From Chloroflexota bacterium (lineage in GTDB: Bacteria; Chloroflexota; Dehalococcoidia; Dehalococcoidales; JACQON01): a stretch of DNA of 64,000 nt. The notes under the pieces are model-generated. The model worked only from the letters and a program-made list of their open reading frames with translations, was not told the DNA's origin and did not search any database. Of this stretch, positions 1-64,000 are shown one piece after another; positions within the stretch are counted from its first letter, which is position 1, and every line of letters begins with the position of its first letter. The position numbers and the translations under genes were made by a program. Location of the stretch: the NCBI GenBank assembly GCA_016202545.1, contig JACQON010000002.1, positions 1 through 64,000 of the forward strand, read 5' to 3'.

Positions 1-17
1 GGCATAGAGTAACGCTT

Positions 18-127
18 GAGATTGCTTCGGGCTCTCGCCCTCGGGACTTCGGCGTGAGCTCAGTCGAACGCTGAACTCGGGCCTCGGACTGAAGCTCGGC
101 CTGAAGGCTGAAGCCCTCGCAATGACA
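18..127 (-). repeat. Dispersed repeat copy A (GAGATTGCTTCG...CTCGCAATGACA)
   Basis: The copy begins GAGATTGCTTCGG and ends CTCGCAATGACA. Its middle (GGGCCTCGGACTGAAGCTCGG) is nearly identical to the reverse complement of the copy at 8618-8702, with about 30 extra bases inserted. It is followed by TTGGTGAATGACCTCC, a shortened form of the outer end seen at other copies. It lies between the window edge and the end of the MBL gene and has no supported coding content; the ORFs called over it are artefacts. Confidence 0.85.
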
Positions 128-228
128 GAGTGTTGGTGAATGACCTCCTTCCGGAGAGACATCCGCTCCCCGGAGCTACCCTGTACCCTACTTTTTTGAG
201 CACACGCTCTTTCAGTCCAGCACAAAGC

Positions 229-1782
229 TCACAGGATAATCGGCACCCCCTTTTCAGGCTGGCGCAGTCTGCCAGGCTCGATATTGCTTCGGAAAAACTC
301 GTGATTCTGGGTATGGACCGGGATGACCACCCCCGGGCCGATTGTCTCAATAAGCTCCAGAAGGTCAGGCCCGGTTATGTGCCCCGAAGCGTGAAACCCC
401 TTTTCACTATCAGACGGCTTGCCCGTCTGCGGGTCAGGCAGTCCCACCGGCTGCATCTGGAAAAGCTTCAGCCAGTTCATGAGCCTGGCGATGTCAATCC
501 TCTGCTCTTCATCGAAGGCCTCGCTTGAAGAATAGAGATAAACCGCCCCGGGGTCAGGGTCAACATCTATTAGCTCGTTGATGTCCCAGAAGCTGAAGCA
601 CAGGACATAGTCCCTGCCATTGGCTTTAAGCTCATGGGGCGTTACACATCTTCCGGCATACGCGGCATAAATATCCTCTTCCCAGCTATCAAGACGCCTG
701 GTCTCCTTATACACGAGTATGGCTTCATCCCGCTCCGGCGGCGTGACAGACCCGTCAGCCAGCGATGCCGCCTGCAGGAGGTAAATGTCCTTGGTCGCCA
801 CCACTAGCTTCCGCCCGCAATCCCTGGCTATATCCCTGAAGGTCAGCAGTCGCTCCAGGTTCCGCGGGCCGAAATCGGCGATGACCAAATTCCGGCACCC
901 GCGGACGACTTTCAGGGCCCTGGCGTGAACCTCAGCCTCACCTATCGCCACACGGGCATCAACGTGGGTGCCCTCGCAGATAAGGGCAACCGGGGCCAGA
1001 TCTCTGGCTGCCTGGGCGAAGGCCCTGGTGAGATGGCCGCGCTTACCGTGCATCCTCAAATCGCCGGTGTAAACCACCCAGCCGGCGCTGGTCTCCACGG
1101 CAAAGGCGGTGGCGCCGAAGATGGAATGGTCGACCGGGAAAGCCTTTACCGGCAGGCCCTCGATGGCCTCTATCATCTTCAGGTCGCAGCAGACCATGCC
1201 TCTAGAGGTAGGCAGGCTTTGCCAGAACCCGGCTGAGGAAGGCGGAGCGCAGTCGCACACAGCGAAAGGACGCTGCTCGGCGGGGAATTTTTTGTAGTGC
1301 CCCGACTCCAGAAGGCCGTTGCTCTCTACTCGGGGGATGAGATAGCACACCTCCTTCTCGAAGTCCGACCTGGAGGAGTCCTGGATGGCTTTGGCGATGT
1401 AAGCGGTGCACAGGCTGGTCACCACCGGGATGCCCTGGCGCAGAAACGAGATATGCCCGCTGTGGTCGAGATGGGCATGGGACAACAGGACTCCGTGCAG
1501 CTCAATCTGCTGAACAGGGTAAGGAAGGCGCAGCCTCGACCAGACGTCAACGTCCGCTATTTCCAGGTCGGGCCGGTAGATATTTCGCAGGGGCGGCAAC
1601 AGGCCCAGGTGAAACATGTCCAGCAGGCCGCGCCGGGAGCGCGGCACCAGGTACTCCTCGAAGTAGCGGTTACGCAGGTTGAAGTTTATGCCGAAATCAA
1701 AAAAGAGGTTGACCCCGCTGTCCTGGAGCAGAATCTTGTTGCCGCCGATGGTATCTGCACCGTCATAAACCGTAAGCTGCAT
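229..1782 (-). CDS. MBL-fold beta-CASP family hydrolase (RNase J/CPSF-like)
   Basis: A 517-residue cytosolic metallo-beta-lactamase-fold protein. The zinc motif HAHLDH is at residues 102-107, followed by the later metal motifs PVDHS and YTGDLRMHG. The C-terminal ASGHITGPDLL and VIPVHT segments match the beta-CASP motifs of nucleic-acid-processing members such as RNase J and CPSF73. It is close to RNase J in length (about 550 residues), but its N-terminus has a long insertion before the HxHxDH motif, so it is probably a divergent paralogue rather than the housekeeping RNase J. It stands alone on the minus strand. RNA processing is inferred from the family; the substrate is unknown. Confidence 0.8.
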   Translation of the reverse strand: MQLTVYDGADTIGGNKILLQDSGVNLFFDFGINFNLRNRYFEEYLVPRSRRGLLDMFHLGLLPPLRNIYRPDLEIADVDVWSRLRLPYPVQQIELHGVLLSHAHLDHSGHISFLRQGIPVVTSLCTAYIAKAIQDSSRSDFEKEVCYLIPRVESNGLLESGHYKKFPAEQRPFAVCDCAPPSSAGFWQSLPTSRGMVCCDLKMIEAIEGLPVKAFPVDHSIFGATAFAVETSAGWVVYTGDLRMHGKRGHLTRAFAQAARDLAPVALICEGTHVDARVAIGEAEVHARALKVVRGCRNLVIADFGPRNLERLLTFRDIARDCGRKLVVATKDIYLLQAASLADGSVTPPERDEAILVYKETRRLDSWEEDIYAAYAGRCVTPHELKANGRDYVLCFSFWDINELIDVDPDPGAVYLYSSSEAFDEEQRIDIARLMNWLKLFQMQPVGLPDPQTGKPSDSEKGFHASGHITGPDLLELIETIGPGVVIPVHTQNHEFFRSNIEPGRLRQPEKGVPIIL

Positions 1783-1914
1783 CCAGCCCGCCTTACCCTG
1801 CGATAGACCTTGCCCAAATTCTAGTTCTCCCCGGGCAATTCGTCAAGGCTTGGAAAGCCGAGATTGTTCGGCAACCCATCTCCCTGACTCCGGGGGATAA
1901 AAATTTAATTGAGC

Positions 1915-1944
1915 TTGACAGGTCGCTACTTGCTGTGACATAAT
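1915..1944 (+). promoter_or_regulatory. Sigma70-type promoter of the 2-3.2 kb island
   Basis: TTGACA at 1915-1920 and CATAAT at 1939-1944 are separated by 18 bp, about 35 bp upstream of the first ATG of the AT-rich island. This is one of the best consensus matches in the window and suggests the three genes are transcribed together. Confidence 0.6.
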
Positions 1945-1978
1945 AGGAATTACACAAATGAAACTCAGGAATTAATTC

Positions 1979-2629
1979 ATGTTGAACGAGAGTCTTCTAA
2001 GGTCAACGCATTTTTCAGCCCTTGTCCAGTTTCCTCCTCTACCCAAATTTGGTGATACTCAACTACAAGAACTCTATGTAGAAATCAAGAAACATCACGA
2101 TTTTTCATCTTTTACCGCCATCCAAAACGGTGCCAGAATATATAGTGAAGAAGTAAGAGATTGCATCATTGCACGAGATAGAATTCAACTCTCCGAAAAC
2201 ATACAAACAAGTTTTCCATTAGTAAAAGACAATTTCTGTGACATATTGAAAACCATAAAGGAACGTCTACAAATACAAATCTATTTTAATATGCAGTATA
2301 GGCTCAGAGCACTTTGGGAACTAGAAGGGGGCTACGACTCATTTAATATGATTCAAGATAAGTTACTGAAACTAAGTTCACAACAGTTGTCTTTGTTAGG
2401 AATAGCACCAAAAGACGCTGGTGTCCGAATAGTTTGTCCGCAACTGCCCCAAAAAGTCCACGATTTCAAAATAGAATCGTTCTTACGCAACCATAAGTAT
2501 CTCTTCATAGATCTTGGAAGCTCTTTCCTGCTGCCAGCAGAGACGGCATCTATTCTTGAAACACAGATGCAAGAGTGTTATAACTTCATTTTCGAAAACA
2601 TAAAAAGACTCCTGCAATCAATCACATAA
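1979..2629 (+). CDS. Unrecognised protein, first gene of a toxin-antitoxin-like island
   Basis: A 216-residue soluble protein that I do not recognise. It has no signal peptide or membrane segment. The sequence is rich in Phe, Gln and Lys and has a helical middle (residues 85-130). The gene is visibly AT-richer than the MBL and MFS genes beside it, as are the next two genes, which suggests the cassette was acquired as a unit. A good promoter lies just upstream and the next gene starts 32 bp downstream. Partnership with the RelE-like pair is inferred only from position and composition. Confidence 0.65.
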   Translation: MLNESLLRSTHFSALVQFPPLPKFGDTQLQELYVEIKKHHDFSSFTAIQNGARIYSEEVRDCIIARDRIQLSENIQTSFPLVKDNFCDILKTIKERLQIQIYFNMQYRLRALWELEGGYDSFNMIQDKLLKLSSQQLSLLGIAPKDAGVRIVCPQLPQKVHDFKIESFLRNHKYLFIDLGSSFLLPAETASILETQMQECYNFIFENIKRLLQSIT

Positions 2630-2661
2630 ATATTTAAACTTGCTAATCTGGGAGGGTATGA

Positions 2662-2964
2662 ATGTTAGCTACAGTAACGCAGGAACTATATGATCCAAAA
2701 GATAATATACAAGTCCATATTAGAAAAGATGTGCCGCTAATCGAGACGGACACAGCATTCTCGACTAGTAACTTCCATCCAGAATTATTGACGTCTCTTT
2801 TCTACAACAATATCTCCGAAAACATAGACGAGGATTTTTCACAGACTTATTTTTGGACAGACGAGTGGCAACAAATGGAATCAGAATCAGATGAAGATAT
2901 TAGGACGGGACGAATAAAATCCTTTAATTCGGTGGACGATCTCATTACTGAGCTTAACTCGTGA
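2662..2964 (+). CDS. Putative antitoxin preceding a RelE-like toxin
   Basis: A 100-residue acidic protein. Its tail, SDEDIRTGRIKSFNSVDDL, follows the pattern (acidic, Asp-Ile, Gly-Arg, Phe-x-Ser-x-Asp/Glu) seen at the C-terminus of many small antitoxins just before the toxin-neutralising end. The toxin-like gene starts 15 bp downstream. The N-terminal 65 residues match no antitoxin DNA-binding fold that I recognise, so regulation of its own promoter is uncertain. The start has an upstream GGGAGG. Confidence 0.6.
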   Translation: MLATVTQELYDPKDNIQVHIRKDVPLIETDTAFSTSNFHPELLTSLFYNNISENIDEDFSQTYFWTDEWQQMESESDEDIRTGRIKSFNSVDDLITELNS

Positions 2965-2979
2965 CAGGGATGCCTATGT

Positions 2980-3240
2980 ATGATAATAAATCATACTGAT
3001 AGATTCAAGAAGGCATATAACAATCTTGGAGAGGATGATAAACGGAGGGCTGAAAAAGCCCTCCGTTTATTAGCGGACAATTTGGGGCACCCAAGTCTGA
3101 GAGTAAAACGAGTTCGCAAGACCGAACGAATTTGGGAAGCTAGAGTTAGCAGGAAAATTAGAATGACCTTCGAGTTGCAAGGTGATATTATTCTTCTAAG
3201 AGCCATTGGACAGCACGACCAAATCTTGGATAGTCCTTAA
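2980..3240 (+). CDS. RelE/ParE-superfamily toxin-like protein
   Basis: An 86-residue basic protein with the RelE/YafQ-type layout: an N-terminal helical pair (FKKAYNNLGEDDKRRAEKALRLL), then beta strands with IWEARVSRKIRMTFEL and a terminal ILLRAIGQHDQIL. This matches the R..Y/F...ill...gHhd.vy pattern of mRNA-interferase-type toxins. It lies 15 bp after the putative antitoxin. Length and position fit a type II toxin. Activity (ribosome-dependent RNA cleavage versus gyrase inhibition) cannot be told from sequence. Confidence 0.75.
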   Translation: MIINHTDRFKKAYNNLGEDDKRRAEKALRLLADNLGHPSLRVKRVRKTERIWEARVSRKIRMTFELQGDIILLRAIGQHDQILDSP

Positions 3241-3363
3241 ATTCGTCAATAGTAATTAACTTATAAAATAGGCAAAAACAAGCGACAGCCGCTAAAGCTG
3301 CCTCTCTAAAACCTGGCCAGGTCCGTGGGAACTTCGGTTTAATTAGCACACGTCACTTACCTG

Positions 3364-4764
3364 CTACTGGCTTTTCCCCCTCGCCAGCGATATGAATATG
3401 CCGCTGAAAGAGAGCACGGCAAATATGGCGAACGCCGTTCTGGCGCTGCTCAAAACGGAGGCGTAATATTCGGGCGTGATTTCCACCCTTCCGATATGCA
3501 TGGCAATTATCAACATGGCAATCCCCATGCTCAGCGTAAAGCCGACCTGTCGCATCGCCGCCAGCGTCGCTGAAGCTACTCCGTAAGAAGTATTATCAAC
3601 CGAGCTCATGGCCGCGTTCGTGTTCGGAGATGCGAAAAAAGCAGACCCGAAACCCAGGATGCCCAGGCTGACCAGGATGAACCCGATTGCGGTGTCCTGG
3701 GCCAGAGCGGCGAAAAGGCCAAGCCCCAGGGTGGTAAACGTCATGCCCACCGACGCCAGCACCCGCGGCTCGAGCCTGTCCGAAAGCCTGCCGGCAACCG
3801 GCGAAAAAACCGCCTGCACCACCGGCATCGAGACCAGGACCAGTCCCGCCTCCTGCGGGCCGAACCCCCTTGTATACTGCAAGTACAGGCTTAGCAGGAA
3901 AATGACGGCAAATGTGGCAGTATGGTAAAGCAGCGCCGCCAGATTGGAGAAGGCGAAGACCGGGTTATCGCGAAAGAGGTTCATATTGAGAATCGGACTT
4001 GAGACCCTCGTCTCCCACCAGACGAACGCCAGGCCTCCTACAATGCCGACGAGGATTATCCCTATGCCCCCAAGAGCCGGCAGCAGGGAAAAACCATATA
4101 TTATCGCCACCAGGGTAATGCCGTAGATTATGGAACCACTGAGGTCGAACTTGTCTCCTCTGGCACCGGCCCATTCTCCCTTCAGCTTCCACAAAACAGA
4201 GACGATAGCTATTGAGCCCAGGGACGCAACTATCCAAAAAATACTCCTCCAGCCAAACTGCTGCGTTAACAGTCCCCCCAGGAACGGCCCCAGGGACAGC
4301 CCGATGTAAACTGCGGCGCTATTTATTCCCAGGGCCCGGCCTCTTTCACCGGCAGGGAACACCGAGGTAAGGATTGCTATCCCGGTGGTGAAGAGCATGG
4401 CTGCCCCCACCCCCTGCAAAACCCGCAAGGAGATAAGCATGAAGGCAGAAACCGAAATGGCCAACAGCAGTGAGGAGACGGTGTAAATCAACACGCCGTA
4501 AGTAAAAATCCTCTTTCTGCCATATATATCGGCCAGCCTGCCGAAAGGAACCAGAAACGCGGCAGCGGTCAGCGGATATACGGTAATCACCCAGCTCAGT
4601 AAAATCGCATCTATGGCAAACTCTTTCCCAATTGTGGGAAGCGCGATATTAAGGGCAGCCACCATAAAAGAGGTAAGGAAAACCGTCACGGTGGTCACAG
4701 CCAGTGTGAATGCCTTGCTCAAATCGCTGCCCTTCCCATTTTCCATATCTTTTATTATAGCCAA
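3364..4764 (-). CDS. MFS transporter, DHA2-type drug efflux family
   Basis: A 466-residue inner-membrane protein composed almost entirely of hydrophobic helices, consistent with the 12-14 segments of DHA2 (EmrB/QacA-like) proton antiporters. The motif GRLADIYGRKR between helices 2 and 3 is the MFS motif A. The segment GVGAAMLFTTGIAIL follows the helix 4 pattern of the family, and LGINSAAVYIGLSLGPFLGGLL matches the antiporter motif C region. It is monocistronic, with no regulator or membrane-fusion partner beside it, so the exported compound is unknown. Confidence 0.85.
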   Translation of the reverse strand: MAIIKDMENGKGSDLSKAFTLAVTTVTVFLTSFMVAALNIALPTIGKEFAIDAILLSWVITVYPLTAAAFLVPFGRLADIYGRKRIFTYGVLIYTVSSLLLAISVSAFMLISLRVLQGVGAAMLFTTGIAILTSVFPAGERGRALGINSAAVYIGLSLGPFLGGLLTQQFGWRSIFWIVASLGSIAIVSVLWKLKGEWAGARGDKFDLSGSIIYGITLVAIIYGFSLLPALGGIGIILVGIVGGLAFVWWETRVSSPILNMNLFRDNPVFAFSNLAALLYHTATFAVIFLLSLYLQYTRGFGPQEAGLVLVSMPVVQAVFSPVAGRLSDRLEPRVLASVGMTFTTLGLGLFAALAQDTAIGFILVSLGILGFGSAFFASPNTNAAMSSVDNTSYGVASATLAAMRQVGFTLSMGIAMLIIAMHIGRVEITPEYYASVLSSARTAFAIFAVLSFSGIFISLARGKSQ

Positions 4765-5160
4765 TATCGACCGCCAATGTTAGCAGCGCTCCCCCACAGC
4801 GATGACCCGCTATCCCACCCTCCTCTTCTAGAGATTGTTTAGCGACCAGTCATGCAATTTCGACTGCGCCACAGGCTATGAAAATACGGTTTTGCTACAT
4901 TCGCATCGACCTCATCCCCTGTATCCCCCGCTCCTAGCAGGAGCGGGGGAAAGATTTTTGATAAGAGAGGCTTTGCCTCTCTTTAACTCATCTCTCAAAG
5001 AAGCGGGGAAGGGGATACAGGGGATGGGCATCCGCTTGAAGTCAGCCGACAATGTTCAAGCATATGCAACCCGTATTTTGGTAGCAAGAGCCAGCGTTGG
5101 TAAACAATATCCCCTTCCGCCGCCTTGTATGACCATGCTGTATTGGACTATCATGTGTCT
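4765..5160. other. Intergenic stretch with nested palindromes
   Basis: No gene is supported here. The stretch is dominated by the nested inverted repeat at 4913-5026, described separately. The ORF called at 4835-5224 reads through that repeat and is rejected. Confidence 0.7.
4913..5026. repeat. Nested palindromic element (outer 16-bp arms with two inner hairpins)
   Basis: The outer arms CATCCCCTGTATCCCC (4913-4928) and GGGGATACAGGGGATG (5011-5026) are perfect complements. Inside lie CCCCCGCTCCT/AGGAGCGGGGG (4925-4949) and AAGAGAGGC/GCCTCTCTT (4963-4983). The left half has the same architecture and partly the same sequence (CCCTGTATCCCCC, then a hairpin, then GGAAxG and a second hairpin) as the DNA at 22284-22356 beside the GIY-YIG unit. 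Confidence 0.85.
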
Positions 5161-5931
5161 ATGGACTTATCGCCGGATTCCATCACCGAAAACCTGGGGA
5201 CCCGATTTGTCGGCCGGAAGATAATGTACTATGAAAGCCTGGGGTCAACCATGGAAGTGGCCCGGCAGGAGGCCCGGCGCGGCGCGGCGGAGGGCACGGC
5301 TGTCATCGCCGCAGAGCAGACAGCCGGCAGAGGACGGCTGGGGCGCGCCTGGCTATCGCCCAGGGGAAGCATCTCCGTATCAATCATCCTCCGCCCCAGG
5401 CTGGGCTACCTACCTTTCCTGACCATGCTCGCCTCTCTGGCTGCGGTCTACGCCATTGAGGCAATCACCGGCCTGAAGCCGCAGATTAAGTGGCCGAACG
5501 ATGTCCTTATCACGGGCAGAAAGGTGTGCGGCGTCCTGGTGGAAAGCGAAGTGAGCGGCAACCGGGTGGACTACGCCGTCATCGGCTGCGGCATAAACGC
5601 CAACCTCAATGTGTCGGACTTCCCCGAAATCGAGCCAGTCGCCACCAGCCTTGCCTCCGAGCTGGGAAGGGAGGTATCAACCCTACACCTGCTGCGACGG
5701 CTACTGGTCGAAACAGAAAAGCTATACCTGGCCCTGCCCGCTGGCGAGTCCATTTACCGGGAATGGAAACAGCGTCTGGAGACGCTGGGCAAAAAGATAC
5801 GGGTAAAGTCGGGCGAGACCGCCTATGAGGGCATCGCTGAATCAGTGGCCGGAGATGGCAGCCTGCTGCTGCGCCGGCCTGACGGAAGCTCGGTCAGCCT
5901 CGTGTCCGGGGAGATAACTCTCCACGGCTAA
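5161..5931 (+). CDS. birA: Biotin--[acetyl-CoA carboxylase] ligase, no DNA-binding domain
   Basis: A 256-residue class I biotin protein ligase that forms biotinyl-AMP and transfers biotin to a lysine of carboxyl-carrier proteins. The catalytic domain shows YESLGSTM, then TAGRGRLGRAW (the GRGRxGR biotinyl-AMP loop) and IKWPNDVLI. A small C-terminal SH3-like domain ends LVSGEITLHG. The N-terminal helix-turn-helix of repressor-type BirA is absent, so it should be an enzyme only. I chose the ATG at 5161 (MDLSPDSIT) over the ORF start at 5125, since the extra 12 residues have no family counterpart. Neither start has a strong ribosome site. Confidence 0.9.
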   Translation: MDLSPDSITENLGTRFVGRKIMYYESLGSTMEVARQEARRGAAEGTAVIAAEQTAGRGRLGRAWLSPRGSISVSIILRPRLGYLPFLTMLASLAAVYAIEAITGLKPQIKWPNDVLITGRKVCGVLVESEVSGNRVDYAVIGCGINANLNVSDFPEIEPVATSLASELGREVSTLHLLRRLLVETEKLYLALPAGESIYREWKQRLETLGKKIRVKSGETAYEGIAESVAGDGSLLLRRPDGSSVSLVSGEITLHG

Positions 5932-5935
5932 AATG

Positions 5936-5967
5936 CCGTGGCCTGCCCCCGTGGGAGCAGGCCACGG
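5936..5967. terminator. Hairpin between convergent birA and slipin genes
   Basis: CCGTGGCCTGC and GCAGGCCACGG form a perfect 11-bp stem with a 10-base loop, starting 5 bp after the birA stop and 13 bp before the slipin stop on the other strand. Its position suggests a bidirectional terminator, although neither side has a clear T-run. Confidence 0.65.
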
Positions 5968-5979
5968 ACTCACCGCTAG

Positions 5980-6750
5980 CTATTTCTTTTCACCCTGGGC
6001 ACCGCTTTTGCGCTCCATAAATATCTTAATCAGGTCCATAGGCAGGGGGAAAATGATGGTGCTATTTTTCTCCGTGGCTATCTCGGTCAGCGTCTGCAAA
6101 TAGCGGAGTTGCAGCGTGACCGGCTCCCTGGCGATAATGGCCCCGGCCTGGGCCAGCTTCTCTGACGCCTGAAACTCACCATCGGCATGGATAATCTTGG
6201 CCCGCCTCTCTCTTTCCGCCTCGGCCTGCGCCGCCATCATCCGCCTCATCTGCTCAGGAAGCTCGACTTCCTTTATCTCTACCATGCTGACCTTTACCCC
6301 CCACGGGTCGGTCTGCTCATCAATTATCTTTTGCAGTGTCTGATTGAGCTTTTCCCTCTTTGCCAGCAGCTCATCCATCTCGGATTGCCCCAGCACATTA
6401 CGCAAGGTAGTCTGGGAAATCAGAGAGGTGGCCTTTATGTAGTCCAGCACCTTTACTACCGAGGCCTCAGGGTCAACTACTCTGAAGTAGACCACCGCAT
6501 TTACCCGGACGGTGACATTGTCCTTAGTGATAATCTCCTGCGGCGGGACGTCCATGGTCACCACGCGCAGGTCCACCTTCACCATTCGGTCTACGAACGG
6601 AATGATGAGGAACAGCCCGGGGCCCCTGGCACCCACCAGGCGTCCCAGGCGGAAGATAACGCCCCGCTCATATTCGGCGACTATCTTCACCGCCATGAGA
6701 ATAATAATGAAGGCAGCCAAAACAACTATCCCGATACCAACCGGATTCAT
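5980..6750 (-). CDS. Slipin (stomatin-like SPFH/Band 7 protein)
   Basis: A 256-residue membrane-anchored scaffold protein. One N-terminal helix (residues 3-24) is followed by the SPFH start [21 protein letters not shown] and the conserved core [19 protein letters not shown] long alpha-helical coiled-coil tail ([23 protein letters not shown]) drives oligomerisation in this family. The ATG overlaps the stop of the small NfeD gene by 4 bases, giving the classic nfeD-slipin operon in which the NfeD protease and the stomatin act as a membrane-microdomain quality-control pair. Confidence 0.93.
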
Positions 6751-7052
6751 TCGTTAACCTCCTTGTTTTTCTTAACTGCGTATAGCTTCAAACCCTCGAC
6801 CTTGGTTATAATCACCTCCTCCCCAGGGTCTATTCGCCCCGACTGCGATATCGCCGCCCAGCGTTCGCCCTGGATAAGAACTATTCCTTTCGGTGACAGC
6901 GCCAACTCTACCTCGCCGGTCTTTCCCACCAGCTCATCCTTGCCGATGGTCACCTTCTGCCGGTGAGCGCGAATGCCCAGGATAACTGATATGACAGTGA
7001 AGGCAACCGCGCCGATGACTATCAAGATTACCAACCACAAGTCTATTTGCAA
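6747..7052 (-). CDS. Short NfeD-like protein (one helix plus OB-fold domain)
   Basis: A 101-residue protein with one N-terminal membrane helix ([22 protein letters not shown]) followed by the NfeD C-terminal OB-fold domain ([23 protein letters not shown] ... [20 protein letters not shown]). It lacks the ClpP-like protease domain, so it is the short NfeD1b type. It sits between the full-length NfeD and the slipin gene, with a 4-base overlap into slipin. Its OB domain duplicates the end of the upstream NfeD, which suggests it arose by partial duplication. Confidence 0.88.
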
Positions 7053-7122
7053 TGCCGGACTCCAGATAAGGTTTCAGGTCGCAGAATCATGCTCATAAAA
7101 TCCTTTACGCCTCCTCGTTTAT

Positions 7123-8430
7123 TCATTGTTTTTTGTTCACGTGCAGGGTCAAGCCGTCGACGTTGGTGATAGTTACCTCCTCCCCGGGGTTAATTGGCCC
7201 GCTCTCCGATATGGCCCGCCACAACTCGCCCTTGACCATGACCACACCCTCCGGGTTAAGCGCCACCTTGACTACCGCCGGCTTCCCTATTAGCCCCTCC
7301 CGGCCGGTAGCCGGCTGGCGATGGTGGGCTCCAAGCACCCGGCTGACGACAAAGGCAAAGAAACCAGCGATAAGAATAGTGACTGTTGCAATCAACCACG
7401 GGTCTACTCGAAACAATGGTGAACCTCCCTTGAATAGTATCAGAGAGCCGATAACAAGTGAAGCTATCCCTCCCATGGTGAACAGGCCGAAGCTCGCCGT
7501 TAGCGCCTCACCGATAAACAGGCCGAAGGCGAGGACGATGAGCAGAACGCCGGCCCAGTTTACCGGCAACACTCCCAGTGAGAAGAAGGCGAGGAGCAGG
7601 CTGATGGCCCCCACCGTCCCCGGGAAAATAAGCCCCGGATTGAAGATTTCCGTGGTTATGCCGAGGATAGCCAGGCTCATCAATATATAGGCGATATTCG
7701 GGTCGCTGATGGTATAAAGGAGGTCCTCGACCCAGTTCATCTTCAGTACCTCAACCACGGCATTTTGGGTTTGCAGGCTGACCTTTGTCCCGCCCAGCAT
7801 GGTCACTTCCCTGCCATCAAGCTGAGAAATCAGAGTGTTGAGGTCAGGGGCAATCATGTCAATGACATTAAGCTTCAGGGCTTCCCGGTCGCTGGCGGAA
7901 ACGCTTTCCCTGACCGCTTTTTCCGCCCATTCCATGTTGCGCCCGTGAGCCTCGGCGATGCTCCTGATATAGGCGGCAGCGTCATTGAGAACCTTCTCTT
8001 GCATTGTCTCTGACATCTGCTGCTCGCCCTCGGCGCCCAGCGATACCGGGTGAGCGGCACCAATGGCGGTATTCGGCGCCATGACGGCAACGTGCGCAGC
8101 CATGGTGATAAAGACCCCCGCCGAAGCCGACCTGGCCCCCGAAGGCGAGACGTATACCACCACCGGCACCCGGGAATTGACGATGGACTGCACAATGTCC
8201 CGCATTGAGATGTCCAGGCCACCCGGGGTATCAAGCTGGATGATGACGGCCTCGGCGCCGATTGCCTCGGCATGGTCAATCCCCCGGCTGATATAGTCAG
8301 CAAGCACCGGATTGACCGTCCCCTTGACCGGAAGCACAACTACCTGGGGGCTCTTCGCCTCAGCCTGAAGAGAGACTAAAGCCACCACCAGCAAACCTAT
8401 CCATATGAAGAGACGCACCGCCTTAAACAT
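7123..8430 (-). CDS. nfeD: NfeD: membrane-bound ClpP-class serine protease
   Basis: A 435-residue protein. A signal or first helix (residues 5-24) is followed by a ClpP-like protease domain with LDTPGG and the nucleophile region SASAGVF (Ser103). Lys146 in QEKVLND fits the Ser-Lys dyad known from the archaeal stomatin-specific protease 1510-N. Four to five membrane helices follow (residues 235-345), then the soluble OB-fold (GREGLIGKPAVVKVAL ... PGEEVTITNVDGLTLHV). It is the first gene of the nfeD - short nfeD - slipin operon. The family cleaves the C-terminal region of its partner stomatin. Confidence 0.92.
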   Translation of the reverse strand: MFKAVRLFIWIGLLVVALVSLQAEAKSPQVVVLPVKGTVNPVLADYISRGIDHAEAIGAEAVIIQLDTPGGLDISMRDIVQSIVNSRVPVVVYVSPSGARSASAGVFITMAAHVAVMAPNTAIGAAHPVSLGAEGEQQMSETMQEKVLNDAAAYIRSIAEAHGRNMEWAEKAVRESVSASDREALKLNVIDMIAPDLNTLISQLDGREVTMLGGTKVSLQTQNAVVEVLKMNWVEDLLYTISDPNIAYILMSLAILGITTEIFNPGLIFPGTVGAISLLLAFFSLGVLPVNWAGVLLIVLAFGLFIGEALTASFGLFTMGGIASLVIGSLILFKGGSPLFRVDPWLIATVTILIAGFFAFVVSRVLGAHHRQPATGREGLIGKPAVVKVALNPEGVVMVKGELWRAISESGPINPGEEVTITNVDGLTLHVNKKQ

Positions 8431-8617
8431 AGCTCCCCCTTCTACGTCATTTCATTATATACTGGCAGCAGTCTCATTACAATGCCAGCAACCGGTGAGC
8501 CTGGCCCAAACGTGCGGCCGGGCGATGACATTTGTCAAGAAGACGTCCTCGGAGCACGCCGGCCAGTAAGCGTCCCCAGGCAATCCCGCTTCCCGATATT
8601 GTTTGGCAATTCACCCG

Positions 8618-8702
8618 GTCATTGCGAGGGCTTCAGCCTTCAGACCGAGCTTCAGTCCGAGGCCCGAGTCCAGCCCGAGGGCGAAAGCCCGAAGCAATCT
8701 CG
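8618..8702 (+). repeat. Dispersed repeat copy B
   Basis: Runs GTCATTGCGAGGGC ... CCCGAAGCAATCTCG. It is inverted relative to copy A at 18-127 and nearly identical to it apart from the insertion in A. Upstream, TTGTTTGGCAATTCACC is the complement of the outer end GGTGAATTGCTGAACAACCTC found at copy G. Confidence 0.85.
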
Positions 8703-8971
8703 CCTGTTGCTCCGTGCACTGCCACCCCACCCACAGATTCTTCGTCACTTCGTTCCTCAGAATGACATCTGAGGCAAACCCCCTCTCTTCTACTTAACTC
8801 CCCCTTCCCATCTGGAAGGGGGTCAGGGGTTCACCCAGAAGGGCTCGTCCTGAAGGCTCGCTCTGAAGGGTTCACCCTGAAGGGGATGGGCGTTCGACAG
8901 AGTTCCCTTCAAGGCACTTCCTCCATTTCTGACGAAGTAGAATAGTCACCTATTTACCTGACGTGACACTA

Positions 8972-9024
8972 GAGATTGCTTCGCTGCCCCTTCGCTTCAC
9001 TCAGGGCTTTGGCTCGCATGACAC
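8972..9024 (-). repeat. Dispersed repeat copy H, diverged
   Basis: Starts GAGATTGCTTCGCTGCC and ends GGCTCGCATGACACA, with one base missing from CTCGCAATGACA. ATTGCTAAACGGCCTCC follows about 20 bp later and matches the outer end TAAACGACCTC of the paired copies at 26.7 kb. It faces copy B, so B and H could be the two ends of a decayed unit. Confidence 0.7.
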
Positions 9025-9071
9025 AATGAGGCTTCTATTTTGGGATTGCTAAACGGCCTCCTTCCCTGCAG

Positions 9072-9099
9072 TTGAATATAACAGGTGAAGTAGTATAAA
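9072..9099 (+). promoter_or_regulatory. Promoter of the histidine operon
   Basis: TTGAAT (9072-9077) and TATAAA (9094-9099) are separated by 16 bp, about 30 bp upstream of the hisZ ATG. The short leader shows no leader peptide rich in His codons and no T-box, so attenuation is not evident. Confidence 0.55.
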
Positions 9100-9128
9100 A
9101 TTTAGCAGCCTATATCTGGAAGTAAGAC

Positions 9129-10394
9129 ATGAAAGTGCCAAGATGTAAGGGTAGTCGCGACCTCTCGCCCGGTGAGATGGTCAAGTTCCGCCTGATTGAG
9201 AAGGCGTTTAGAGACTGCTGTCTCAAATGGGGATACGGAGAGGTCAGGACGCCAACCCTTGAATACCTCCACCTGTTCACCTCAACCGGAACGCTCACGC
9301 CCAGCCTGCTGAGCAAGGTGTATTCCTTCCTGGACTGGGACGGCTGGAGCGGGGAAAGGGTGGTATTGAGGCCGGATGGCACCATTCCGGTCGCCCGGCT
9401 TTACATTGACAGCATGGAGAAAGAAGGGCTGGCCAAGCTCTTCTATGTCACCAATATCTTCATCTTCGATGAGACGGGAAAGAAGTCCCGCGAAAGATGG
9501 CAGTGCGGAGTTGAGCTTATCGGGGCCGGCTCGCCCCTGGCTGATGCCGAGCTAATATCGCTGGCGCTGGAGATTTTGCACAAGCTCGGCCTGAAGGACA
9601 CAAAGCTGAGGCTATCACACGCCGGCCTGGTCAGAGCAATGCTGGCAAAGCTCGGGCTCAGCCATGACGAACAGACGAAGGTATTTGACCAGGTCATTGA
9701 TGGAGATATACAGGCGCTGGCCGGGCTGAAACCCCGCAATCCTGAGCTGGCAAAGGCTTTATCACTGCTGCTTGACTTGAGAGGCAAGTCATCCGGATTT
9801 TTGAAGAATTTGAAGGCACTGTTTCAGCACAACCTCCCCGAGCTTGAAACGCCCATTGACAACTTCATAAATGTCGCTGAACTCCTCCAGGCCCTGGGCC
9901 AAGATTACCGGATTGATATCGCCTCAGGGAGAGGCTTTGAATACTATACCGGAGTGAACTATCATTTACTCTGCGGTGAGCAGAACGTAGGCGCCGGCGG
10001 CAGGTATGATGACCTTGTCCCCCTGATGGGCGGCGAGGGCATCCCCGCCTCGGGCTTTGCCCTTTACCTTGACCCCTTGATGGATATGGTAAAGCCGGAA
10101 ACCTTCGCCGAGCCTGCAGCGACCAGGGTACAGGTCAGAGTTGAGCCTGGAGATACTGAGACAGCGAAACGGGGTTTTGTTCTGGCCAGCCGACTCCGCG
10201 AGGCCGGATACATAGCTGAGTTAGAGCTTGGTGCTCAGAAACAGGCTGATTTTAACTGGAGCCTTGAGGTCAAAGGCAAGGCACCGCACTTCATCTTGAC
10301 CAACAAAGTCGGACAGAGAAGATTTGAGGCCGGGACCGCTGAGGAAGTCCTGGCATTGCTGAGGAAGAATGTCAATAAGGATAGCGTTGCCTAA
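9129..10394 (+). CDS. hisZ: ATP phosphoribosyltransferase regulatory subunit (HisRS-like)
   Basis: A 421-residue paralogue of histidyl-tRNA synthetase that activates short-form HisG and carries histidine feedback. The class II aaRS core is visible in VVLRPDGTIPVARLY (motif 2 region) and GRGFEYYTGVNY. The segment NVGAGGRYDDLVPLMGG also matches HisRS/HisZ. It is longer than many HisZ proteins because residues 330-415 resemble a HisRS-type C-terminal domain. It is the first gene of the his operon and overlaps hisG by 26 bases. The neighbouring hisG argues for HisZ; a true HisRS is the alternative, but the usual HisRS catalytic signature is weakened. Confidence 0.82.
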   Translation: MKVPRCKGSRDLSPGEMVKFRLIEKAFRDCCLKWGYGEVRTPTLEYLHLFTSTGTLTPSLLSKVYSFLDWDGWSGERVVLRPDGTIPVARLYIDSMEKEGLAKLFYVTNIFIFDETGKKSRERWQCGVELIGAGSPLADAELISLALEILHKLGLKDTKLRLSHAGLVRAMLAKLGLSHDEQTKVFDQVIDGDIQALAGLKPRNPELAKALSLLLDLRGKSSGFLKNLKALFQHNLPELETPIDNFINVAELLQALGQDYRIDIASGRGFEYYTGVNYHLLCGEQNVGAGGRYDDLVPLMGGEGIPASGFALYLDPLMDMVKPETFAEPAATRVQVRVEPGDTETAKRGFVLASRLREAGYIAELELGAQKQADFNWSLEVKGKAPHFILTNKVGQRRFEAGTAEEVLALLRKNVNKDSVA

Positions 10395-11754
10395 AGGACG
10401 CCTTCTAGATGAAACGGCCGCTTTGCTTCACCTGGCAGGCTGGGAGCTAACCGATTACCACCGGGAAGCGCGCTCTTACCACCTTAAGTCCCGAAGGTTC
10501 CCTGCCCTCTGCCTCCGGGTGTTCCATGAAAAGGACATCCCCATTCAGGTGGCGGTGGGAAACTACGACCTGGGGATTTGCGGGCTGGATTGGGTGGAGG
10601 AGCTTCTGGCCAAGTATCCCACCAGCGCCCTGGTCAAGGTACAGGACCTGGGGTACAACATGGGCAGCCTTTACGCAGCCGCCAGCAAGTCGGCGAGGAT
10701 GACCATGGAGGGACTGCGGACCGAGAAGTCGGTCATCCGCCTGGCCAGCGAATATCCATATCTGGCTGAGTCCTTCGCCCTCGGTCTGCGACTGAGGCAG
10801 TTCCGCATCTTCCCGCTGTGGGGAGCGGCTGAGGTCTATCCGCCGGAAAGCGCCGACCTCACGCTGGTCCGGGCCGGAACCGAGGCTGAACTCTCCAGCT
10901 ACGACCTGGCCCCGATAAACAAGGTGCTCGATTTTTCCGCTTTCCTGATAGCCAACCAGACTAGCTGGGAAAAGAAGGACATGGGAGAGGTACTGGACTC
11001 GCTCGGAGATAAGATGCCGGCCAGATTTCCATCTCCGGCAAAGCCAGCGGCGCTCGGCACGCCTGGCGAACAACCCCGCGCTGGAACTGACGAAGACGCG
11101 GTTTGGCTGGCCCTGCCTGACGGACACCAGCAGCCACCCACACTGGAACTGCTGCGAAAGGCCGGCATCCATATTGACGATTATCCCTCGCCGACGGGAA
11201 ACCGCCGTCCGCGGGTCAACCTGCCCGGCACCCTGGTCAAGACGGTCCGGCCACAGGACATGCCGCTACAGGTGGCCAATGGCAACTTTGACCTGGCTAT
11301 CACCGGACGGGACTGGCTCCTGGAGCACCTGTACCAGTTTCCGTCCAGCCCGGCGGCGGAGCTTGCTGACCTCAAGTTTGGCAAGGTGAAAATAGCGGCT
11401 GTAATAAGCAAAGAGCTATCCATGGCTGATGTCCACAGCCTGGCGCCGCTCAGGATAGCTTCAGAATACGTGAATATCGCTGATAAATATGCCAGGGACA
11501 ACCACCTCGGGCCTTACCGTATTATTCCCACCTGGGGCGCCAGCGAGGCCTTTGTCCCTGAAGACGCTGACCTGCTGATTGAGAACGCCCAGACAGGGCG
11601 GACTATAGCCCGGCATAACCTGAAGATAACCGATGTCCTCTTCGAATCGACAGCCTGCCTCATCGGCGCGAAGAGCGGCACGTACCGCCCCGCCAAATCC
11701 AGGCGGATAGAAAATATCGTCAACACACTGCGGGCGGCGGTCGAGGATGCCTGA
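10369..11754 (+). CDS. hisG: ATP phosphoribosyltransferase, tandem fusion of two HisG domains
   Basis: Catalyses the first step of histidine synthesis, joining ATP and PRPP. The protein is 461 residues, about twice the short HisG used with HisZ, because it contains two homologous copies. Copy 1 (residues 1-205) has IALPKGRL, GNYDLGICGLDW and RLASEYPYL. Copy 2 (residues 244-461) has LALPDGHQ, RPQDMPLQVANGNFDLAITG, RIASEYVNIADKY and ADLLIENAQTGRT. The copies have lost different motifs: copy 1 has AGTE (169-172) where copy 2 keeps the PRPP-loop TGRT (409-412), while copy 2 has PDGH (250-253) in place of PKGR (8-11). A Pro/Ala-rich linker (205-243) joins them. It overlaps hisZ and hisD. Confidence 0.9.
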   Translation: MSIRIALPKGRLLDETAALLHLAGWELTDYHREARSYHLKSRRFPALCLRVFHEKDIPIQVAVGNYDLGICGLDWVEELLAKYPTSALVKVQDLGYNMGSLYAAASKSARMTMEGLRTEKSVIRLASEYPYLAESFALGLRLRQFRIFPLWGAAEVYPPESADLTLVRAGTEAELSSYDLAPINKVLDFSAFLIANQTSWEKKDMGEVLDSLGDKMPARFPSPAKPAALGTPGEQPRAGTDEDAVWLALPDGHQQPPTLELLRKAGIHIDDYPSPTGNRRPRVNLPGTLVKTVRPQDMPLQVANGNFDLAITGRDWLLEHLYQFPSSPAAELADLKFGKVKIAAVISKELSMADVHSLAPLRIASEYVNIADKYARDNHLGPYRIIPTWGASEAFVPEDADLLIENAQTGRTIARHNLKITDVLFESTACLIGAKSGTYRPAKSRRIENIVNTLRAAVEDA

Positions 11755-13057
11755 AGTGAAGATAATCGAGGGCTTCCAGGCGGCAAAGAGGGTATTATCA
11801 AGGCAAGGTCCGGCACAAGCGACGCTTGAAGCTGATGACCAGATTATCAAAAAAGTGGCGCGAATTATAAAAGGGGTGCGTAAGCGGGGAGATGCCTCTC
11901 TCCTGTATTACACTCGGAAGTATGATAGGGTTAGGCTCACCCCGTCTTCACTGGAAGTAACCAAAGAACTGATAAGCAAGGCTTACGATAAGGTAGATTC
12001 CGAACTGGTATCAGCCCTCAAGCTGGCCGCCGCACGCATCCGTTCCTTCCATCTTTCCCAGAAAGACAGCCTCTGGCGCACCGCCAGCGGGCAGGGATGG
12101 CTGGCGCGCCCGCTGTCCCGCGTTGGCCTTTACGTACCTGGCGGCACCGCCAGCTACCCGTCAACGGTGCTGATGACGGCTATCCCGGCTAAGGTTGCCG
12201 GAGTCAAAGAGGTTATCGTGGTCACACCGCCGAGGGAAAACGAGAGGAAAAACGGATATGTATCCCCGGCAACGCTAGTGGCCGCTGATATTGCCGGGGT
12301 CGACCGCGTCTTTTCTATTGGCGGCGCCCAGGCGGTGGCTGCCTTAGCCTATGGCACTAAATCCATTCCGCCTGTAGATAAGATTTGCGGCCCGGGTAAT
12401 ATTTACGTCACTCTGGCGAAGAAGATGGTCTATGGAGTAGTTGGTATTGATGGGATTTTCGGGACAAGCGAGGTATTAATCATCGCCGATGAAACGGCCA
12501 ATCCCAGGTATTGTGCCGCCGACCTCCTCGCCCAGGCTGAGCACGACCCCCTCGCCTCGGCCATCCTGATAACCCCCTCACCGCGGCTGGCCCATGAGGT
12601 CAACCGAGAGGTCGAGCGGCAGCTATCAGTCCTGAAGCGCCAGGCCATCGCCTCGGAATCGCTGGCCAGCAGGGGCAAGATAGCATTGGTCAGCAGCCTG
12701 GAGGAGGCCATAGAGTTGGCCAACCTCTACGCCCCGGAGCACCTCTGCCTGATGATAACAGAGGCCGCTTCCCGCGTTGATGCTGTCACCAATGCCGGCT
12801 GTATATTCATCGGCCAGAACTCAAGCGTGGCCATGGGCGACTACATCGCCGGACCGAGCCATGTCCTGCCCACCGGGGGCACCGCCCGCTTCGGCTCCCC
12901 GCTAAATGTGAGCGATTTCGTCAAGCTCACCAGCCTGGTAGCCATAGACGAAGCCAACTTGAAGGAACTGGGCCCGGCGGCGGCAACCATTGCCAGAGCT
13001 GAGGGGCTTGAGGCACACGCCCTGGCCGTGGAAAAGCGCCTGGAAGCCAGCCGCTAG
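11747..13057 (+). CDS. hisD: Histidinol dehydrogenase
   Basis: A 436-residue zinc enzyme that performs the two final NAD-dependent oxidations from L-histidinol to histidine. Family signatures include YVPGGTASYPSTVLM, the long conserved stretch KICGPGNIYVTLAKK, and AEHDPLASAILIT with the catalytic/zinc histidine region. YAPEHLCLM and GPSHVLPTGGTARF follow near the C-terminus. Length is normal for the family. The ATG overlaps the hisG stop by 8 bases, indicating translational coupling. Confidence 0.97.
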   Translation: MPEVKIIEGFQAAKRVLSRQGPAQATLEADDQIIKKVARIIKGVRKRGDASLLYYTRKYDRVRLTPSSLEVTKELISKAYDKVDSELVSALKLAAARIRSFHLSQKDSLWRTASGQGWLARPLSRVGLYVPGGTASYPSTVLMTAIPAKVAGVKEVIVVTPPRENERKNGYVSPATLVAADIAGVDRVFSIGGAQAVAALAYGTKSIPPVDKICGPGNIYVTLAKKMVYGVVGIDGIFGTSEVLIIADETANPRYCAADLLAQAEHDPLASAILITPSPRLAHEVNREVERQLSVLKRQAIASESLASRGKIALVSSLEEAIELANLYAPEHLCLMITEAASRVDAVTNAGCIFIGQNSSVAMGDYIAGPSHVLPTGGTARFGSPLNVSDFVKLTSLVAIDEANLKELGPAAATIARAEGLEAHALAVEKRLEASR

Positions 13058-13173
13058 TCCGCGGACTCAAGGCTGCAGGTATTCGCTGACAGGATTGGTT
13101 GTATCCAGGCTACCGGAGTGATAAAATATACTCAAGAACAGGGAGCCTGCTGCGGTGAAGGGAGGCGAGCACG

Positions 13174-13455
13174 ATGAAAGTAAAGGTAAAGTTCTTCCTG
13201 ACCTTCAAAACTATCTTCGAGCAGACCGAAGCGGAAGTCGAGCTAAAAGACGGGCACAAGGTGAAAGACCTGCTGGAGATTCTATGCGGTTCAAATGAGA
13301 AACGCCAGAAAGCGGTATTCGAACCATCAGGCGCCCTGAGGCCAACGATAAACGTCCTGAGGAACGGCCAGCACATAGATTTCCTGGGCGGGCTACAGGC
13401 AGAGCTTGGGGATGGAGATGCTATCGCCATATTCCCTCCCATGGCTGGCGGCTGA
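13174..13455 (+). CDS. MoaD/ThiS-family ubiquitin-like sulfur carrier
   Basis: A 93-residue beta-grasp protein ending in the diglycine tail PPMAGG, which is adenylated and thiocarboxylated in MoaD, ThiS and related carriers. The core VKVKFFLTFKTIFEQTEAEVEL and the LGDGDAIAIFPP strand before the tail fit MoaD. It lies between hisD and hisC on the same strand, 117 bp after hisD, with GGGAGG just before the ATG. No E1-like MoeB/ThiF partner or molybdopterin gene is in the window, so the acceptor pathway (molybdopterin, thiamin, tRNA or amino-acid sulfur) is unknown. Confidence 0.85.
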   Translation: MKVKVKFFLTFKTIFEQTEAEVELKDGHKVKDLLEILCGSNEKRQKAVFEPSGALRPTINVLRNGQHIDFLGGLQAELGDGDAIAIFPPMAGG

Positions 13456-13527
13456 GCGCCCGGCCGGGCAATAGGACTCTCCACATGGTGCATCCAAAGC
13501 CCCAGCCACCCGCTTATCGAGGTTTCT

Positions 13528-13543
13528 GAGAGGTAAAGACATT
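13528..13543 (+). promoter_or_regulatory. Ribosome site and probable ATT start of hisC
   Basis: GAGAGG (13528-13533) is followed after 7 bases by ATT at 13541. The reading frame is open back to 13475 but contains no ATG, GTG or TTG before conserved HisC sequence; a CTG at 13526 is the only near-alternative and lies inside the Shine-Dalgarno region. Confidence 0.6.
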
Positions 13544-14641
13544 TCTGAAAGTGCCGGCATCGAGCGGTTAATCAGGAGTCACCTGGCTTCGCTTGATGGC
13601 TATACCGCCAGCACGCCGCCGGAAGCCCTGGCGAGAAAAACCAGGATTTCCGCGGAGCAGGTCATCAAGCTTGATGCCAATGAGAACCCCTACGGCTGCT
13701 CGCCGAGAGTGAGCCAGGCTTTAGCCGCTCACTCTCATTTCAATATCTACCCCGATTCAGAGCAGACCGAACTGAGGGAACTGCTACAGCAATATACCGG
13801 CGTCGGCGTCGAGCACATCGTCGCCGGCGGCGGCAGCAACCAGCTAATAGACCTGCTGCTCCACCTCTTCGTAGAGCCGGGCGATGAGGTGCTCAACTTT
13901 GTCCCCACCTTTGACATGTTCCGTTTCAGCACCCAGATTAACGGCGGCAAGGTGGTCGAGGTGGTCAGGGATGAAAAGTACGCCATCGACGTGAAGGCGG
14001 CCAAATCAGCCATCAGCAGCCGGACCAAGCTGATATTCCTGGCCAGTCCCAATAGCCCCACCGGGAATATGACTGCGGAGGATGACATACTGGAGATAGC
14101 TGACACCGGCCTGCCTCTGGTGATAGACGAAGCTTACTACGAATTCAGCGGGCAAACGGTGACGCCACTGCTCAAGCGGTATAAAAACCTGATGGTGCTG
14201 CGCACGTTCAGCAAATGGGCCGGGCTGGCCGGATTGCGGGTGGGGTACGGCATCTTCCCGCCCAGAATTGCCGCATACCTGCACCAGATAAAGGTGCCAT
14301 ATAACGTGAATGCGGCCGCCATAGTCGCAGTCAGGGAATCGCTAAGGGATATTGACTATCTGCGGGACAAGGTAAAGCTCATCATTGCCGAAAGGGAGCG
14401 GCTTTTCGGCGAACTACAGAAGCTGAAGTGGTTAAAACCTTTTCCGTCACGAGCGAATTTTATTTTCTGCTCGGTCCTGGGCAAGGCCAGCGAGCTTCAC
14501 CGGCAGTTGCAGGCCAGGGGCATACTGGTCCGGTATTTTGACCGGCCCCTGCTGAGGGACGCCATCCGCATCAGCGTGGGCAAGCCGGAGCACACTGACG
14601 CCCTGCTCAAAGCGCTCCGGGAGATAGAGGCTGCTTATTAG
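13541..14641 (+). CDS. hisC: Histidinol-phosphate aminotransferase, probable ATT start
   Basis: A PLP enzyme converting imidazole-acetol phosphate to histidinol phosphate. The ORF track starts at an internal GTG (13709), but conserved sequence continues upstream in frame: IERLIRSHLASLDGY, then IKLDANENPYGCSPRV, the substrate-binding N-terminal motif. From ATT 13541 the protein is 366 residues, normal for HisC; the GTG version would lose that motif. Further signatures are LASPNSPTGN, DEAYYEF and TFSKWAGLAGLRVGYG with the PLP lysine. A sequencing error or RNA-level start choice is possible. It precedes hisB. Confidence 0.92.
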   Translation: MSESAGIERLIRSHLASLDGYTASTPPEALARKTRISAEQVIKLDANENPYGCSPRVSQALAAHSHFNIYPDSEQTELRELLQQYTGVGVEHIVAGGGSNQLIDLLLHLFVEPGDEVLNFVPTFDMFRFSTQINGGKVVEVVRDEKYAIDVKAAKSAISSRTKLIFLASPNSPTGNMTAEDDILEIADTGLPLVIDEAYYEFSGQTVTPLLKRYKNLMVLRTFSKWAGLAGLRVGYGIFPPRIAAYLHQIKVPYNVNAAAIVAVRESLRDIDYLRDKVKLIIAERERLFGELQKLKWLKPFPSRANFIFCSVLGKASELHRQLQARGILVRYFDRPLLRDAIRISVGKPEHTDALLKALREIEAAY

Positions 14642-14673
14642 GCGGGTTTGGAAGGAACGGGCAAGTGAATTTT

Positions 14674-14701
14674 ATAAGGGAGGGTGAAAGCCCTCTCTTA
14701 T
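14674..14701 (+). terminator. Stable GAAA-tetraloop hairpin between hisC and hisB
   Basis: ATAAGGGAGGGT and GCCCTCTCTTAT form a 12-bp stem (with G-T pairs) closed by a GAAA tetraloop, 33 bp after the hisC stop. No T-run follows, so it may be an mRNA stabiliser or processing site inside the operon rather than a true terminator. Confidence 0.5.
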
Positions 14702-14756
14702 CTCTACTGGAACAGGTTAAGAATACCGACAAAGAAAATGTGCTAAAATAGGTGCC

Positions 14757-15347
14757 ATGGGCAACAGAACGGCAATCATCAAGCGGAAGACCAAAGAAAC
14801 GAACATCAGATTGGAGCTTAATCTTGATGGCAGCGGCCGGTCGGAGATAAACACCGGCATCGGCATGTTCGACCATCTGCTGTCGCAGGTAGCTAAACAC
14901 GGCGTGTTTGACATCAAGGTTTCCGCCGGGGGCAACGACCAGCATCACCTGATTGAAGACGTCGCCATCAGCCTGGGCAAGGCGTTGAATGAAGCGCTGG
15001 GAGACAAGCAGGGCATCGTCAGAATGGCCGACGCCTCAGTACCCATGGATGACGCCCTGGCCACAGTAGCCGTGGACATCAGCGGCAGAGGGTACACTTT
15101 CCTGGAGCTACCCTTCGCCGGCAACGACATGGCCGGCTTTCCAGCCGACCTTATCCGCCACTTCCTCGAGTCCTTCGCCATCGAGGGCAGACTCAACCTC
15201 CACGCCAGAGTCCTCTACGGCACCAACGACCATCACAAAGCGGAGGCCCTGTTCAAAGCTCTGGGCAGGGCCCTGGACGTCGCCACCAGGATTGACCAGC
15301 GGATGGGCGGCCAGCTTCCCAGCACCAAGGAATATCTGGAAAGCTAG
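14757..15347 (+). CDS. hisB: Imidazoleglycerol-phosphate dehydratase
   Basis: A 196-residue manganese enzyme dehydrating imidazoleglycerol phosphate to imidazole-acetol phosphate. The two family signatures are present: [16 protein letters not shown] with the DHLL metal motif and, in the second half, the [17 protein letters not shown] helix. DDQHH-type metal ligands appear as [11 protein letters not shown]. It is the monofunctional form, without the histidinol-phosphatase domain found in Enterobacteria. It is the last gene of the his operon and converges on purC with a 16-bp gap. No hisH/A/F/I/E genes follow, so the pathway is split. Confidence 0.97.
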
Positions 15348-15363
15348 AAGGGGACAGGCCGCT

Positions 15364-16284
15364 TTACCCTAGCTTCTTCCCCGTCAGCCTGTGATAGGCC
15401 TCGCGGTATCTCCTGGAGGTAGCCTCAAGCACCTCCGGCGGCAGCATCGGGGCGGGCGGCTCTTTATTCCACCCGGACTCTACCAGCCAGTCGCGCACCG
15501 GCTGCTTATCGTAGCTGGGCTGGGACTGGCCAACCTTGTACTGCCCGGCGTCCCAGAACCGTGATGAGTCCGGCGTCAGCAGTTCGTCAATAAGGATGAG
15601 CCTGCCATCATCCAAGCCAAACTCCATCTTGGTATCAGCGACGATTATGCCCCTGGCCGCAGCATATTTGCGGGCATATCTATAGACGGCCAGGCTTTTC
15701 TCCTTCATCTCCTCGGCCAGGGCTCCACCTACCAGTATCCTCACCCCATCCATATCCAGGGGCTGGTCATGCCCGCTATCAGCTTTGGTGGTGGGGGTGA
15801 ACAGCGGCTGTGGCAGCTCCTGGCTTTCCCATAACCCTCTGGCTAAAGGTATGCCGCAGGTGGTCCCGGACTGCTGATACTCCACCCAGGCCGACCCGGA
15901 AAGATAGCCCCGAACCACACACTCGATGGGGAGGCGCTCTACCCGCTTGACCACCATAGACCGACCGGACAGGTAAGCAGGATAAGCAAAGCGGCTTGCG
16001 GTGGGAAGGTAGGCATCAAGTCGGCCGACGTCGTCAACGGCTTCTACCAGGTGATTGGGCACCAGGTCCCGGGTGCGCTGGAACCAGAAGACAGCAAGCT
16101 GGTTAAGCACCCGGCCCTTATCGGAAATCCCGCAGGGAAGGACTACATCGAAGGCTGAGATGCGGTCGGTAGCCACAATGAGCAGGAGGTCTTCTCCCAG
16201 CTCATAAGTGTCCCGCACCTTGCCCCGAATGAATAACGGCAGCAGCAGGTCTGTCGTCAACAACACCGATGTGCTGCCAGTCAT
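15364..16284 (-). CDS. purC: Phosphoribosylaminoimidazole-succinocarboxamide synthase (SAICAR synthetase)
   Basis: A 306-residue enzyme of de novo purine synthesis that joins CAIR and aspartate using ATP. It is the long (approximately 300-residue) form with RGKVRDTYELGEDLLLIVATDRISAFD near the N-terminus, VVKRVERLPIECVVRGYLSGSAW in the middle, and IVADTKMEFGLDDGRLILIDELLTPDSSRFW near the C-terminus, all strongly conserved. It is the last gene of the purD-to-purC minus-strand run, 13 bp after purB. Confidence 0.97.
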   Translation of the reverse strand: MTGSTSVLLTTDLLLPLFIRGKVRDTYELGEDLLLIVATDRISAFDVVLPCGISDKGRVLNQLAVFWFQRTRDLVPNHLVEAVDDVGRLDAYLPTASRFAYPAYLSGRSMVVKRVERLPIECVVRGYLSGSAWVEYQQSGTTCGIPLARGLWESQELPQPLFTPTTKADSGHDQPLDMDGVRILVGGALAEEMKEKSLAVYRYARKYAAARGIIVADTKMEFGLDDGRLILIDELLTPDSSRFWDAGQYKVGQSQPSYDKQPVRDWLVESGWNKEPPAPMLPPEVLEATSRRYREAYHRLTGKKLG

Positions 16285-16297
16285 AATGCTGTAAGGG

Positions 16298-17632
16298 CTA
16301 GCCCCGCGGGCCTGGCCAGCTCCCGCCTTTCCACTGCACTTCGGTCAGGCCCAGCCGGGCAAAGATTTCATCCACATAGCGTAGGTAATAGTCGTAGTCA
16401 AAAAGCGGCTCAAGCTCCGCCGGCGGCAGCACGGCGGCCACTTCCGGGTCAGCCTTCAACAGGGAGAGGAGGTTCTTATTCCCTTTCCAGGACCGCATGG
16501 CGTTCCTCTGCACCAACTCGTAGGCGTTTTGCCGGCTCAGCCCCTTCTCAATAAGCGCCAGCATCACCCGCTGCGAGAAAATCAGCCCCCTGGTAAGGCC
16601 CACGTCCTGCTTCATCTTTTTCGGATAGACCTGAAGCCCCTGTATGACCGAGGTGAAGATGGCGAGACAGTAGTCCACCGCCAGGCAGGAATCGGGCAGG
16701 ATGACCCGCTCAGCGGAGGAATGGCTGATGTCCCGCTCGTGCCACAGGGCGATATTCTCCATGGCGGTCACGGCGTAGCCCCTTAGCAGCCGGGCCAGGC
16801 CGCAGATTCGCTCGCAAAGCTCCGGGTTGCGCTTGTGCGGCATGGCCGAGGAGCCGGTCTGACCGGCGTTGAAGGGCTCCTCCACCTCGCGGGTCTCGGT
16901 CCGCTGCAACCCCCGGACCTCGGTAGCGAACTTCTCCAGTGAGCTGGCGATTATTGCCAGAGCGGTCACGAACTGGGCATGGCGGTCACGCTGCAATACC
17001 TGGCTGGATACCGGCGCCGGCTGAAGCTTCAGCTTACGGCAGACCCTCTGCTCGATTTCAGGCGGCACCGTGGCATAGGTGCCCACCACCCCTGAAATCT
17101 TACCCACGGCGATAGCCTTTCTGGCCTCGGCCAGCCTGAGCCGGTTGCGCCTCATCTCCTCCACCCACACTGCCAGCTTCAAGCCGAAGGTGATTGGCTC
17201 GGCATGGACGCCATGGGTACGGCCAATCATCACCGTATACTTGTGCTCCATTGCCCGGTGCGCCAGCGCCGAGATGAGCTCCTCTATGTCCCTGTCCAGC
17301 AGCTCGGCGGCTTCAACCATCTGCAAGCTCAAAGCGGTATCCATCACATCAGAGGAGGTCAGCCCGAGATGAAGGAAGCGCGATTCCTCACCCAGGCTCT
17401 CTGATACCGCGCCCAGGAAGGCGGTCATGTCATGGCGAGTCTCCTTGAGAAGCTCCTCCATCCGCCTGGAGTTACAGCGAGCCAGCTTTATCTTGGACAC
17501 GCTTTCCCGGGGAATGGTGCCTAGCTCAGACCAGGCATCACAGACAGCAATCTCTACTTCAAGCCACTTGTCGAACTTGTTCTGGTCCGACCAGACCCTT
17601 TTCATTGCCGGCCGGGAATAACGCTCGATCAC
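16298..17632 (-). CDS. purB: Adenylosuccinate lyase
   Basis: A 444-residue fumarase/aspartase-superfamily enzyme that releases fumarate from SAICAR and from adenylosuccinate. The signature loop [13 protein letters not shown] with the catalytic serine is present, as are [15 protein letters not shown] and [16 protein letters not shown], which hold the conserved catalytic histidine. Length is typical for the bacterial purB of the Bacillus type. The start codon overlaps the purE stop by 4 bases, so purE, purB and purC are translationally close. Confidence 0.97.
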
Positions 17633-18093
17633 GGCTCCCTCCCCTGTAGCTCATTGCGGTATCTTTCATACGCCTGGCGAATGCCCTCATATTTCAGGCC
17701 CAGGATTTCGGCAGCCAGATAGGCGGCATTTTTGGCGCCGGCAGTCCCGATGGCGACACCGGCCACGGGAATGCCCGCCGGCATCTGGACTATGGAATAC
17801 AGGGCATCAACACCGTGAAGCTCGCTGGTGGCCAGGGGCACCCCGATGACCGGCAGGGTGGTCCAGCCGGCCAGGACTCCGGGCAGGTGGGCGGCACCGC
17901 CCGCGGCAGCAATTATGACCTCGATTCCCCGCCCCCGCGCCGATAATCCAAATTGCCGCGCCCTTTCCGGGGTGCGGTGGGCCGATATTACCGAAACCTC
18001 ATAGTCAATGCCCAGGGCCTTCAGGACATCCAGCGCTGGCCTGACTGCCTGTTCATCTGATTTGCTGCCCATTACCACGGCTACCAGTGGCAT
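17629..18093 (-). CDS. purE: N5-carboxyaminoimidazole ribonucleotide mutase (class I PurE)
   Basis: A 154-residue mutase converting N5-CAIR to CAIR. The conserved N-terminus [12 protein letters not shown] with the nucleotide-phosphate loop and [12 protein letters not shown] with the catalytic histidine mark Pur[25 protein letters not shown] completes the class I pattern. Class I enzymes need PurK to make N5-CAIR; no purK is present in the window. It lies between the MoxR-type ATPase and purB, overlapping purB by 4 bases. Confidence 0.95.
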
Positions 18094-18135
18094 AACCGAC
18101 TCCCTCTTTCAGCCTCAAGGCTGACCCGGAGCGCC

Positions 18136-19155
18136 TCAGCTATCACCCTGGGCCTTTTTGATTATCTGGTCAAACAGCGCGCCCTGCATCTCATAATACG
18201 GACTATTGGGAGAAACTTCAACCCTCCCCTCAAGGCTGATTCTGGCAGCTTCCCCTATATCACCGCGGCCAACGGCATCTCTGCCTTTGAGCTGGGCGAT
18301 GGCCTGCGCCTGCTCAAAGGTGGCTATGCTGGCCCGAACGCTGGCCGGGCGAGAAATGTCCTCGGTCGCCCGTGTAAGCTGGGATATATGGACTATTTCG
18401 GGAAGCAGCTCATCATCGAGCCGGACGCCCTTGAAGCTCCTGGCGTACCGCTTCAGGATGGCTATCTCCTGCTCCGGAGACGGATAGTCAATCCGCACAC
18501 GCTCGAAGCGGTCGCCCAGCGTCTCCGATATCCGGTCGGCACCGGTGTACTCCTCTGGATTCTGCGTGGCCACGACCACAGTATCAACCCGGATGGTGAC
18601 GTCCAGGCCGGCAATGGTAGTCGTCCTTTCCTCCAGGACCTGGATGAGGGTGTTCTGGGTCCTTTCCGGGACCCGGTTCAGCTCATCTATAAACAGTATC
18701 TTCCGGTGCGCCCTCTGGATTTTGCCGGGGGTAAAGGCACGGACATCATGTATTCCGCACTGCATGGCCACCACGGGGTCGATGTCGCCGAGCAGGTCCT
18801 CCGGCATAAGCTCAGGGGAGCCCTGCACCCGGATAAAACGCTGCTGGCCGGGAATGGTTATCACCTCAAGCTGGCCTTTCCTGCTGAGACAGTCGGGACA
18901 CTGAGGGGACTTCGGGTCGCAATTATATCGGCACCCCGCCGCTACCCGCATCGACTGGAGGTGACCGGCCAGAATCTTGGCCAGCGTTGTCTTGCCCGTG
19001 CCCGGAGGGCCTTCCAGCAGCAGGTGGCGACCTGATATCACCACCGCCAGTATAGCCTCCTTGGTCTCCTCAGAAGCATAGAAGCCATCCAGAGGGTCTA
19101 AGCGTCGCCTCATCTTGGCCAGTATCGACCTGCGCAGCTCTTCGCGTAACTCCAT
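18136..19155 (-). CDS. MoxR-type AAA ATPase with a four-cysteine insertion
   Basis: A 339-residue AAA+ ATPase related to MoxR and the BchI/ChlI magnesium-chelatase ATPase. Walker A GPPGTGKT is at residues 49-56 and Walker B ILFIDE at 153-158. Sensor 1 (VVATQNPEEYTGADRISETLGDRFERV) follows. Between Walker A and the pore region lies an insertion with C75, C79, C86 and C89 (CRYNC...CPDC), which looks metal-binding. The partner VWA gene ends 24 bp upstream, a standard MoxR-VWA pair thought to act as a metal-insertion or remodelling chaperone. The client is unknown. It sits within the purine gene run. Confidence 0.9.
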   Translation of the reverse strand: MELREELRRSILAKMRRRLDPLDGFYASEETKEAILAVVISGRHLLLEGPPGTGKTTLAKILAGHLQSMRVAAGCRYNCDPKSPQCPDCLSRKGQLEVITIPGQQRFIRVQGSPELMPEDLLGDIDPVVAMQCGIHDVRAFTPGKIQRAHRKILFIDELNRVPERTQNTLIQVLEERTTTIAGLDVTIRVDTVVVATQNPEEYTGADRISETLGDRFERVRIDYPSPEQEIAILKRYARSFKGVRLDDELLPEIVHISQLTRATEDISRPASVRASIATFEQAQAIAQLKGRDAVGRGDIGEAARISLEGRVEVSPNSPYYEMQGALFDQIIKKAQGDS

Positions 19156-19179
19156 TCCTTACCTCCACATGCGTATAAA

Positions 19180-20892
19180 CTACAGGGCATGGCTCCTTGC
19201 CCGGATTATGGGCGTCAGGTCCTCCAGGCAAGCGACCTTGTGGAGCTGCCCCTTGCCTGCCTTTATCAGGCCTTTGACGAACTCGTCACCGTTACCATCG
19301 CCGTCGGTAACGTGGACCACGGACACCGAGACGCCCCTGGCCGCCGCCCGTTTGGTCTCATAAACGGCGTACTCTTCGGAGGAGTCTCTCCCCTTCAACG
19401 GCTGGAACCGGGCCACCACGTTTTCCAGCACGGCATTGGGGCGGCCATCGGTTACAAGCACAATATGTTTCTGGTTCTTACTTGGACGTCGCAGCAGAAG
19501 CTGGGTGGCGCAATTTATCCCGTCCCCGATGTTGGTGTTGCCCACCGCCCTGAGGCCAGCTATGAAATCCATCAGCGGTGCTTCTTTGTCGGTCAGGGGC
19601 ATATTGACCTTGCCAAAGTTGTCAAAGGTGACCACGCCCACCCTCCCCGATTCCTCCAGCGCCGCCCTGGCCAGGCCGGCGGCAGCCAGCCTGCCATAAG
19701 CCAGCTTGTGCCGGTACCCCATGGAGCCGCTGGTATCCACGCACAACACCACATCGGACTGCAATCTTGAGCGCCGCCGCATGAATACCCTGAGGTCACT
19801 CCTCCTTATCTGGCTCAAGCCCTTCTTCTGCTTGACCACTTCCCTCAGCGTATGCCGCACCGATATATCCCGGAACACATCGCCCATGCTGTACTTCCTT
19901 ATGTCAAGGCTGCGCTCAGGGAGTTGCACCATGCCGAAACTCGCCTTTTCCTTGACCTCTCTCCCCTTGCTGGCCGGAGACACCAGGTATTTCAGCAGCG
20001 CGCTCAGGGCACGGCCGGTCAGGACAAAGCCTTCCCCAGATTCGGCGTCTTTGATAAGCCCCTCCCTCTTAAGGTCACCAATCAATACCATCAGCCCGTA
20101 GTAGTCCCGCTTCTGTGGGCTGAGCTCCTTTTTCCCGCTCATTGACTTTATGTGGTAGTAGATATACATCTGCTCGAAGCTTATCTCTTTCTGCCACTGC
20201 CTGTCCTGGACATCCATAAGCTCCATCACGGTCTCTGATAGCTCCTGGCCGGACATCCGGGTGCCGGGCCGTGAGGCGGCGGTCATCATTTCTTCCAGCC
20301 GTCCCTTTTCCCGCAGGTATTCCTCCTCGCTGATTTCGCCGCGCTTCAGCTTCTGCTCAAGCTCCTTTATCAAATGCTGGAGAGCCTTTTGGGTCAGTTG
20401 ATAGCTGTTCCCGTCGCCCTTTTGCAGGAAACCCTTGGACTCAAGCTGCTGTATCAGGTCCCGGTATTTGTCCTGGTCCGGCACGACCACCGTTTTCCCT
20501 TTCTGGGCCATCTCCGGGTTCTGCTGCCGGGAGAGCTGCTCCAGGTTTTTAAGGCCCTTGAGAATCTCCTCTGGCGACAGCCATTCGCCTATCTCGCCGG
20601 GCACCGCTTCTTCCTCCGCTTCGTCATACGGCATGCCGTAGAGTGCTTCCCTGACAATCTGGCGGATGACCTCCAGCGCCGACTGATAGTCACCCTGCCG
20701 GGTAACTATCCTGGGGGCCAGCGTCACCAGCGCCGCATTCTCAATACCTTCGGGCGTCACCGTGTCCTGCAACTGAACAAAGCCCTGAAGGACTTCCTTG
20801 AAGGCAATCGCCCCCCTGACGCTGGCGCCGCGCAATATGTCGGGGTGATGCCTGGTCCTGGCCACGATAGTCGCAATCAGCCTGTCCATCAT
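19180..20892 (-). CDS. VWA-domain protein, partner of the MoxR ATPase (BchD-like)
   Basis: A 570-residue soluble protein. Its C-terminal von Willebrand A domain has the MIDAS motif DTSGSMG, the threonine-containing NTNIGDGI and VLVTDGRPNA, so a divalent metal site is intact. The N-terminal 350 residues are helical, with a charged region (KQKKGLSQIRRSD) just before the VWA domain. I start at the ATG at 20892, whose ATGA overlaps the purD stop, rather than at the ORF start 20931, which would run far into purD. The layout resembles the VWA halves of MoxR pairs and the BchD/CobT chelatase subunits. Confidence 0.88.
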   Translation of the reverse strand: MMDRLIATIVARTRHHPDILRGASVRGAIAFKEVLQGFVQLQDTVTPEGIENAALVTLAPRIVTRQGDYQSALEVIRQIVREALYGMPYDEAEEEAVPGEIGEWLSPEEILKGLKNLEQLSRQQNPEMAQKGKTVVVPDQDKYRDLIQQLESKGFLQKGDGNSYQLTQKALQHLIKELEQKLKRGEISEEEYLREKGRLEEMMTAASRPGTRMSGQELSETVMELMDVQDRQWQKEISFEQMYIYYHIKSMSGKKELSPQKRDYYGLMVLIGDLKREGLIKDAESGEGFVLTGRALSALLKYLVSPASKGREVKEKASFGMVQLPERSLDIRKYSMGDVFRDISVRHTLREVVKQKKGLSQIRRSDLRVFMRRRSRLQSDVVLCVDTSGSMGYRHKLAYGRLAAAGLARAALEESGRVGVVTFDNFGKVNMPLTDKEAPLMDFIAGLRAVGNTNIGDGINCATQLLLRRPSKNQKHIVLVTDGRPNAVLENVVARFQPLKGRDSSEEYAVYETKRAAARGVSVSVVHVTDGDGNGDEFVKGLIKAGKGQLHKVACLEDLTPIIRARSHAL

Positions 20893-22154
20893 GCCGCCCT
20901 TATTTCGGCGATGTCCCTGCGATAGTGGCAACCCTCGAAGTGAATCCGGGGCAGGTTGAGATACACTTTTTTCCTGGCCTGGGCGATGGTCTTGCCGGTA
21001 GCGACTACGGTTAGCACACGCCCGCCGGCGGTAACTACCTCACCCCCAGGGCCAACCTTTGTCCCGGCGTGAAATACCAGGACATCCTCATCAACCTGGT
21101 CCAGGCCGGTGATGGGAAAGCCCGTCCGGTAGCCGCCGGGATAGCCTGCCGAAGCCATCACCACCCCAACGCAGGCACGGTCACTCCACTCCACGCTCAC
21201 CTGAGCAAGAGTGCCGCTGGTCACCGCCATGAGCACGTCAACCAGGTCGCTCTTGAGCAGCGGCAGAATGACCTGAGTCTCGGGGTCGCCGAAGCGGGCG
21301 TTAAACTCCAGCGCCTTGGGCCCGTTATCAGCCACCATCAGACCGCCGTAAAGGACACCCTTATACCGCCTGCCTTCCCCGGCCATGGCCCTTACCGTCG
21401 GCTCCAGAATGGTCTCCCTGACCGTCCTCGCCAGCCCGTCACTATAAAAGTGCGGCGGGCTATAGCTGCCCATGCCGCCGGTATTAGGCCCCCGGTCGCC
21501 GTCATGCGCCCGCTTATAATCACAGGCGCTGGGCATAACCACCACGGCATCACCATCGGTAAAGGCGAAGGAACTCATCTCCCTGCCAGACAAGTATTCC
21601 TCGATAAGCACCCTGTCGCCAGCCGCCCCCAACGATTTTGCCACCATGAACTGCGACAGAGCCTCCAGCGCCTGCGGGATGGAGTCGGCTACAACTACTC
21701 CCTTACCAGCCGCCAGACCGTCCGCCTTCACCACCACGGGCGGCGGCTGCCGCCGGAGGTAATCTTTCGCCTCGCCGTAATCGCTGAAGCTGGCGCTGCG
21801 GGCGCAGGGTATATTATACTTCCGCATCAGTTCCTTGGCAAACACCTTGCTCGCCTCTATCTCGGCTGCCGCTTTGGTCGGGCCAAAGATGGGGATGCCC
21901 GCACCCTGAAAGTAGTCAACGATTCCCTGTGCCAGCGGCGCCTCCGGCCCGACCACCACCAGCCCGATGTCCCTTTCCCGTGCCGCCCCGGCCAGTGACT
22001 TTATGTCAAGTGAGTCGATGTTTATATTATGAGCGCTTAGGGCGGTGCCGGCATTGCCCGGAGCCACGTAAATCTCTTCGACTTTGGCGCTCCGGGCCAG
22101 CTTCCATACCAGGGCGTGCTCCCTGGCGCCGCTGCCCACAACCAGTATCTTCAG
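20889..22154 (-). CDS. purD: Phosphoribosylamine--glycine ligase, probable CTG start
   Basis: An ATP-grasp enzyme that makes glycinamide ribonucleotide. The family N-terminus (KILVVGSGAREHAL) requires translation upstream of the GTG used in the ORF track. The only options between an in-frame TAA (22160-22158) and that point are GCT and CTG, and the CTG at 22154 lies 6 bases after GGGGGG. That start gives 421 residues, normal for PurD. Other signatures are ATP-grasp VVVKADGLAAGKGVVV, HDGDRGPNTGGMGSYSP and LEFNARFGDPETQ. It heads the purD-VWA-MoxR-purE-purB-purC run. Confidence 0.94.
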   Translation of the reverse strand: MKILVVGSGAREHALVWKLARSAKVEEIYVAPGNAGTALSAHNINIDSLDIKSLAGAARERDIGLVVVGPEAPLAQGIVDYFQGAGIPIFGPTKAAAEIEASKVFAKELMRKYNIPCARSASFSDYGEAKDYLRRQPPPVVVKADGLAAGKGVVVADSIPQALEALSQFMVAKSLGAAGDRVLIEEYLSGREMSSFAFTDGDAVVVMPSACDYKRAHDGDRGPNTGGMGSYSPPHFYSDGLARTVRETILEPTVRAMAGEGRRYKGVLYGGLMVADNGPKALEFNARFGDPETQVILPLLKSDLVDVLMAVTSGTLAQVSVEWSDRACVGVVMASAGYPGGYRTGFPITGLDQVDEDVLVFHAGTKVGPGGEVVTAGGRVLTVVATGKTIAQARKKVYLNLPRIHFEGCHYRRDIAEIRAA

Positions 22155-22332
22155 AGCTTACCCCCCAAGTAAAGACTCCCCGCCCTCGCCCCGTAATCTA
22201 TTACTTTAGCCGACACAAGGCTATGTGTATACGACTTTTGTCGTAAATTTCAGGACATCCTCCTGGAGTACCTTTAACCTACCTCACCCCCTGTATCCCC
22301 CTCTCCTTCAAAGGAGAGGGGGAAGGATTAGG
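22155..22332. other. Intergenic stretch upstream of purD
   Basis: Contains the probable purD ribosome site (GGGGGG at 22166-22161, minus strand) and the palindrome CCCCCTCTCCTT/AAGGAGAGGGGG (about 22296-22321), preceded by CCCTGTATCC as in the element at 4913. No gene is seen. Confidence 0.6.
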
Positions 22333-22363
22333 TTTTGAAGGGGCGAATCCCCTTTCATCATCG

Positions 22364-22408
22364 TGTCATTGCGAGCCATCCGCATCAGGCGGAGGCGAAG
22401 CAATCTCA
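22364..22408 (+). repeat. Dispersed repeat copy C (left inner arm)
   Basis: TGTCATTGCGAG ... GGCGAAGCAATCTCA. The last three bases read as the TGA stop codon of the GIY-YIG gene on the minus strand. Confidence 0.85.
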
Positions 22409-22693
22409 TAGGTCGCAGTACAGGTCTCGCCATTCTTTGTTGACAGCATTGACCAGATTGTGTTTATCTTGTCTCGAGCCACCTTTTATCTGCTTCTCTC
22501 TAATGATGGTGCCTTCAATATCCCCACATATTTCGTAATAGACGAGCTTAGTGAGATTATATTTCTTTGAGAAGCCCTCAATCAACCTGCTTTTGTGCTC
22601 ATACACTCTTCTTTTCAGGTCGTTGGTAACACCTGTATATAATACAGTATTTCTGGAATTGGTCATTATATAGATGTAATATTCCTTTTTCAA
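22406..22693 (-). CDS. GIY-YIG nuclease family protein (UPF0213/YhbQ type)
   Basis: A 95-residue single-domain GIY-YIG protein. The variant GIY and YIG motifs are YYIYIMTN and VLYTGVT. The catalytic arginine lies in LKRRVYEHK and a conserved glutamate in the C-terminal half (IIREKQIKGG). It starts on TTG; ATG five bases earlier is followed at once by a stop. Both ends of the gene touch inverted copies of the dispersed repeat, so the gene looks like cargo or the enzyme of a small repeat element. Free-standing proteins of this type are common and mostly uncharacterised; DNA cleavage is inferred from the fold. Confidence 0.9.
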   Translation of the reverse strand: MKKEYYIYIMTNSRNTVLYTGVTNDLKRRVYEHKSRLIEGFSKKYNLTKLVYYEICGDIEGTIIREKQIKGGSRQDKHNLVNAVNKEWRDLYCDL

Positions 22694-22699
22694 TTCATT

Positions 22700-22734
22700 G
22701 AGATTGCTTCGTCACTGCGTTCCTCGCAATGACA
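22700..22734 (-). repeat. Dispersed repeat copy D (right inner arm)
   Basis: GAGATTGCTTCGTCACTGCGTTCCTCGCAATGACA, inverted relative to copy C and placed 6 bp before the GIY-YIG start codon. Confidence 0.88.
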
Positions 22735-22768
22735 CACAGAAGGGGCTTCGCCCCTTCAAACTTCCCTT

Positions 22769-23002
22769 TTACTGTAAACGTTTCCCTCGACGGTACAGCT
22801 TACTGGCTACAGCTTTTGCGACGAGTCCTGGTGCCAACGTAAGCAAAACCGCCAGAGCATTAAGAACATTGAACGGGCTCAACCAATCCCACACTTTGCT
22901 CCATCCTTGATTTACCCCCGTCCAAACATACACCGTAGCTATCATAAGACCCGCGAGTATGAGCCAAATATTGCCAACCCAGTTTAATATTTTCGCTAAC
23001 AT
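22769..23002 (-). CDS. Small membrane protein of unknown function
   Basis: A 77-residue protein with two hydrophobic segments (IWLILAGLMIATVYVW and VLNALAVLLTLAPGLVAKAVA) and a basic C-terminus (YRRGKRLQ). I do not recognise a family. It is monocistronic between the GIY-YIG unit and the 229-residue unknown gene. Coding bias and the hydrophobic pattern support a real gene, but only modestly. Confidence 0.5.
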   Translation of the reverse strand: MLAKILNWVGNIWLILAGLMIATVYVWTGVNQGWSKVWDWLSPFNVLNALAVLLTLAPGLVAKAVASKLYRRGKRLQ

Positions 23003-23096
23003 ACTTAACCTTCAGCCTGATATAGGCTCTAATTTCCCTCGGGCTGTCATGCTGGCGAGTGCCATTACTAGGATTATCGGAAAATGTCCTCCGAAA

Positions 23097-23786
23097 TTAT
23101 ACTATCTCGCGTGAAGAATACATCTTTAGACTGTCGGAAAAGCCCTTCAGTAACGGCGATTTCACATCTGAATCTGTCAATAACTCTGATTGGCCTTTCC
23201 CTGCCGAACGTTGGTCTGCATCAAACTCAGCTAGCAATTTCTGGTGAATTTTCTCGGCCGCCACTTTAAAGTCCCTAAAATATTCATTTGTGTAGAGGGT
23301 AAAACGCTTTGGGGAAAGCGAATAGAGGGAGTCATTTTCTGGTATGTCATCTAGTTCTATACCAATTCGCTTGGGGTCAGCATAGCCATTTTCATTGTTA
23401 TTAACCCTACCCACACCTTTCATAAAATACTCATGTGCTAAACCACATCTAAATAATTTATAAATTCCTCTCTCTTGCTTTGGTTTTCCTGTCTTGTCTA
23501 GAACCAGTCCTCCAGCTTTGTCTCGATACTGAATGACAATAGAATCATCGACTCGCTTATACTCTCCCGGAAAATACTCTAGAGCCTTGCCAAAGCTTTT
23601 CCCGCCATCTCCCTGTAGTCCTATTTTCCCACTGACCAGGGCAACTAGATATTCGGTGTAAGAGAGCAAAGCTAGTGCGACAACATAATTCGCCTTAGCT
23701 TTAATACATTGGTCAATGTCATTAAAGATGAAGCCGAATATGAATCTTTTGAATCGGTCTTGAATATCGTCCTTACTTATCCACAA
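23097..23786 (-). CDS. Unknown protein with a HEPN-like Arg-x4-His motif
   Basis: A 229-residue soluble protein, AT-richer than guaA next door. A long helix pair (CIKAKANYVVALALLSYTEYLVALVSG) is followed about 90 residues later by IYKLFRCGLAHEYF, where R-C-G-L-A-H fits the Rx4-6H signature of HEPN-type RNases. That similarity is only a motif match. It lies 9 bp downstream of no partner toxin or antitoxin gene that I can identify; guaA ends nearby on the same strand. Likely a horizontally acquired gene. Confidence 0.6.
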   Translation of the reverse strand: MWISKDDIQDRFKRFIFGFIFNDIDQCIKAKANYVVALALLSYTEYLVALVSGKIGLQGDGGKSFGKALEYFPGEYKRVDDSIVIQYRDKAGGLVLDKTGKPKQERGIYKLFRCGLAHEYFMKGVGRVNNNENGYADPKRIGIELDDIPENDSLYSLSPKRFTLYTNEYFRDFKVAAEKIHQKLLAEFDADQRSAGKGQSELLTDSDVKSPLLKGFSDSLKMYSSREIV

Positions 23787-23795
23787 AACTACTTT

Positions 23796-25475
23796 CTACT
23801 CCCACTCAATAGTTGACGGGGGCTTAGAGGTTATGTCATAGACCACACGGTTGACGCCGGGGACTTCGTTGACGATGCGGCTGGAGATGCGGGCCAGCAG
23901 GTCATAGGGCAAGCGCGCCCAGTCGGCGGTCATGGCATCCTCGCTGGTTACGGCGCGCACCGCCACCAGGTAGCCATAGGTGCGGTAGTCGCCCATCACC
24001 CCCACGCTCTTGACATCGGTGAGGATGGCGAAGCTCTGCCACAACTGACGGTACAGCTTCGCCTTCTTAATCTCATTCATTACAATCCAGTCAGCGGAGC
24101 GCAGTATCTCCAGTTTCTCCCCGGTCACTTCGCCGATGATGCGAATAGCCAGGCCAGGGCCGGGAAAGGGCTGCCGCCATACCATGTCCTCGGGGAGGCC
24201 CAGCCCCAGTCCCACCTGGCGCACCTCGTCCTTGAACAAAAAGCGCAGCGGCTCAAGCAGCCTGAGCGTCATCCTGGCCGGCAGACCGCCAACGTTGTGA
24301 TGGCTTTTTATCTTGGCCGAGGCGCGGCTCACCGAAGAGGTGCTCTCGATGACGTCGGGATAGAGGGTGCCCTGGGCAAGAAAATCAACCTTGCCTATCT
24401 GGCTGGCCTGCTCCTCGAATACCCTGATAAACTCCTCGCCGATGACCTTGCGCTTCATCTCCGGGTCCACCACTCCCCGCAAGCGGTCAAGAAACCTCTG
24501 GGCGGCGTCAACATAGACCACATTCATGCCCAGGTTAAGCCGGAAGGTATTAAACGTCCTTTCTACCTCCTCGCGGCGAAGCAGACCGTTATTGACAAAG
24601 ATGCAGGTAAGCTGGTCACCAATCGCCCGGTGGATAATGGTGGTAGTAACCGCTGAATCAACCCCTCCGGAGAGAGCGCTTATTACCCTGCCCTCGCCTA
24701 CCTGCTGCTTGGTACTGGCGATGCTATCATTGATGAAGTTGCCCACCGTCCAGTTCCCCTTGCAGCCGCATATCCGGAAGAGGAAGTTCTTCAACACAGC
24801 CTTGCCTTCAGCAGTATGGACTACCTCAGGGTGGAACTGGAGGCCGAATATCCCCCTGCCGTTGCCCATGACCGCCACGGGCGAGTTTTCGGTGTAGGCC
24901 AGGGCGGTGAAGCCGGGCGGCATACGCTCAATTCTGTCGCCATGGCTCATCCACACCGGCGAGGAAGGCGGCAGACCGGCAAACAGCGGCGAATTGACGT
25001 CGCTCAGATGAAGGACGGCATGACCGTACTCATTCTTTGTTCCCGGAGATACCTGCCCGCCCAACTGCTGGGTGATGACCTGCATTCCATAGCATATGCC
25101 CAGAACCGGCAGGTGATTTTCGTAAACGTATGATGGCGCCAGCGGCGCACCCGGCTCGTAGACGCTGGCCGGCCCTCCTGACAGGATGAAGCCCCTGGGA
25201 TTAAGCGAGGCTACCCTCTCCCAGGGGGCATCGTACGACAACAGCTCGCAGTACACCTGGCACTCGCGCACCCGCCTGGCGATAAGCATGCTGTACTGCG
25301 AGCCGAAGTCGAGGACGACCACGGCCTCGCGTTCAGGCGCAGCCTCCGTCGATAACACCGGCTGCTCACCACCCAACTCCCTGGCAATTTCCAGATAAGT
25401 GGATACCTCAATATCGCCGGTGGTCGTCACCCGGTGACTGTCACCCGCCTGCTGTGGCCTATTTACGTCATCCAT
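23796..25475 (-). CDS. guaA: GMP synthase (glutamine-hydrolysing)
   Basis: A 559-residue enzyme converting XMP to GMP. The class I glutamine amidotransferase domain has GICYGMQ with the nucleophilic cysteine and LQFHPEV with the His-Glu pair. The ATP-pyrophosphatase domain has the PP-loop [10 protein letters not shown], and the C-terminal dimerisation domain ends [12 protein letters not shown], as is universal. Typical GuaA is about 510-525 residues; the 48 residues before [14 protein letters not shown] have no family counterpart. The true start may be an internal codon, such as the GTG in RVTTTGDIE. Confidence 0.96.
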
Positions 25476-25742
25476 TGTAATTTAAGGTTACCATCCTGCC
25501 GCATTACCGTCAACTTGTTTTCCCTGTTCAAAGGAAAAAGGGCCGTACCCAGGGAATATAGAGCGGGCAGCCTGGCCATCGGGGCGACTAAATGGCAGAC
25601 GGTAAGGCACATTGTCCTGCCTCAAGCCTTGCCGGGGGTCATCACCGGCAAGATGGAGGAGATGGAAGTCTCAAAATATCGGGCACGCCCGCCGGCCCCA
25701 TGGCCAGAATTATATCACTCCCTTTCCGGCGAAAATAGCGCA
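25476..25742. other. Intergenic region with a permease relic
   Basis: Between guaA and the protease terminator. The only recognisable content is the pstA-like fragment described next; the flanking bases show no further coding or repeat signal. Confidence 0.6.
25521..25651 (+). pseudogene. Fragment of a PstA/PstC-type phosphate ABC permease
   Basis: In frame on the plus strand the DNA encodes VPREYRAGSLAIGATKWQTV and then RHIVLPQALPGVITG, the EAA-loop signature of the PstA/PstC permease (known pattern: P..yrEaslALGAtkwqti..VvLP.a.pGIitG). Similarity ends at about 25650 and the usual RAIGETAP segment is absent. Neither the front of the permease nor pstB/pstS is nearby. This is the remnant of a lost gene or transport operon. 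Confidence 0.75.
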
Positions 25743-25782
25743 CAAAAAATAGAGGCAGACCTTTTCGGTTCTGCCTCTATTC
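25743..25782 (-). terminator. Rho-independent terminator of the matrixin-like gene
   Basis: On the minus strand AATAGAGGCAGA and TCTGCCTCTATT form a 12-bp stem followed directly by TTTTT, about 30 bp after the protease stop codon. It is the clearest intrinsic terminator in the window. Confidence 0.85.
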
Positions 25783-25814
25783 TATCTAGCTCTATCTAGC
25801 GACTGATTGATGCG

Positions 25815-26585
25815 TCACTGGCCGTACAGGGCCGCGGTGCCATCTATATCGCCAATGGCCAGGCTTATCTTCTTTGTCTCGCCCTTGCTGCTGTACCCGT
25901 ACATGGTGATTTCGCTGTACTTCGATTCATAGATGTCATCCAGCCCGACCACGTGGCCGACCTCATGCGTACCTATGTTGCGGACATCGTACATTCTACT
26001 CAGCTTGTAAGTTGTACCCTCGCCATCAGCGTCAATGCCCCACTTCTGCGATGCGTTGAACACGATATCCGTCTCCTTAATCACATCTCCGGTGGTCATG
26101 GTGCCGCTGCCATCGTTATCAAAATACCATATCCATGTGCCGGCGATGACACGGCCATCGGGAATGACCTGCCAGGAAACGTTGTTCTTGCCATCCTCCC
26201 TTCCCCACCAGGAGTTCCCGTCTATCACCGGACTATCGCCAAAAAGCTCCGCCGAAGTCGCCGCATCCCAGGCCTCGAAGGCCGCCTTTACCTCCAGCTC
26301 GGCACCAACCGGGGCACCGGTGGGATTAATAACATAGGGCACTCCCGCCGGGTACTGGCTCAGGTCCCACATGGGACCCAGGAGCAGGTAATAATCATAG
26401 ACCTTGTCCTCTGGTGTAGGCGTTGGCTTGCCCTTGGCCGGATGCTCGTAGTGGATGAACACCGCCTCCAGCACCTTCGGGCTTATAGGCGTACCTGGCT
26501 TGGCCACCACTACTCCCGGCGTAACCAGGCCAACAACAAGCGCCAGGACAAATGCAGCTACGGGAAATATCCTCGAACTCATCAT
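25815..26585 (-). CDS. Secreted matrixin/snapalysin-like metalloprotease
   Basis: A 256-residue exported protein with a signal peptide (residues 1-28: basic start, hydrophobic core, cleavage near VVVAKP). The zinc site is THEVGHVVGLDD: His207, Glu208 and His211 are canonical, Gly214 is conserved, but the third metzincin histidine is replaced by Asp217, as in snapalysin (HExxHxxGxxD). EITMYGYSS places Met228 as the Met-turn. An Asp-rich insert (YFDNDGSGTMTTGD) looks calcium-binding. It is monocistronic with a strong terminator. It probably degrades extracellular protein; no inhibitor or export partner is adjacent. Confidence 0.85.
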   Translation of the reverse strand: MMSSRIFPVAAFVLALVVGLVTPGVVVAKPGTPISPKVLEAVFIHYEHPAKGKPTPTPEDKVYDYYLLLGPMWDLSQYPAGVPYVINPTGAPVGAELEVKAAFEAWDAATSAELFGDSPVIDGNSWWGREDGKNNVSWQVIPDGRVIAGTWIWYFDNDGSGTMTTGDVIKETDIVFNASQKWGIDADGEGTTYKLSRMYDVRNIGTHEVGHVVGLDDIYESKYSEITMYGYSSKGETKKISLAIGDIDGTAALYGQ

Positions 26586-26679
26586 CCTCCTCTTGGATAC
26601 GGGCGAATACTTCCACCCATATAGAATAACAAAAATATATCACGTGATACCAGAAAAGTCAAGTACGTAAGTAGAATTA
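26586..26679. other. Upstream region of the protease gene
   Basis: A short AT-rich stretch that should contain the protease promoter (minus strand). No gene is seen. Confidence 0.4.
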
Positions 26680-26842
26680 GAGGTCGTTTATTAACGGAAA
26701 CTGTCATTGCGAGGCGGCCTGCTCGCCGTTACACTTTGGCAGGCGAGAGCCGAAGCAATCTCATTCTTCATACTCTACAGATTGCTTCGCTGCCTGCGGC
26801 TGGCTCGCAATGACAACTACCCACCCAATGCTAAACGACCTC
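26680..26842. mobile_element. Gene-less paired copy of the dispersed repeat (E1/E2)
   Basis: The outer ends GAGGTCGTTTA (26680-26690) and TAAACGACCTC (26832-26842) are perfect 11-bp inverted repeats. Inside, TGTCATTGCGAG ... GAAGCAATCTCA (26702-26763) and AGATTGCTTCG ... CTCGCAATGACA (26780-26815) face each other across about 16 bp. It has the structure of a miniature inverted-repeat element, comparable to the GIY-YIG unit without its gene. Confidence 0.75.
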
Positions 26843-26975
26843 CGCGTAACATGTTGACTTTGCCCTTTCAAGGAAGTATACTGCCTCCAGAATCCCATCG
26901 TGGCTCAGCCACAGCCACTTGTAGGTGTTTTCTGGTCACTATCTTGCAAAAATGGCCAAAGGAGGATAGGTCGCT

Positions 26976-28724
26976 ATGACGGCAAAAGCCACCGGCGGGA
27001 CTGTTGAGACAGACGTGCTTGTTATCGGCAGCGGCGGAGCCGGGCTGTATGCGGCGATAGAAGCGGCACGAAACGGCCAGCAGGTCATGGTGCTGACCAA
27101 GGGCGTCCTGGGGAAGAACGGGGCCACATTGACTTCAGGGGCGGACTTTAACCTGGACGGGCACAGCATCCGCCGCCTGTTCGGTTTCACCGCCGACCCC
27201 AGGGATGCCCCCGAGATTCTATTTGAGGATACCATAAATGTGGGAGAGTGGATTAACAACCAGAAGCTGGTGGAAACGCTGGTTGATGACGCCCCCCAGC
27301 GGGTAAAGGAACTGGTTGACTGGGGGACAAGGATGGAGGGCCTGGCCATGCCCGCCAGGCCGGGTTGCCGCTATCCGCACGGTGTCAAGACCACCGGTCT
27401 GGAAATCAGCAACGTCCTGGCCAAAAAGGTGAAACAGCTCGGGCAGCAGGTGACAGTGCGGGACAACATAATGGCTACCGACCTGCTCACCAGCAACGGC
27501 CGGGTCGTGGGCGCTGTCGGCCTGGACTTCGCCCACGGCGATTTCGTCGCCATCAAGGCCAAAGCCGTGGTAATAGCCACCGGCGGGGGACAGGAGATTT
27601 TCCCCATCCACACCTATCCCAAGGAGATGAGTGGCGACGGACAGGCTATGGGATATCGCGCCGGGGCTGAGCTTCTGGACATGGAGTCTATGCAGTTCAT
27701 AACCATGACCTTCCTCCATCCCTACCCGCCAACCAGCGCGCGCTTTCTCATCCTGTTCATGTCCAACGGCGGCTGGCTGCTCAATAAGCATGGCCAGCGT
27801 TTCATGAGCAAGTGGGACCCGCAGAATATGGAGGATGCCCGGCGCAGCCTAGTGGCGGTGGCCGTCAATAAGGAGATTCTGGAAGGCCGCGGCTGGAAGG
27901 GCGATAGAGGCGGCTACGTCGCCCTGTCCATGAGGCATCTGCCCGAGGACATAATTGACTACCTGTCCGGGGACTGGTACATTCGAAGATGCCTGTTCAG
28001 CAAGAGGGACTTCGACCACCTGAAGAAGGATTCCATCGAGGCTTTCATCGCCCCCCATTCCTTTCAGGGAGGGCTGAGGGTAGACGAGAATGGAAGTACG
28101 ACCCTTGCCGGGCTATTTGCCGCCGGCGAAGTGACCGGCGGGCTTCACGGCGCCGACAGGCTGGCCGGCAACGCCGTCAGCCAGTGTTTTGTCCAGGGGT
28201 CGCGGGCAGGCAGGTCAGCCGCCAGGTTTGCGGCGAAAAACCGCTCAGCCGAGGTCAACAAAAGTCAGCTGGAAAGCCTCCGCGAAAAGGTCTTCGCCCC
28301 CCTGGAACGCAAAGACGGCGTCAGTCCCCTTGAAATGCGCCGCCGGCTTCAAAAGCTCGCCTCTGAGAAACTAATCAATGTGAGGAGCGGTGAAAGTTTG
28401 GAGAAGGCGGTTGGGGAAATTGAGGAGATGAAGAAAAGCCTGCCACGGCTTGCCGCCAGGAGCAAGAACCCCCGGTACAACCGTGAGTGGGTAGCTGCCC
28501 TGGAGGCGGAAAATTCGCTCGTCGTCGCCGAGATGATAGCGCGCTCCGCCCTGATGAGGACGGAGAGCCGGGGCAACCATTATCGCTATGACTTCCCGGC
28601 CACGGACAACCAGAACTGGCTGAAGAATATCATCCTGCGCCGGGTGGATACGAAGATGCGACTATTTACGGCGGCGCCCCCTGGCCCGCTCCATTTCGCC
28701 AGGGTGACGCCCCCGGAAAGGTGA
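26976..28724 (+). CDS. FAD flavoprotein of the succinate dehydrogenase/fumarate reductase family
   Basis: A 582-residue flavoprotein. The N-terminal dinucleotide fold is TDVLVIGSGGAGLYAAIEA. VVIATGGGQEIFPIHTYP and GDGQAMGYRAGAELLDMESMQF follow, and LFAAGEVTGGLHGADRLAGNAVSQCFVQG is the FAD-contacting SdhA/FrdA/AspO signature. The C-terminal helical domain ends with FPATDNQNWLKNI. GGAGG lies 11 bp before the ATG. The gene for a short [2Fe-2S] subunit follows after 3 bp, so the pair could transfer electrons to or from an unsaturated acid such as fumarate. No membrane anchor gene is adjacent, so a soluble complex is more likely. Confidence 0.88.
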   Translation: MTAKATGGTVETDVLVIGSGGAGLYAAIEAARNGQQVMVLTKGVLGKNGATLTSGADFNLDGHSIRRLFGFTADPRDAPEILFEDTINVGEWINNQKLVETLVDDAPQRVKELVDWGTRMEGLAMPARPGCRYPHGVKTTGLEISNVLAKKVKQLGQQVTVRDNIMATDLLTSNGRVVGAVGLDFAHGDFVAIKAKAVVIATGGGQEIFPIHTYPKEMSGDGQAMGYRAGAELLDMESMQFITMTFLHPYPPTSARFLILFMSNGGWLLNKHGQRFMSKWDPQNMEDARRSLVAVAVNKEILEGRGWKGDRGGYVALSMRHLPEDIIDYLSGDWYIRRCLFSKRDFDHLKKDSIEAFIAPHSFQGGLRVDENGSTTLAGLFAAGEVTGGLHGADRLAGNAVSQCFVQGSRAGRSAARFAAKNRSAEVNKSQLESLREKVFAPLERKDGVSPLEMRRRLQKLASEKLINVRSGESLEKAVGEIEEMKKSLPRLAARSKNPRYNREWVAALEAENSLVVAEMIARSALMRTESRGNHYRYDFPATDNQNWLKNIILRRVDTKMRLFTAAPPGPLHFARVTPPER

Positions 28725-28727
28725 GCC

Positions 28728-29105
28728 ATGCCAAAGAAGAATGAGGAAAACGGGCAGTTCAATATCACCGTGTTTCGCTACGACCCGGCAACGGATAGAG
28801 AGGGCCGTTATAAGACCTACAAGGTCCCGGCCAGGAAAGATATGACCATCCTGGGAGCGCTGACTTTCATCTATGAGAACCTTGATAGCACCCTGGCCCA
28901 CGCTTACTCATGCGGCTGGGGCGAGTGCCGCGGGTGCATGGTCAGCGTTGATGGGCGGTCGGTTAAGGCATGCCTGGTGAAGCTTACCCAGGATGTCAAG
29001 ATAGGCCCGCTCCCCGGACGTGAAATAGTCAAAGACCTGGTGGTGCTGGACAGGGAACTGGTCGCCGACAGGCGTCTCAGCAAAATAGGGGCCGCCGAGT
29101 CCTGA
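28728..29105 (+). CDS. Truncated-type Sdh/Frd iron-sulfur subunit, [2Fe-2S] domain only
   Basis: A 125-residue protein matching only the N-terminal plant-ferredoxin-like domain of SdhB/FrdB: FRYDPATDREGRYKTYKVPAR, then CGWGECRGCMVSVDGRSVKAC, which supplies the Cx4-5CxxC...C ligands of a [2Fe-2S] cluster. The C-terminal domain that would hold [4Fe-4S] and [3Fe-4S] clusters is absent, although the reading frame ends cleanly and not by frameshift. It is co-transcribed with the flavoprotein and probably serves as its single-cluster electron partner. Confidence 0.85.
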   Translation: MPKKNEENGQFNITVFRYDPATDREGRYKTYKVPARKDMTILGALTFIYENLDSTLAHAYSCGWGECRGCMVSVDGRSVKACLVKLTQDVKIGPLPGREIVKDLVVLDRELVADRRLSKIGAAES

Positions 29106-29130
29106 CCCCGTTCGGCAAGTGGGTTACCTG

Positions 29131-29162
29131 ATTGTCATTGCTTCGCTCTGCTCGCAATGACA
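29131..29162 (-). repeat. Short dispersed repeat copy F
   Basis: ATTGCTTCGCTCTGCTCGCAATGACA, one arm only, between the [2Fe-2S] gene and the aminotransferase stop. Confidence 0.75.
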
Positions 29163-29199
29163 GCCTGTTACTGCCCTGGCGACACCGGGATATGCGGAC

Positions 29200-30396
29200 T
29201 CACCGCCTGTGGTTCTTCACAAAGCGCTTCATCCTGGTGAGCGCTTCCTCGATGTCCGCCAGCGAGGTGGCATAGCAGCAACGGATATAGCCTTCGCCGC
29301 ATTGCCCGAAGGCTGAGCCAGGGACTGCCGCCACCCTCTCTTCGACGAGAAGCTTCTCGGCGAACTCCTCCGAGGTCAGGCCGGTGCCCTTGATGGAAGG
29401 AAAGGCGTAGAACGCCCCGCGAGGCTCAAAGCAGGACAGGCCGATGTCGTTCAAGCCGCTGACGATGAACTGGCGGCGCCGGTTGTAATCAGCCACCATT
29501 TCCTTGACGCTCGGCTCACCCGACTTCAGCGCCTCGATAGCGGCCACCTGTGCCATGGTAGGGGCGCACATCATGGTGTACTGGTGGATTTTAGTCATGG
29601 CGGCGATAATCGGCCGGGAAGCCGCCGCATAGCCGATGCGCCACCCGGTCATGGCGTAAGCCTTGGAGAACCCGCCCAGGAGAACGGTGCGCTCCTTCAT
29701 CTCGGGCAGGGCGGCGAAGCAGGTATGCTCCACGCCGTAGACCAGCTTGGCGTAAATCTCGTCTGAGACCACCAGCAGGTCATGACGCCGGGCCACTTCG
29801 GCGAGCTGCGCCAGCTTGTCATGGCTCAATACTGCTCCGGTGGGGTTGGCGGGATAGCCGATGAGGATGGCTTTTGTCCTCGGGGTGACCCGCGCTTCGA
29901 TGTCGGCGGCGCTGATTTCGAAGTTGTTTTCCTCGTATGTGGGGAGCATGACCGGCTTGCCTTCGGCCAGGATGACGCCGGGGCCGTAAGAGACATAGCA
30001 CGGGTCGGGTATAATGACCTCGTCTCCGGGGTTGAGGATGGCCCTCATTGCCAGGTCCAGGCCCTCGCTGACTCCCACCGTGACCAGGAGTTCGCCGTTG
30101 GGGTCGTATTTCATGCAGTGATTTTCCTGGAGATAGCGTGATAGCTCTTGGCGCAGCTCCGGCATCCCTGAGTTCGAGGTGTACATGGTGTAGCCCTTCT
30201 CCAGGGAGAGGATGGCTGCCTCGCGAATATGCCACGGGGTAGTGTAATCAGGCTCGCCAACGCCCAGGGAGATTACCCCCTCAATGGAAGCCAGCAGGTC
30301 AAAGAACTTCCGTATCCCGGAAGGGGATAGCTGGTTCACCCGCTTTGAGGTTAGGCTGCGCTGCTTTTTACGTTGAGCCTCGAATCTGACTGACAT
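29200..30396 (-). CDS. Class I/II PLP-dependent aminotransferase
   Basis: A 398-residue aspartate-aminotransferase-family enzyme. GVGEPDYTTPWHIREAA, GYPANPTGAVL and LLGGFSKAYAMTGWRIGYA contain the conserved binding residues and the PLP lysine. C-terminal RCCYATSLADIEEALTRM is typical of the alanine/aromatic/aspartate subgroup. I start at the ATG at 30396 (AGGAG 7 bp upstream); the ORF start at 30552 would overlap the Lrp gene. It lies 37 bp downstream of an Lrp-type regulator on the same strand, suggesting an amino-acid role. The substrate is not predictable. Confidence 0.92.
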   Translation of the reverse strand: MSVRFEAQRKKQRSLTSKRVNQLSPSGIRKFFDLLASIEGVISLGVGEPDYTTPWHIREAAILSLEKGYTMYTSNSGMPELRQELSRYLQENHCMKYDPNGELLVTVGVSEGLDLAMRAILNPGDEVIIPDPCYVSYGPGVILAEGKPVMLPTYEENNFEISAADIEARVTPRTKAILIGYPANPTGAVLSHDKLAQLAEVARRHDLLVVSDEIYAKLVYGVEHTCFAALPEMKERTVLLGGFSKAYAMTGWRIGYAAASRPIIAAMTKIHQYTMMCAPTMAQVAAIEALKSGEPSVKEMVADYNRRRQFIVSGLNDIGLSCFEPRGAFYAFPSIKGTGLTSEEFAEKLLVEERVAAVPGSAFGQCGEGYIRCCYATSLADIEEALTRMKRFVKNHRR

Positions 30397-30433
30397 AGGA
30401 ATCTCCTGAGCGATAAAAGGAGAGCAGGGCCGG

Positions 30434-30916
30434 TCACAGCACCACTGTCTGGCGCTTGACCTCTTCCTTTCCCTCCAGAATCTCGCCATCCTCTTTGTAC
30501 CGCTTGAGCACAAAATGGGTGACCGTCCCCTGTACGCCCCTGACGGGGGCAAGCTTCTTGGCCACGAAATCGGCCACCTCGTGCTCGCTTTTGCCGGACG
30601 CCACCACCAGGAGGTCGTATGTCCCCGAGAGCAGGTAAACGGTGTAGACCTGTGGGAAACGGTAGACGCGCTCGGCTATGGCGTCATAGCCCACCTCCGG
30701 CTCCGGGCTGACCTTGACCTCTATCAGCGCCCATACCTGCTCATCTTCTACCTTGTCCCAGTTTATCACCGCCTTGTACTTGAGGATGACCCTGTCCTTC
30801 TCCGCCTGCCGGATGAGCTTGGATACCTCCGTGGCGGCGGCGCCGGTCATGGAGGAAATTTGCTTGATGGTGGTGCGGGCATCGCTCTCCAGTATTTTAA
30901 GGATTTCCTTCAGCAT
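30434..30916 (-). CDS. Lrp/AsnC-family transcriptional regulator
   Basis: A 160-residue regulator: an N-terminal helix-turn-helix (residues 4-50; TTIKQISSMTGAAATEVSKLIRQAEKDRVI) and a C-terminal RAM/ligand-binding alpha-beta domain (VWALIEVKVSPEPEVGYDAIAERVYRFPQVYTVYLLSGTYDLLVV). GACAGGAG precedes the ATG. It lies just upstream of the aminotransferase and probably controls it, with an amino acid as effector. That link is inferred from adjacency. Confidence 0.92.
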   Translation of the reverse strand: MLKEILKILESDARTTIKQISSMTGAAATEVSKLIRQAEKDRVILKYKAVINWDKVEDEQVWALIEVKVSPEPEVGYDAIAERVYRFPQVYTVYLLSGTYDLLVVASGKSEHEVADFVAKKLAPVRGVQGTVTHFVLKRYKEDGEILEGKEEVKRQTVVL

Positions 30917-30994
30917 CTCCTGTCTCCTCGCCGCCAGGTCGGGCAGGCCCGCCTGCCAAGGCTTGACGGGCAGGTAGCCCGCTCCGGGCCCGCT

Positions 30995-31219
30995 TTACCC
31001 CTTCCCGAGCTCGGTCAGTGACCAGCTTTTATCCGCTTCATTATAGCAGAGTTGGAACCGTTCGTTCTCCCCTGTCACGACCTGAAAGCATCTCTTTCCC
31101 GGCTCCTGCCACGCCTTTTCTATCCGCTCAACCCGGTATTCCCTGCCCCGCCACCGGAAGGAGCGCGGCCACTCGGCATAGGTATGGCCGGAATAGCAGA
31201 CAACTTCGAGGTCAGTCAA
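30995..31219 (-). CDS. Small conserved protein, DUF6504-like
   Basis: A 74-residue beta-rich protein: VVCYSGHTYAEWPRSFRWRGREYRVERI then CFQVVTGENERFQLCYNEADKSWSL. The alternating Trp/Tyr/Arg pattern recalls a small family of unknown function found next to DNA-repair genes in some bacteria (DUF6504, by recollection). It lies upstream of the Lrp gene on the same strand, with about 80 bp between. Confidence 0.65.
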   Translation of the reverse strand: MTDLEVVCYSGHTYAEWPRSFRWRGREYRVERIEKAWQEPGKRCFQVVTGENERFQLCYNEADKSWSLTELGKG

Positions 31220-31244
31220 GCCTCACCCCCTCAGACCAGCTTCA

Positions 31245-31330
31245 TGTCATTGCGAGGGCGGAAGCCCGAAGCAATCTCAACCGATGCTCTTTGCCGATTC
31301 AGAGATTGCTTCGCTGCGCTCGCAATGACA
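31245..31330. repeat. Paired dispersed repeat copy G
   Basis: TGTCATTGCGAGGGCGGAAGCCCGAAGCAATCTCA (31245-31279) faces GAGATTGCTTCGCTGCGCTCGCAATGACA (31302-31330) across 22 bp. The right flank carries the small palindrome CCGGACCTCCGTCCGG and the outer end GGTGAATTGCTGAACAACCTC (31347-31367). Confidence 0.82.
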
Positions 31331-31381
31331 TACCGGACCTCCGTCCGGTGAATTGCTGAACAACCTCATAGCGGCCCGACT

Positions 31382-31573
31382 TTACGCCGGCCTTTTTATC
31401 ACCAGTATGCCCAGGATGACCACCGGCACCGTCAGCACCGCCCAGACGATGCCCTCAGAAGCGGTGAATGGCGGCGGCGGCACCACGCCGGCCACGGCCA
31501 GTATGAAGATAATGATAATCAGGGCGTTGAAGATGGCGGTGTACCAGGCTAATGCTTTCATAGTTCCCTCCAC
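31382..31573 (-). CDS. Small two-helix membrane protein, unknown
   Basis: A 63-residue protein with two hydrophobic segments (WYTAIFNALIIIIFILAVAGVV and IVWAVLTVPVVILGILVI). GGAGGG lies 5 bp before the ATG, a good start. No family is recognised. It is monocistronic. Confidence 0.55.
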   Translation of the reverse strand: MEGTMKALAWYTAIFNALIIIIFILAVAGVVPPPPFTASEGIVWAVLTVPVVILGILVIKRPA

Positions 31574-31756
31574 AGATTTTTATTTATTACCCTCCAGCTT
31601 TTGATGCTGGTCGACTTCACCTTTACTCCTCTTCAGGTCTTCCCCCTTTGGAAAAGGGGGACTCAGGGGGATTTCAACCATCAAATCCCTCTCAATCTCC
31701 CTTCAACAAAGGGAGAGGTACCGGAAGCGAAGCCTCCTTAAACTGTCCTTCCGCCA
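31574..31756. repeat. Hairpin-rich intergenic DNA
   Basis: Contains CCCCCTTTGGAAAAGGGGG (31645-31663) and AATCTCCCTTCAACAAAGGGAGA (31692-31714), resembling the C-rich/G-rich hairpins at 4.9, 8.8 and 22.3 kb. No gene is seen. Confidence 0.55.
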
Positions 31757-32266
31757 CTACGACTCCGTAGCCCGCGCTGACTGCACTCCAGTTCTGAAAC
31801 ACCTCGAGAGCGCTTCGTATTCGCCTGGGGTGAGTTTCTTAAGGCCACTTCTGAGGTCGCCAAAACCATGTAAAGTCCAGTTGCGCGAATAGCCGAGTGT
31901 TCTGCAGACATCTTCTCTAGAGCAGAAGCCAGCCTCCTCAAATTGTGTGGGTGCTTGCCATCTCCAGTCTATTGGTGGTCTATCAATATATTGCTCAGGG
32001 TCTGACCCTACGTCCTGAATAGATCTCTGGGTACGTACGAGGGCGATAATCCCCTGCCTGCCTGGGCTGTATTTTTCTCCATCCACACGGATAGGGCCTG
32101 TTTTAGTCTCATAGATGAAGACAAAGTCCCCAGAAATAAGACCATCGCCAGCAGCTTCACGACCGTCTGGCAGATAGACACGGTAGTGATAACCTGGGTC
32201 TGGAGACGAAGGAGTAGGTTTATCCCTAAGCAGCGGTGGCCAGTGAATGTTGATCCAATAGTTCAT
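31757..32266 (-). CDS. EVE/PUA-like domain protein of unknown function
   Basis: A 169-residue protein starting MNYWINIHWPP, similar in pattern to the opening of EVE-domain proteins, followed by SGDFVFIYETKTG and GIIALVRTQRSI (the strand pattern of that fold). The second half (RYx-free, CSREDVCRTLGYSRNWTLHGFGDLRSG) is unrelated and may be a separate small domain. I start at the ATG at 32266 because the ORF start at 32341 runs into gatA. EVE domains recognise modified bases in other proteins; that role here is speculative. Confidence 0.6.
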   Translation of the reverse strand: MNYWINIHWPPLLRDKPTPSSPDPGYHYRVYLPDGREAAGDGLISGDFVFIYETKTGPIRVDGEKYSPGRQGIIALVRTQRSIQDVGSDPEQYIDRPPIDWRWQAPTQFEEAGFCSREDVCRTLGYSRNWTLHGFGDLRSGLKKLTPGEYEALSRCFRTGVQSARATES

Positions 32267-32291
32267 TTTATCCCTCCCGTAAAGTGATTCC

Positions 32292-33785
32292 CTAAACCTC
32301 CGGCCTCTTCTTATGCCAGTCGGTGGCCTGCTGGTAGGCATGGGCTATTTTGAGGAGGGTGTCCTCGGCGAAGGGCTTGCCGATGAGCTGCATGCCGATG
32401 GGCAGGCCCGCCTTAGCTTTAGCGACGGCGGGCAGGCCGGCGGCGAAGCCGGCGGGGATGGATATGGCCGGCAGCCCGGCGATGTTCACCGGTATGGTGA
32501 AGACATCGCTCAAGTACATCTGGAGCGGGTCATCCGTCTTCTCGCCGATTTTGAACGGGACTGACGGAGAGGTGGGCGTGACCAGGGCATCGAATCTGGC
32601 GAAGGCCTGGTCGAACTCCTGTCTTAGCAGGGTGCGGACTTTCTGGGCCTTCACATACCAGGCATCGTAGTAGCCGGCGGACAGGGCATAGGTGCCCAGC
32701 ATGATACGCCTCTTTACCTCCGGGCCGAAGCCGTGCTGGCGGGTCTTCTCCATGGCCTCCCACATGCTGCCCGCGTCCCGGTAGGAGAAGCCGTACTTTA
32801 CCCCGTCATAGCGGGCCAGGTTAGCCGAAGCCTCTGACGGGGCGATGATGTAGTACGCCGCCAGGGCATAGGGAGTGTGTGGCAGTGACACTTCCCACTC
32901 CACTTTCGCCCCCAGCTCTTCGAGCTTGCTGATGGCGGCCCGGACGGCCTGCTCCACCTCCGCCTGCATCCCCTGGACGAAATACTCTTTGGGGACGCCG
33001 ATGGTGAGTCCGCTGATGTCAGCGACGAGGCAGGAAGGGTAATCGGGGGTGGGATAGGGGATGGAGGTAGAGTCCCTGGTGTCATAGCCGGCGATGGCGC
33101 TCAGCACCAGGGCGCAATCGGTGACGTCTCTGGTCAGCGGGCCAATCTGGTCGAGGGAACTGGCGAAGGCGACCAGCCCGTAGCGGCTGACCCGGCCATA
33201 GGTGGGCTTCAGGCCGGTAACATTGCAGAACCCGGCCGGCTGGCGGATGCTGCCGCCGGTATCCGAGCCCAGTGCGTAGAAGGCTTCACCGGCGGCCACG
33301 GCGGCGGCTGAGCCGCCGCTGCTGCCACCGGGGACGCGACTCAAGTCCCAGGGGTTATTGGTTACAAACAGGGCCGAGTTCTCGGTGGACGAGCCCATGG
33401 CGAACTCGTCCATATTGGTCTTACCCACAATCACCGCGCCGCGCTGGCCCAGCCTCTCCACCACCGTGGCATCGTAGGGCGGTACGAAATTCTCCAGCAT
33501 CTTCGACGAGCAGGTGGTACGCACCCCTCTGGTACAGATGTTGTCCTTGATGAGCGCCGGTATGCCGGTGAGAGGGTCGGCGTCTCCGGCGGCGATAAGC
33601 CGGTCAGCTTTTTGCGCCTGAGACAGGGCCATCTCCTCGGTGACAGTGACCAGGGCGTGCACCCTGGGCTCCACCTGGCGGATGCGCTCCAGGCAGGCCC
33701 TGGTCAGCTCAACCGCCGATATTTCTCCGGACCTGAGCAGACTGGACGCCTCGTAGATTGTCAGCCGGTCATACTCGATGCTCAT
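32292..33785 (-). CDS. gatA: Asp-tRNA(Asn)/Glu-tRNA(Gln) amidotransferase subunit A
   Basis: A 497-residue amidase subunit that releases ammonia from glutamine for transamidation of mischarged tRNA. The Ser-cisSer-Lys triad region is intact: [14 protein letters not shown] holds the lysine and [35 protein letters not shown] the serines. [18 protein letters not shown] and [12 protein letters not shown] are GatA hallmarks. It overlaps gatC by 4 bases. No gatB is in the window, so the operon is split, as in many bacteria. Confidence 0.97.
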
Positions 33786-34069
33786 TCGAGCACCGCCTGT
33801 ATCCTGAAGTAATCTCCGTCCCGCTGCGGGGCGTTGGCCAGGACCTGTTCCGGGGGCAAAGAGTCAGCCACCTCGTCCGGTCTCATCACGTTCTTAATGG
33901 CCACGGTGTGGGATGTGGGCGGGACGCCGGCGGTATCCACCTGCTGGAGTATTTCGAAGTTCTCCAGGATGTTGGACAGCTGCTCTCTGAGCCTGTCCAC
34001 CTCGGCGTCGGTCAGGCCCAGGCGGGCCAGGCGGGCGATGTGCAGCACCTCTTCACGAGTCAGCTTCAT
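33782..34069 (-). CDS. gatC: Asp-tRNA(Asn)/Glu-tRNA(Gln) amidotransferase subunit C
   Basis: A 95-residue linker subunit that wraps GatA and GatB. The N-terminal pattern [33 protein letters not shown] is diagnostic, and the tail ([36 protein letters not shown]) is also typical. Its stop overlaps the gatA start by 4 bases. Confidence 0.97.
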
Positions 34070-34224
34070 AGAATGCCCCGTATATCTGCCAATTATAGCA
34101 CCCTCATTCCAGTATCAGCAACAGGGGCGGCCCGGAAGGGCTTTCGGTATACGGAGGATGGGGTCACCCCGTGAAAAACCGATAGAGCTAATAAATATCC
34201 TCGCCGCCTGCTATAATTAAAAAG

Positions 34225-34623
34225 ATGAGCGGTAGGCTTGTGGTGGCTATCGTCACTACTCTGGCGGAGGAGGCGGGTCTAGCCGCCATCGTGCTCTGGG
34301 TCTTGCCCTGGCTCGGGGTTGAGATTCCACTGGTGGGCCTGGCCGTGTTGATGGTGGTATGGGCTGTGTTTGCTGTTTTCTCATATACCATGGGCAGCCG
34401 CGCCCTGAGAAAGAAGCCAATTATCACCCTGCCTGACATGGTTGGCAGCCGGGGCAAAGTGGTAAGTCCGCTGGCCACGGAGGGCATGGTCATAATCAAG
34501 GGTGAGCTCTGGCAGGCGTCTTCACTTGATGGCGCCATGAATATCGGCGAGGAGGTGGCGGTAGTAAAGCAGGATGGGCTTAAGCTGATGGTGCGCCGGA
34601 GCGGCGGCGATTCGAACCAATGA
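34225..34623 (+). CDS. NfeD-like OB-fold membrane protein
   Basis: A 132-residue protein with two N-terminal hydrophobic segments (residues 6-24 and 28-50) followed by an NfeD-type OB domain (PDMVGSRGKVVSPLATEGMVIIKGELWQAS ... IGEEVAVVKQDGLKLMV). It is the third NfeD-related protein in the window and has no protease domain and no slipin beside it. Divergent from gatC, with smpB about 90 bp downstream. Confidence 0.85.
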   Translation: MSGRLVVAIVTTLAEEAGLAAIVLWVLPWLGVEIPLVGLAVLMVVWAVFAVFSYTMGSRALRKKPIITLPDMVGSRGKVVSPLATEGMVIIKGELWQASSLDGAMNIGEEVAVVKQDGLKLMVRRSGGDSNQ

Positions 34624-34714
34624 AACGGGACGGGACAACCGGTGGTCTACCGCTCGGTTTACCGGTTTGTAGACGTAAGATAGGTCATCCGGCAGGGGCG
34701 ACCTGAGTGAAGGC

Positions 34715-35170
34715 GTGGCTATAGAGATAATCGCTACCAACCGCAAAGCGTACCACAATTACCACATAGAAGACAGCGTGGAAGCCGGCATTGTCCTCAC
34801 CGGCACGGAGGTGAAGTCAGTCCGGGGCCACAGGGTGAGCTTGGGCGACGCCTATGTCAAACCCGAGCGCGGAGAGCTGTGGCTGGTGAACGCCCATATT
34901 GCCCGCTACGAGGCGGGCAGCTATTTGAGCCATGAGCCGACCCGCCCTCGCAAGCTCCTGCTGCACCGTGAGCAGATAGATAGCATCGTCAGCCGGGCGG
35001 CGGAGAGGGGCTTTACTTTAGTGCCGCTGAAGTTGTATATTAAAAATGGACTGGTCAAAGCAGAGATAGCCCTGGGCAAGGGCAAAAAGCTGTATGACAA
35101 GCGCGAGGCGATAGCCCGCCGCGAGACGGACAGAGAAATCGGGCGGGCTATGAAGAGAAGGAGGCTTTGA
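34715..35170 (+). CDS. smpB: SsrA-binding protein
   Basis: A 151-residue tmRNA-binding protein for trans-translation. The beta-barrel signatures NRKAYHNYHIEDSVEAGIVLTGTEVKSVR and VNAHIARYEAGSYLSHEPTRPRKLLLH are conserved, and the basic tail YDKREAIARRETDREIGRAMKRR enters the ribosomal decoding channel. It starts on GTG. The tmRNA gene begins 29 bp downstream, an informative and common pairing. Confidence 0.98.
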   Translation: MAIEIIATNRKAYHNYHIEDSVEAGIVLTGTEVKSVRGHRVSLGDAYVKPERGELWLVNAHIARYEAGSYLSHEPTRPRKLLLHREQIDSIVSRAAERGFTLVPLKLYIKNGLVKAEIALGKGKKLYDKREAIARRETDREIGRAMKRRRL

Positions 35171-35199
35171 CCAGGCGGCGATAGCCTGCCGCAACAAAC

Positions 35200-35552
35200 G
35201 GGGACGCGTGGTCTCGACAGGGGAGGTGTGCTACAGGATTGCAAGCTGAGGTGCCATCAACCTCATAAAACAGGTGGCAAAAGATAACTGGCGAACGTGA
35301 ATTCGCTTTCGCAGCCTAACAAATAGGTTGCGCGCTCGGCTTAACCTTGCTCCAACGGGTTGGACCGGGTGTCGTTAAGTTGGGGTGCCACCGTTCCAAC
35401 GCCGGTAGGGGCGGTGAAAGAAACACCGGCTGGTCTGGCTGGACTCGGTCAGCAGAGGCCGGTCAGGCGAAATTAAAGAGCTGACTAAGCTTGTAGCATG
35501 TCCTGGGTAGACTCTTCTGGACGGGGAGTTCGACTCTCCCCCGTCTCCACCA
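35200..35552 (+). ncRNA. ssrA: tmRNA (transfer-messenger RNA)
   Basis: The tRNA-like ends pair over 7 bp (GGGGACG with CGTCTCC, one G-U) and finish with A and encoded CCA. GGACGGGGAGTTCGACTCTCCCCC forms the T-arm with GTTCGA. The tag reading frame at 35290-35319 is GGC GAA CGT GAA TTC GCT TTC GCA GCC TAA, encoding GEREFAFAA, ending in the small hydrophobic residues that direct proteolysis. The tag is short and begins with Gly instead of the usual Ala. It lies directly after smpB. The 353-nt length is normal for one-piece tmRNA. Confidence 0.95.
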
Positions 35553-35564
35553 GCAACACGGATG

Positions 35565-35586
35565 AGCCTTCAAGAGGCTTATTGAT
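35565..35586 (+). terminator. Probable ssrA terminator
   Basis: AGCCT/AGGCT form a short 5-bp hairpin with a TCAAG loop, followed by TATTGAT. It starts 12 bp after the CCA end. It is weak, but no better candidate lies closer. Confidence 0.45.
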
Positions 35587-35721
35587 GATACGTATTCAAC
35601 GTCTTTTCATTATTCTACTACCAATTTACCAATAATTTGTTTATCAATAAAAAATAATCCCAAGACACACCTCATACAGAAAAGCCAAGCCAACTGATTA
35701 AGCATTGCACTAAACGTCATG

Positions 35722-35752
35722 TTGTGTAGATTATAGCAATGTTGCTATAATC
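35722..35752 (+). promoter_or_regulatory. Promoter overlapped by a perfect palindrome
   Basis: TTGTGT (35722-35727) and TATAAT (35746-35751) are 18 bp apart. The palindrome GATTATAGCAA-TG-TTGCTATAATC (35729-35752) covers the spacer and the -10 box, as an operator would. It controls the zf-TFIIB/LemA/HtpX genes that begin about 47 bp downstream. Confidence 0.65.
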
Positions 35753-35798
35753 TTAGAAGGTTTGTAATGTAGCAATTTACCGTAAGGCCCCGCTAAAG

Positions 35799-36215
35799 AT
35801 GATATGCCCTGTTTGCAAGAAAGCTATGATAGTTGTGGAACATCATCAGATTGAGCTTGATTATTGCACAAGCTGCCAAGGCGTGTGGTTTGATTCTGGC
35901 GAGCTTGAGCTATTCCTGGAATCAGCGGAACTGGAGAGCCCGAGCCTGACCATCAAGAATATACTCGATTTGCCCGAAGTGAAGCTGACACATAGGCAGC
36001 TCAAGTGTCCAGTCTGCCGTCGCGGTATGAAGGAAACAGCCATAGAGGAACCATCAATAAATATCGACATTTGCCGTCGCGGAGATGGGCTGTGGTTCGA
36101 CGGTGGCGAGCTAAACGGGCTTCTGAGACAACTGGCAAGCAAGCTCTCAACAAAGGCCAGCACTGAGCAGCGTATTATCACCTTTATCGGGGAAGTGTTT
36201 AAGGCTCCCGAGTAA
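35799..36215 (+). CDS. Double zf-TFIIB (zinc ribbon) protein
   Basis: A 138-residue protein with two zf-TFIIB-type ribbons. The first (MICPVCKKAM ... DYCTSCQGVWFDSGEL) is complete with four cysteines. The second (LKCPVCRRGM ... DICRRGDGLWFDGGEL) keeps the GVWFD-like ending but has Arg-Gly where the last CxxC cysteine should be, so it may bind metal poorly. It is the first gene of a run with lemA and a HtpX-like protease. Function of such proteins is unknown. Confidence 0.85.
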   Translation: MICPVCKKAMIVVEHHQIELDYCTSCQGVWFDSGELELFLESAELESPSLTIKNILDLPEVKLTHRQLKCPVCRRGMKETAIEEPSINIDICRRGDGLWFDGGELNGLLRQLASKLSTKASTEQRIITFIGEVFKAPE

Positions 36216-36275
36216 AGTTGTATGTCTGTTAATAAAAAGTTCAGAATAGGACTATTTTGATAGAGGAGGTCTCTT

Positions 36276-36839
36276 ATGATAGCAGTCTATATCATTATTG
36301 GCATTGTTGTGATTCTTCTGATAATGGTAATAGCAACGTATAATGGCCTGGTCAGGCTCCGCAATCAGGTGAAAAACGCTTGGGCACAGATTGACGTGCA
36401 GCTGAAGAGACGCTATGACCTTATTCCCAACCTGGTGGAAACGGTCAAAGGCTACATGAAACATGAGCGAGAAACTCTTGAAGCTGTAACCAAGGCTCGC
36501 AACCTGGCGCAACAGGCGTCGTCATCGGGAGCGGGGGAACGTGCTAAGGCTGAGGGTGAGCTGAGTTCAGCGCTGGCCAGGCTGCTAGTCGTGGTTGAGA
36601 GATATCCTGAGCTCAAAGCCAATCAGAACTTTCTAGCCCTCCAGGAGGAGCTTACTTCAACGGAGAATAAAATTAGCTTTTCCCGCCAGTACTACAATGA
36701 TTCGGCCATGAAGTATAACAACCAGACACAGATGTTTCCTTCTAACATGGTGGCCGGCATGATGGGTTTTAAGGCCAGTGAGTTTTTTGAGGTTACCGTA
36801 GCTGAGGAGAGAGCGGCACCCAAGGTAAGTTTCCCCTAA
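36276..36839 (+). CDS. LemA-family membrane protein
   Basis: A 187-residue protein with an N-terminal membrane helix (residues 3-24) and the LemA signature VKNAWAQIDVQLKRRYDLIPNLVETVKGYMKHERETLEAVTKAR. Conserved RYPELKANQNFLALQEELTSTENKIS and the ending FFEVTVAEERAAPKVSF complete the family pattern. The family forms an extracellular helical bundle and often accompanies HtpX or TPM-domain proteins; here a HtpX-like gene follows in 20 bp. GAGGAGG lies upstream of the ATG. Confidence 0.95.
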   Translation: MIAVYIIIGIVVILLIMVIATYNGLVRLRNQVKNAWAQIDVQLKRRYDLIPNLVETVKGYMKHERETLEAVTKARNLAQQASSSGAGERAKAEGELSSALARLLVVVERYPELKANQNFLALQEELTSTENKISFSRQYYNDSAMKYNNQTQMFPSNMVAGMMGFKASEFFEVTVAEERAAPKVSFP

Positions 36840-36858
36840 TTGTTAGATGGCATAAGTT

Positions 36859-38070
36859 ATGTGGGAGCAAATCAGGTCTAACCGCATCAGGTCGGCCATA
36901 CTGGTAGCTGGCATGGGGGCACTGCTACTCCTGCTCGGCTATTTTCTGGGCCTATATTTTTTTGATAGCACCACGGCGGGGCTGATAATTGCCTTAATTG
37001 TTTGGGTGATGATGCTCCTCATTGCCTACTTTCAGGGAGATGGTATCTTACTGAGTGTGGCCGGGGCGAGAAAGATTATGCGTGATGACCACCCTCGACT
37101 CTATAATATCGTCGAGGAGATGAGAATTGCCTCAGGGTTGGAGAATATGCCCGAAATATATATTATTGATGACCCGGCGCCGAATGCCTTCGCCACGGGA
37201 CGCTCACCCGACAAGGCATCTGTAGCTGCCACCTCCGGGCTTTTGCAGAAACTCAACCGTGATGAATTGCAAGGTGTCATCGGTCATGAAATAGCGCATA
37301 TTAAGAACCGGGACGTCCTGCTGATGTCACTGGCGGGTGTCATTTTAGGCACGGTTGTCATTCTAGCCTGGTATGCCACACGAATAATGTTCTATAGCGG
37401 TATGAGCGGCGGCAGGAGGAGTTCGCGTTCGGGGGGTGGACAGGGGCAGATAGTAGTCCTGGCCATAGGTATTATTTTGATGATATTGGCACCAATAGCG
37501 GCGCAGTTGCTCTATTTGGCAATTTCCAGGAAACGGGAATACCTGGCTGATGCCTCTTCCGCTCTTTATACCAGGTATCCCGAGGGGCTTGCCTCAGCAC
37601 TGGGGAAGATTGCTACCTCAACGACGCAGCTAAAGTCAGCCAACAAAGCCACAGCCCCGATGTATACGGTGAACCCGCTTCGTGAAGAAGGCAGGGCAGC
37701 CAGTGACCTTACCAGCACACATCCGCCTATATCCGAGCGCATACGCATTCTCCGGGCTATGGCTGGTGCTTCCGTGGCTGATTATGATTTGGCTTATCGA
37801 CAGGTGAAAGGAAGGACAGGTATCATACCAGTTTCAGCTTTAAATGATTCTGGGGATTTAGCACTTCGCGCGGCCTCAGCTGAGACAGAGCCGGCAGAAG
37901 AGAGCACCGAAAAAGTTAAACGCACCCGCGATACATCAGAGCTCATGTGGCGTCTGGGAAACTATAGGACTTTAGTTTGTGAGTGTGGTACTAAATTGAG
38001 AATACCTCCCACACTGAGAGCCCCCAATGTCAGGTGTCCACATTGTGGCCGGAGCAACGAACTCACCTAA
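36859..38070 (+). CDS. HtpX-like M48 membrane metalloprotease with C-terminal zinc ribbon
   Basis: A 403-residue integral membrane protease of the heat-shock HtpX family. Two N-terminal helices precede the zinc motif HEIAH (residues 143-147). Two more helices (residues 154-175 and 195-220) follow, then the third zinc ligand region EYLADASSALYTRYPEGLASAL. The C-terminus carries an unusual CECGTKLRIP ... CPHCGRSNELT zinc ribbon absent from ordinary HtpX (about 290 residues). It is last in the zf-TFIIB, lemA, htpX run and probably degrades misfolded membrane proteins. Confidence 0.92.
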   Translation: MWEQIRSNRIRSAILVAGMGALLLLLGYFLGLYFFDSTTAGLIIALIVWVMMLLIAYFQGDGILLSVAGARKIMRDDHPRLYNIVEEMRIASGLENMPEIYIIDDPAPNAFATGRSPDKASVAATSGLLQKLNRDELQGVIGHEIAHIKNRDVLLMSLAGVILGTVVILAWYATRIMFYSGMSGGRRSSRSGGGQGQIVVLAIGIILMILAPIAAQLLYLAISRKREYLADASSALYTRYPEGLASALGKIATSTTQLKSANKATAPMYTVNPLREEGRAASDLTSTHPPISERIRILRAMAGASVADYDLAYRQVKGRTGIIPVSALNDSGDLALRAASAETEPAEESTEKVKRTRDTSELMWRLGNYRTLVCECGTKLRIPPTLRAPNVRCPHCGRSNELT

Positions 38071-38098
38071 GCCCTGGCTACCATGCCCTTGACACCTT

Positions 38099-38770
38099 TC
38101 ATCCACCAGATTCCCGCGCCCGGAGGTGGCCTTTCCACCTCTCGTAGAACCAGGTTAGCGTTGCCAGGAGTGCTCCACCGGCCAGATAGCCTCCTATGAC
38201 GTCGCTTGGCCAGTGGGCGCCAAGATAGACTCGTGAGACGCCGATTGAAACCATTAACAATAGAAGACCCGCCACGGACAATATCCGCAGACTGCGTTTT
38301 CGCGCGTGGGTGGCGATGAAATAGGCAAGGGTCCCCAACACCACGGCGGCAAACAAGGCGTGTCCGCTGGGGAATCCACTCTCGCTTTCAGCTACAAACA
38401 CCAGTACCAGGTCCGGCGTAGGCCGCGGCCGATTAACAGCGACCTTAAGGGCAGAATCGACAAGGCTAACCAGACCCGCCGCCAGTACCGCGGCGCTCTC
38501 CAGCCTGCCCAGACGCCAGTAAACCAAAGCGCCGCTGCCAACAACGAGCAGTACGGCTCGCCAGCCTCCGAACAGAAGCGAAGACCATTCCATAACCGAG
38601 CGGAATAAGCCATTATCGATAGACTGCAACAGGAGCGTCAGTTCCAGGTCGCCCGGGAAGCGTGACATCCACCGCGCGTACACCGAGCCTGCCAGGGTGA
38701 GGCCAACCAGGCCTCCAATAAGAAGCAGCCTATTCCGGTTATTGCTCTTACGCATTACACTCTCCTGCAA
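38099..38770 (-). CDS. PAP2-family phosphatase, membrane
   Basis: A 223-residue integral membrane phosphatase with about six hydrophobic segments. The three acid-phosphatase motifs are KVAVNRPRP, PSGHALF and SRVYLGAHWPSDVIGG, holding the catalytic histidines. It could dephosphorylate phosphatidate, undecaprenyl pyrophosphate or a similar lipid phosphate. It faces a diacylglycerol-kinase-like gene, so lipid phosphate turnover is a reasonable guess for both. Confidence 0.93.
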   Translation of the reverse strand: MQESVMRKSNNRNRLLLIGGLVGLTLAGSVYARWMSRFPGDLELTLLLQSIDNGLFRSVMEWSSLLFGGWRAVLLVVGSGALVYWRLGRLESAAVLAAGLVSLVDSALKVAVNRPRPTPDLVLVFVAESESGFPSGHALFAAVVLGTLAYFIATHARKRSLRILSVAGLLLLMVSIGVSRVYLGAHWPSDVIGGYLAGGALLATLTWFYERWKGHLRARESGG

Positions 38771-39053
38771 CAGCAGGACATGGCTCTTTTGACCTTCTCA
38801 ATCCTCAGACGCCAACCTGTCTGGATTTATCCTTACAGTATCATCTGTTTTGCCGCATTTAGCCGGTGAACCTGGGGTGGGAATCTCCATGGCATTTCTA
38901 TTACTTCACAACCATATGACGTTTGTCAAACGAGACGAACCTCAAGATTCCAGGAAATCTGAATGTCTTATGTATCTTTCTGCTATTGACATATGCTCAG
39001 TCGCAAGGATACGATTCAATGGACGCAGGAAGGGAGGACAAGGCAGGTATCCG

Positions 39054-40052
39054 GTGCAGAGCGAATTGATTTATAACCCTCACGGAGGCCAGGTGGTACT
39101 CAGGCACGAACTTCGGGAAGTAGTTGCTTTCTTGGGTCGTCACGGGTGGACAATTACCGTACGGGAAACCAGTAAGCCAATGGAAGCAACTGAGCTGGCT
39201 CGTGAAGCTGTCCGGAGAGGCGCCAAGGTCGTTATTGCCGCCGGCGGTGATGGCACGGTCAATGAGGTAGCCAATGGGTTGTTTGGCACCGATGCCGCGC
39301 TTGGAGTACTTCCCGTGGGAACCACCAACGCGTGGGCACTGCAGATGGGTATCCCAACATTAAATCCAATGTCACCAGGGTCGAACGTGGTCAAGTTTGT
39401 CTCGAATCTACAGGAACGGATTGCTCGTCCATTGCCTGCCAACTATTACCGAAAGGTGCTGCTGGATGCGGCTCGAGTGCTGGTTGAAGGACGCATTGTT
39501 GCGGTGGATATAGGGGAGGTGTCTGGTCGCTACTTCCTAATGTGGGCGGGTATTGGCCTAGATGCCGCGACCATAAAAAGCACATCACTCAAGGGGAAAA
39601 AAGCTCTGGGTTCATGGGCTTATCTATTGCCGATATTGGAGACAGTCCGCCGGTACCCTAGCACTGACGTTTGCCTGAAGCTGGATGGCAAAGAAACAAA
39701 GGTGAGGACATCGCAAATTGTTGTCTGCAATATCCAGCTTTATGGGGGGTTCCTGGCAATTGGGGCTGAGGCTCGCGTGAATGACGGCAAGTTGGATGTA
39801 TGTGTTTTCAAGGGGGGTGGGTTTCTCACTTTTGTGCGGCACGCCCTGAAGGTGCTTTCCCATCAGCAACTGCGAGACTCGAATATGGAGTATTACCAAA
39901 GCAGCGAAATAGTCGTTGAGTCTGCCCGCCCCCTGCCAGTGCAGGTGGATGGCGAGCCTTTGACAGAAACCCCCATCACTATTCGTGCCATATCCTCAGC
40001 ATTGAAGGTCATCGTACCCAGAAATGCGCCTGAGAATTTGTTTCACCGCTAA
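39054..40052 (+). CDS. Diacylglycerol/sphingosine kinase-family protein (YegS/LCB5 type)
   Basis: A 332-residue lipid-kinase-like protein from the GTG at 39054 (SELIYNPHGGQ is the usual first strand). The ATP-site motif AAGGDGTVNEVANGL and the following VLPVGTTNAWALQMGIP are conserved. VDGEPLTETPITI forms the C-terminal acidic/DxxP region. The ORF start at 38850 adds 68 residues without family similarity. It probably phosphorylates diacylglycerol or a related lipid at the membrane surface. Confidence 0.87.
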   Translation: MQSELIYNPHGGQVVLRHELREVVAFLGRHGWTITVRETSKPMEATELAREAVRRGAKVVIAAGGDGTVNEVANGLFGTDAALGVLPVGTTNAWALQMGIPTLNPMSPGSNVVKFVSNLQERIARPLPANYYRKVLLDAARVLVEGRIVAVDIGEVSGRYFLMWAGIGLDAATIKSTSLKGKKALGSWAYLLPILETVRRYPSTDVCLKLDGKETKVRTSQIVVCNIQLYGGFLAIGAEARVNDGKLDVCVFKGGGFLTFVRHALKVLSHQQLRDSNMEYYQSSEIVVESARPLPVQVDGEPLTETPITIRAISSALKVIVPRNAPENLFHR

Positions 40053-40065
40053 TTGCCCTCCCCCG

Positions 40066-40314
40066 TTATCCACTTCTATCTTCCGCTTCTGCGTAGTCAA
40101 GAGGGTCGGGTATTCTTCTTTCCGGGACTGGGTAAACATAAATTGCCTCTACAGGACAGCTAAGCTCACAGAGGAGACAGGACTCGCAGTCTCTCGAATA
40201 GGCGATAAAGGGCTTTGCTGTTTCCTGGCTCATCCTGAGCACATCTTCGGGACAGGAATCAACACATACCCCACAGCCATTGCACAAATCAAAGTCTATT
40301 CTTCTAATCCCCAT
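40066..40314 (-). CDS. 2[4Fe-4S] ferredoxin
   Basis: An 82-residue ferredoxin with two Cx2Cx2Cx3CP motifs: LCNGCGVCVDSCPED and CESCLLCELSCPVEAI. Its ATG overlaps the 3' end of the FAD oxidoreductase gene by 11 bases, implying they work together. It is the last gene of the catabolic island, in the same place relative to the flavoprotein as the other Fd (59675) relative to its flavoprotein. Confidence 0.93.
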   Translation of the reverse strand: MGIRRIDFDLCNGCGVCVDSCPEDVLRMSQETAKPFIAYSRDCESCLLCELSCPVEAIYVYPVPERRIPDPLDYAEAEDRSG

Positions 40315-42073
40315 TATTTGACACCTCGTCCGACCGTTTCCAGTACCCTAACTCCTCCGCCCGTGCCCAAAATGGATGCAAAAATTTTTCCCTCTTTGGC
40401 CTAAACTTGTACTTTTCCAGCGGTATATTCTCGGTCCAGAGCTTCATCGTCCCTGTCCCCGGCTCCTCTTTAAGAAGGAGCCACTTTAACCAGTTTATGT
40501 TATCCGTATACGGATAGTCTTCCCTGAGGGAACCAAACCTACTCTCCTTCTGTTCAAGCGCAGATTTCAAGAACATTTCTGCGGACAATACCATGTTGCG
40601 GAGCTCATGGACCAACCTCAAATAGTGGGGGTCATAGGCACGTAAGTAAGGCATAACATCCCCTCTTATCCTCTCTACTTCGTCCAGTGCCTTCCTCATG
40701 CTATTTTCTCTTCGGAGGATGTGTACCGGGTAGGGATGGATAGCTTCCTGGAGTGTGACGAGAGCATTTTCCGGGTCTATTCCATCCTCTCTCTCCAGAG
40801 AAGCCATTGTAGAGTCCCTGAGCTCGACTATAGCTTTTGCATCGACTTCTATTTTCCCGGTGTCAGCAGCCGTTCTTGCCGCTGACCATCCGGCGATTAC
40901 GCCGGAAATGGCGGCTCGATTCAGACCGCCGCCGCACTGCAGTTTGGCAACCGCCTCTCCGCAGGCAAAAAGCCCGCGGATATTTCTCGATGCAAATTCA
41001 GGGGTTACAAATACTCCACCACCAGGATTAGGTCCTTCCGGGGTGTATTCACAGAGCTTGATAAACCTCTTCTCTTTCAGGAAACCAAGTTTCTCCCATT
41101 TTTTCGCCGCGTAGGGAATAATCCTGTATATCATATCTACTTGTTTCTCAGTGAAGTGTCTCAGGTCTAGCCAGATAGGCGGGGCATTGCCTCTCTTCGC
41201 CTCCATCGCCATAAGCGGAGAATGCCACTCCGGTGATTTTAATCTCTGGATTTCAGGATAGTTCTTGACATATTCTTCCATCTTATTGTTTAATAGGCGC
41301 GCCCCCTCGCTTAACAACAGACCGTTACCAGGCCCAACTTCCGATGTTGCTCCCCATACGTTTGACGTACTGAAGTGGAAGCCCATCATTTCAGCCCCTG
41401 CTCGGTATGCCATTGCCCATCCATCGCCGGTAGTATTTCTGTGCCCTGACGACCTTGACTTGAAGATGGTCCCCCCTGTGGCTAATACAGTAGTTTTCGA
41501 TTTAAAGATAAGGAATTCTCCTGTCCGGCAGTTTATCCCCACCGCGCCGACAATGTTACCCTCAGAGACCAGGAGGTCAGTTATCATGGTCCAGTCGATT
41601 GACCTGATGCCTATCCTTCGACCGTAACCAGTAAGGGCATCCATCATGGGAATTCCCCCTCCCTCCATCAGGATGGTATTACCGCCACGCTGGAAGATGG
41701 TTTCATACTTTCCATTGGCTCTTTTCATGAACTTCACGCCCCACTTCTCAAGGCTTTTTAGCACCTCCGGGGCAAGTCGGACAACTTCAGCCAGAGTTTC
41801 CTGGTCGGCAAGATAGTCCTTGCCTTCGGCGAAAGCCCTTAGCTTGGCATCTGGGTCATCTTCGGGGAGGATTATGCTGAAGATTCCTCCAACGAGGGCG
41901 CTGGGGCCAGTTCTTCCAGCGTGAGACTTTTCAACAAGAACCACTTCATTTATAAGGCCGCTTTCCTTCGCTGATATGGCGCAACACCATCCACCAATAC
42001 CACCGCCAATTACCAAGACATCTGACTCTACAACTTTTCCCAATTCTTCCAACTTCGGTTGCAGGGCAATCAT
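40304..42073 (-). CDS. FAD-dependent oxidoreductase, fumarate reductase/AprA superfamily
   Basis: A 589-residue flavoprotein: ESDVLVIGGGIGGWCCAISAK (dinucleotide fold), KTTVLATGG with TGDGWAMAYRAGAEMMGFHFSTSNVW, and ASRNIRGLFACGEAVAKLQCGGGLNRAAISGV near the C-terminus, where the FAD and substrate meet. C-terminal helical region matches the SdhA/AprA helix bundle. I start at the ATG at 42073 with AGGAGG upstream. It is coupled to the ferredoxin downstream. The family reduces or oxidises C-C bonds, or reduces APS; the substrate is undetermined. Confidence 0.88.
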   Translation of the reverse strand: MIALQPKLEELGKVVESDVLVIGGGIGGWCCAISAKESGLINEVVLVEKSHAGRTGPSALVGGIFSIILPEDDPDAKLRAFAEGKDYLADQETLAEVVRLAPEVLKSLEKWGVKFMKRANGKYETIFQRGGNTILMEGGGIPMMDALTGYGRRIGIRSIDWTMITDLLVSEGNIVGAVGINCRTGEFLIFKSKTTVLATGGTIFKSRSSGHRNTTGDGWAMAYRAGAEMMGFHFSTSNVWGATSEVGPGNGLLLSEGARLLNNKMEEYVKNYPEIQRLKSPEWHSPLMAMEAKRGNAPPIWLDLRHFTEKQVDMIYRIIPYAAKKWEKLGFLKEKRFIKLCEYTPEGPNPGGGVFVTPEFASRNIRGLFACGEAVAKLQCGGGLNRAAISGVIAGWSAARTAADTGKIEVDAKAIVELRDSTMASLEREDGIDPENALVTLQEAIHPYPVHILRRENSMRKALDEVERIRGDVMPYLRAYDPHYLRLVHELRNMVLSAEMFLKSALEQKESRFGSLREDYPYTDNINWLKWLLLKEEPGTGTMKLWTENIPLEKYKFRPKREKFLHPFWARAEELGYWKRSDEVSNNGD

Positions 42074-42207
42074 TATACTTCTTTCAACCTCCTTAGAGGG
42101 AAGGGCCTCGCGTGAAAGGATGCTGCCTCGCTCCTTGCGAGGGGTAGGGATAAGCAAGTAATGTCACTTCGACGTGACAAAGACCTCTCAAGTCACCTTC
42201 ATCGTGA

Positions 42208-44121
42208 CTACCCTTTCCATGACACTCTTCTTCGCCATTGCCACGCAGTCCCGAGAACAAAAACACCCAGACCAATAGCAATCGTGACATAGTTCTGGAG
42301 GAAGAATGATAAAACCAGCGCTACGGCAATCAGGGCGAACATGCCTCTTTCCGCTTGGCTAAGAGCAGTAAAATACTGTCCGCAAATCGTTACTTGCAAG
42401 ACTAATATCAAAGCAAAAGCGCTTATCACTAATAATATATCCAAAAGAAGGGGATTGGTTCCGGGCTGCAATATTAGAATGGGAGCATAAATAAATATGA
42501 ATGGCACAACAAAACCAGCACTAGCAACCTTCGATGCCTCAACTGCGGTTTTCAGGTAAGAGGCTCCGGCTAATCTCGCCCCGATAAGCGCGGCATAGGC
42601 TACCGGAGGGGTGACGAAGCCTATGTTAGCAAAATACAGGTTAAATAGGTGCACCTGGGCTACACTTAGTCCCAGTGGTATCAGGGTAGGGGCCATAACT
42701 AGTACCACCATGACATAGGCCACAAGGGTGGATACTCCCATGCCCAGGAAGATATTGGCAACTGCTGCTAAGCTGACGCCAATGAGCAGATTTCCACCAC
42801 TCAGCGACATTAACCCTACCGGCAACTTTTGAATCAGGACGGTAAACGATACCGAGCCTAATATTATCCCAACAGCAGCCATAATGGCAGCGAGGCCAGC
42901 TCCGGTAGTCGCTCCATCAATAAGGCCATCTACCCATTTCTTCAGGGAAGGGCGAGTCTCTTTCCGTAGAAAACTCAATAAAACAAGGGAAGCAATAGCC
43001 AGGACGGTGACATAGGCCACAGAGAAGCCCTGGAGCAAAAGGGCAATAATCAACACTAGGGGCAAAATAAATAGCGGCGCCCCCAATGCCATCTCTTTAA
43101 AGTCTACTTTTTCTTCATTCAGGCTGGCCAGTTTGCCCAGGGCCTTTAGCTTCATGGCCTGGAACTGCACGTAAAGACCTGCCGAAAAGTAATACAGTAT
43201 GGCCGGGATGGCTGCCATCATGATGATTTTAGTGTAGGGTATTCCGGTTATAGCTGCCATGAGAAAAGCGACTGTCCCCATTATTGGGGGCATTATTGCC
43301 CCACCGGTGGAGGCCGCCGCCTCAATGGCACCAGCCTGATATGGGGGATAGCCAGCCTTTTTCATGGCCGGTATTGTGAACGAACCGGTAAGGGCGACAT
43401 TACCCGTCGGGCTTCCAGTAACCATGCCAACGAGAGCGCTTGATACCACCGAAGTCATCGCTGGTCCACCGGCCAGCTTCTTTCCCGCCCACTTACCCAC
43501 TTCCATGAAGAAACGAATCGCTCCTGTTGTCTGGAGCAGGGCGGCGAAGACGAAGAGTAAGAAGACTACATTCGCCGAAACTCCTAAAATAGGGCCAAAT
43601 ATTCCCGATGTTCCTAGAGAGCCGATGCCCATCCTGAGGAAGAGCCTGTCTATCTCCACGGGGGGACTATGAAGAAAGCCGGGAAGAAATTGCCCCGAAT
43701 AGGCATAGGCCAGAAAAACGAGGCAGACTATGGGTATCGCTATCCCCATGGCCTGCCTGGAGGCTTCCAGGACGAGAAGGGTTATAATCATCCCCATGAC
43801 CACGACGATAAATGGAAGGTAAATGCTGCCGCTATTGTATTCCAGCCAGGGAACGCGGGGGAGCGTATAGACCACGAAGAATAAGGACATCGCCAGGTAA
43901 ATAAAGCCGAGGGCAATGCCAAGCCGAGACTCGGCCCGCCTGATAAAGACCAGAAAGAGGAGCACCAGGGCAAAAGTGAGGTGGATTACCTGATGCTGGT
44001 TAGGCCCAACAAACAATTGGAATGGGGCAATCAATTGATAGGTCACCATAGCTATCGCCACTACGGCGATAGCTATGGTGAGAATACGACGGAAAGAACC
44101 TTCTCGCTTTCTTTCATCCAC
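42208..44121 (-). CDS. TRAP transporter fused permease (TAXI type, DctQM fusion)
   Basis: A 637-residue membrane protein with about 16-18 hydrophobic segments: an N-terminal 4-helix small-subunit part and a large DctM-like part. GMVTGSPTGNVALTGSFTIPAMKKAGYPPYQAGAIEAAASTGGAIMPPIMG is the signature of the fused permeases (TIGR02123-type) that work with TAXI binding proteins. GVSTLVAYVMVVLVMAPTLI follows. It sits just downstream of three TAXI-binding-protein genes on the same strand, so it is their membrane partner. Confidence 0.93.
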   Translation of the reverse strand: MDERKREGSFRRILTIAIAVVAIAMVTYQLIAPFQLFVGPNQHQVIHLTFALVLLFLVFIRRAESRLGIALGFIYLAMSLFFVVYTLPRVPWLEYNSGSIYLPFIVVVMGMIITLLVLEASRQAMGIAIPIVCLVFLAYAYSGQFLPGFLHSPPVEIDRLFLRMGIGSLGTSGIFGPILGVSANVVFLLFVFAALLQTTGAIRFFMEVGKWAGKKLAGGPAMTSVVSSALVGMVTGSPTGNVALTGSFTIPAMKKAGYPPYQAGAIEAAASTGGAIMPPIMGTVAFLMAAITGIPYTKIIMMAAIPAILYYFSAGLYVQFQAMKLKALGKLASLNEEKVDFKEMALGAPLFILPLVLIIALLLQGFSVAYVTVLAIASLVLLSFLRKETRPSLKKWVDGLIDGATTGAGLAAIMAAVGIILGSVSFTVLIQKLPVGLMSLSGGNLLIGVSLAAVANIFLGMGVSTLVAYVMVVLVMAPTLIPLGLSVAQVHLFNLYFANIGFVTPPVAYAALIGARLAGASYLKTAVEASKVASAGFVVPFIFIYAPILILQPGTNPLLLDILLVISAFALILVLQVTICGQYFTALSQAERGMFALIAVALVLSFFLQNYVTIAIGLGVFVLGTAWQWRRRVSWKG

Positions 44122-44195
44122 AGGAAAACACCATTCTCATGAGCTAAGACGCATCGTCCTCCGCGGCACAGTGCGTCTTTACCTCGAACAGCCCG

Positions 44196-45326
44196 TTACC
44201 AGGGTTCCTTATAGGTTATTTTGGCCCCCTTCTCCGTCCAGAACTTCAGTGCTGCCGGATGGAAAGACTTCGCCTCGGCGTAAACATCAACTAATCCCTG
44301 CAGGCTATAGCCTTCAGCCACCGCATGGTAGTTCTTAATCTCATTCCTGTATTCCCATAGTATCCTCAGCACTTCCGCAACTACGTCATCGGGCAGCTCA
44401 GGACTGGCCGCCCAAGTAGAGACTGACTCTGTGACAAGCCAGTCATTTTGCAGTCGCGGGTCGGCTGTTTTGGGTATCGTTTTGAAACCAAACGGTATCA
44501 TGACCGCTCTCTGCATCTCGGCTTCAACTTCAGGAGTGGCGGGGTGATGGACGCTATATACTTTCTTGGCGGCCAATAGCTCCTCCGTAGCTGGATTGGG
44601 GACGAACTTGGGCAGAAACCCGCTGAGGGGCAGGAAGGCAGCATCTATTGTGCCGTCAATGAGCGCGTCTTTCATCTTGGCATAGCTAAGGTAGGAGACG
44701 TTTACCTTGTCCAGCATGCCGAGTTTTTCGGCGAAGAAACGGAACGTTTTGTCGCCGGTAATCCCGGGGGCATAAGCAGGGCTCACCCTCTTGCCTGCCA
44801 GGTCCTCAAAGTTCTTAATATTGGGATTTAGGGTTACTATCGCATTTTGCCACGGGAAGTTGTTCGACAATATAGTGAACTTATAGGGCTTGCCCTTAAA
44901 TACATCCCGACCTTCTCTGGAATCATAGAAGCTACCTATAGCCAGGTTTAGAATCGAGTTCTTTCTATTGCCCTCCCGGCTGGCTAGCTGCACGTTTTCA
45001 GTAGCCCCGGTAGTTTCAATAGGCACCGCCCGCAGCCAGTCGCTGTGCTTGTTAATCTGGTCAGCCAAGGCAAAGCCTAATACGTAGGCGGTGGCCCCCA
45101 GCGTTAGTGAGTAAATGTTTATCTGTGTCACCTCATGTTTTACGCTTGGCGTCGGCTTTGGGGTAGGTGCTGGCGCCGGAGCCGTCACCGTCACCGTAGG
45201 TGCTGCTGGCGCTGTCACCGTCACCGTTGGCGCTGGTGCTGGTGCTGGCGCCGGTGCGGTCTTGGCGCAGGCGATAAGGGTGGCACTCAATAGCAGTGCC
45301 ATCAAAATCATTGACAGTTTTCGCAT
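44196..45326 (-). CDS. TAXI-family TRAP solute-binding lipoprotein, paralogue 1
   Basis: A 376-residue lipoprotein. The signal peptide ends in the lipobox LIAC at residues 17-20, followed by a Pro/Thr/Val linker (APAPAPAPTVTVTAPAAPTV) of about 40 residues and the TAXI domain (YSLTLGATAYVLGFALADQINKHSDWLRAVPIETTGATENVQLASR). WQNAIVTLNPNIKNFEDLAGKRVSPAY is the hinge region. The product would tether outside the membrane and deliver a carboxylate to the permease. It ends 75 bp before the permease start and shares about half its residues with the next two genes. Confidence 0.92.
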   Translation of the reverse strand: MRKLSMILMALLLSATLIACAKTAPAPAPAPAPTVTVTAPAAPTVTVTAPAPAPTPKPTPSVKHEVTQINIYSLTLGATAYVLGFALADQINKHSDWLRAVPIETTGATENVQLASREGNRKNSILNLAIGSFYDSREGRDVFKGKPYKFTILSNNFPWQNAIVTLNPNIKNFEDLAGKRVSPAYAPGITGDKTFRFFAEKLGMLDKVNVSYLSYAKMKDALIDGTIDAAFLPLSGFLPKFVPNPATEELLAAKKVYSVHHPATPEVEAEMQRAVMIPFGFKTIPKTADPRLQNDWLVTESVSTWAASPELPDDVVAEVLRILWEYRNEIKNYHAVAEGYSLQGLVDVYAEAKSFHPAALKFWTEKGAKITYKEPW

Positions 45327-45433
45327 TTTAAATCCTCCCTGCTAAGATTTTTGCCTTATTGTTGATTGCCTTAGCCCTTCTACATGTCCCACCTCCGCAA
45401 AATGCCCGGATTGCGCTTTTCATGGTCAATGAC

Positions 45434-45571
45434 CTAGTCCTTGATTCGAAAATTCTTATAGTATTGTTTGGTGCGTTGCCGCAGATTTACTAAGAAATCA
45501 TAGATATCGTCAGGAGACCGGTATCTCGACCAATCATAAGTAGCACCAAAGTCTTCGAACAGCCCACCTAT
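45434..45571 (-). pseudogene. Orphan reading frame, probable C-terminal gene fragment
   Basis: Between the first two TAXI genes the minus strand is open for 45 codons after a TAA and encodes FEDFGATYDWSRYRSPDDI ... KQYYKNFRIKD before TAG. It looks protein-like (charged, aromatic, no rare-codon clutter) but has no start codon. I do not recognise the family. It may be the end of a gene whose remainder was lost. Confidence 0.4.
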
Positions 45572-45591
45572 TTAAACCTGGGAAATATCTA

Positions 45592-46692
45592 CTACCATGG
45601 TTCCTTGTAGGTTATTTTGCCACCCTTATCCTCCCAGAACTTCAGTGCCGCCGGATGGAAAGACTTCCTCTCAGCATAAGTGTCAACGAATCCCTGCACA
45701 TTAAATCCCTCGGCGATAGCGTGATAAGCTTTAAACTCATCCCTGTATTCCCATATTATCCTTAATACCTCAAGGATGACATCCTCGGGTACCTCAGGGC
45801 TAACAGCCCAGGCATTGCCCCCCTCAACAACGACCCAGTCATTTTGCATACGGGGGTCGGCTGTCTTTGGTATTACCTTGAAACCCAAAGGAATCCCAAG
45901 TGTTCTTTGGGTTTCAGCTTCGAGTTCAAGTGGGTGAGGGATGCTATAGACCTTTTTCATTGTCATTAGCTCGTCCAAAGCCGGGTTGGGCATAAACTTA
46001 GGCAAAAAGCCGCTGAGGGCCCCGATACCAGCATCTATTGTCCCATCGATAAAAGAGTCCTTAGTTTTGGCATAACCAAGACTTGCCGTCTTCACCGTAT
46101 CCTTTATACCGAATTTTTCAAAAAAGAACATCGATGTTGTGTAGGCAGTATATCCAGGGTAAGTTATCGCTACGGTCTTGCCTGCCAAGTCTTTGTAGCT
46201 CTTGATATTGGGGTCAAGGGTGACCATCGCATTTTGCCACGGGTTTGAGCCAGCTATTATCTGATAGGTATAAGCCTTATCTTTAAATACCCCCCGACCT
46301 TCCCTCACATCATAGAAGACCGCCATAGCAAGATTCACGATTGAATTCTTTCTATTGCCAGTTCTGCTAGCAACCTGCGCATTTTCGGTCTGACCGGCGG
46401 TCTCAATAGGTGTAGCACGTAGCCATTCACTGTGCTTGTTGATCTGATCGGATAAGGCAAATGCCAAAACATAGGTAGTTGAGCCGAGGGCGCTGCCATA
46501 GATATTGACCTCCCTCACCTCATGTTTTACGCTTGGCGTTGGGGTAGGTTTCGGCGCAGGAGGCGTCACCGTCACCGTCGGCGCAGGAGCTGTCACCGTC
46601 ACCGTTGGTGCAGGCACCGGTGCTGGCTTAGCGCAGGCAATAAGGGTGATACTCAATAATAGTGCCATTAAAATCATTGACAGTTTTCGCAT
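45592..46692 (-). CDS. TAXI-family TRAP solute-binding lipoprotein, paralogue 2
   Basis: A 366-residue lipoprotein whose first 22 residues (MRKLSMILMALLLSITLIAC) are almost identical to paralogue 1, and the 16 bases upstream (AGGATTTAAA before ATG) are shared too. The TAXI domain has VNIYGSALGSTTYVLAFALSDQINKHSEWLRATPIETAGQTENAQVASR. Binding-region residues differ (FFEKFGIKDTVK), so its ligand may differ from the other copies. A Pro/Thr linker joins lipobox and domain. Confidence 0.92.
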   Translation of the reverse strand: MRKLSMILMALLLSITLIACAKPAPVPAPTVTVTAPAPTVTVTPPAPKPTPTPSVKHEVREVNIYGSALGSTTYVLAFALSDQINKHSEWLRATPIETAGQTENAQVASRTGNRKNSIVNLAMAVFYDVREGRGVFKDKAYTYQIIAGSNPWQNAMVTLDPNIKSYKDLAGKTVAITYPGYTAYTTSMFFFEKFGIKDTVKTASLGYAKTKDSFIDGTIDAGIGALSGFLPKFMPNPALDELMTMKKVYSIPHPLELEAETQRTLGIPLGFKVIPKTADPRMQNDWVVVEGGNAWAVSPEVPEDVILEVLRIIWEYRDEFKAYHAIAEGFNVQGFVDTYAERKSFHPAALKFWEDKGGKITYKEPW

Positions 46693-46735
46693 TTTAAATC
46701 CTCCCCGCTAATATTTTTGCTTTGGAAACCATGTA

Positions 46736-47848
46736 TTACCATGGCTCCTTGTAGGTTATCTTGGCTCCCTTTCCCTCCCAGAATTTCAGTGCTGCCGGAT
46801 GGAAAGACTTCCTCTCGACATAACCATCGACAAACCCCTGGAGCGTCCAGCTCTCAGCCACAGCATAGTAATTCTTGAACGTGCCTTTCTGCTCCCAAAG
46901 GACTCTTAATATCTCGAGCACTATATCATCGGGTAACTCAGGACTGGCTGCGACGAAGCTGGCTCCTTCAGTCACATACCAATCATTCTGCATTCGGGGG
47001 TCTGCCGTTTGGGGCAGGACTTTGAAACCCATTGGGATCCCGGTCGTCCTCTGAGCCTCCTCTTCTAGTTCAAGCGGAATCTGTACGCTGTATACTTTTT
47101 TGCGGGAGGCAAGGAGCTCCTCTAAGGCAGGAGCGGGGAGAAACTTGGGGAGTACACCACTGAGAGGCAGGGCAGCCGCATCTATCGTCCCATCCAGGAG
47201 GGCATCTTTCATTTTAGCGTAGCTAAGCAACACGGCCTTTGCCTTGTCTTTCACCCCGGCTTTCTCCAGGAAAAACATGTTCGTTACGTAGGCAGTAGTG
47301 GCTGGAGCATATCCGATAGCTACTGTTTTACCAGCTAGGTCTTGGTAGGTCTTAATGTTCGGGTCAAGGGTAAGCATGGCATTTTGCCACGGATATAGGA
47401 CAGCCAGTATGTTGAAGGTATAGGGTTTATCCTTGAATACATCCCGGCCTCCCCTCATGTCATAAAAGGTTCCCACGGCCGCCTGAAAGATTGAGATTTT
47501 CCTGTTTCCTGGCCTGGTGGCTATCTGCGCATTCTCGGTGCTGCCTGAGGTTTCCACAGGTACAATCCGAAGCCAATCGCTGTTTTTGTTGACCTGCTCA
47601 GCTAATCCGAAGCCCAAAAGGTAGCCGGCTGACCCCAGCGTCAACGTGTAGTATGTAAGGTCTGCCTTCTCACGGGTTGGTGTTGGTGTAGGCGCTGGCG
47701 CAGGAGCCGTTATTGTGACTGTCGGCGCTGGCGCTGTTACTGTCATTGTCGGTGCCGGTGCAGGCGCTGGCGTCGGTGCTGGCTTAGCGCAGGCGATAAG
47801 ACCGATACTCAATATTAGTGCCATAAAAATCGTTGCCAATCTTCGCAT
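46736..47848 (-). CDS. TAXI-family TRAP solute-binding lipoprotein, paralogue 3
   Basis: A 370-residue lipoprotein: lipobox LIAC, Pro/Thr/Ala linker, and a TAXI domain (YTLTLGSAGYLLGFGLAEQVNKNSDWLRIVPVETSGSTENAQIATR; LYPWQNAMLTLDPNIKTYQDL). It is the most divergent of the three copies. The ribosome site GGGGAGGACTC lies before the ATG. It is nearest the UbiD-family gene at 47981. Confidence 0.92.
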   Translation of the reverse strand: MRRLATIFMALILSIGLIACAKPAPTPAPAPAPTMTVTAPAPTVTITAPAPAPTPTPTREKADLTYYTLTLGSAGYLLGFGLAEQVNKNSDWLRIVPVETSGSTENAQIATRPGNRKISIFQAAVGTFYDMRGGRDVFKDKPYTFNILAVLYPWQNAMLTLDPNIKTYQDLAGKTVAIGYAPATTAYVTNMFFLEKAGVKDKAKAVLLSYAKMKDALLDGTIDAAALPLSGVLPKFLPAPALEELLASRKKVYSVQIPLELEEEAQRTTGIPMGFKVLPQTADPRMQNDWYVTEGASFVAASPELPDDIVLEILRVLWEQKGTFKNYYAVAESWTLQGFVDGYVERKSFHPAALKFWEGKGAKITYKEPW

Positions 47849-47980
47849 GTTGAGTCCTCCCCACTAAGATTTTTTACTTCATTATTGCTGGTTGCCTTAA
47901 CCGCTCAATATATCTCACCTCCAGAAACCAAGGCTTTTATCAGGCGCCTTTTATCCCCGGCCCGCGTACTAGCGTGGCAA

Positions 47981-49408
47981 TTAATCAATAAACTTCTTCT
48001 CTTTTACTCTTCTCAACAACTCCGGGCTAATTGTAACCGGGGGTGCAAATTCTTTTATCCAGTGGTATGGCTTACAGGCTAGAATAAGTGATTTTGAGTG
48101 GGTAAGGTCGCCCCGGCTTTTCTTGTCAGGCGATAACATGGGGTCTATAAGGCTACCCCAACATCCTCCGATAGTATCCATTGAGGTTTCAGGGTCACAT
48201 CTTGTGCCCAAAGCCCAAAGGACGTCAGATATATTGGACGGGTCTATATCATCATCAACTATTATTACGTGCCGGCCCATATAGCCTGAAACATTAAAGC
48301 CGGCTGCCGCCAGTGCTGTCTGCTTAGCATGTCCCGCATACTGCTGTTGGATTGATATTATCCATATGCTGGTGGCGGCCTCCTGCATGCTCCACACCCC
48401 TTTTACGCCGGGGACTTGCCTATCTAACTCATTCCATAGCATAGCTGACATCAGTATATGCCTATTGAATGCCGCCCGACCTGACAGTTTTGACGGTGGC
48501 GACCCCATGATTATCGGGTTGTTCCGATGTAGGACGGCCTTTACTCTGAAAGCAGGCACGGGTCTTGAATACCCATAATATCCCAGCCACTCTCCAAAAG
48601 GCCCCTCTTCTATCATCTCGACTTCAGGCGGAACCATCTCACCTTCCAGTACAATCTCGGCTGTAGCTGGAATAGGTAAATCAGTCACTACGCCTTTCAC
48701 CACCTCAACAGGTCTGTTTCTCAGCCATCCGGCATAATCATATTCGCTAACTCCCCAGGGTATGGAGGGCCACGTGCTCGTTGCCCACAAAGTTGGCTCC
48801 TGCCCACACGTCACAGCCACGGGGCAAGGCTGGCCTTTGTCCCAATATTTTCTCCTGATTATATCCCCGTGCCTGCCCGGAGCCATATAGACCGTGGCTA
48901 CCGTTTTGTCGTGGACCTGCACCCTGTATGTCCCGAGATTTATCCAACCCTCGTCCGGGTCCCTCTGTATAACCATGCAACCTGTGCCGATGTACCTGCC
49001 TCCGTCAAGCTCATGCCACTTAGGTGATGGAAACTCAAAGAGGTCAACCTCGTCACCGGTACGGATGTTTTCCTTGACGGGCCCTGTACCAACCTGCACT
49101 GGCGGAATCAGCTTGACGTCTTCTTTGATTCTACTGCGCCATGCCCGAACAAGCTCTAACCCCCTGGCTTCCAATGGCAATCCCAGAGCAAGGGCAGTGC
49201 GCCTGGGCGTAGTAAACATGTTGGTGACAACCCTGTACCCGGCTTTGTAGCCTTTGACCTTATCGAACAACACCAGAGGCGAATCGGGAATTGCTAGCTG
49301 GACGTCTGTGACAGCGCCTATCTCCAGGTCCCAATCTGCACCCTCAACTAGCTTGTATCCCTCTAATTCCTCGACTCTTTGTATAAACTCCCTGATGTCA
49401 TAGAACAT
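47981..49408 (-). CDS. UbiD-family prenyl-FMN-dependent decarboxylase, copy 1
   Basis: A 475-residue member of the UbiD family, which (de)carboxylates alpha,beta-unsaturated or aromatic acids with prenylated FMN. The N-x-G-x-x-R segment INLGTYRVQVHDK supplies the conserved arginine. EEGPFGEWLGYYGYSRP holds both glutamates of the Glu-Arg-Glu catalytic network. I start at the ATG at 49408 (MFYDIREF) rather than the GTG at 49468. It is the first gene of the TAXI segment. UbiX is not in the window. Confidence 0.9.
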   Translation of the reverse strand: MFYDIREFIQRVEELEGYKLVEGADWDLEIGAVTDVQLAIPDSPLVLFDKVKGYKAGYRVVTNMFTTPRRTALALGLPLEARGLELVRAWRSRIKEDVKLIPPVQVGTGPVKENIRTGDEVDLFEFPSPKWHELDGGRYIGTGCMVIQRDPDEGWINLGTYRVQVHDKTVATVYMAPGRHGDIIRRKYWDKGQPCPVAVTCGQEPTLWATSTWPSIPWGVSEYDYAGWLRNRPVEVVKGVVTDLPIPATAEIVLEGEMVPPEVEMIEEGPFGEWLGYYGYSRPVPAFRVKAVLHRNNPIIMGSPPSKLSGRAAFNRHILMSAMLWNELDRQVPGVKGVWSMQEAATSIWIISIQQQYAGHAKQTALAAAGFNVSGYMGRHVIIVDDDIDPSNISDVLWALGTRCDPETSMDTIGGCWGSLIDPMLSPDKKSRGDLTHSKSLILACKPYHWIKEFAPPVTISPELLRRVKEKKFID

Positions 49409-49730
49409 TTCTATATTCTCTTTTATAGTGTCTGGCTTTTGGATACAGACAGATGACTTTTCTTGCACTCATTCTATCATACCTTGTCAAGGGAAATAGT
49501 CTCTATTACAAATCGGGTGGGCAAATTTTTCAAAAAGTTAAAGGATTTGTGCCCGCTGTCCTGCGGCACGAAAAGGTAAGGGTAATCCACCGTCTGACCG
49601 TATATCTGGGGCGTCACAGTCAGAAAGGCTGTCCTAAAGTATCTCGACAATGGCATTCCTACTATACCAAAGCTGATGACGAATGAAGATTACTTCACTG
49701 CCAGTTGAACCAGGAATCCGGGTAAAATGA
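49409..49730. other. Intergenic stretch without recognisable features
   Basis: The gap between the UbiD gene and tctB. No repeat, hairpin or gene remnant was found on either strand; the small plus-strand ORF at 49453 is not supported. Confidence 0.6.
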
Positions 49731-50204
49731 CTAGCCGAACCAACTAGGAATCAACCCCCGATACAAGGTAACTCCCAACAAGCGTTCAAATATCCCATAC
49801 ATAAATGCCGTGGCCACCACAGCGTAGATGATAGCTACATACCATCTTGTCCCATGCGACCTCATATAAGTAAAAACGAAGAGCGGAATGGCTACCAGAA
49901 AGCCCAGCACATAGATGGTTAGAGAAAACCCCATTACCCATGCCCCGACAATTAGATATCCACCCCAACTTTCTCTGGCTGCTTCTTGCACCGTGATTTC
50001 GCCTTTGCCTATGTTCGCTCCCGACACGCCTCTCGCTGAGATGCCCTTCCACAATCCTATACCTGAAAGGACAAAAACCAGGCTGCTAATCAGCAGGGGC
50101 AATAACTTGGATTCCGGGTATTTCATCGGTAACGCCAGGCCGATAACTGCCAGCGCGATTGCCATAATTACCGGGTATAAGTAAGAGCTACCTCTTAACT
50201 TCAT
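49731..50204 (-). CDS. tctB: Tripartite tricarboxylate transporter small membrane subunit (TctB)
   Basis: A 157-residue protein with about four hydrophobic segments (LYPVIMAIALAVIGLAL, LLISSLVFVLSGIGLW, LIVGAWVMGFSLTIYVLGFLVAIPLFVF, and WYVAIIYAVVATAFMYGIFERLLG), the TctB pattern. Its ATG overlaps the TctA stop by 4 bases, so the two subunits are coupled. Confidence 0.9.
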   Translation of the reverse strand: MKLRGSSYLYPVIMAIALAVIGLALPMKYPESKLLPLLISSLVFVLSGIGLWKGISARGVSGANIGKGEITVQEAARESWGGYLIVGAWVMGFSLTIYVLGFLVAIPLFVFTYMRSHGTRWYVAIIYAVVATAFMYGIFERLLGVTLYRGLIPSWFG

Positions 50205-51700
50205 GCTCTTTTACCCCCTCGCTCAAGCCGATGTCGAAGCAGTCTCATTATGGGTCTGGTGGTAAAAAGAGCAATTATGATAAAAATCAGGCTTAAACTG
50301 AGGGGCCGCATGAAGAACAGCGGGCCGGATGCGGCTAGAGCAATGAAAAGGTATTTTTCAAACAGAGTACCAAGAATATACCCCACCAGCAGCGCCGGTA
50401 AATTGAACTCGAACTTTCTCATCAGTAGCCCCACAGCACCGAAGATAAGGGTCACGATAACATCACTAAACATCTGCCCCTGAGCAAAAGCGCCAACCAG
50501 GACCATGACCGTAACTAAAGGCACCAGTATGCGGCTGGGAACATAGGCCACCTTGGACATGTACCTGGCCGTAAACAGGCAAATAAGCGCGCCGACTACG
50601 TTAGCAATAATAACCAGGAACATCATAGTGAGTGTTAGGTCCAGATGCTCCCGCATCATCGGCGGGCCAGGTATAAGCCCCAATATTAAGAACGCTCCCA
50701 GGTAGATGGCGTGCTCCGCGCTACCCGGTATGCCCAGAGCCAGAGTGGTCAACAATGCGCCTGCCTGGACAGCGTTGTTGGAACTCTCTGGAGCGATAAC
50801 CCCTTCGACAATGCCAGTGCCAAACTTCTCGGGGTGCTTCGATGTTTGTTTGGCTTGACCGTAAGCGACGAATACCGCCGTCGAAGCGCCTATCCCAGGG
50901 ATGACGCCGATGATGTAGCCGATAACAGTGCTACGCAGCCACAGCACCCAGTGACGAAATACATCCTTTACCCCCTCCAGTACCTGCTTCCCCTTTATCA
51001 CCACCTCTACTTTAGCTATAGTGCCGCCTTTGACGGCCAGGTCGATTATTTCCGGCAAGGCAAACAGCCCCAGGATAAGGGGAATCAGCGGGATGCCATC
51101 ATAGAGGTAAGGGTTACCGAAAGTAAAACGTGGCACCCCGGATATCGCTTGATACCCGACGAGGGAAATCATAAGTCCCAGTCCGCCGCTAATTATACCT
51201 TTAAGCGGCGAGCCGACAGTCAGAATGCCAATACATGATAAGCCTAGCAGTATCACAAAAACCATGTCCGCGGAGAGGATGGACATAACCATAGGCAAGA
51301 CCAGAGGAATCATTCCTAATGCCAGAAGTGCAGCCAGCAGACCACCCATTGCCGAACTGGTCAGGACTGCTCCCAGGGCCCGGCCAGCTTGTCCCTTCTG
51401 AGTCATGGGGAAGCCGTCAATCTGCGTAGCTATGTTGACGCCGGTCCCGGGTATGTTCAACAAGACGGCGGTTATCGAGCCCCCGGTCATGGCAGCGGCG
51501 GTAATGGCCACCATGAAGACCAGAGCGTAATCGGCTGGGACCTTGAAAAGAAAAGGCAGGAAGAGGGTGATTGCCAGCATACCGCCAATGCCAGGAATAA
51601 CGCCAAATATAAGCCCGATGACAACGCCTCCAAGCATGTAAGCGAGAAGGGTCATATCTCCTAGATTTTGTAGGGCCTGGATAAATGCCTGTATTACCAT
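50201..51700 (-). CDS. tctA: Tripartite tricarboxylate transporter large membrane subunit (TctA)
   Basis: A 499-residue membrane protein with about 10-12 helices. The TctA signatures are present: GVIPGIGGMLAITLFLPF near the N-terminus, MTGGSITAVLLNIPGTGVNIATQIDGFPMTQKGQAGRALG, and ALGIPGSAEHAIYLGAFLILGLIPGP. It pairs with TctB and the TctC binding protein that starts 142 bp upstream. Confidence 0.94.
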   Translation of the reverse strand: MVIQAFIQALQNLGDMTLLAYMLGGVVIGLIFGVIPGIGGMLAITLFLPFLFKVPADYALVFMVAITAAAMTGGSITAVLLNIPGTGVNIATQIDGFPMTQKGQAGRALGAVLTSSAMGGLLAALLALGMIPLVLPMVMSILSADMVFVILLGLSCIGILTVGSPLKGIISGGLGLMISLVGYQAISGVPRFTFGNPYLYDGIPLIPLILGLFALPEIIDLAVKGGTIAKVEVVIKGKQVLEGVKDVFRHWVLWLRSTVIGYIIGVIPGIGASTAVFVAYGQAKQTSKHPEKFGTGIVEGVIAPESSNNAVQAGALLTTLALGIPGSAEHAIYLGAFLILGLIPGPPMMREHLDLTLTMMFLVIIANVVGALICLFTARYMSKVAYVPSRILVPLVTVMVLVGAFAQGQMFSDVIVTLIFGAVGLLMRKFEFNLPALLVGYILGTLFEKYLFIALAASGPLFFMRPLSLSLIFIIIALFTTRPIMRLLRHRLERGGKRA

Positions 51701-51842
51701 CCTCTAGCTGGCCTCACTACGTCTCACTGTAAATAGCTTGAAATAGACCATCTCCAATAGCGTTCATCCCCGAGTATCTCTCCCGGCGAATGAACAATAA
51801 CTCTCCTCTAATATCCGGACAAATGGGGTAACGCCCCTACCG

Positions 51843-53003
51843 TTAGCGTATATACTGGTCAATCAAGGTATCTGCCTTGTCCAAATCCTCCTTCAATATG
51901 TTTTGCCTCATCCATTCCATCCTCTTAGCCACGTCCTCACCCTTGGTGGGCGCGGTCCAGACCGGGAAGGCACGAACCACCTGAGTCTTAAAAGCCGAAT
52001 TAGCGAATATGGTGTCAAACGAACTGCGCAAAAACTTAATCCTGTCCTCAGGTATTCCCGGTGGTGCAAAAAATTCAATGGAAGCCCTCAGTGCTGATAC
52101 TATGTTTAATATTTTCTTATCTTCTGGAGAAAGCTGTACTAGCTCCGGGATTGCTGGCACGTCAGGATAATAGGCCAAGCTCCTATCATAGTCCACCACG
52201 ACGAAAGGCGTCTTCAGATAACCCTTCTCCACTTCGCGCGTGTAAGCATTAATGCTGTATGCATAGCCGTGTATCTCGCCCCTGGTGGAAGCCAGCGACA
52301 ACTCTGCAGTGCCGGCATAGCCGGGGACGATGCGGGCATCCTTGAGGCCAAAGGCTTTAATAATCAGTGCCGTCGCTATCACGGCGACACCACGCCTCTC
52401 GGAGACCCCCAGTTTGACGCCACTTGCTTGCTGCAGCTCTGCCATCGACTTATAGGGAAGCTGTGCAGCTATAGCCATCGCAGTTTCATCCCTGAGAAAA
52501 GCCCCGATATAGTTGAACTTCAGCATGTCAAACTTGACGCCAGGGTCATCCATAAGCGCTGGCCCATATAAAGTGCCCCTGCCGTATGTTAACCCCATGG
52601 TAAGCCCGTCAGGTTTGGCGGAGTATATAGCATTGGTACCGAGCAAACCACCACCCCCTGCCATGTTCTTGACTATCATAGTGCCGCCGGTAACTTCTGC
52701 CCAGAAGCTGGCATATATTCGGGCAAGGAAGTCAGCGCCGCCACCAGCCCCGTAGGGCAAAATCATAGTTGCGATGTTATTCTTATAGAAATCGGCGGCG
52801 CTTACCGCCGTCGGCGTCGGGGTTGGTGTGGGTGTAGGTGTAGGGGCTGGTGTTGGCGTTAGTGTGACTGTTGGTCCGGGGACGGTGACCGTTGGCGCAG
52901 GGGCTGTTACCGTTGCTACCGGCGCGGGTGCCCGGGCGCAGCCAGCGCCGATAGCCAGCAAGCTCAACAGCAACGCTACAAAGACTGATATTACTCTCCG
53001 CAT
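51843..53003 (-). CDS. tctC: Tripartite tricarboxylate transporter substrate-binding lipoprotein (TctC/Bug type)
   Basis: A 386-residue lipoprotein: signal peptide with lipobox IGAGC, then a 45-residue Pro/Thr/Val linker (APTVTVPGPTVTLTPTPAPT) and a Bug-type domain (YGAGGGADFLARIYASFWAEVTGGTMIVKNMAGGGGLLGTNAIY). The extra-long linker mimics those of the TRAP binding proteins here. It leads the tctCAB set. Bug proteins usually bind organic acids without strong predictability of ligand from sequence. Confidence 0.9.
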   Translation of the reverse strand: MRRVISVFVALLLSLLAIGAGCARAPAPVATVTAPAPTVTVPGPTVTLTPTPAPTPTPTPTPTPTAVSAADFYKNNIATMILPYGAGGGADFLARIYASFWAEVTGGTMIVKNMAGGGGLLGTNAIYSAKPDGLTMGLTYGRGTLYGPALMDDPGVKFDMLKFNYIGAFLRDETAMAIAAQLPYKSMAELQQASGVKLGVSERRGVAVIATALIIKAFGLKDARIVPGYAGTAELSLASTRGEIHGYAYSINAYTREVEKGYLKTPFVVVDYDRSLAYYPDVPAIPELVQLSPEDKKILNIVSALRASIEFFAPPGIPEDRIKFLRSSFDTIFANSAFKTQVVRAFPVWTAPTKGEDVAKRMEWMRQNILKEDLDKADTLIDQYIR

Positions 53004-53109
53004 TTGAATGCTCCTTTCACTTAATTTTGGCTACGGCATTACCAAACGATTCAAACTCACACCCTTGCCACCCCCTTTTAGACAGATTCTCAGCCGATAA
53101 GTTTTCCGA
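53004..53109. other. Upstream region of tctC
   Basis: Short non-coding stretch that should hold the tctC promoter. Nothing recognisable beyond its T-rich composition. Confidence 0.4.
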
Positions 53110-53230
53110 TTACAATTTAGTTCTTTGTCTCGCCAGCTTCTCCCCAGTAAGGGATAGCCATACCATGGCTCCTTAGGGTTGAGCTTGGGTAACCCCAGCT
53201 CCTCCCAGATTTGCTTGGCCCTCTCTCAGT
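53110..53230 (-). pseudogene. 3' fragment of a fourth UbiD-family gene
   Basis: The minus strand encodes ERAKQIWEELGLPKLNPKEPWYGYP and, after a shift, GEKLARQRTKL ending TAA. These match the end of the UbiD gene at 58070 (ERARQIWEEEGLPRLSAKVPWHGYS ... GEKLAKQRVKL). The reading frame changes and about 25 codons between them are lost. The bulk of the gene is absent, and the two nearby UbiD genes have different C-termini, so this is a separate decayed copy. Confidence 0.8.
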
Positions 53231-53383
53231 GAGCCTGTCCAATCTTAGGTAGTCTTTCAAAGGCTAACACTTCATGAAGTTTTCCTTTGGCTTGCGCTTG
53301 AATATATATACTGCTTCTCCAGGGGGCTTGTCAAGGTTTTGCTGAACAACTCCGCCACGCACTGGATTCCAGGCAAAAGAGGG

Positions 53384-54796
53384 CTATAAGTTTATGCCAT
53401 ATTTCTGCCACCGGGCTTCCACCTTCGCCTTAATATCGGGGTCGTCACATAGCTCTGGAGCTTCTGTCCCTTCGGCCTGATATTCCTCACTGGGCATTGT
53501 GGCATCTACCCCCCAGTGTGCTGACCACCCACGCCTGGAATAGGGCTGGGATACATCCAATACTCCACCAGGGCTTCGCCGAGCTATTAATATATCCCGG
53601 TCCGGTTGAACATAGTTGCTCACCGCCCATTCAACATGTACTGGATTACGGATATCTACGTTTTCGTCCACGACGACAACATATTTAAAGCGATGAAGGT
53701 TAGGGTCGCCCCAGACAGCGTGAATTATCTCATTCACGTGTCCTGGCCAGAGCTTTCTCAAGGAAATGACTAACTTAAATGCACAACCGTGGCGAGGAGC
53801 GTGGACATCTACTACTCCGGGAAGTTTCTTGAGTTTGGAGTAGGCAAGATATTCCTTTCCCTTCACGGTAATAAACCCGGTCTCCGAAGGATACCCTTCT
53901 CTTTCCCCTAGAAATATCGGGTTGTCTCGGTGGGTAATAGTTTTCAAATGAAACACGTGGAGCATCTGAGCATCACCCTGATGCCCTGTATATTCTCCAA
54001 AAGGACCGTCAAGCTTCAGTTCATCAGGATACACTTCTCCTTCCAGTATTATCTCTGCCGTAGCTGGCACTGCCAAATCACAGGTCTCGCACTTAACTAG
54101 CTCTAACGGTTCCTTCCTCAATGCGCCGACATAATCGTCTTCACTTGGTGGATGTTGGAATTTCGCACCGGCTGCAAGCAAATAGACAGGGTCTGTGCCA
54201 ATGGCAACGGCTATAGGCATCGGTTTACCAGGATGTAGTCGCGCCCATTTCCTGAGATGTTGTCCCCCGTGTTGGTAAGATGGCATTAGCATCCCGGTTT
54301 CATTCTTTGTCCGATACATCATTCGATAAATGCCTGTATTCTGTACCCCTGTCTGCGGGTCCTTGGTTACCTGTAATCCCAGAGTGCCGATGTAAGGCGC
54401 TCCATCTTTTTTATGCCATTTCACCGGAGGGAAAATAGTATTAAGGTCGGCTTTCTCCCCTGTCAAAATATTCTCTTTACAGGGACCAGTCTTGACTAGC
54501 TTTGGTGGGATAGGGTGCTCTATTCTCTTTATCCATTCTTCTGTAATCTCCTTATCATCAACTGTGTCCATCCCTAGAGCTAAGGCTAAACGCTGTAATG
54601 TCCCAATCAGATTACATAGAAGCGGCACCTTGTGACCTCTGATATTTTCAAAAAGTACCGCCGGGCCATCTACGTTGATTAGCTTATTGGCAACGCCGTT
54701 TACCTCCCATGCCGGGTCTACCTCGGTTTTCACTCTGGCTAGAAGGCCTTTCTTCTCGAGCAACGCAACGAATCCTCTTAAATCTTTGTATGCCAT
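53384..54796 (-). CDS. UbiD-family decarboxylase, copy 2 (Glu-to-Asp in catalytic triad)
   Basis: A 470-residue UbiD-family enzyme. QNTGIYRMMYRTKNETGML has the conserved Asn and Arg. The second catalytic segment reads KLDGPFGEYTGHQG, so the first glutamate of the EGPFGE motif is Asp here. I start at the ATG at 54796 because TTG 54814 lies inside the ribosome site GGAGG. The gene follows dctM at once and may be co-expressed with it. The changed acid could alter substrate preference or rate; it is not obviously inactivating. Confidence 0.9.
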   Translation of the reverse strand: MAYKDLRGFVALLEKKGLLARVKTEVDPAWEVNGVANKLINVDGPAVLFENIRGHKVPLLCNLIGTLQRLALALGMDTVDDKEITEEWIKRIEHPIPPKLVKTGPCKENILTGEKADLNTIFPPVKWHKKDGAPYIGTLGLQVTKDPQTGVQNTGIYRMMYRTKNETGMLMPSYQHGGQHLRKWARLHPGKPMPIAVAIGTDPVYLLAAGAKFQHPPSEDDYVGALRKEPLELVKCETCDLAVPATAEIILEGEVYPDELKLDGPFGEYTGHQGDAQMLHVFHLKTITHRDNPIFLGEREGYPSETGFITVKGKEYLAYSKLKKLPGVVDVHAPRHGCAFKLVISLRKLWPGHVNEIIHAVWGDPNLHRFKYVVVVDENVDIRNPVHVEWAVSNYVQPDRDILIARRSPGGVLDVSQPYSRRGWSAHWGVDATMPSEEYQAEGTEAPELCDDPDIKAKVEARWQKYGINL

Positions 54797-54817
54797 AATC
54801 GGTTCTTCCTCCAATCT

Positions 54818-56119
54818 TCATCTGTACAAAACACCAGGAAACCACATAGCGATTTCAGGGAAAGCTGTTAATAGCACCAGCATCAAAAGCACGGGAACAA
54901 TGAACGGTAAAGCACCCAAGGCAATAGTCTCTATCGAGTGTTCGGGAACAACCCCACGAAGAATGAACAAACTCAGGCCAAATGGGGGTGTAACCAATCC
55001 AAACTCAGCGACCACTACGTAAAAGACACCAAACCAAATCATGTCGACGCCGAGACTGTTGAGGACAGGTACGACAAAGGGAAAGGTTAGAAACATCATC
55101 GACCAAGAGTCAAATAGACATCCCAGGATAAGGTAGAGTATGCCGACAGCGGCTATGGTGCCGACCACGCCAATATTCAGAGCGACCAATGAAGTGGCAA
55201 CCCGAGTGGTAATTCCCGTCATGTTAAGGGCATGGGTAAGCGTTATTGCCGTAGCATAGATAAACATGCTCATAGTGGTTACTTTCAAAGCATCGAGAAG
55301 ACCTGCCCTAATCATCGCCAGGGTAAGTCGCCTATAAGCCAGGGTAAGAACAATGCTGAGGAAAGCACCCATAGCTGCGGCTTCGGTAGGCGTCATTATA
55401 CCGCCAAAGATGGCGCCTAACACCCCGAGTATCAGGATAACGAAGGACACTACTTCTCTTAGCGACCGTAGTCTCTCCATCCAGGTAAACCTGGGAGATG
55501 CCGGAGCCAAGCTCGGATTGAGCTTGACCATGACAATGACGGTTAGAATAAAGAAAACGGTTAGCAGTACCCCGGGGACAAGCCCGGCGGCAAAAAGGTT
55601 CGTTATTGGTATGCCCACCCAGGTAGCATAGATAATCATGAGAACACTGGGGGGAATAAGCGGCGCCAGACCACTCCCGATAGCGATTGAGCCGAGAGAA
55701 AGTCTGGGGCTGTAGCCCCTCTTGTCCATCGGAGAAAAGGCAATCTTACCAAAGGTGGCACAGGACGCCATAGAGGAACCAGACATGGCAGCAAAGACGC
55801 CGCAGGCGGCCAGTGTCGAGACTGCCAGGCCGCCGGGCAAACGGCCGAGCCATCTTTCCAGCGTGGCAAAAAGCTTTTCACAAATGCCACTTTCACTAAG
55901 TATTGAACCCATGAATACAAAAAGTGGAATCGCCGTCAACGAAAAGGAGTAGGTCGCATCCCATGAACTCCAGCCGAACTGGTCAATGGACTGATTGGCT
56001 AAAAGCCACAGCGCTGCAGTAGCCGCTATCCCGATTGCCCAGGCAACTTGAAGCCCCATGAATAGCAGAACTACCATGCCGCCGATAATGGCGAGGCTCA
56101 TTACCATTTCCTGACTCAT
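54818..56119 (-). CDS. dctM: TRAP transporter large permease (DctM)
   Basis: A 433-residue membrane protein with about 12 hydrophobic segments. DctM signatures include AACGVFAAMSGSSMASCATFGKIAFSPMDKRGYSPRLSLGSIAIGSGLAPLIPPSVLMIIYATWVGI and GVFYVVVAEFGLVTPPFGLSLFILRGV. The start overlaps the DctQ stop (ATGA). It belongs with the dctP and dctQ genes upstream. Confidence 0.94.
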   Translation of the reverse strand: MSQEMVMSLAIIGGMVVLLFMGLQVAWAIGIAATAALWLLANQSIDQFGWSSWDATYSFSLTAIPLFVFMGSILSESGICEKLFATLERWLGRLPGGLAVSTLAACGVFAAMSGSSMASCATFGKIAFSPMDKRGYSPRLSLGSIAIGSGLAPLIPPSVLMIIYATWVGIPITNLFAAGLVPGVLLTVFFILTVIVMVKLNPSLAPASPRFTWMERLRSLREVVSFVILILGVLGAIFGGIMTPTEAAAMGAFLSIVLTLAYRRLTLAMIRAGLLDALKVTTMSMFIYATAITLTHALNMTGITTRVATSLVALNIGVVGTIAAVGILYLILGCLFDSWSMMFLTFPFVVPVLNSLGVDMIWFGVFYVVVAEFGLVTPPFGLSLFILRGVVPEHSIETIALGALPFIVPVLLMLVLLTAFPEIAMWFPGVLYR

Positions 56120-56637
56120 CAGCCTTTTTCCTCCCCGGAAGCCCTGACCGCCTTTATAGTTCGGACAAGGTCAATAATCATCATGATGAAGAGCAGGATG
56201 ACGCCAATGAGCATGGTCAGCTGGGGCCACTCCAGAGGTACACGCAACCAGTGTCCGCTCCTTTCTCCATACTTATGCGAATTTGCCCACAGGCTATAAT
56301 AGGACTTAATTAGCACCGGGACGAAGGCAGTTGCGATAATCAGGGTTACCAGCTTCAGCCGCTTTTGAACCTTAGCCGGTAGTCTGCTAACCACGATGTC
56401 AACCGTAATATGCCCTTTCGCTCTCCAGGTGTAAGCTGTGCCTATGAATATTAAGGCTACCAGCATGTAGGCACTGATTTCATCGGCAAGGCCAAACGGG
56501 TGCCTGAAGAAATACCTGGCGACCACCTCAACCAGGACCAGTATCATCATGACAAAAGTCAGCCAGGAAACAAGGTCAACGGCGACTATATTGAATATAG
56601 TCTCAATAATCTTGCTTTTCGGGACAATCCGCTTCAT
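56119..56637 (-). CDS. dctQ: TRAP transporter small permease (DctQ)
   Basis: A 172-residue four-helix protein (VDLVSWLTFVMMILVLVEVVARYF; DEISAYMLVALIFIGTAYTWR; LVTLIIATAFVPVLI; LTMLIGVILLFIMMIIDLVRTI). The GLADEISAYMLVALIFIGTAYTWR segment is typical of DctQ. Coupled to dctM by a 1-base overlap. Confidence 0.9.
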   Translation of the reverse strand: MKRIVPKSKIIETIFNIVAVDLVSWLTFVMMILVLVEVVARYFFRHPFGLADEISAYMLVALIFIGTAYTWRAKGHITVDIVVSRLPAKVQKRLKLVTLIIATAFVPVLIKSYYSLWANSHKYGERSGHWLRVPLEWPQLTMLIGVILLFIMMIIDLVRTIKAVRASGEEKG

Positions 56638-56760
56638 CTAGTCTTCTATCCATGGCACCGGCTCTCTGCAGTATGGGACTGAGCCACGTACCATCTATCA
56701 ACCTTCGTTTTCTGCCCAGCTTGTCCTACTTGTTCAGCCGTCATCAAGGATAAAACCGCA

Positions 56761-56795
56761 GGAAGCAACGGGGGTTGGTTATCCCCGTTGCTTCC
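56761..56795 (-). terminator. Hairpin after dctP
   Basis: GGAAGCAACGGGG and CCCCGTTGCTTCC form a perfect 13-bp stem with a 9-base loop, about 17 bp after the dctP stop on the minus strand. The downstream GGTTTTATCC is a modest T-run. It may terminate most transcripts after dctP while allowing some to reach dctQ and dctM, which would raise binding-protein levels. Confidence 0.65.
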
Positions 56796-56811
56796 TTAGC
56801 CCTATTAGCGG

Positions 56812-57969
56812 TTATTTAGGATTGGGATTGAAAGCTCTAATGTCAGCTAGAGCACTCTTGACTAAAGGCAGAACCTCCGGGCCATGAGGACCGGCAATCT
56901 TAAGCCACTCATCCTCGACGCTCTTCGTCATCTCCACCGCCTTGTCCCAGTCAGCAAAGGGTACGTATTCCAAACCAGCTTGCTTCAGAAAATCAAAGCT
57001 CGCGAGATACGAGTCATGTGAAGAAAGGTTAACCATATAATCCATTGCCGTAGCTACCTGGCGAAGCGCCTGCTGCAGGTCAGGTGGTAGCGAATCATAC
57101 TTCTTGGCATTCATACCAGTAACCAGCGGCCAGAGGGAGCCAAACGGCAAGGTTGTGAAATATTTGGTAACCTTGTGCAGGCCTAACGGGCTGATTGCAT
57201 AATCCGGGAGAGTAACCGCCGCATCAAGCAGACCTGACTGCAGCGATGGTACCACTTCGCTTCCCGGCATGGTTACACTGGCTAATCCCATAGCTTTGGC
57301 CGACATAGCGTGGATAAGACCCGCTACCCTTACCTTTAAACCCTTCAGGTCATCCAGTTTAGCAATCTTTTTGTTGCTGAACAGGATGAGCTGTCCGCCG
57401 CCATCATTAGCACCCAGATAGGTAATCCCCGCCGTTTCCCGGTAGATTTTGTCCAGCAGCCCCTTCAATTTCGGGTTTTCAAACAGGACAAGCTGTTCCA
57501 CCCGGTTCTGTTCCTCTTCAGAGGTAAGAAGCCCGGGTATGTCTGACCAGTTCCAGATTGGATAGGTTCCAGCATACCAGGGAATGGGAATATCTCCCAC
57601 GTCTGCCTTGCCTTCCCTAAGGGCAGTAACCAGCTCCATGGAGGGAAACATCTTGGAGACAATCTTAAGCTGTAGTCGCCCGCCGCTAAACTCATCAAGC
57701 AGCCTTTGCATTTGTCCACCGGGTCTATACATCCGTCCATACCCGCGGATTGGTCCCCAGAAATCATTCCAGGCAAAGGTTAAGGTAAAGACTTCTTTAG
57801 ACGGCGTTGGCGTGGGTGTCGGCGTCGGTGTTGCAGTTGGCGTCGGTTTCGGCGCCGGAGTTGGAGTTGGTGTCGGTGTTGGAGTAGGTGTAGGCGTGGG
57901 AGCACACGCGCTAGCAAGCAGAGTCAAGCCCAATACTAATACCGTAAACATAGCTACCAGTTTTCTCAT
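56812..57969 (-). CDS. dctP: TRAP transporter solute-binding lipoprotein (DctP)
   Basis: A 385-residue lipoprotein: signal peptide with lipobox LLASAC, a pure Thr-Pro repeat linker (TPTPTPTPTPTPTPAPKPTP) of about 35 residues, and the DctP domain (LQLKIVSKMFPSMELVTALREGKADVGDIPIPWYAG; GGQLILFSNKKIAKLDDLKGLKVRV). The latter is the family's arginine-containing carboxylate-binding region (R in LKVRVAG). It heads the dctPQM set. Confidence 0.93.
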   Translation of the reverse strand: MRKLVAMFTVLVLGLTLLASACAPTPTPTPTPTPTPTPAPKPTPTATPTPTPTPTPSKEVFTLTFAWNDFWGPIRGYGRMYRPGGQMQRLLDEFSGGRLQLKIVSKMFPSMELVTALREGKADVGDIPIPWYAGTYPIWNWSDIPGLLTSEEEQNRVEQLVLFENPKLKGLLDKIYRETAGITYLGANDGGGQLILFSNKKIAKLDDLKGLKVRVAGLIHAMSAKAMGLASVTMPGSEVVPSLQSGLLDAAVTLPDYAISPLGLHKVTKYFTTLPFGSLWPLVTGMNAKKYDSLPPDLQQALRQVATAMDYMVNLSSHDSYLASFDFLKQAGLEYVPFADWDKAVEMTKSVEDEWLKIAGPHGPEVLPLVKSALADIRAFNPNPK

Positions 57970-58069
57970 TTGAATTACCCCCTTCCTCTTTTTGTTCCGC
58001 TGGATGCTTCATCGGCTTACATATCCCGCCTCCTTTTAGGCAAATTATCAGCTTAACCTGGCTGTACAA

Positions 58070-59647
58070 TTACAGCTTCACCCTCTGTTTGGCCAGTTTT
58101 TCGCCAGTCTGGTAATGCTCGCCTCTGAGGGCAAGCTCAGCTTCCTCTTGGTTCTCCTCTGTCCAGTAACCAAGGGAATACCCATGCCACGGCACCTTGG
58201 CGCTTAGCCTGGGTAACCCTTCCTCCTCCCAGATTTGCCTCGCCCTCTCCATGAACTCCCTCCTGGGCAGAGATACCGGGGGGTAGGCCCAATTCATGGT
58301 GGCATCTATCAGCATGGCTGAGCCGCCTGTAGGGGGAGGATATTCATCCTCTTCTGGTGGTGCAGCTATCGAAGGGTCCAACGCAGCTATCATTCCTTGA
58401 ACTATACGGACATCTCGATGGGGCTGCACTCTATAGCTCAAAGCCCAGTTGACCGAGTCGGCATCACGCGGGTCAATATCTTCGTCCACTGCTATCACAA
58501 CTTTGCGCCATGGAATCAGGACCACAGCGCCATTTAGAACTTGCCAAACCTGAGCCGGGTAGGACTTCTTCATCTTGATGACGCAGTATGGTGCTGCACC
58601 ACAGCTTTCATGAAGCGCCACCTCTAAAACCGGCAGGCCACAGTCATAGCGCAGAAATTTATATAAACGCGCTTCATCTCCCGTCCCTCGTATCTTGCTG
58701 CTTTCGCTAGGCGGGAATTGGCTGATAAAAGCATGGTAGATTGGGTTACGACGATGGGTGATGCAGGTAACATTAAAGTAGGGTTGTATCCTCTCTAGCC
58801 CCATATAGCCCGGAAACTCACCGAAGGGAGCTTCCCTTTCCATAGAATCAGTAGGCAATTCGCCTTCAATCACTATCTCGGCTGTCGCTGGCACTTCTAT
58901 ATCCACGGTTTTGCATTTGACCAGTTCTATCGGTTCGCCGGCAATACCCCCAGCTACGGCATACTCATCAACACCATAGGGGACTTTGGTCACGCCAACA
59001 TAGGCTATGGCTGGGCTGGTTCCCAGGACAATAGCCGCTTCCAGCGGTTTCCCTAGCTCCCGACACTTCTCCCATTGCAACCTGGCGTGCTGATAACCCT
59101 CAGCTTCTATTCCGGTCCTGGTCTGACTTTTGAGCATGGCTCTGTAAACGCCAATGTTCCTTGTTCCCGTCTCCGGGTCTTTGGTCACCCAGCAGGGTGA
59201 ACTTAGGTAAGGGGCATTGTCAAACCCCGGAGTAGATATAGGGACGGGGAACTCGTCAAGGCCACCGTGTTCCAATAGATTATCGCCCACATGTATTTCT
59301 TCATGGACAGGGCCATCCTTGACTATCCTGGGCTCAACGGGATGAAGCTGAGCCTGGCTCCACTTCTCCATAATCTCGTCAGGCTGGCACATCATTCCTA
59401 TGGCATAAACTTGCTTTGATGCAGCACAGGAAGCTACCAGTACAGGGATGTCATAGCGTTTGCCCTTAGCGTCTACCACATTTTCAAACAAAAAGGCCTT
59501 CCTTTCTTCTTCAGGAAGGCCACGGAACTGCCACCTTACCAAAGGCATTAACTCGGTATCCTTATTTATTTCCCTTTTCATTATCACTAGCTTGTTATTT
59601 GCCTCCAGGGCTTTGACATGCTCTCTCAAGTCTTTGTAGTACGCCAT
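58070..59647 (-). CDS. UbiD-family decarboxylase, copy 3
   Basis: A 525-residue UbiD-family enzyme, about 50 residues longer than the other two at both ends. TRNIGVYRAMLKSQTRTG has the conserved Asn/Arg, and REAPFGEFPGYMGLER holds both catalytic glutamates. I start at the ATG at 59647 (MAYYKDLREHVKAL) behind AAGGGGGTTGATATA. It lies 27 bp downstream of the ferredoxin gene, so it forms a set with a flavoprotein and ferredoxin. Confidence 0.91.
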   Translation of the reverse strand: MAYYKDLREHVKALEANNKLVIMKREINKDTELMPLVRWQFRGLPEEERKAFLFENVVDAKGKRYDIPVLVASCAASKQVYAIGMMCQPDEIMEKWSQAQLHPVEPRIVKDGPVHEEIHVGDNLLEHGGLDEFPVPISTPGFDNAPYLSSPCWVTKDPETGTRNIGVYRAMLKSQTRTGIEAEGYQHARLQWEKCRELGKPLEAAIVLGTSPAIAYVGVTKVPYGVDEYAVAGGIAGEPIELVKCKTVDIEVPATAEIVIEGELPTDSMEREAPFGEFPGYMGLERIQPYFNVTCITHRRNPIYHAFISQFPPSESSKIRGTGDEARLYKFLRYDCGLPVLEVALHESCGAAPYCVIKMKKSYPAQVWQVLNGAVVLIPWRKVVIAVDEDIDPRDADSVNWALSYRVQPHRDVRIVQGMIAALDPSIAAPPEEDEYPPPTGGSAMLIDATMNWAYPPVSLPRREFMERARQIWEEEGLPRLSAKVPWHGYSLGYWTEENQEEAELALRGEHYQTGEKLAKQRVKL

Positions 59648-59674
59648 TATATCAACCCCCTTTAAAACAAGCAA

Positions 59675-59869
59675 TTATTCCTGGCAGATGGTAATCGCCT
59701 CCCTGGGACAATCTTTTGCGCATACATAGCATCCCTGACAATCCTCAATGTACCATATGCAGGCCTTCCCCCTCTCTCTGTCCATCCTGATGACGTCTTC
59801 CATGCAGGAATCTTCGCAGATGCCACAGCCGGTGCAAGCGGACTCGTCTATTATCTTGATACTGTTCAT
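59675..59869 (-). CDS. 2[4Fe-4S] ferredoxin, short
   Basis: A 64-residue ferredoxin. ACTGCGICEDSCMEDVI is a Cx2Cx2Cx3C motif in which the usual proline after the last cysteine is Met. The second, CQGCYVCAKDCPREAI, is canonical. It follows the flavoprotein gene by 4 bp and precedes the UbiD gene. Confidence 0.9.
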   Translation of the reverse strand: MNSIKIIDESACTGCGICEDSCMEDVIRMDRERGKACIWYIEDCQGCYVCAKDCPREAITICQE

Positions 59870-59873
59870 TGAT

Positions 59874-61637
59874 TTAGCTCAATTTTACTGCCTTGCCGAG
59901 TATATCCTCTTCGGTAGATGTGTCAGAGAAAAGATGTAACTGGTCGAATCTCTCCCTCGGTGGAGGATAAGGATATTCTTCTATTGGCAATGGCTCATAC
60001 CGTATCTTTATCTCCCCATCCTCCTTCTTGACGTTTATCCATTTCAACCAGTTTATATTGTCAGTCTCGGGGAAATCTTCCCTCAATGAAGCCCTCCTGG
60101 TCTCTTTTCTGAGGATGCTGGCCAGGCATATAACTTCTGAGACCTCTAGAAAACTACACAATGTATGGACTTTAGCCAGCTCGTGCGGGTTCTCCGCCGC
60201 CAGCCGGGGAATATCTTCTGCCTTTATCTTCTTGATTTCCTCTATCGCCTTCTTTAACCTTTCTTCATGCATTATTAAGCCTATGCCATCCCTGGCTATC
60301 CTTTCAGCCTTTGCCCATATGTCGCCAAAAGAAACTCCGTCTTTAGTCAACGGGGCCACCATGAACCCCTTCATCTGTTTAGCCTGCTCTTCAGCTATCT
60401 TTGGCATCTCCACTGTTGAGGCATACTTAGCTGCATTCTCACCAGCCCAGGACCCCATTACTGAACCCGCTGGCAAAGCGACAATACACGCTCCTGCATT
60501 ATCCGAGTTGTCACCCGCAGCATATAGTCCTGGAATAGATGTTTCGCCTTTATCATTTATTCTTGCCCCGCCAGCTTCACCTACTAGATGAGGATACGTC
60601 CACACAATATATTCAATTTTATCCCTGGTTATATCCTTCCCCGCCGCCTCAAGGTTGGCGATTACCAGGGGAATAGCAGTTCTAACCAATCTGAACTGTT
60701 CAGGGGTAAAGTGAGTCATATCCAGCCCTATCGGTCCTCGCCCCTCTCTAAGCTCATTCAATGTAGCAGCGTTCAGGAGCCACCTTTCTGTCTGTTCTTT
60801 TCTGACCGGGTCAAGCTTTTCCATGTACCTTTTTCCCAGCCGATTGGTCATTATAGCACCCTGGCCCATGACAATATTTATGGTTGAACCAATGGAAGCA
60901 TGAATCGGGTGAACGCCCCTTACCGCCGGTCGGTCTAGCCCGTTTAACTCTGCGCCGACTCTAATCGCCATAGCATGACCGTCCCCACCCTGATAGTAGG
61001 GCACGTGCTCGGCATAGGGTAGTTTCCAACCTCCTGCACACAAGATAGTGGCCTTGCTTCTAAACAGGTAAATGTCGCCATTTTGCGTGTTGAAGCCTAC
61101 CGCACCGACTACCCTGCCACTTGTCGGAAGCCTCCCATCAGAGGTCAGAAGTTCGGTTATCATTACCCTGTTGACCACTCTTACCCCGCGGCGGCGCACC
61201 TCATTCCCCAGGGCCAACATTAGCTGTCGTCCACTGCCAGACAGTACGGCAGTGCGTGTAGATATACTGCCATGGCCTCTCACCCGCACCAATGTCCCGT
61301 CCCTCTTCTCCCACTTCACTCCCCATTTATCCATCTCCTGTAGGGATTGGTAAGTTTGCAGGAGCGCCTTTCTCGATACTTTCTGGTCCATCAAATATAC
61401 GGTAGCTAGACAACCCTCCTTAAGCGCATCCTCAATATTGTCCTCCGCTGGGTCGAAATGATGGAATACGCCGGAAGCCAAGCAGCTTGCACCACTTCTG
61501 CCGACAACCGCCCTATCCACTACAGTTACCTCCGCTCCGGCTGCCTTAGCCTTTATGGCGGCAAATGCCCCGGCTATCCCACAACCAATCACTAAAACAT
61601 CTGTGTCAACAATTCTGCCAACGTCTTCAATCCCCAT
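59874..61637 (-). CDS. FAD-dependent oxidoreductase, fumarate reductase/AprA superfamily
   Basis: A 587-residue flavoprotein. The N-terminal fold is DTDVLVIGCGIAGAFAAIKAKAAG. GDGHAMAIRVGAELNGLDRPAV follows, and the C-terminal FAD region is TSIPGLYAAGDNSDNAGACIVALPAGSVMGSWAGENAAKYA. Its last domain (FPETDNINWLKWINVKKEDG) resembles the end of the flavoprotein at 40304 (YPYTDNINWLKWLLLKEEPG), so the two are paralogues. Each lies just upstream of a small ferredoxin. Confidence 0.88.
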   Translation of the reverse strand: MGIEDVGRIVDTDVLVIGCGIAGAFAAIKAKAAGAEVTVVDRAVVGRSGASCLASGVFHHFDPAEDNIEDALKEGCLATVYLMDQKVSRKALLQTYQSLQEMDKWGVKWEKRDGTLVRVRGHGSISTRTAVLSGSGRQLMLALGNEVRRRGVRVVNRVMITELLTSDGRLPTSGRVVGAVGFNTQNGDIYLFRSKATILCAGGWKLPYAEHVPYYQGGDGHAMAIRVGAELNGLDRPAVRGVHPIHASIGSTINIVMGQGAIMTNRLGKRYMEKLDPVRKEQTERWLLNAATLNELREGRGPIGLDMTHFTPEQFRLVRTAIPLVIANLEAAGKDITRDKIEYIVWTYPHLVGEAGGARINDKGETSIPGLYAAGDNSDNAGACIVALPAGSVMGSWAGENAAKYASTVEMPKIAEEQAKQMKGFMVAPLTKDGVSFGDIWAKAERIARDGIGLIMHEERLKKAIEEIKKIKAEDIPRLAAENPHELAKVHTLCSFLEVSEVICLASILRKETRRASLREDFPETDNINWLKWINVKKEDGEIKIRYEPLPIEEYPYPPPRERFDQLHLFSDTSTEEDILGKAVKLS

Positions 61638-61685
61638 CTTGCCTTCTCTCGCCTTTACCGAGTACCCACGAACGCTACAAATCTT

Positions 61686-62981
61686 CTAACTTACTGGACG
61701 GTTGAAGATTCCCTCCAGCCCGGCTTTTTTGACCTCGCTAACAATGTCCTCATTCTTTTCCCGGTAGACTCCTAAGGACTTCAGGGTATCAACGTTCGTC
61801 AGCGGAGACTTGGGTACTCCTCCCTGAGTTCTAGCTTCTATCTGTTGACCTACGTAACTATTGAAGGCGCCAAGCGCCAGCGCTTTGGGTAGTTCCAGAG
61901 ACTGCATTCCCCTGGCTTTCCTTACTGCGTTGTAGCCAGCCAGGTCGCCGGAACAGGCCACATCTATGACAGCTACAGTCCCGGCTTTGGTTCCAGCACA
62001 TAATACATTTTTGAATCCATCTACCTCCATGGTGTTCTTACGGGCGACAACATTCAGCCCGAAAACCAGGTGCCCCCTGGCGCCAACGGCGGGAGAGGCG
62101 ATAACTGAGTCCTCGAGCCCGGCAAAACGCCTCAAAGACCTCGCGTATCGCGGTGACCCGTTGGCGGTTACCTTAACCTGCCCGCCGACGTCCACGATAA
62201 GCAAATTTTCACTTATAAGGGGCTGTCCCATAAGCGGCATTTGGTACGACCACGCCCTCTTGGCTCTGTCCATATCTGGCTCGACACCTTCGGGGATGGA
62301 CATGAAGACATACCCCTTTTCCTTAAGTTGCCGCTGGTAGGCCTCCGACAGACTGGCTATGGGCACCAGAACCGAAGTGCCCAGCACGCCGGGTTTGCCA
62401 TGAGCGTTTAACTGCGAGAGGGTTTTTACCTTCTTATCAACCAGCCCTTTGGGATTACCGAAGTAGGGGCATCTCAGGATACAGCCCACACACCCGTAGC
62501 CGAATTCGGTGCAGCCTTTAATCCCTGTCGCCGTACCGGTAGCGTCAACAAAGGCATCTCCGCTAATCTCGGTTTTATCCTGAAGTATCACCGCCTTGAC
62601 GCTATCTCCGCTCATCTTAATATCGGAGACTGTCTTGCAAAGCATCACGCTAATGCCGTTTTCTTTGGCCACCCGCTGCATCCTGGCATCCAGTTTGGTC
62701 AGGTTGTATAACATGGCCCTATCCAGACCTGGCATGGTGACCTCTTTATGAGTGGCGATGGGATAAAGGACATCATCGTACAAGCTTGCTCCCCCCAGCG
62801 CTCTCTCTTCAGTAAGCGGCATGTAAGCGCCTGAGCCGACCATGCCAATCCCGGCAACCAGTGCAATCCCCCCAAGCATGTCCGTTCTTTCAATCAGTAC
62901 CACCTCATCGGCTCCCGTTCTCTTGGCTACCATAGCCGCGCTGAAGCCGGCTGCGCCTCCCCCAACCACGACGACTTTCAT
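61686..62981 (-). CDS. FAD-dependent oxidoreductase with four-cysteine cluster
   Basis: A 431-residue flavoprotein of a different type (FAD_oxidored/PF12831-like). The N-terminal fold is KVVVVGGGAAGFSAAMVAKRTGADEVVLIERTDMLGGIAL. Cys157, Cys164, Cys167 and Cys171 (CTEFGYGCVGCILRCPYFG) form a Cx6Cx2Cx3CP pattern that could hold an iron-sulfur cluster. GHLVFGLNVVARKNTMEVDGFKNVLCAGTKAG is the C-terminal FAD region. It heads the 59-63 kb block, ahead of the second flavoprotein. Its partner and substrate are unknown. Confidence 0.85.
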   Translation of the reverse strand: MKVVVVGGGAAGFSAAMVAKRTGADEVVLIERTDMLGGIALVAGIGMVGSGAYMPLTEERALGGASLYDDVLYPIATHKEVTMPGLDRAMLYNLTKLDARMQRVAKENGISVMLCKTVSDIKMSGDSVKAVILQDKTEISGDAFVDATGTATGIKGCTEFGYGCVGCILRCPYFGNPKGLVDKKVKTLSQLNAHGKPGVLGTSVLVPIASLSEAYQRQLKEKGYVFMSIPEGVEPDMDRAKRAWSYQMPLMGQPLISENLLIVDVGGQVKVTANGSPRYARSLRRFAGLEDSVIASPAVGARGHLVFGLNVVARKNTMEVDGFKNVLCAGTKAGTVAVIDVACSGDLAGYNAVRKARGMQSLELPKALALGAFNSYVGQQIEARTQGGVPKSPLTNVDTLKSLGVYREKNEDIVSEVKKAGLEGIFNRPVS

Positions 62982-63123
62982 TGTTTTACTCCTTTCTTTT
63001 TATGAAAATTTAAGAACCACTCTTTATTGGCTCTCCTGCGGGGAAGACAGGTTACATGAAGTCCGACCACTTTTTCCACAACTTCGCGTGGGCTAATTCA
63101 TAGCACATCTTTTTGTTAATGTC

Positions 63124-63147
63124 AAAAGCCCGGCTAAAAACCGGGGG
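63124..63147 (-). terminator. argS terminator
   Basis: On the minus strand CCCGG and CCGGG pair around a TTTTTAG loop and are followed by CTTTTGAC, about 45 bp after the argS stop. Confidence 0.6.
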
Positions 63148-63191
63148 TTTCGTTTCCAGGTCGCCGGGCGGCCGGGTCACTGGCAGCCGGC

Positions 63192-64000
63192 CTACATGCT
63201 CTCCGGTGCCGTCATCCCCATGAGGTGAAGCGTTTTGGCCAGGACAGTCTTGGCTGCCTCAACCAGCTTGAGGCGGGACCCGGTCAACGCCCCATCCTGG
63301 GAGATGACCCGGCACTGCTTATAGAAGACATGGAATACCGTGGCCAGGTCCTGAGCATAGTAGGTGAGATGATGCGGCTCCATGGTCTGGACCACAATCT
63401 CTATCAGCTCCGGCAGAAGCAGCATCTTGCGTATCAGGGTCAACTCCGGCTCACTGACCAGCAGGGAGACATCCCCATCATGGTAGTCAATCCCCCTCTG
63501 CTGCGCCAGGCGCAGAATGCTGGCAATGCGGGCATGGGCATACTGGACGTAGTAGACGGGGTTGTCCGGCGACTCCTTTTTGGCCAGCTCGATGTCAAAG
63601 TCCATCTGGCTGTCCGCCGAGCGGGAGAGGAAGAAAAAGCGGCAGGCATCGGCTCCGACTTCTTCCACCAGCTCACGCAAGGTGACGATGTCGCCGCTGC
63701 GCTTGGAAATGCGCACCATCTCATCGCCCCGGCGCAGGGTGACCATCTGGGAGATTATCACCGTGAACCGCTCGGGGTCGAGTCCCAGGGCGCTGATAAC
63801 CGCCTTCATACGGGAGACATGGCCCTGGTGGTCAGCCCCCCAGATGTTGATTACCCGGTCAAACTTGCGCTCCAGGAACTTGTTGTAGTGATAGGCGATG
63901 TCAGAGGCGAAATAGGTAGGTGAGCCATCGCCGCGCACCACCACGTTGTCCTTATCTTCACCCAGTGCGGTGGAGGCAAACCACGTTGCCCCTTCCCTGT
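63192..64000 (-). CDS. argS: Arginyl-tRNA synthetase, 3' part (start beyond window)
   Basis: The C-terminal 269 residues of ArgRS, open to the window edge. The conserved catalytic strand [29 protein letters not shown] and [20 protein letters not shown] are class I ArgRS hallmarks. [40 protein letters not shown] (KMSKS-equivalent) and [17 protein letters not shown] lead into the C-terminal anticodon-binding helices. The HIGH motif and N-terminus lie outside. The ORF-track start at 63944 is internal. Confidence 0.97.

Follow-up and report, generated by a model that had tools for sequence, protein, structure and literature searches.

HisG, the ATP phosphoribosyltransferase that catalyses the first, committed step of histidine synthesis, is known in two forms. 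In the short form (HisG_S), found for example in Psychrobacter arcticus, Acinetobacter baumannii, Lactococcus lactis and Thermotoga maritima, a single chain of ~210-230 residues forms a homodimer with two sites; its operon encodes a second protein, HisZ, and there is no HisG_C domain. In the assembled short-form enzyme, a hetero-octamer, HisG dimers sit on a HisZ tetramer. The long form (HisG_L) of E. coli, Mycobacterium tuberculosis and Campylobacter jejuni has the same catalytic domain and a C-terminal HisG_C. In the P. arcticus enzyme (PaHisGS), Arg56 crosses the dimer interface to the PRPP pyrophosphate in the site of the other subunit, and R56K is poorly active (PMC9734150). Arg32, the arginine of the PKGR motif, helps the leaving group, and dimer crossing is described for Arg56 only, not for Arg32 (PMC9734150).

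Several other his genes, hisA/hisF, hisB and hisD, are termed "elongated", having arisen by tandem duplication and divergence, with both copies fused into a single gene. These events are proposed to be pre-LUCA and universal; in hisD one half keeps one binding function. A 2020 review lists the other his enzymes as lacking sequence evidence of internal repetition (PMC7284861), and publications that treat the fusion and elongation of his genes do not count hisG with those that are fused or repeated internally (PMC1963479, PMC7284861). Our literature search for fused, tandem or duplicated HisG likewise found nothing relevant, in agreement with an earlier note on this DNA, whose author, a model that read the sequence without database searches, knew of no HisG of such architecture. 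Some enzymes in general combine an active subunit or domain with a pseudo-enzyme one, the degenerate copy being kept under selection. The HisG described here likewise pairs a catalytic with a degenerate copy, and for HisG no such pair was found described in the literature searched.

The protein is encoded in the window, a 64,000-nucleotide stretch of contig JACQON010000002.1 from a bacterium of the class Dehalococcoidia (Chloroflexota). It resembles the short-form enzymes in its HisG fold, in the presence of a hisZ-like gene in the operon, in the absence of HisG_C and in the active-site set, which its second half shares with them. It differs from them in being a 461-residue chain of two unequal fused domains with one intact site. 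Its catalytic domain is also common to the long form, but its extra length is a second catalytic-type domain, not HisG_C.

The two-domain hisG gene and its neighbours

The genes and protein regions concerned are as follows, all on the + strand:

9129..10394, +, hisZ-like gene for a putative regulatory partner of 421 aa (Pfam tRNA-synt_His), overlapping hisG by 26 bases
10369..11754, +, two-domain hisG, 461 aa, ATG start, single ORF
10369..11004, +, half A, residues 1-212, HisG fold with a degenerate active site
11005..11091, +, linker, residues 213-241, with predicted disorder at 220-239 (AlphaFold2 pLDDT <50)
11092..11751, +, half B, residues 242-461, HisG domain with an intact catalytic site
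11747..13057, +, hisD (Pfam Histidinol_dh, E 4.8e-161), overlapping the hisG stop

In profile searches PF01634 and TIGR00070 each matched the protein twice, and halves A and B, taken singly, both exceeded the curated cut-off of TIGR00070 (115 and 116 bits, respectively, against 75.75). Aligned to each other, the halves share 31% identity across 197 residues (E 2e-31), which is far above chance and bears out the tandem duplication of HisG claimed in the earlier note. Family models label the protein plain "ATP phosphoribosyltransferase", which hides its architecture. The two halves are the only PF01634 matches in the window genome, a draft of 34 contigs that is 88% complete, and HisG is thus single-copy there.

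AlphaFold2 predicted a HisG fold for both halves of the window protein (pLDDT 86.8, pTM 0.83) and of a Dehalococcoides-like homologue from genome G098 (pLDDT 90.9, pTM 0.88), only the linker being disordered in both models. The best solved match found by Foldseek was P. arcticus HisG, over one half (TM 0.87 by target). High pTM across the disordered linker suggests that the modelled halves have a defined packing. No homologue with a second half lacking the HisG fold was found.

In 117 of 121 loci the gene immediately before the fused hisG, and on its strand, encodes a HisZ homologue. In the remaining four a contig end comes within 275 bases of the start, and the pairing with HisZ pointed out in the earlier note therefore holds in all 117 loci with room for it. 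The product of the hisZ-like gene in the window scored 218 bits with TIGR00443 (cut-off 271.65) and 216 with the HisS model TIGR00442 (cut-off 286.75), reaching neither. Since a second HisS-like gene is present in the window genome (G000:C1), the operon copy is most likely HisZ. A profile search for HisG_C (PF08029) found none in the window genome (G000) or in G098; the absence of this domain from the window genome, together with the adjacent hisZ-like gene, points to a short-form system.

Some further observations concern these gene neighbourhoods. At L144 (G028:C103, 3243-5754) a long-form HisG with HisG_C directly follows a HisZ/HisS-like gene, and G028 has another HisS-like gene elsewhere. 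L145, L147-L151, L155 and L156 resemble L144; HisZ beside HisG_L would be unusual. In the window, a small MoaD/SAMP1-like protein of ubiquitin fold (13174-13455, +; NF041918, above cut-off) is encoded between hisD and hisC. The hisC gene (13541-14641, +) lacks the usual start codon. The open frame and its homology extend back to an ATT at 13541 (IleSerGluSerAlaGly), where relatives have Met, and GAGAGG precedes it; an ATT start, or else a sequence error, is likely. Gene callers would begin hisC at the GTG at 13709, with the loss of ~56 residues.

Distribution and descent

A search of GTDB contigs recovered 80 loci, every one with both halves in one long frame, with the motif pattern of the window and with a Chloroflexota or Dehalococcoidia label. 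HisG was present in 221 of the 245 Dehalococcoidia genomes sampled; by hand count about 145 of these have the two-half form (~two thirds) and about 73 only single-domain HisG. In the window's own order all 19 genomes of this sample carry the two-half form. The distribution survey covered mainly Chloroflexota, and in its 400-genome sample of the phylum no adjacent pair of HisG domains was seen outside Dehalococcoidia; where genomes from other classes gave two HisG matches, these belonged to separate paralogues or to fragments of a single interrupted gene. One genome, G118, carries a fused two-domain HisG with HisZ plus a separate long-form HisG (L103, L104).

The family apparently includes the dechlorinator Dehalococcoides. 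Three genomes, G013, G049 and G098, each assembled as one contig of 1.36-1.52 Mb, gave 19-28 matches to reductive dehalogenases, as expected of that genus, and the two-half protein is the sole HisG in these Dehalococcoides-like genomes. Dehalococcoides mccartyi is cited as growing in minimal medium, with the strain printed as 915 (PMC5764234). Given this reported growth, the sole HisG of the species should be functional.

In a maximum-likelihood tree of 113 domains, the A halves, the B halves and the single-domain HisGs each fell on one side of a branch, with support of 98-100 in a bootstrap that had not fully settled. This separation into three groups indicates that the duplication happened once, before the family diversified. 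The two-half HisG thus shares tandem duplication, divergence and fusion with the elongated his genes, but it is lineage-restricted and the identity between its halves is still readily visible. Values of dN/dS in close pairs are mostly about 0.02-0.2 and are alike between the halves, from which it follows that half A is maintained.

Two genomes encode the halves separately: in G057 the two genes meet at TGATG, and in G041 they overlap through a GTG start, with no linker. They stand at different places in the tree and so look like two fissions. These split genes suggest that the halves can associate when not covalently linked, although the split in G057 may be a frame error of a draft genome. 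These separate, overlapping half-genes lie at L114 (3694-5450) and L143 (2328-3693), in two distant lineages.

Division of active-site residues between the halves

The halves of 117 fused proteins and 23 single-domain HisGs were aligned to P. arcticus HisG_S as reference, and residues outside the window protein are numbered below as in PaHisGS. The sites of interest in the window gene are:

10390..10401, +, PKGR of half A, residues 8-11
10471..10473, +, R35 of half A, equivalent to PaHisGS Arg56
10525..10527, +, H53 of half A, at the place of PaHisGS Arg73 (ATP gamma-phosphate)
10870..10899, +, half A residues 168-177, a degenerate counterpart of the PRPP loop without conservation
11116..11127, +, PDGH of half B, residues 250-253
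11200..11211, +, NRRP of half B, residues 278-281, just past the Arg56 place
11248..11250, +, R294 of half B, equivalent to PaHisGS Arg73
11581..11583, +, E405 of half B, equivalent to PaHisGS Asp176
11593..11604, +, TGRT of half B, the PRPP loop, residues 409-412

The two halves differ sharply at the catalytic positions. Arg73 is present in 21/117 A halves and 115/116 B halves, and an acidic residue (D or E) at position 176 in 0/117 and 116/116. In the PRPP loop, T180 is kept in 22/112 A halves, G181 in 18/106 and T183 in 9/114, each against 116/116 B halves (T or S at 183); S198 is kept in 33/117 and 116/116, respectively. The full set of Arg73, an acid at 176, T/S180, G181 and T/S183 is intact in 0/117 A halves, 114/117 B halves and 22/23 single-domain HisGs, and no homologue with both halves intact was found. 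Given this loss in A and retention in B, binding of PRPP and ATP in the known manner is expected of half B and not of half A. As judged from these residues, half A is broken at many sites, and half B alone is a catalytic unit that is otherwise complete but has D and H in place of the canonical K30 and R32, replacements that may bear on catalysis. The earlier note had placed PKGR, PDGH and TGRT correctly; its "AGTE" for the PRPP loop of half A was off by two residues, the residues aligned to TGxT being T171-E172-A173-E174, and the loop is degenerate under either alignment.

The arginine that crosses the dimer has the opposite distribution. The Arg56 place holds Arg in 104/117 A halves, in 1/109 B halves and in 21/21 single-domain HisGs. 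In half A, R35 is replaced by G in one subclade and by K in the Dehalococcoides-like genomes. Two nearly invariant arginines of half B, R279 (100/117) and R280 (111/117), sit 2-3 residues beyond the Arg56 place and may provide a shifted crossing arginine. With a single site, in half B, only half A would have to supply a crossing arginine, and the Arg56 pattern agrees with this. The reciprocal pattern that the sequences bear out is the retention of this arginine in A and its apparent loss in B, a loss that is not certain with R279-R280 so close by.

Taken together, the site asymmetry between the halves, the Arg56 pattern, the single duplication and the selection on both halves make the obligate pseudo-dimer, as proposed in the earlier note, the best reading. 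The protein is probably an ATP phosphoribosyltransferase in which the homodimer has become a covalent pseudo-heterodimer, with one active site, in B, completed by half A. The halves would pack head-to-tail as in the HisG dimer. Half B only would bind PRPP and ATP and make PR-ATP, half A serving as its non-catalytic dimer partner, and R35 of half A would project into the active site of B and stabilise the leaving pyrophosphate. HisZ would activate the complex and mediate histidine feedback as in other short-form enzymes, and there would be one active site per chain, compared with two in the normal HisG dimer. Comparison of the sequences shows a single ancient duplication with fusion, loss of the catalytic set in A and its retention in B, similar purifying selection on both halves and constant linkage with HisZ.

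Alternative readings

It is doubtful, but worth considering, that half A is mainly regulatory or a dock for HisZ, sensing histidine or a nucleotide in its old cleft, for example, and taking no catalytic part at site B. Half A has invariant residues of its own (Y66, D56, Q60, E78 and R141, each in 117/117), some of them unlike those of single-domain HisGs; R35 is replaced in some lineages and HisZ is always linked. However, Arg56 is among the best-kept canonical catalytic residues in half A, whose own pocket is lost, and histidine feedback is normally handled by HisZ.

Rather less likely is the version favoured in the earlier note, a composite site with PKGR supplied in trans by half A and TGRT by half B. 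The KG pair is found in 92/117 A halves and in no B half, D251, G252 and H253 of half B are invariant (116/116), and the P. arcticus Arg32 aids the leaving group (PMC9734150). Yet PKGR is not universal among two-half HisGs (K in 92/117 A halves, R in 72/117). In a deep clade it has become TGD, AGD or RGD, and half B there still has DGH. Nor is a canonical motif general among stand-alone enzymes. The single-domain, long-form HisGs that branch first in the single-domain group read PKGH (L137) and PIGH (L152), the latter being the only HisG of its genome, G053, and other stand-alone Chloroflexota HisGs read PTGV or SDGE at this place. Since they too vary there, PDGH is better regarded as a variant with an otherwise intact site than as a loss that needs rescue; moreover, the residue described as crossing the dimer is Arg56, not Arg32. 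PKGR/PDGH was thus rejected as the central complementation, and the complementary loss of PKGR and TGxT did not hold up. The idea that each half supplies what the other lost survives in the crossing arginine, kept in A and apparently lost in B.

That two active enzymes were joined for the sake of stability, as the scores of both halves above the TIGR00070 cut-off might suggest, is highly improbable and was rejected, since no A half combines the PRPP loop with the ATP arginine and the acidic residue. An assembly artefact, chimera or pseudogene, conceivable in a draft genome, is scarcely credible, since the architecture and motif pattern recur in 80 independent GTDB loci, the same architecture is found in complete single-contig genomes, and dN/dS is low.

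The preferred reading, a catalytic half B completed by half A, can be extended to the family with somewhat less assurance. On balance, it seems that much of a bacterial class has rebuilt this committed enzyme so that a catalytic HisG and a pseudo-HisG form an obligate heterodimer, in most cases within one chain and in some as the products of two overlapping genes. Each such dimer would have one cross-completed site, and the ratio of HisG to HisZ would probably be new. HisG is a textbook case of an allosteric enzyme, for which the need for two sites in the dimer and the role of the cross-dimer arginine are under active study. With these two roles separated onto two halves of one chain, each would be mutable on its own. 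Dehalococcoides also appears to have no HisG other than the two-half form.
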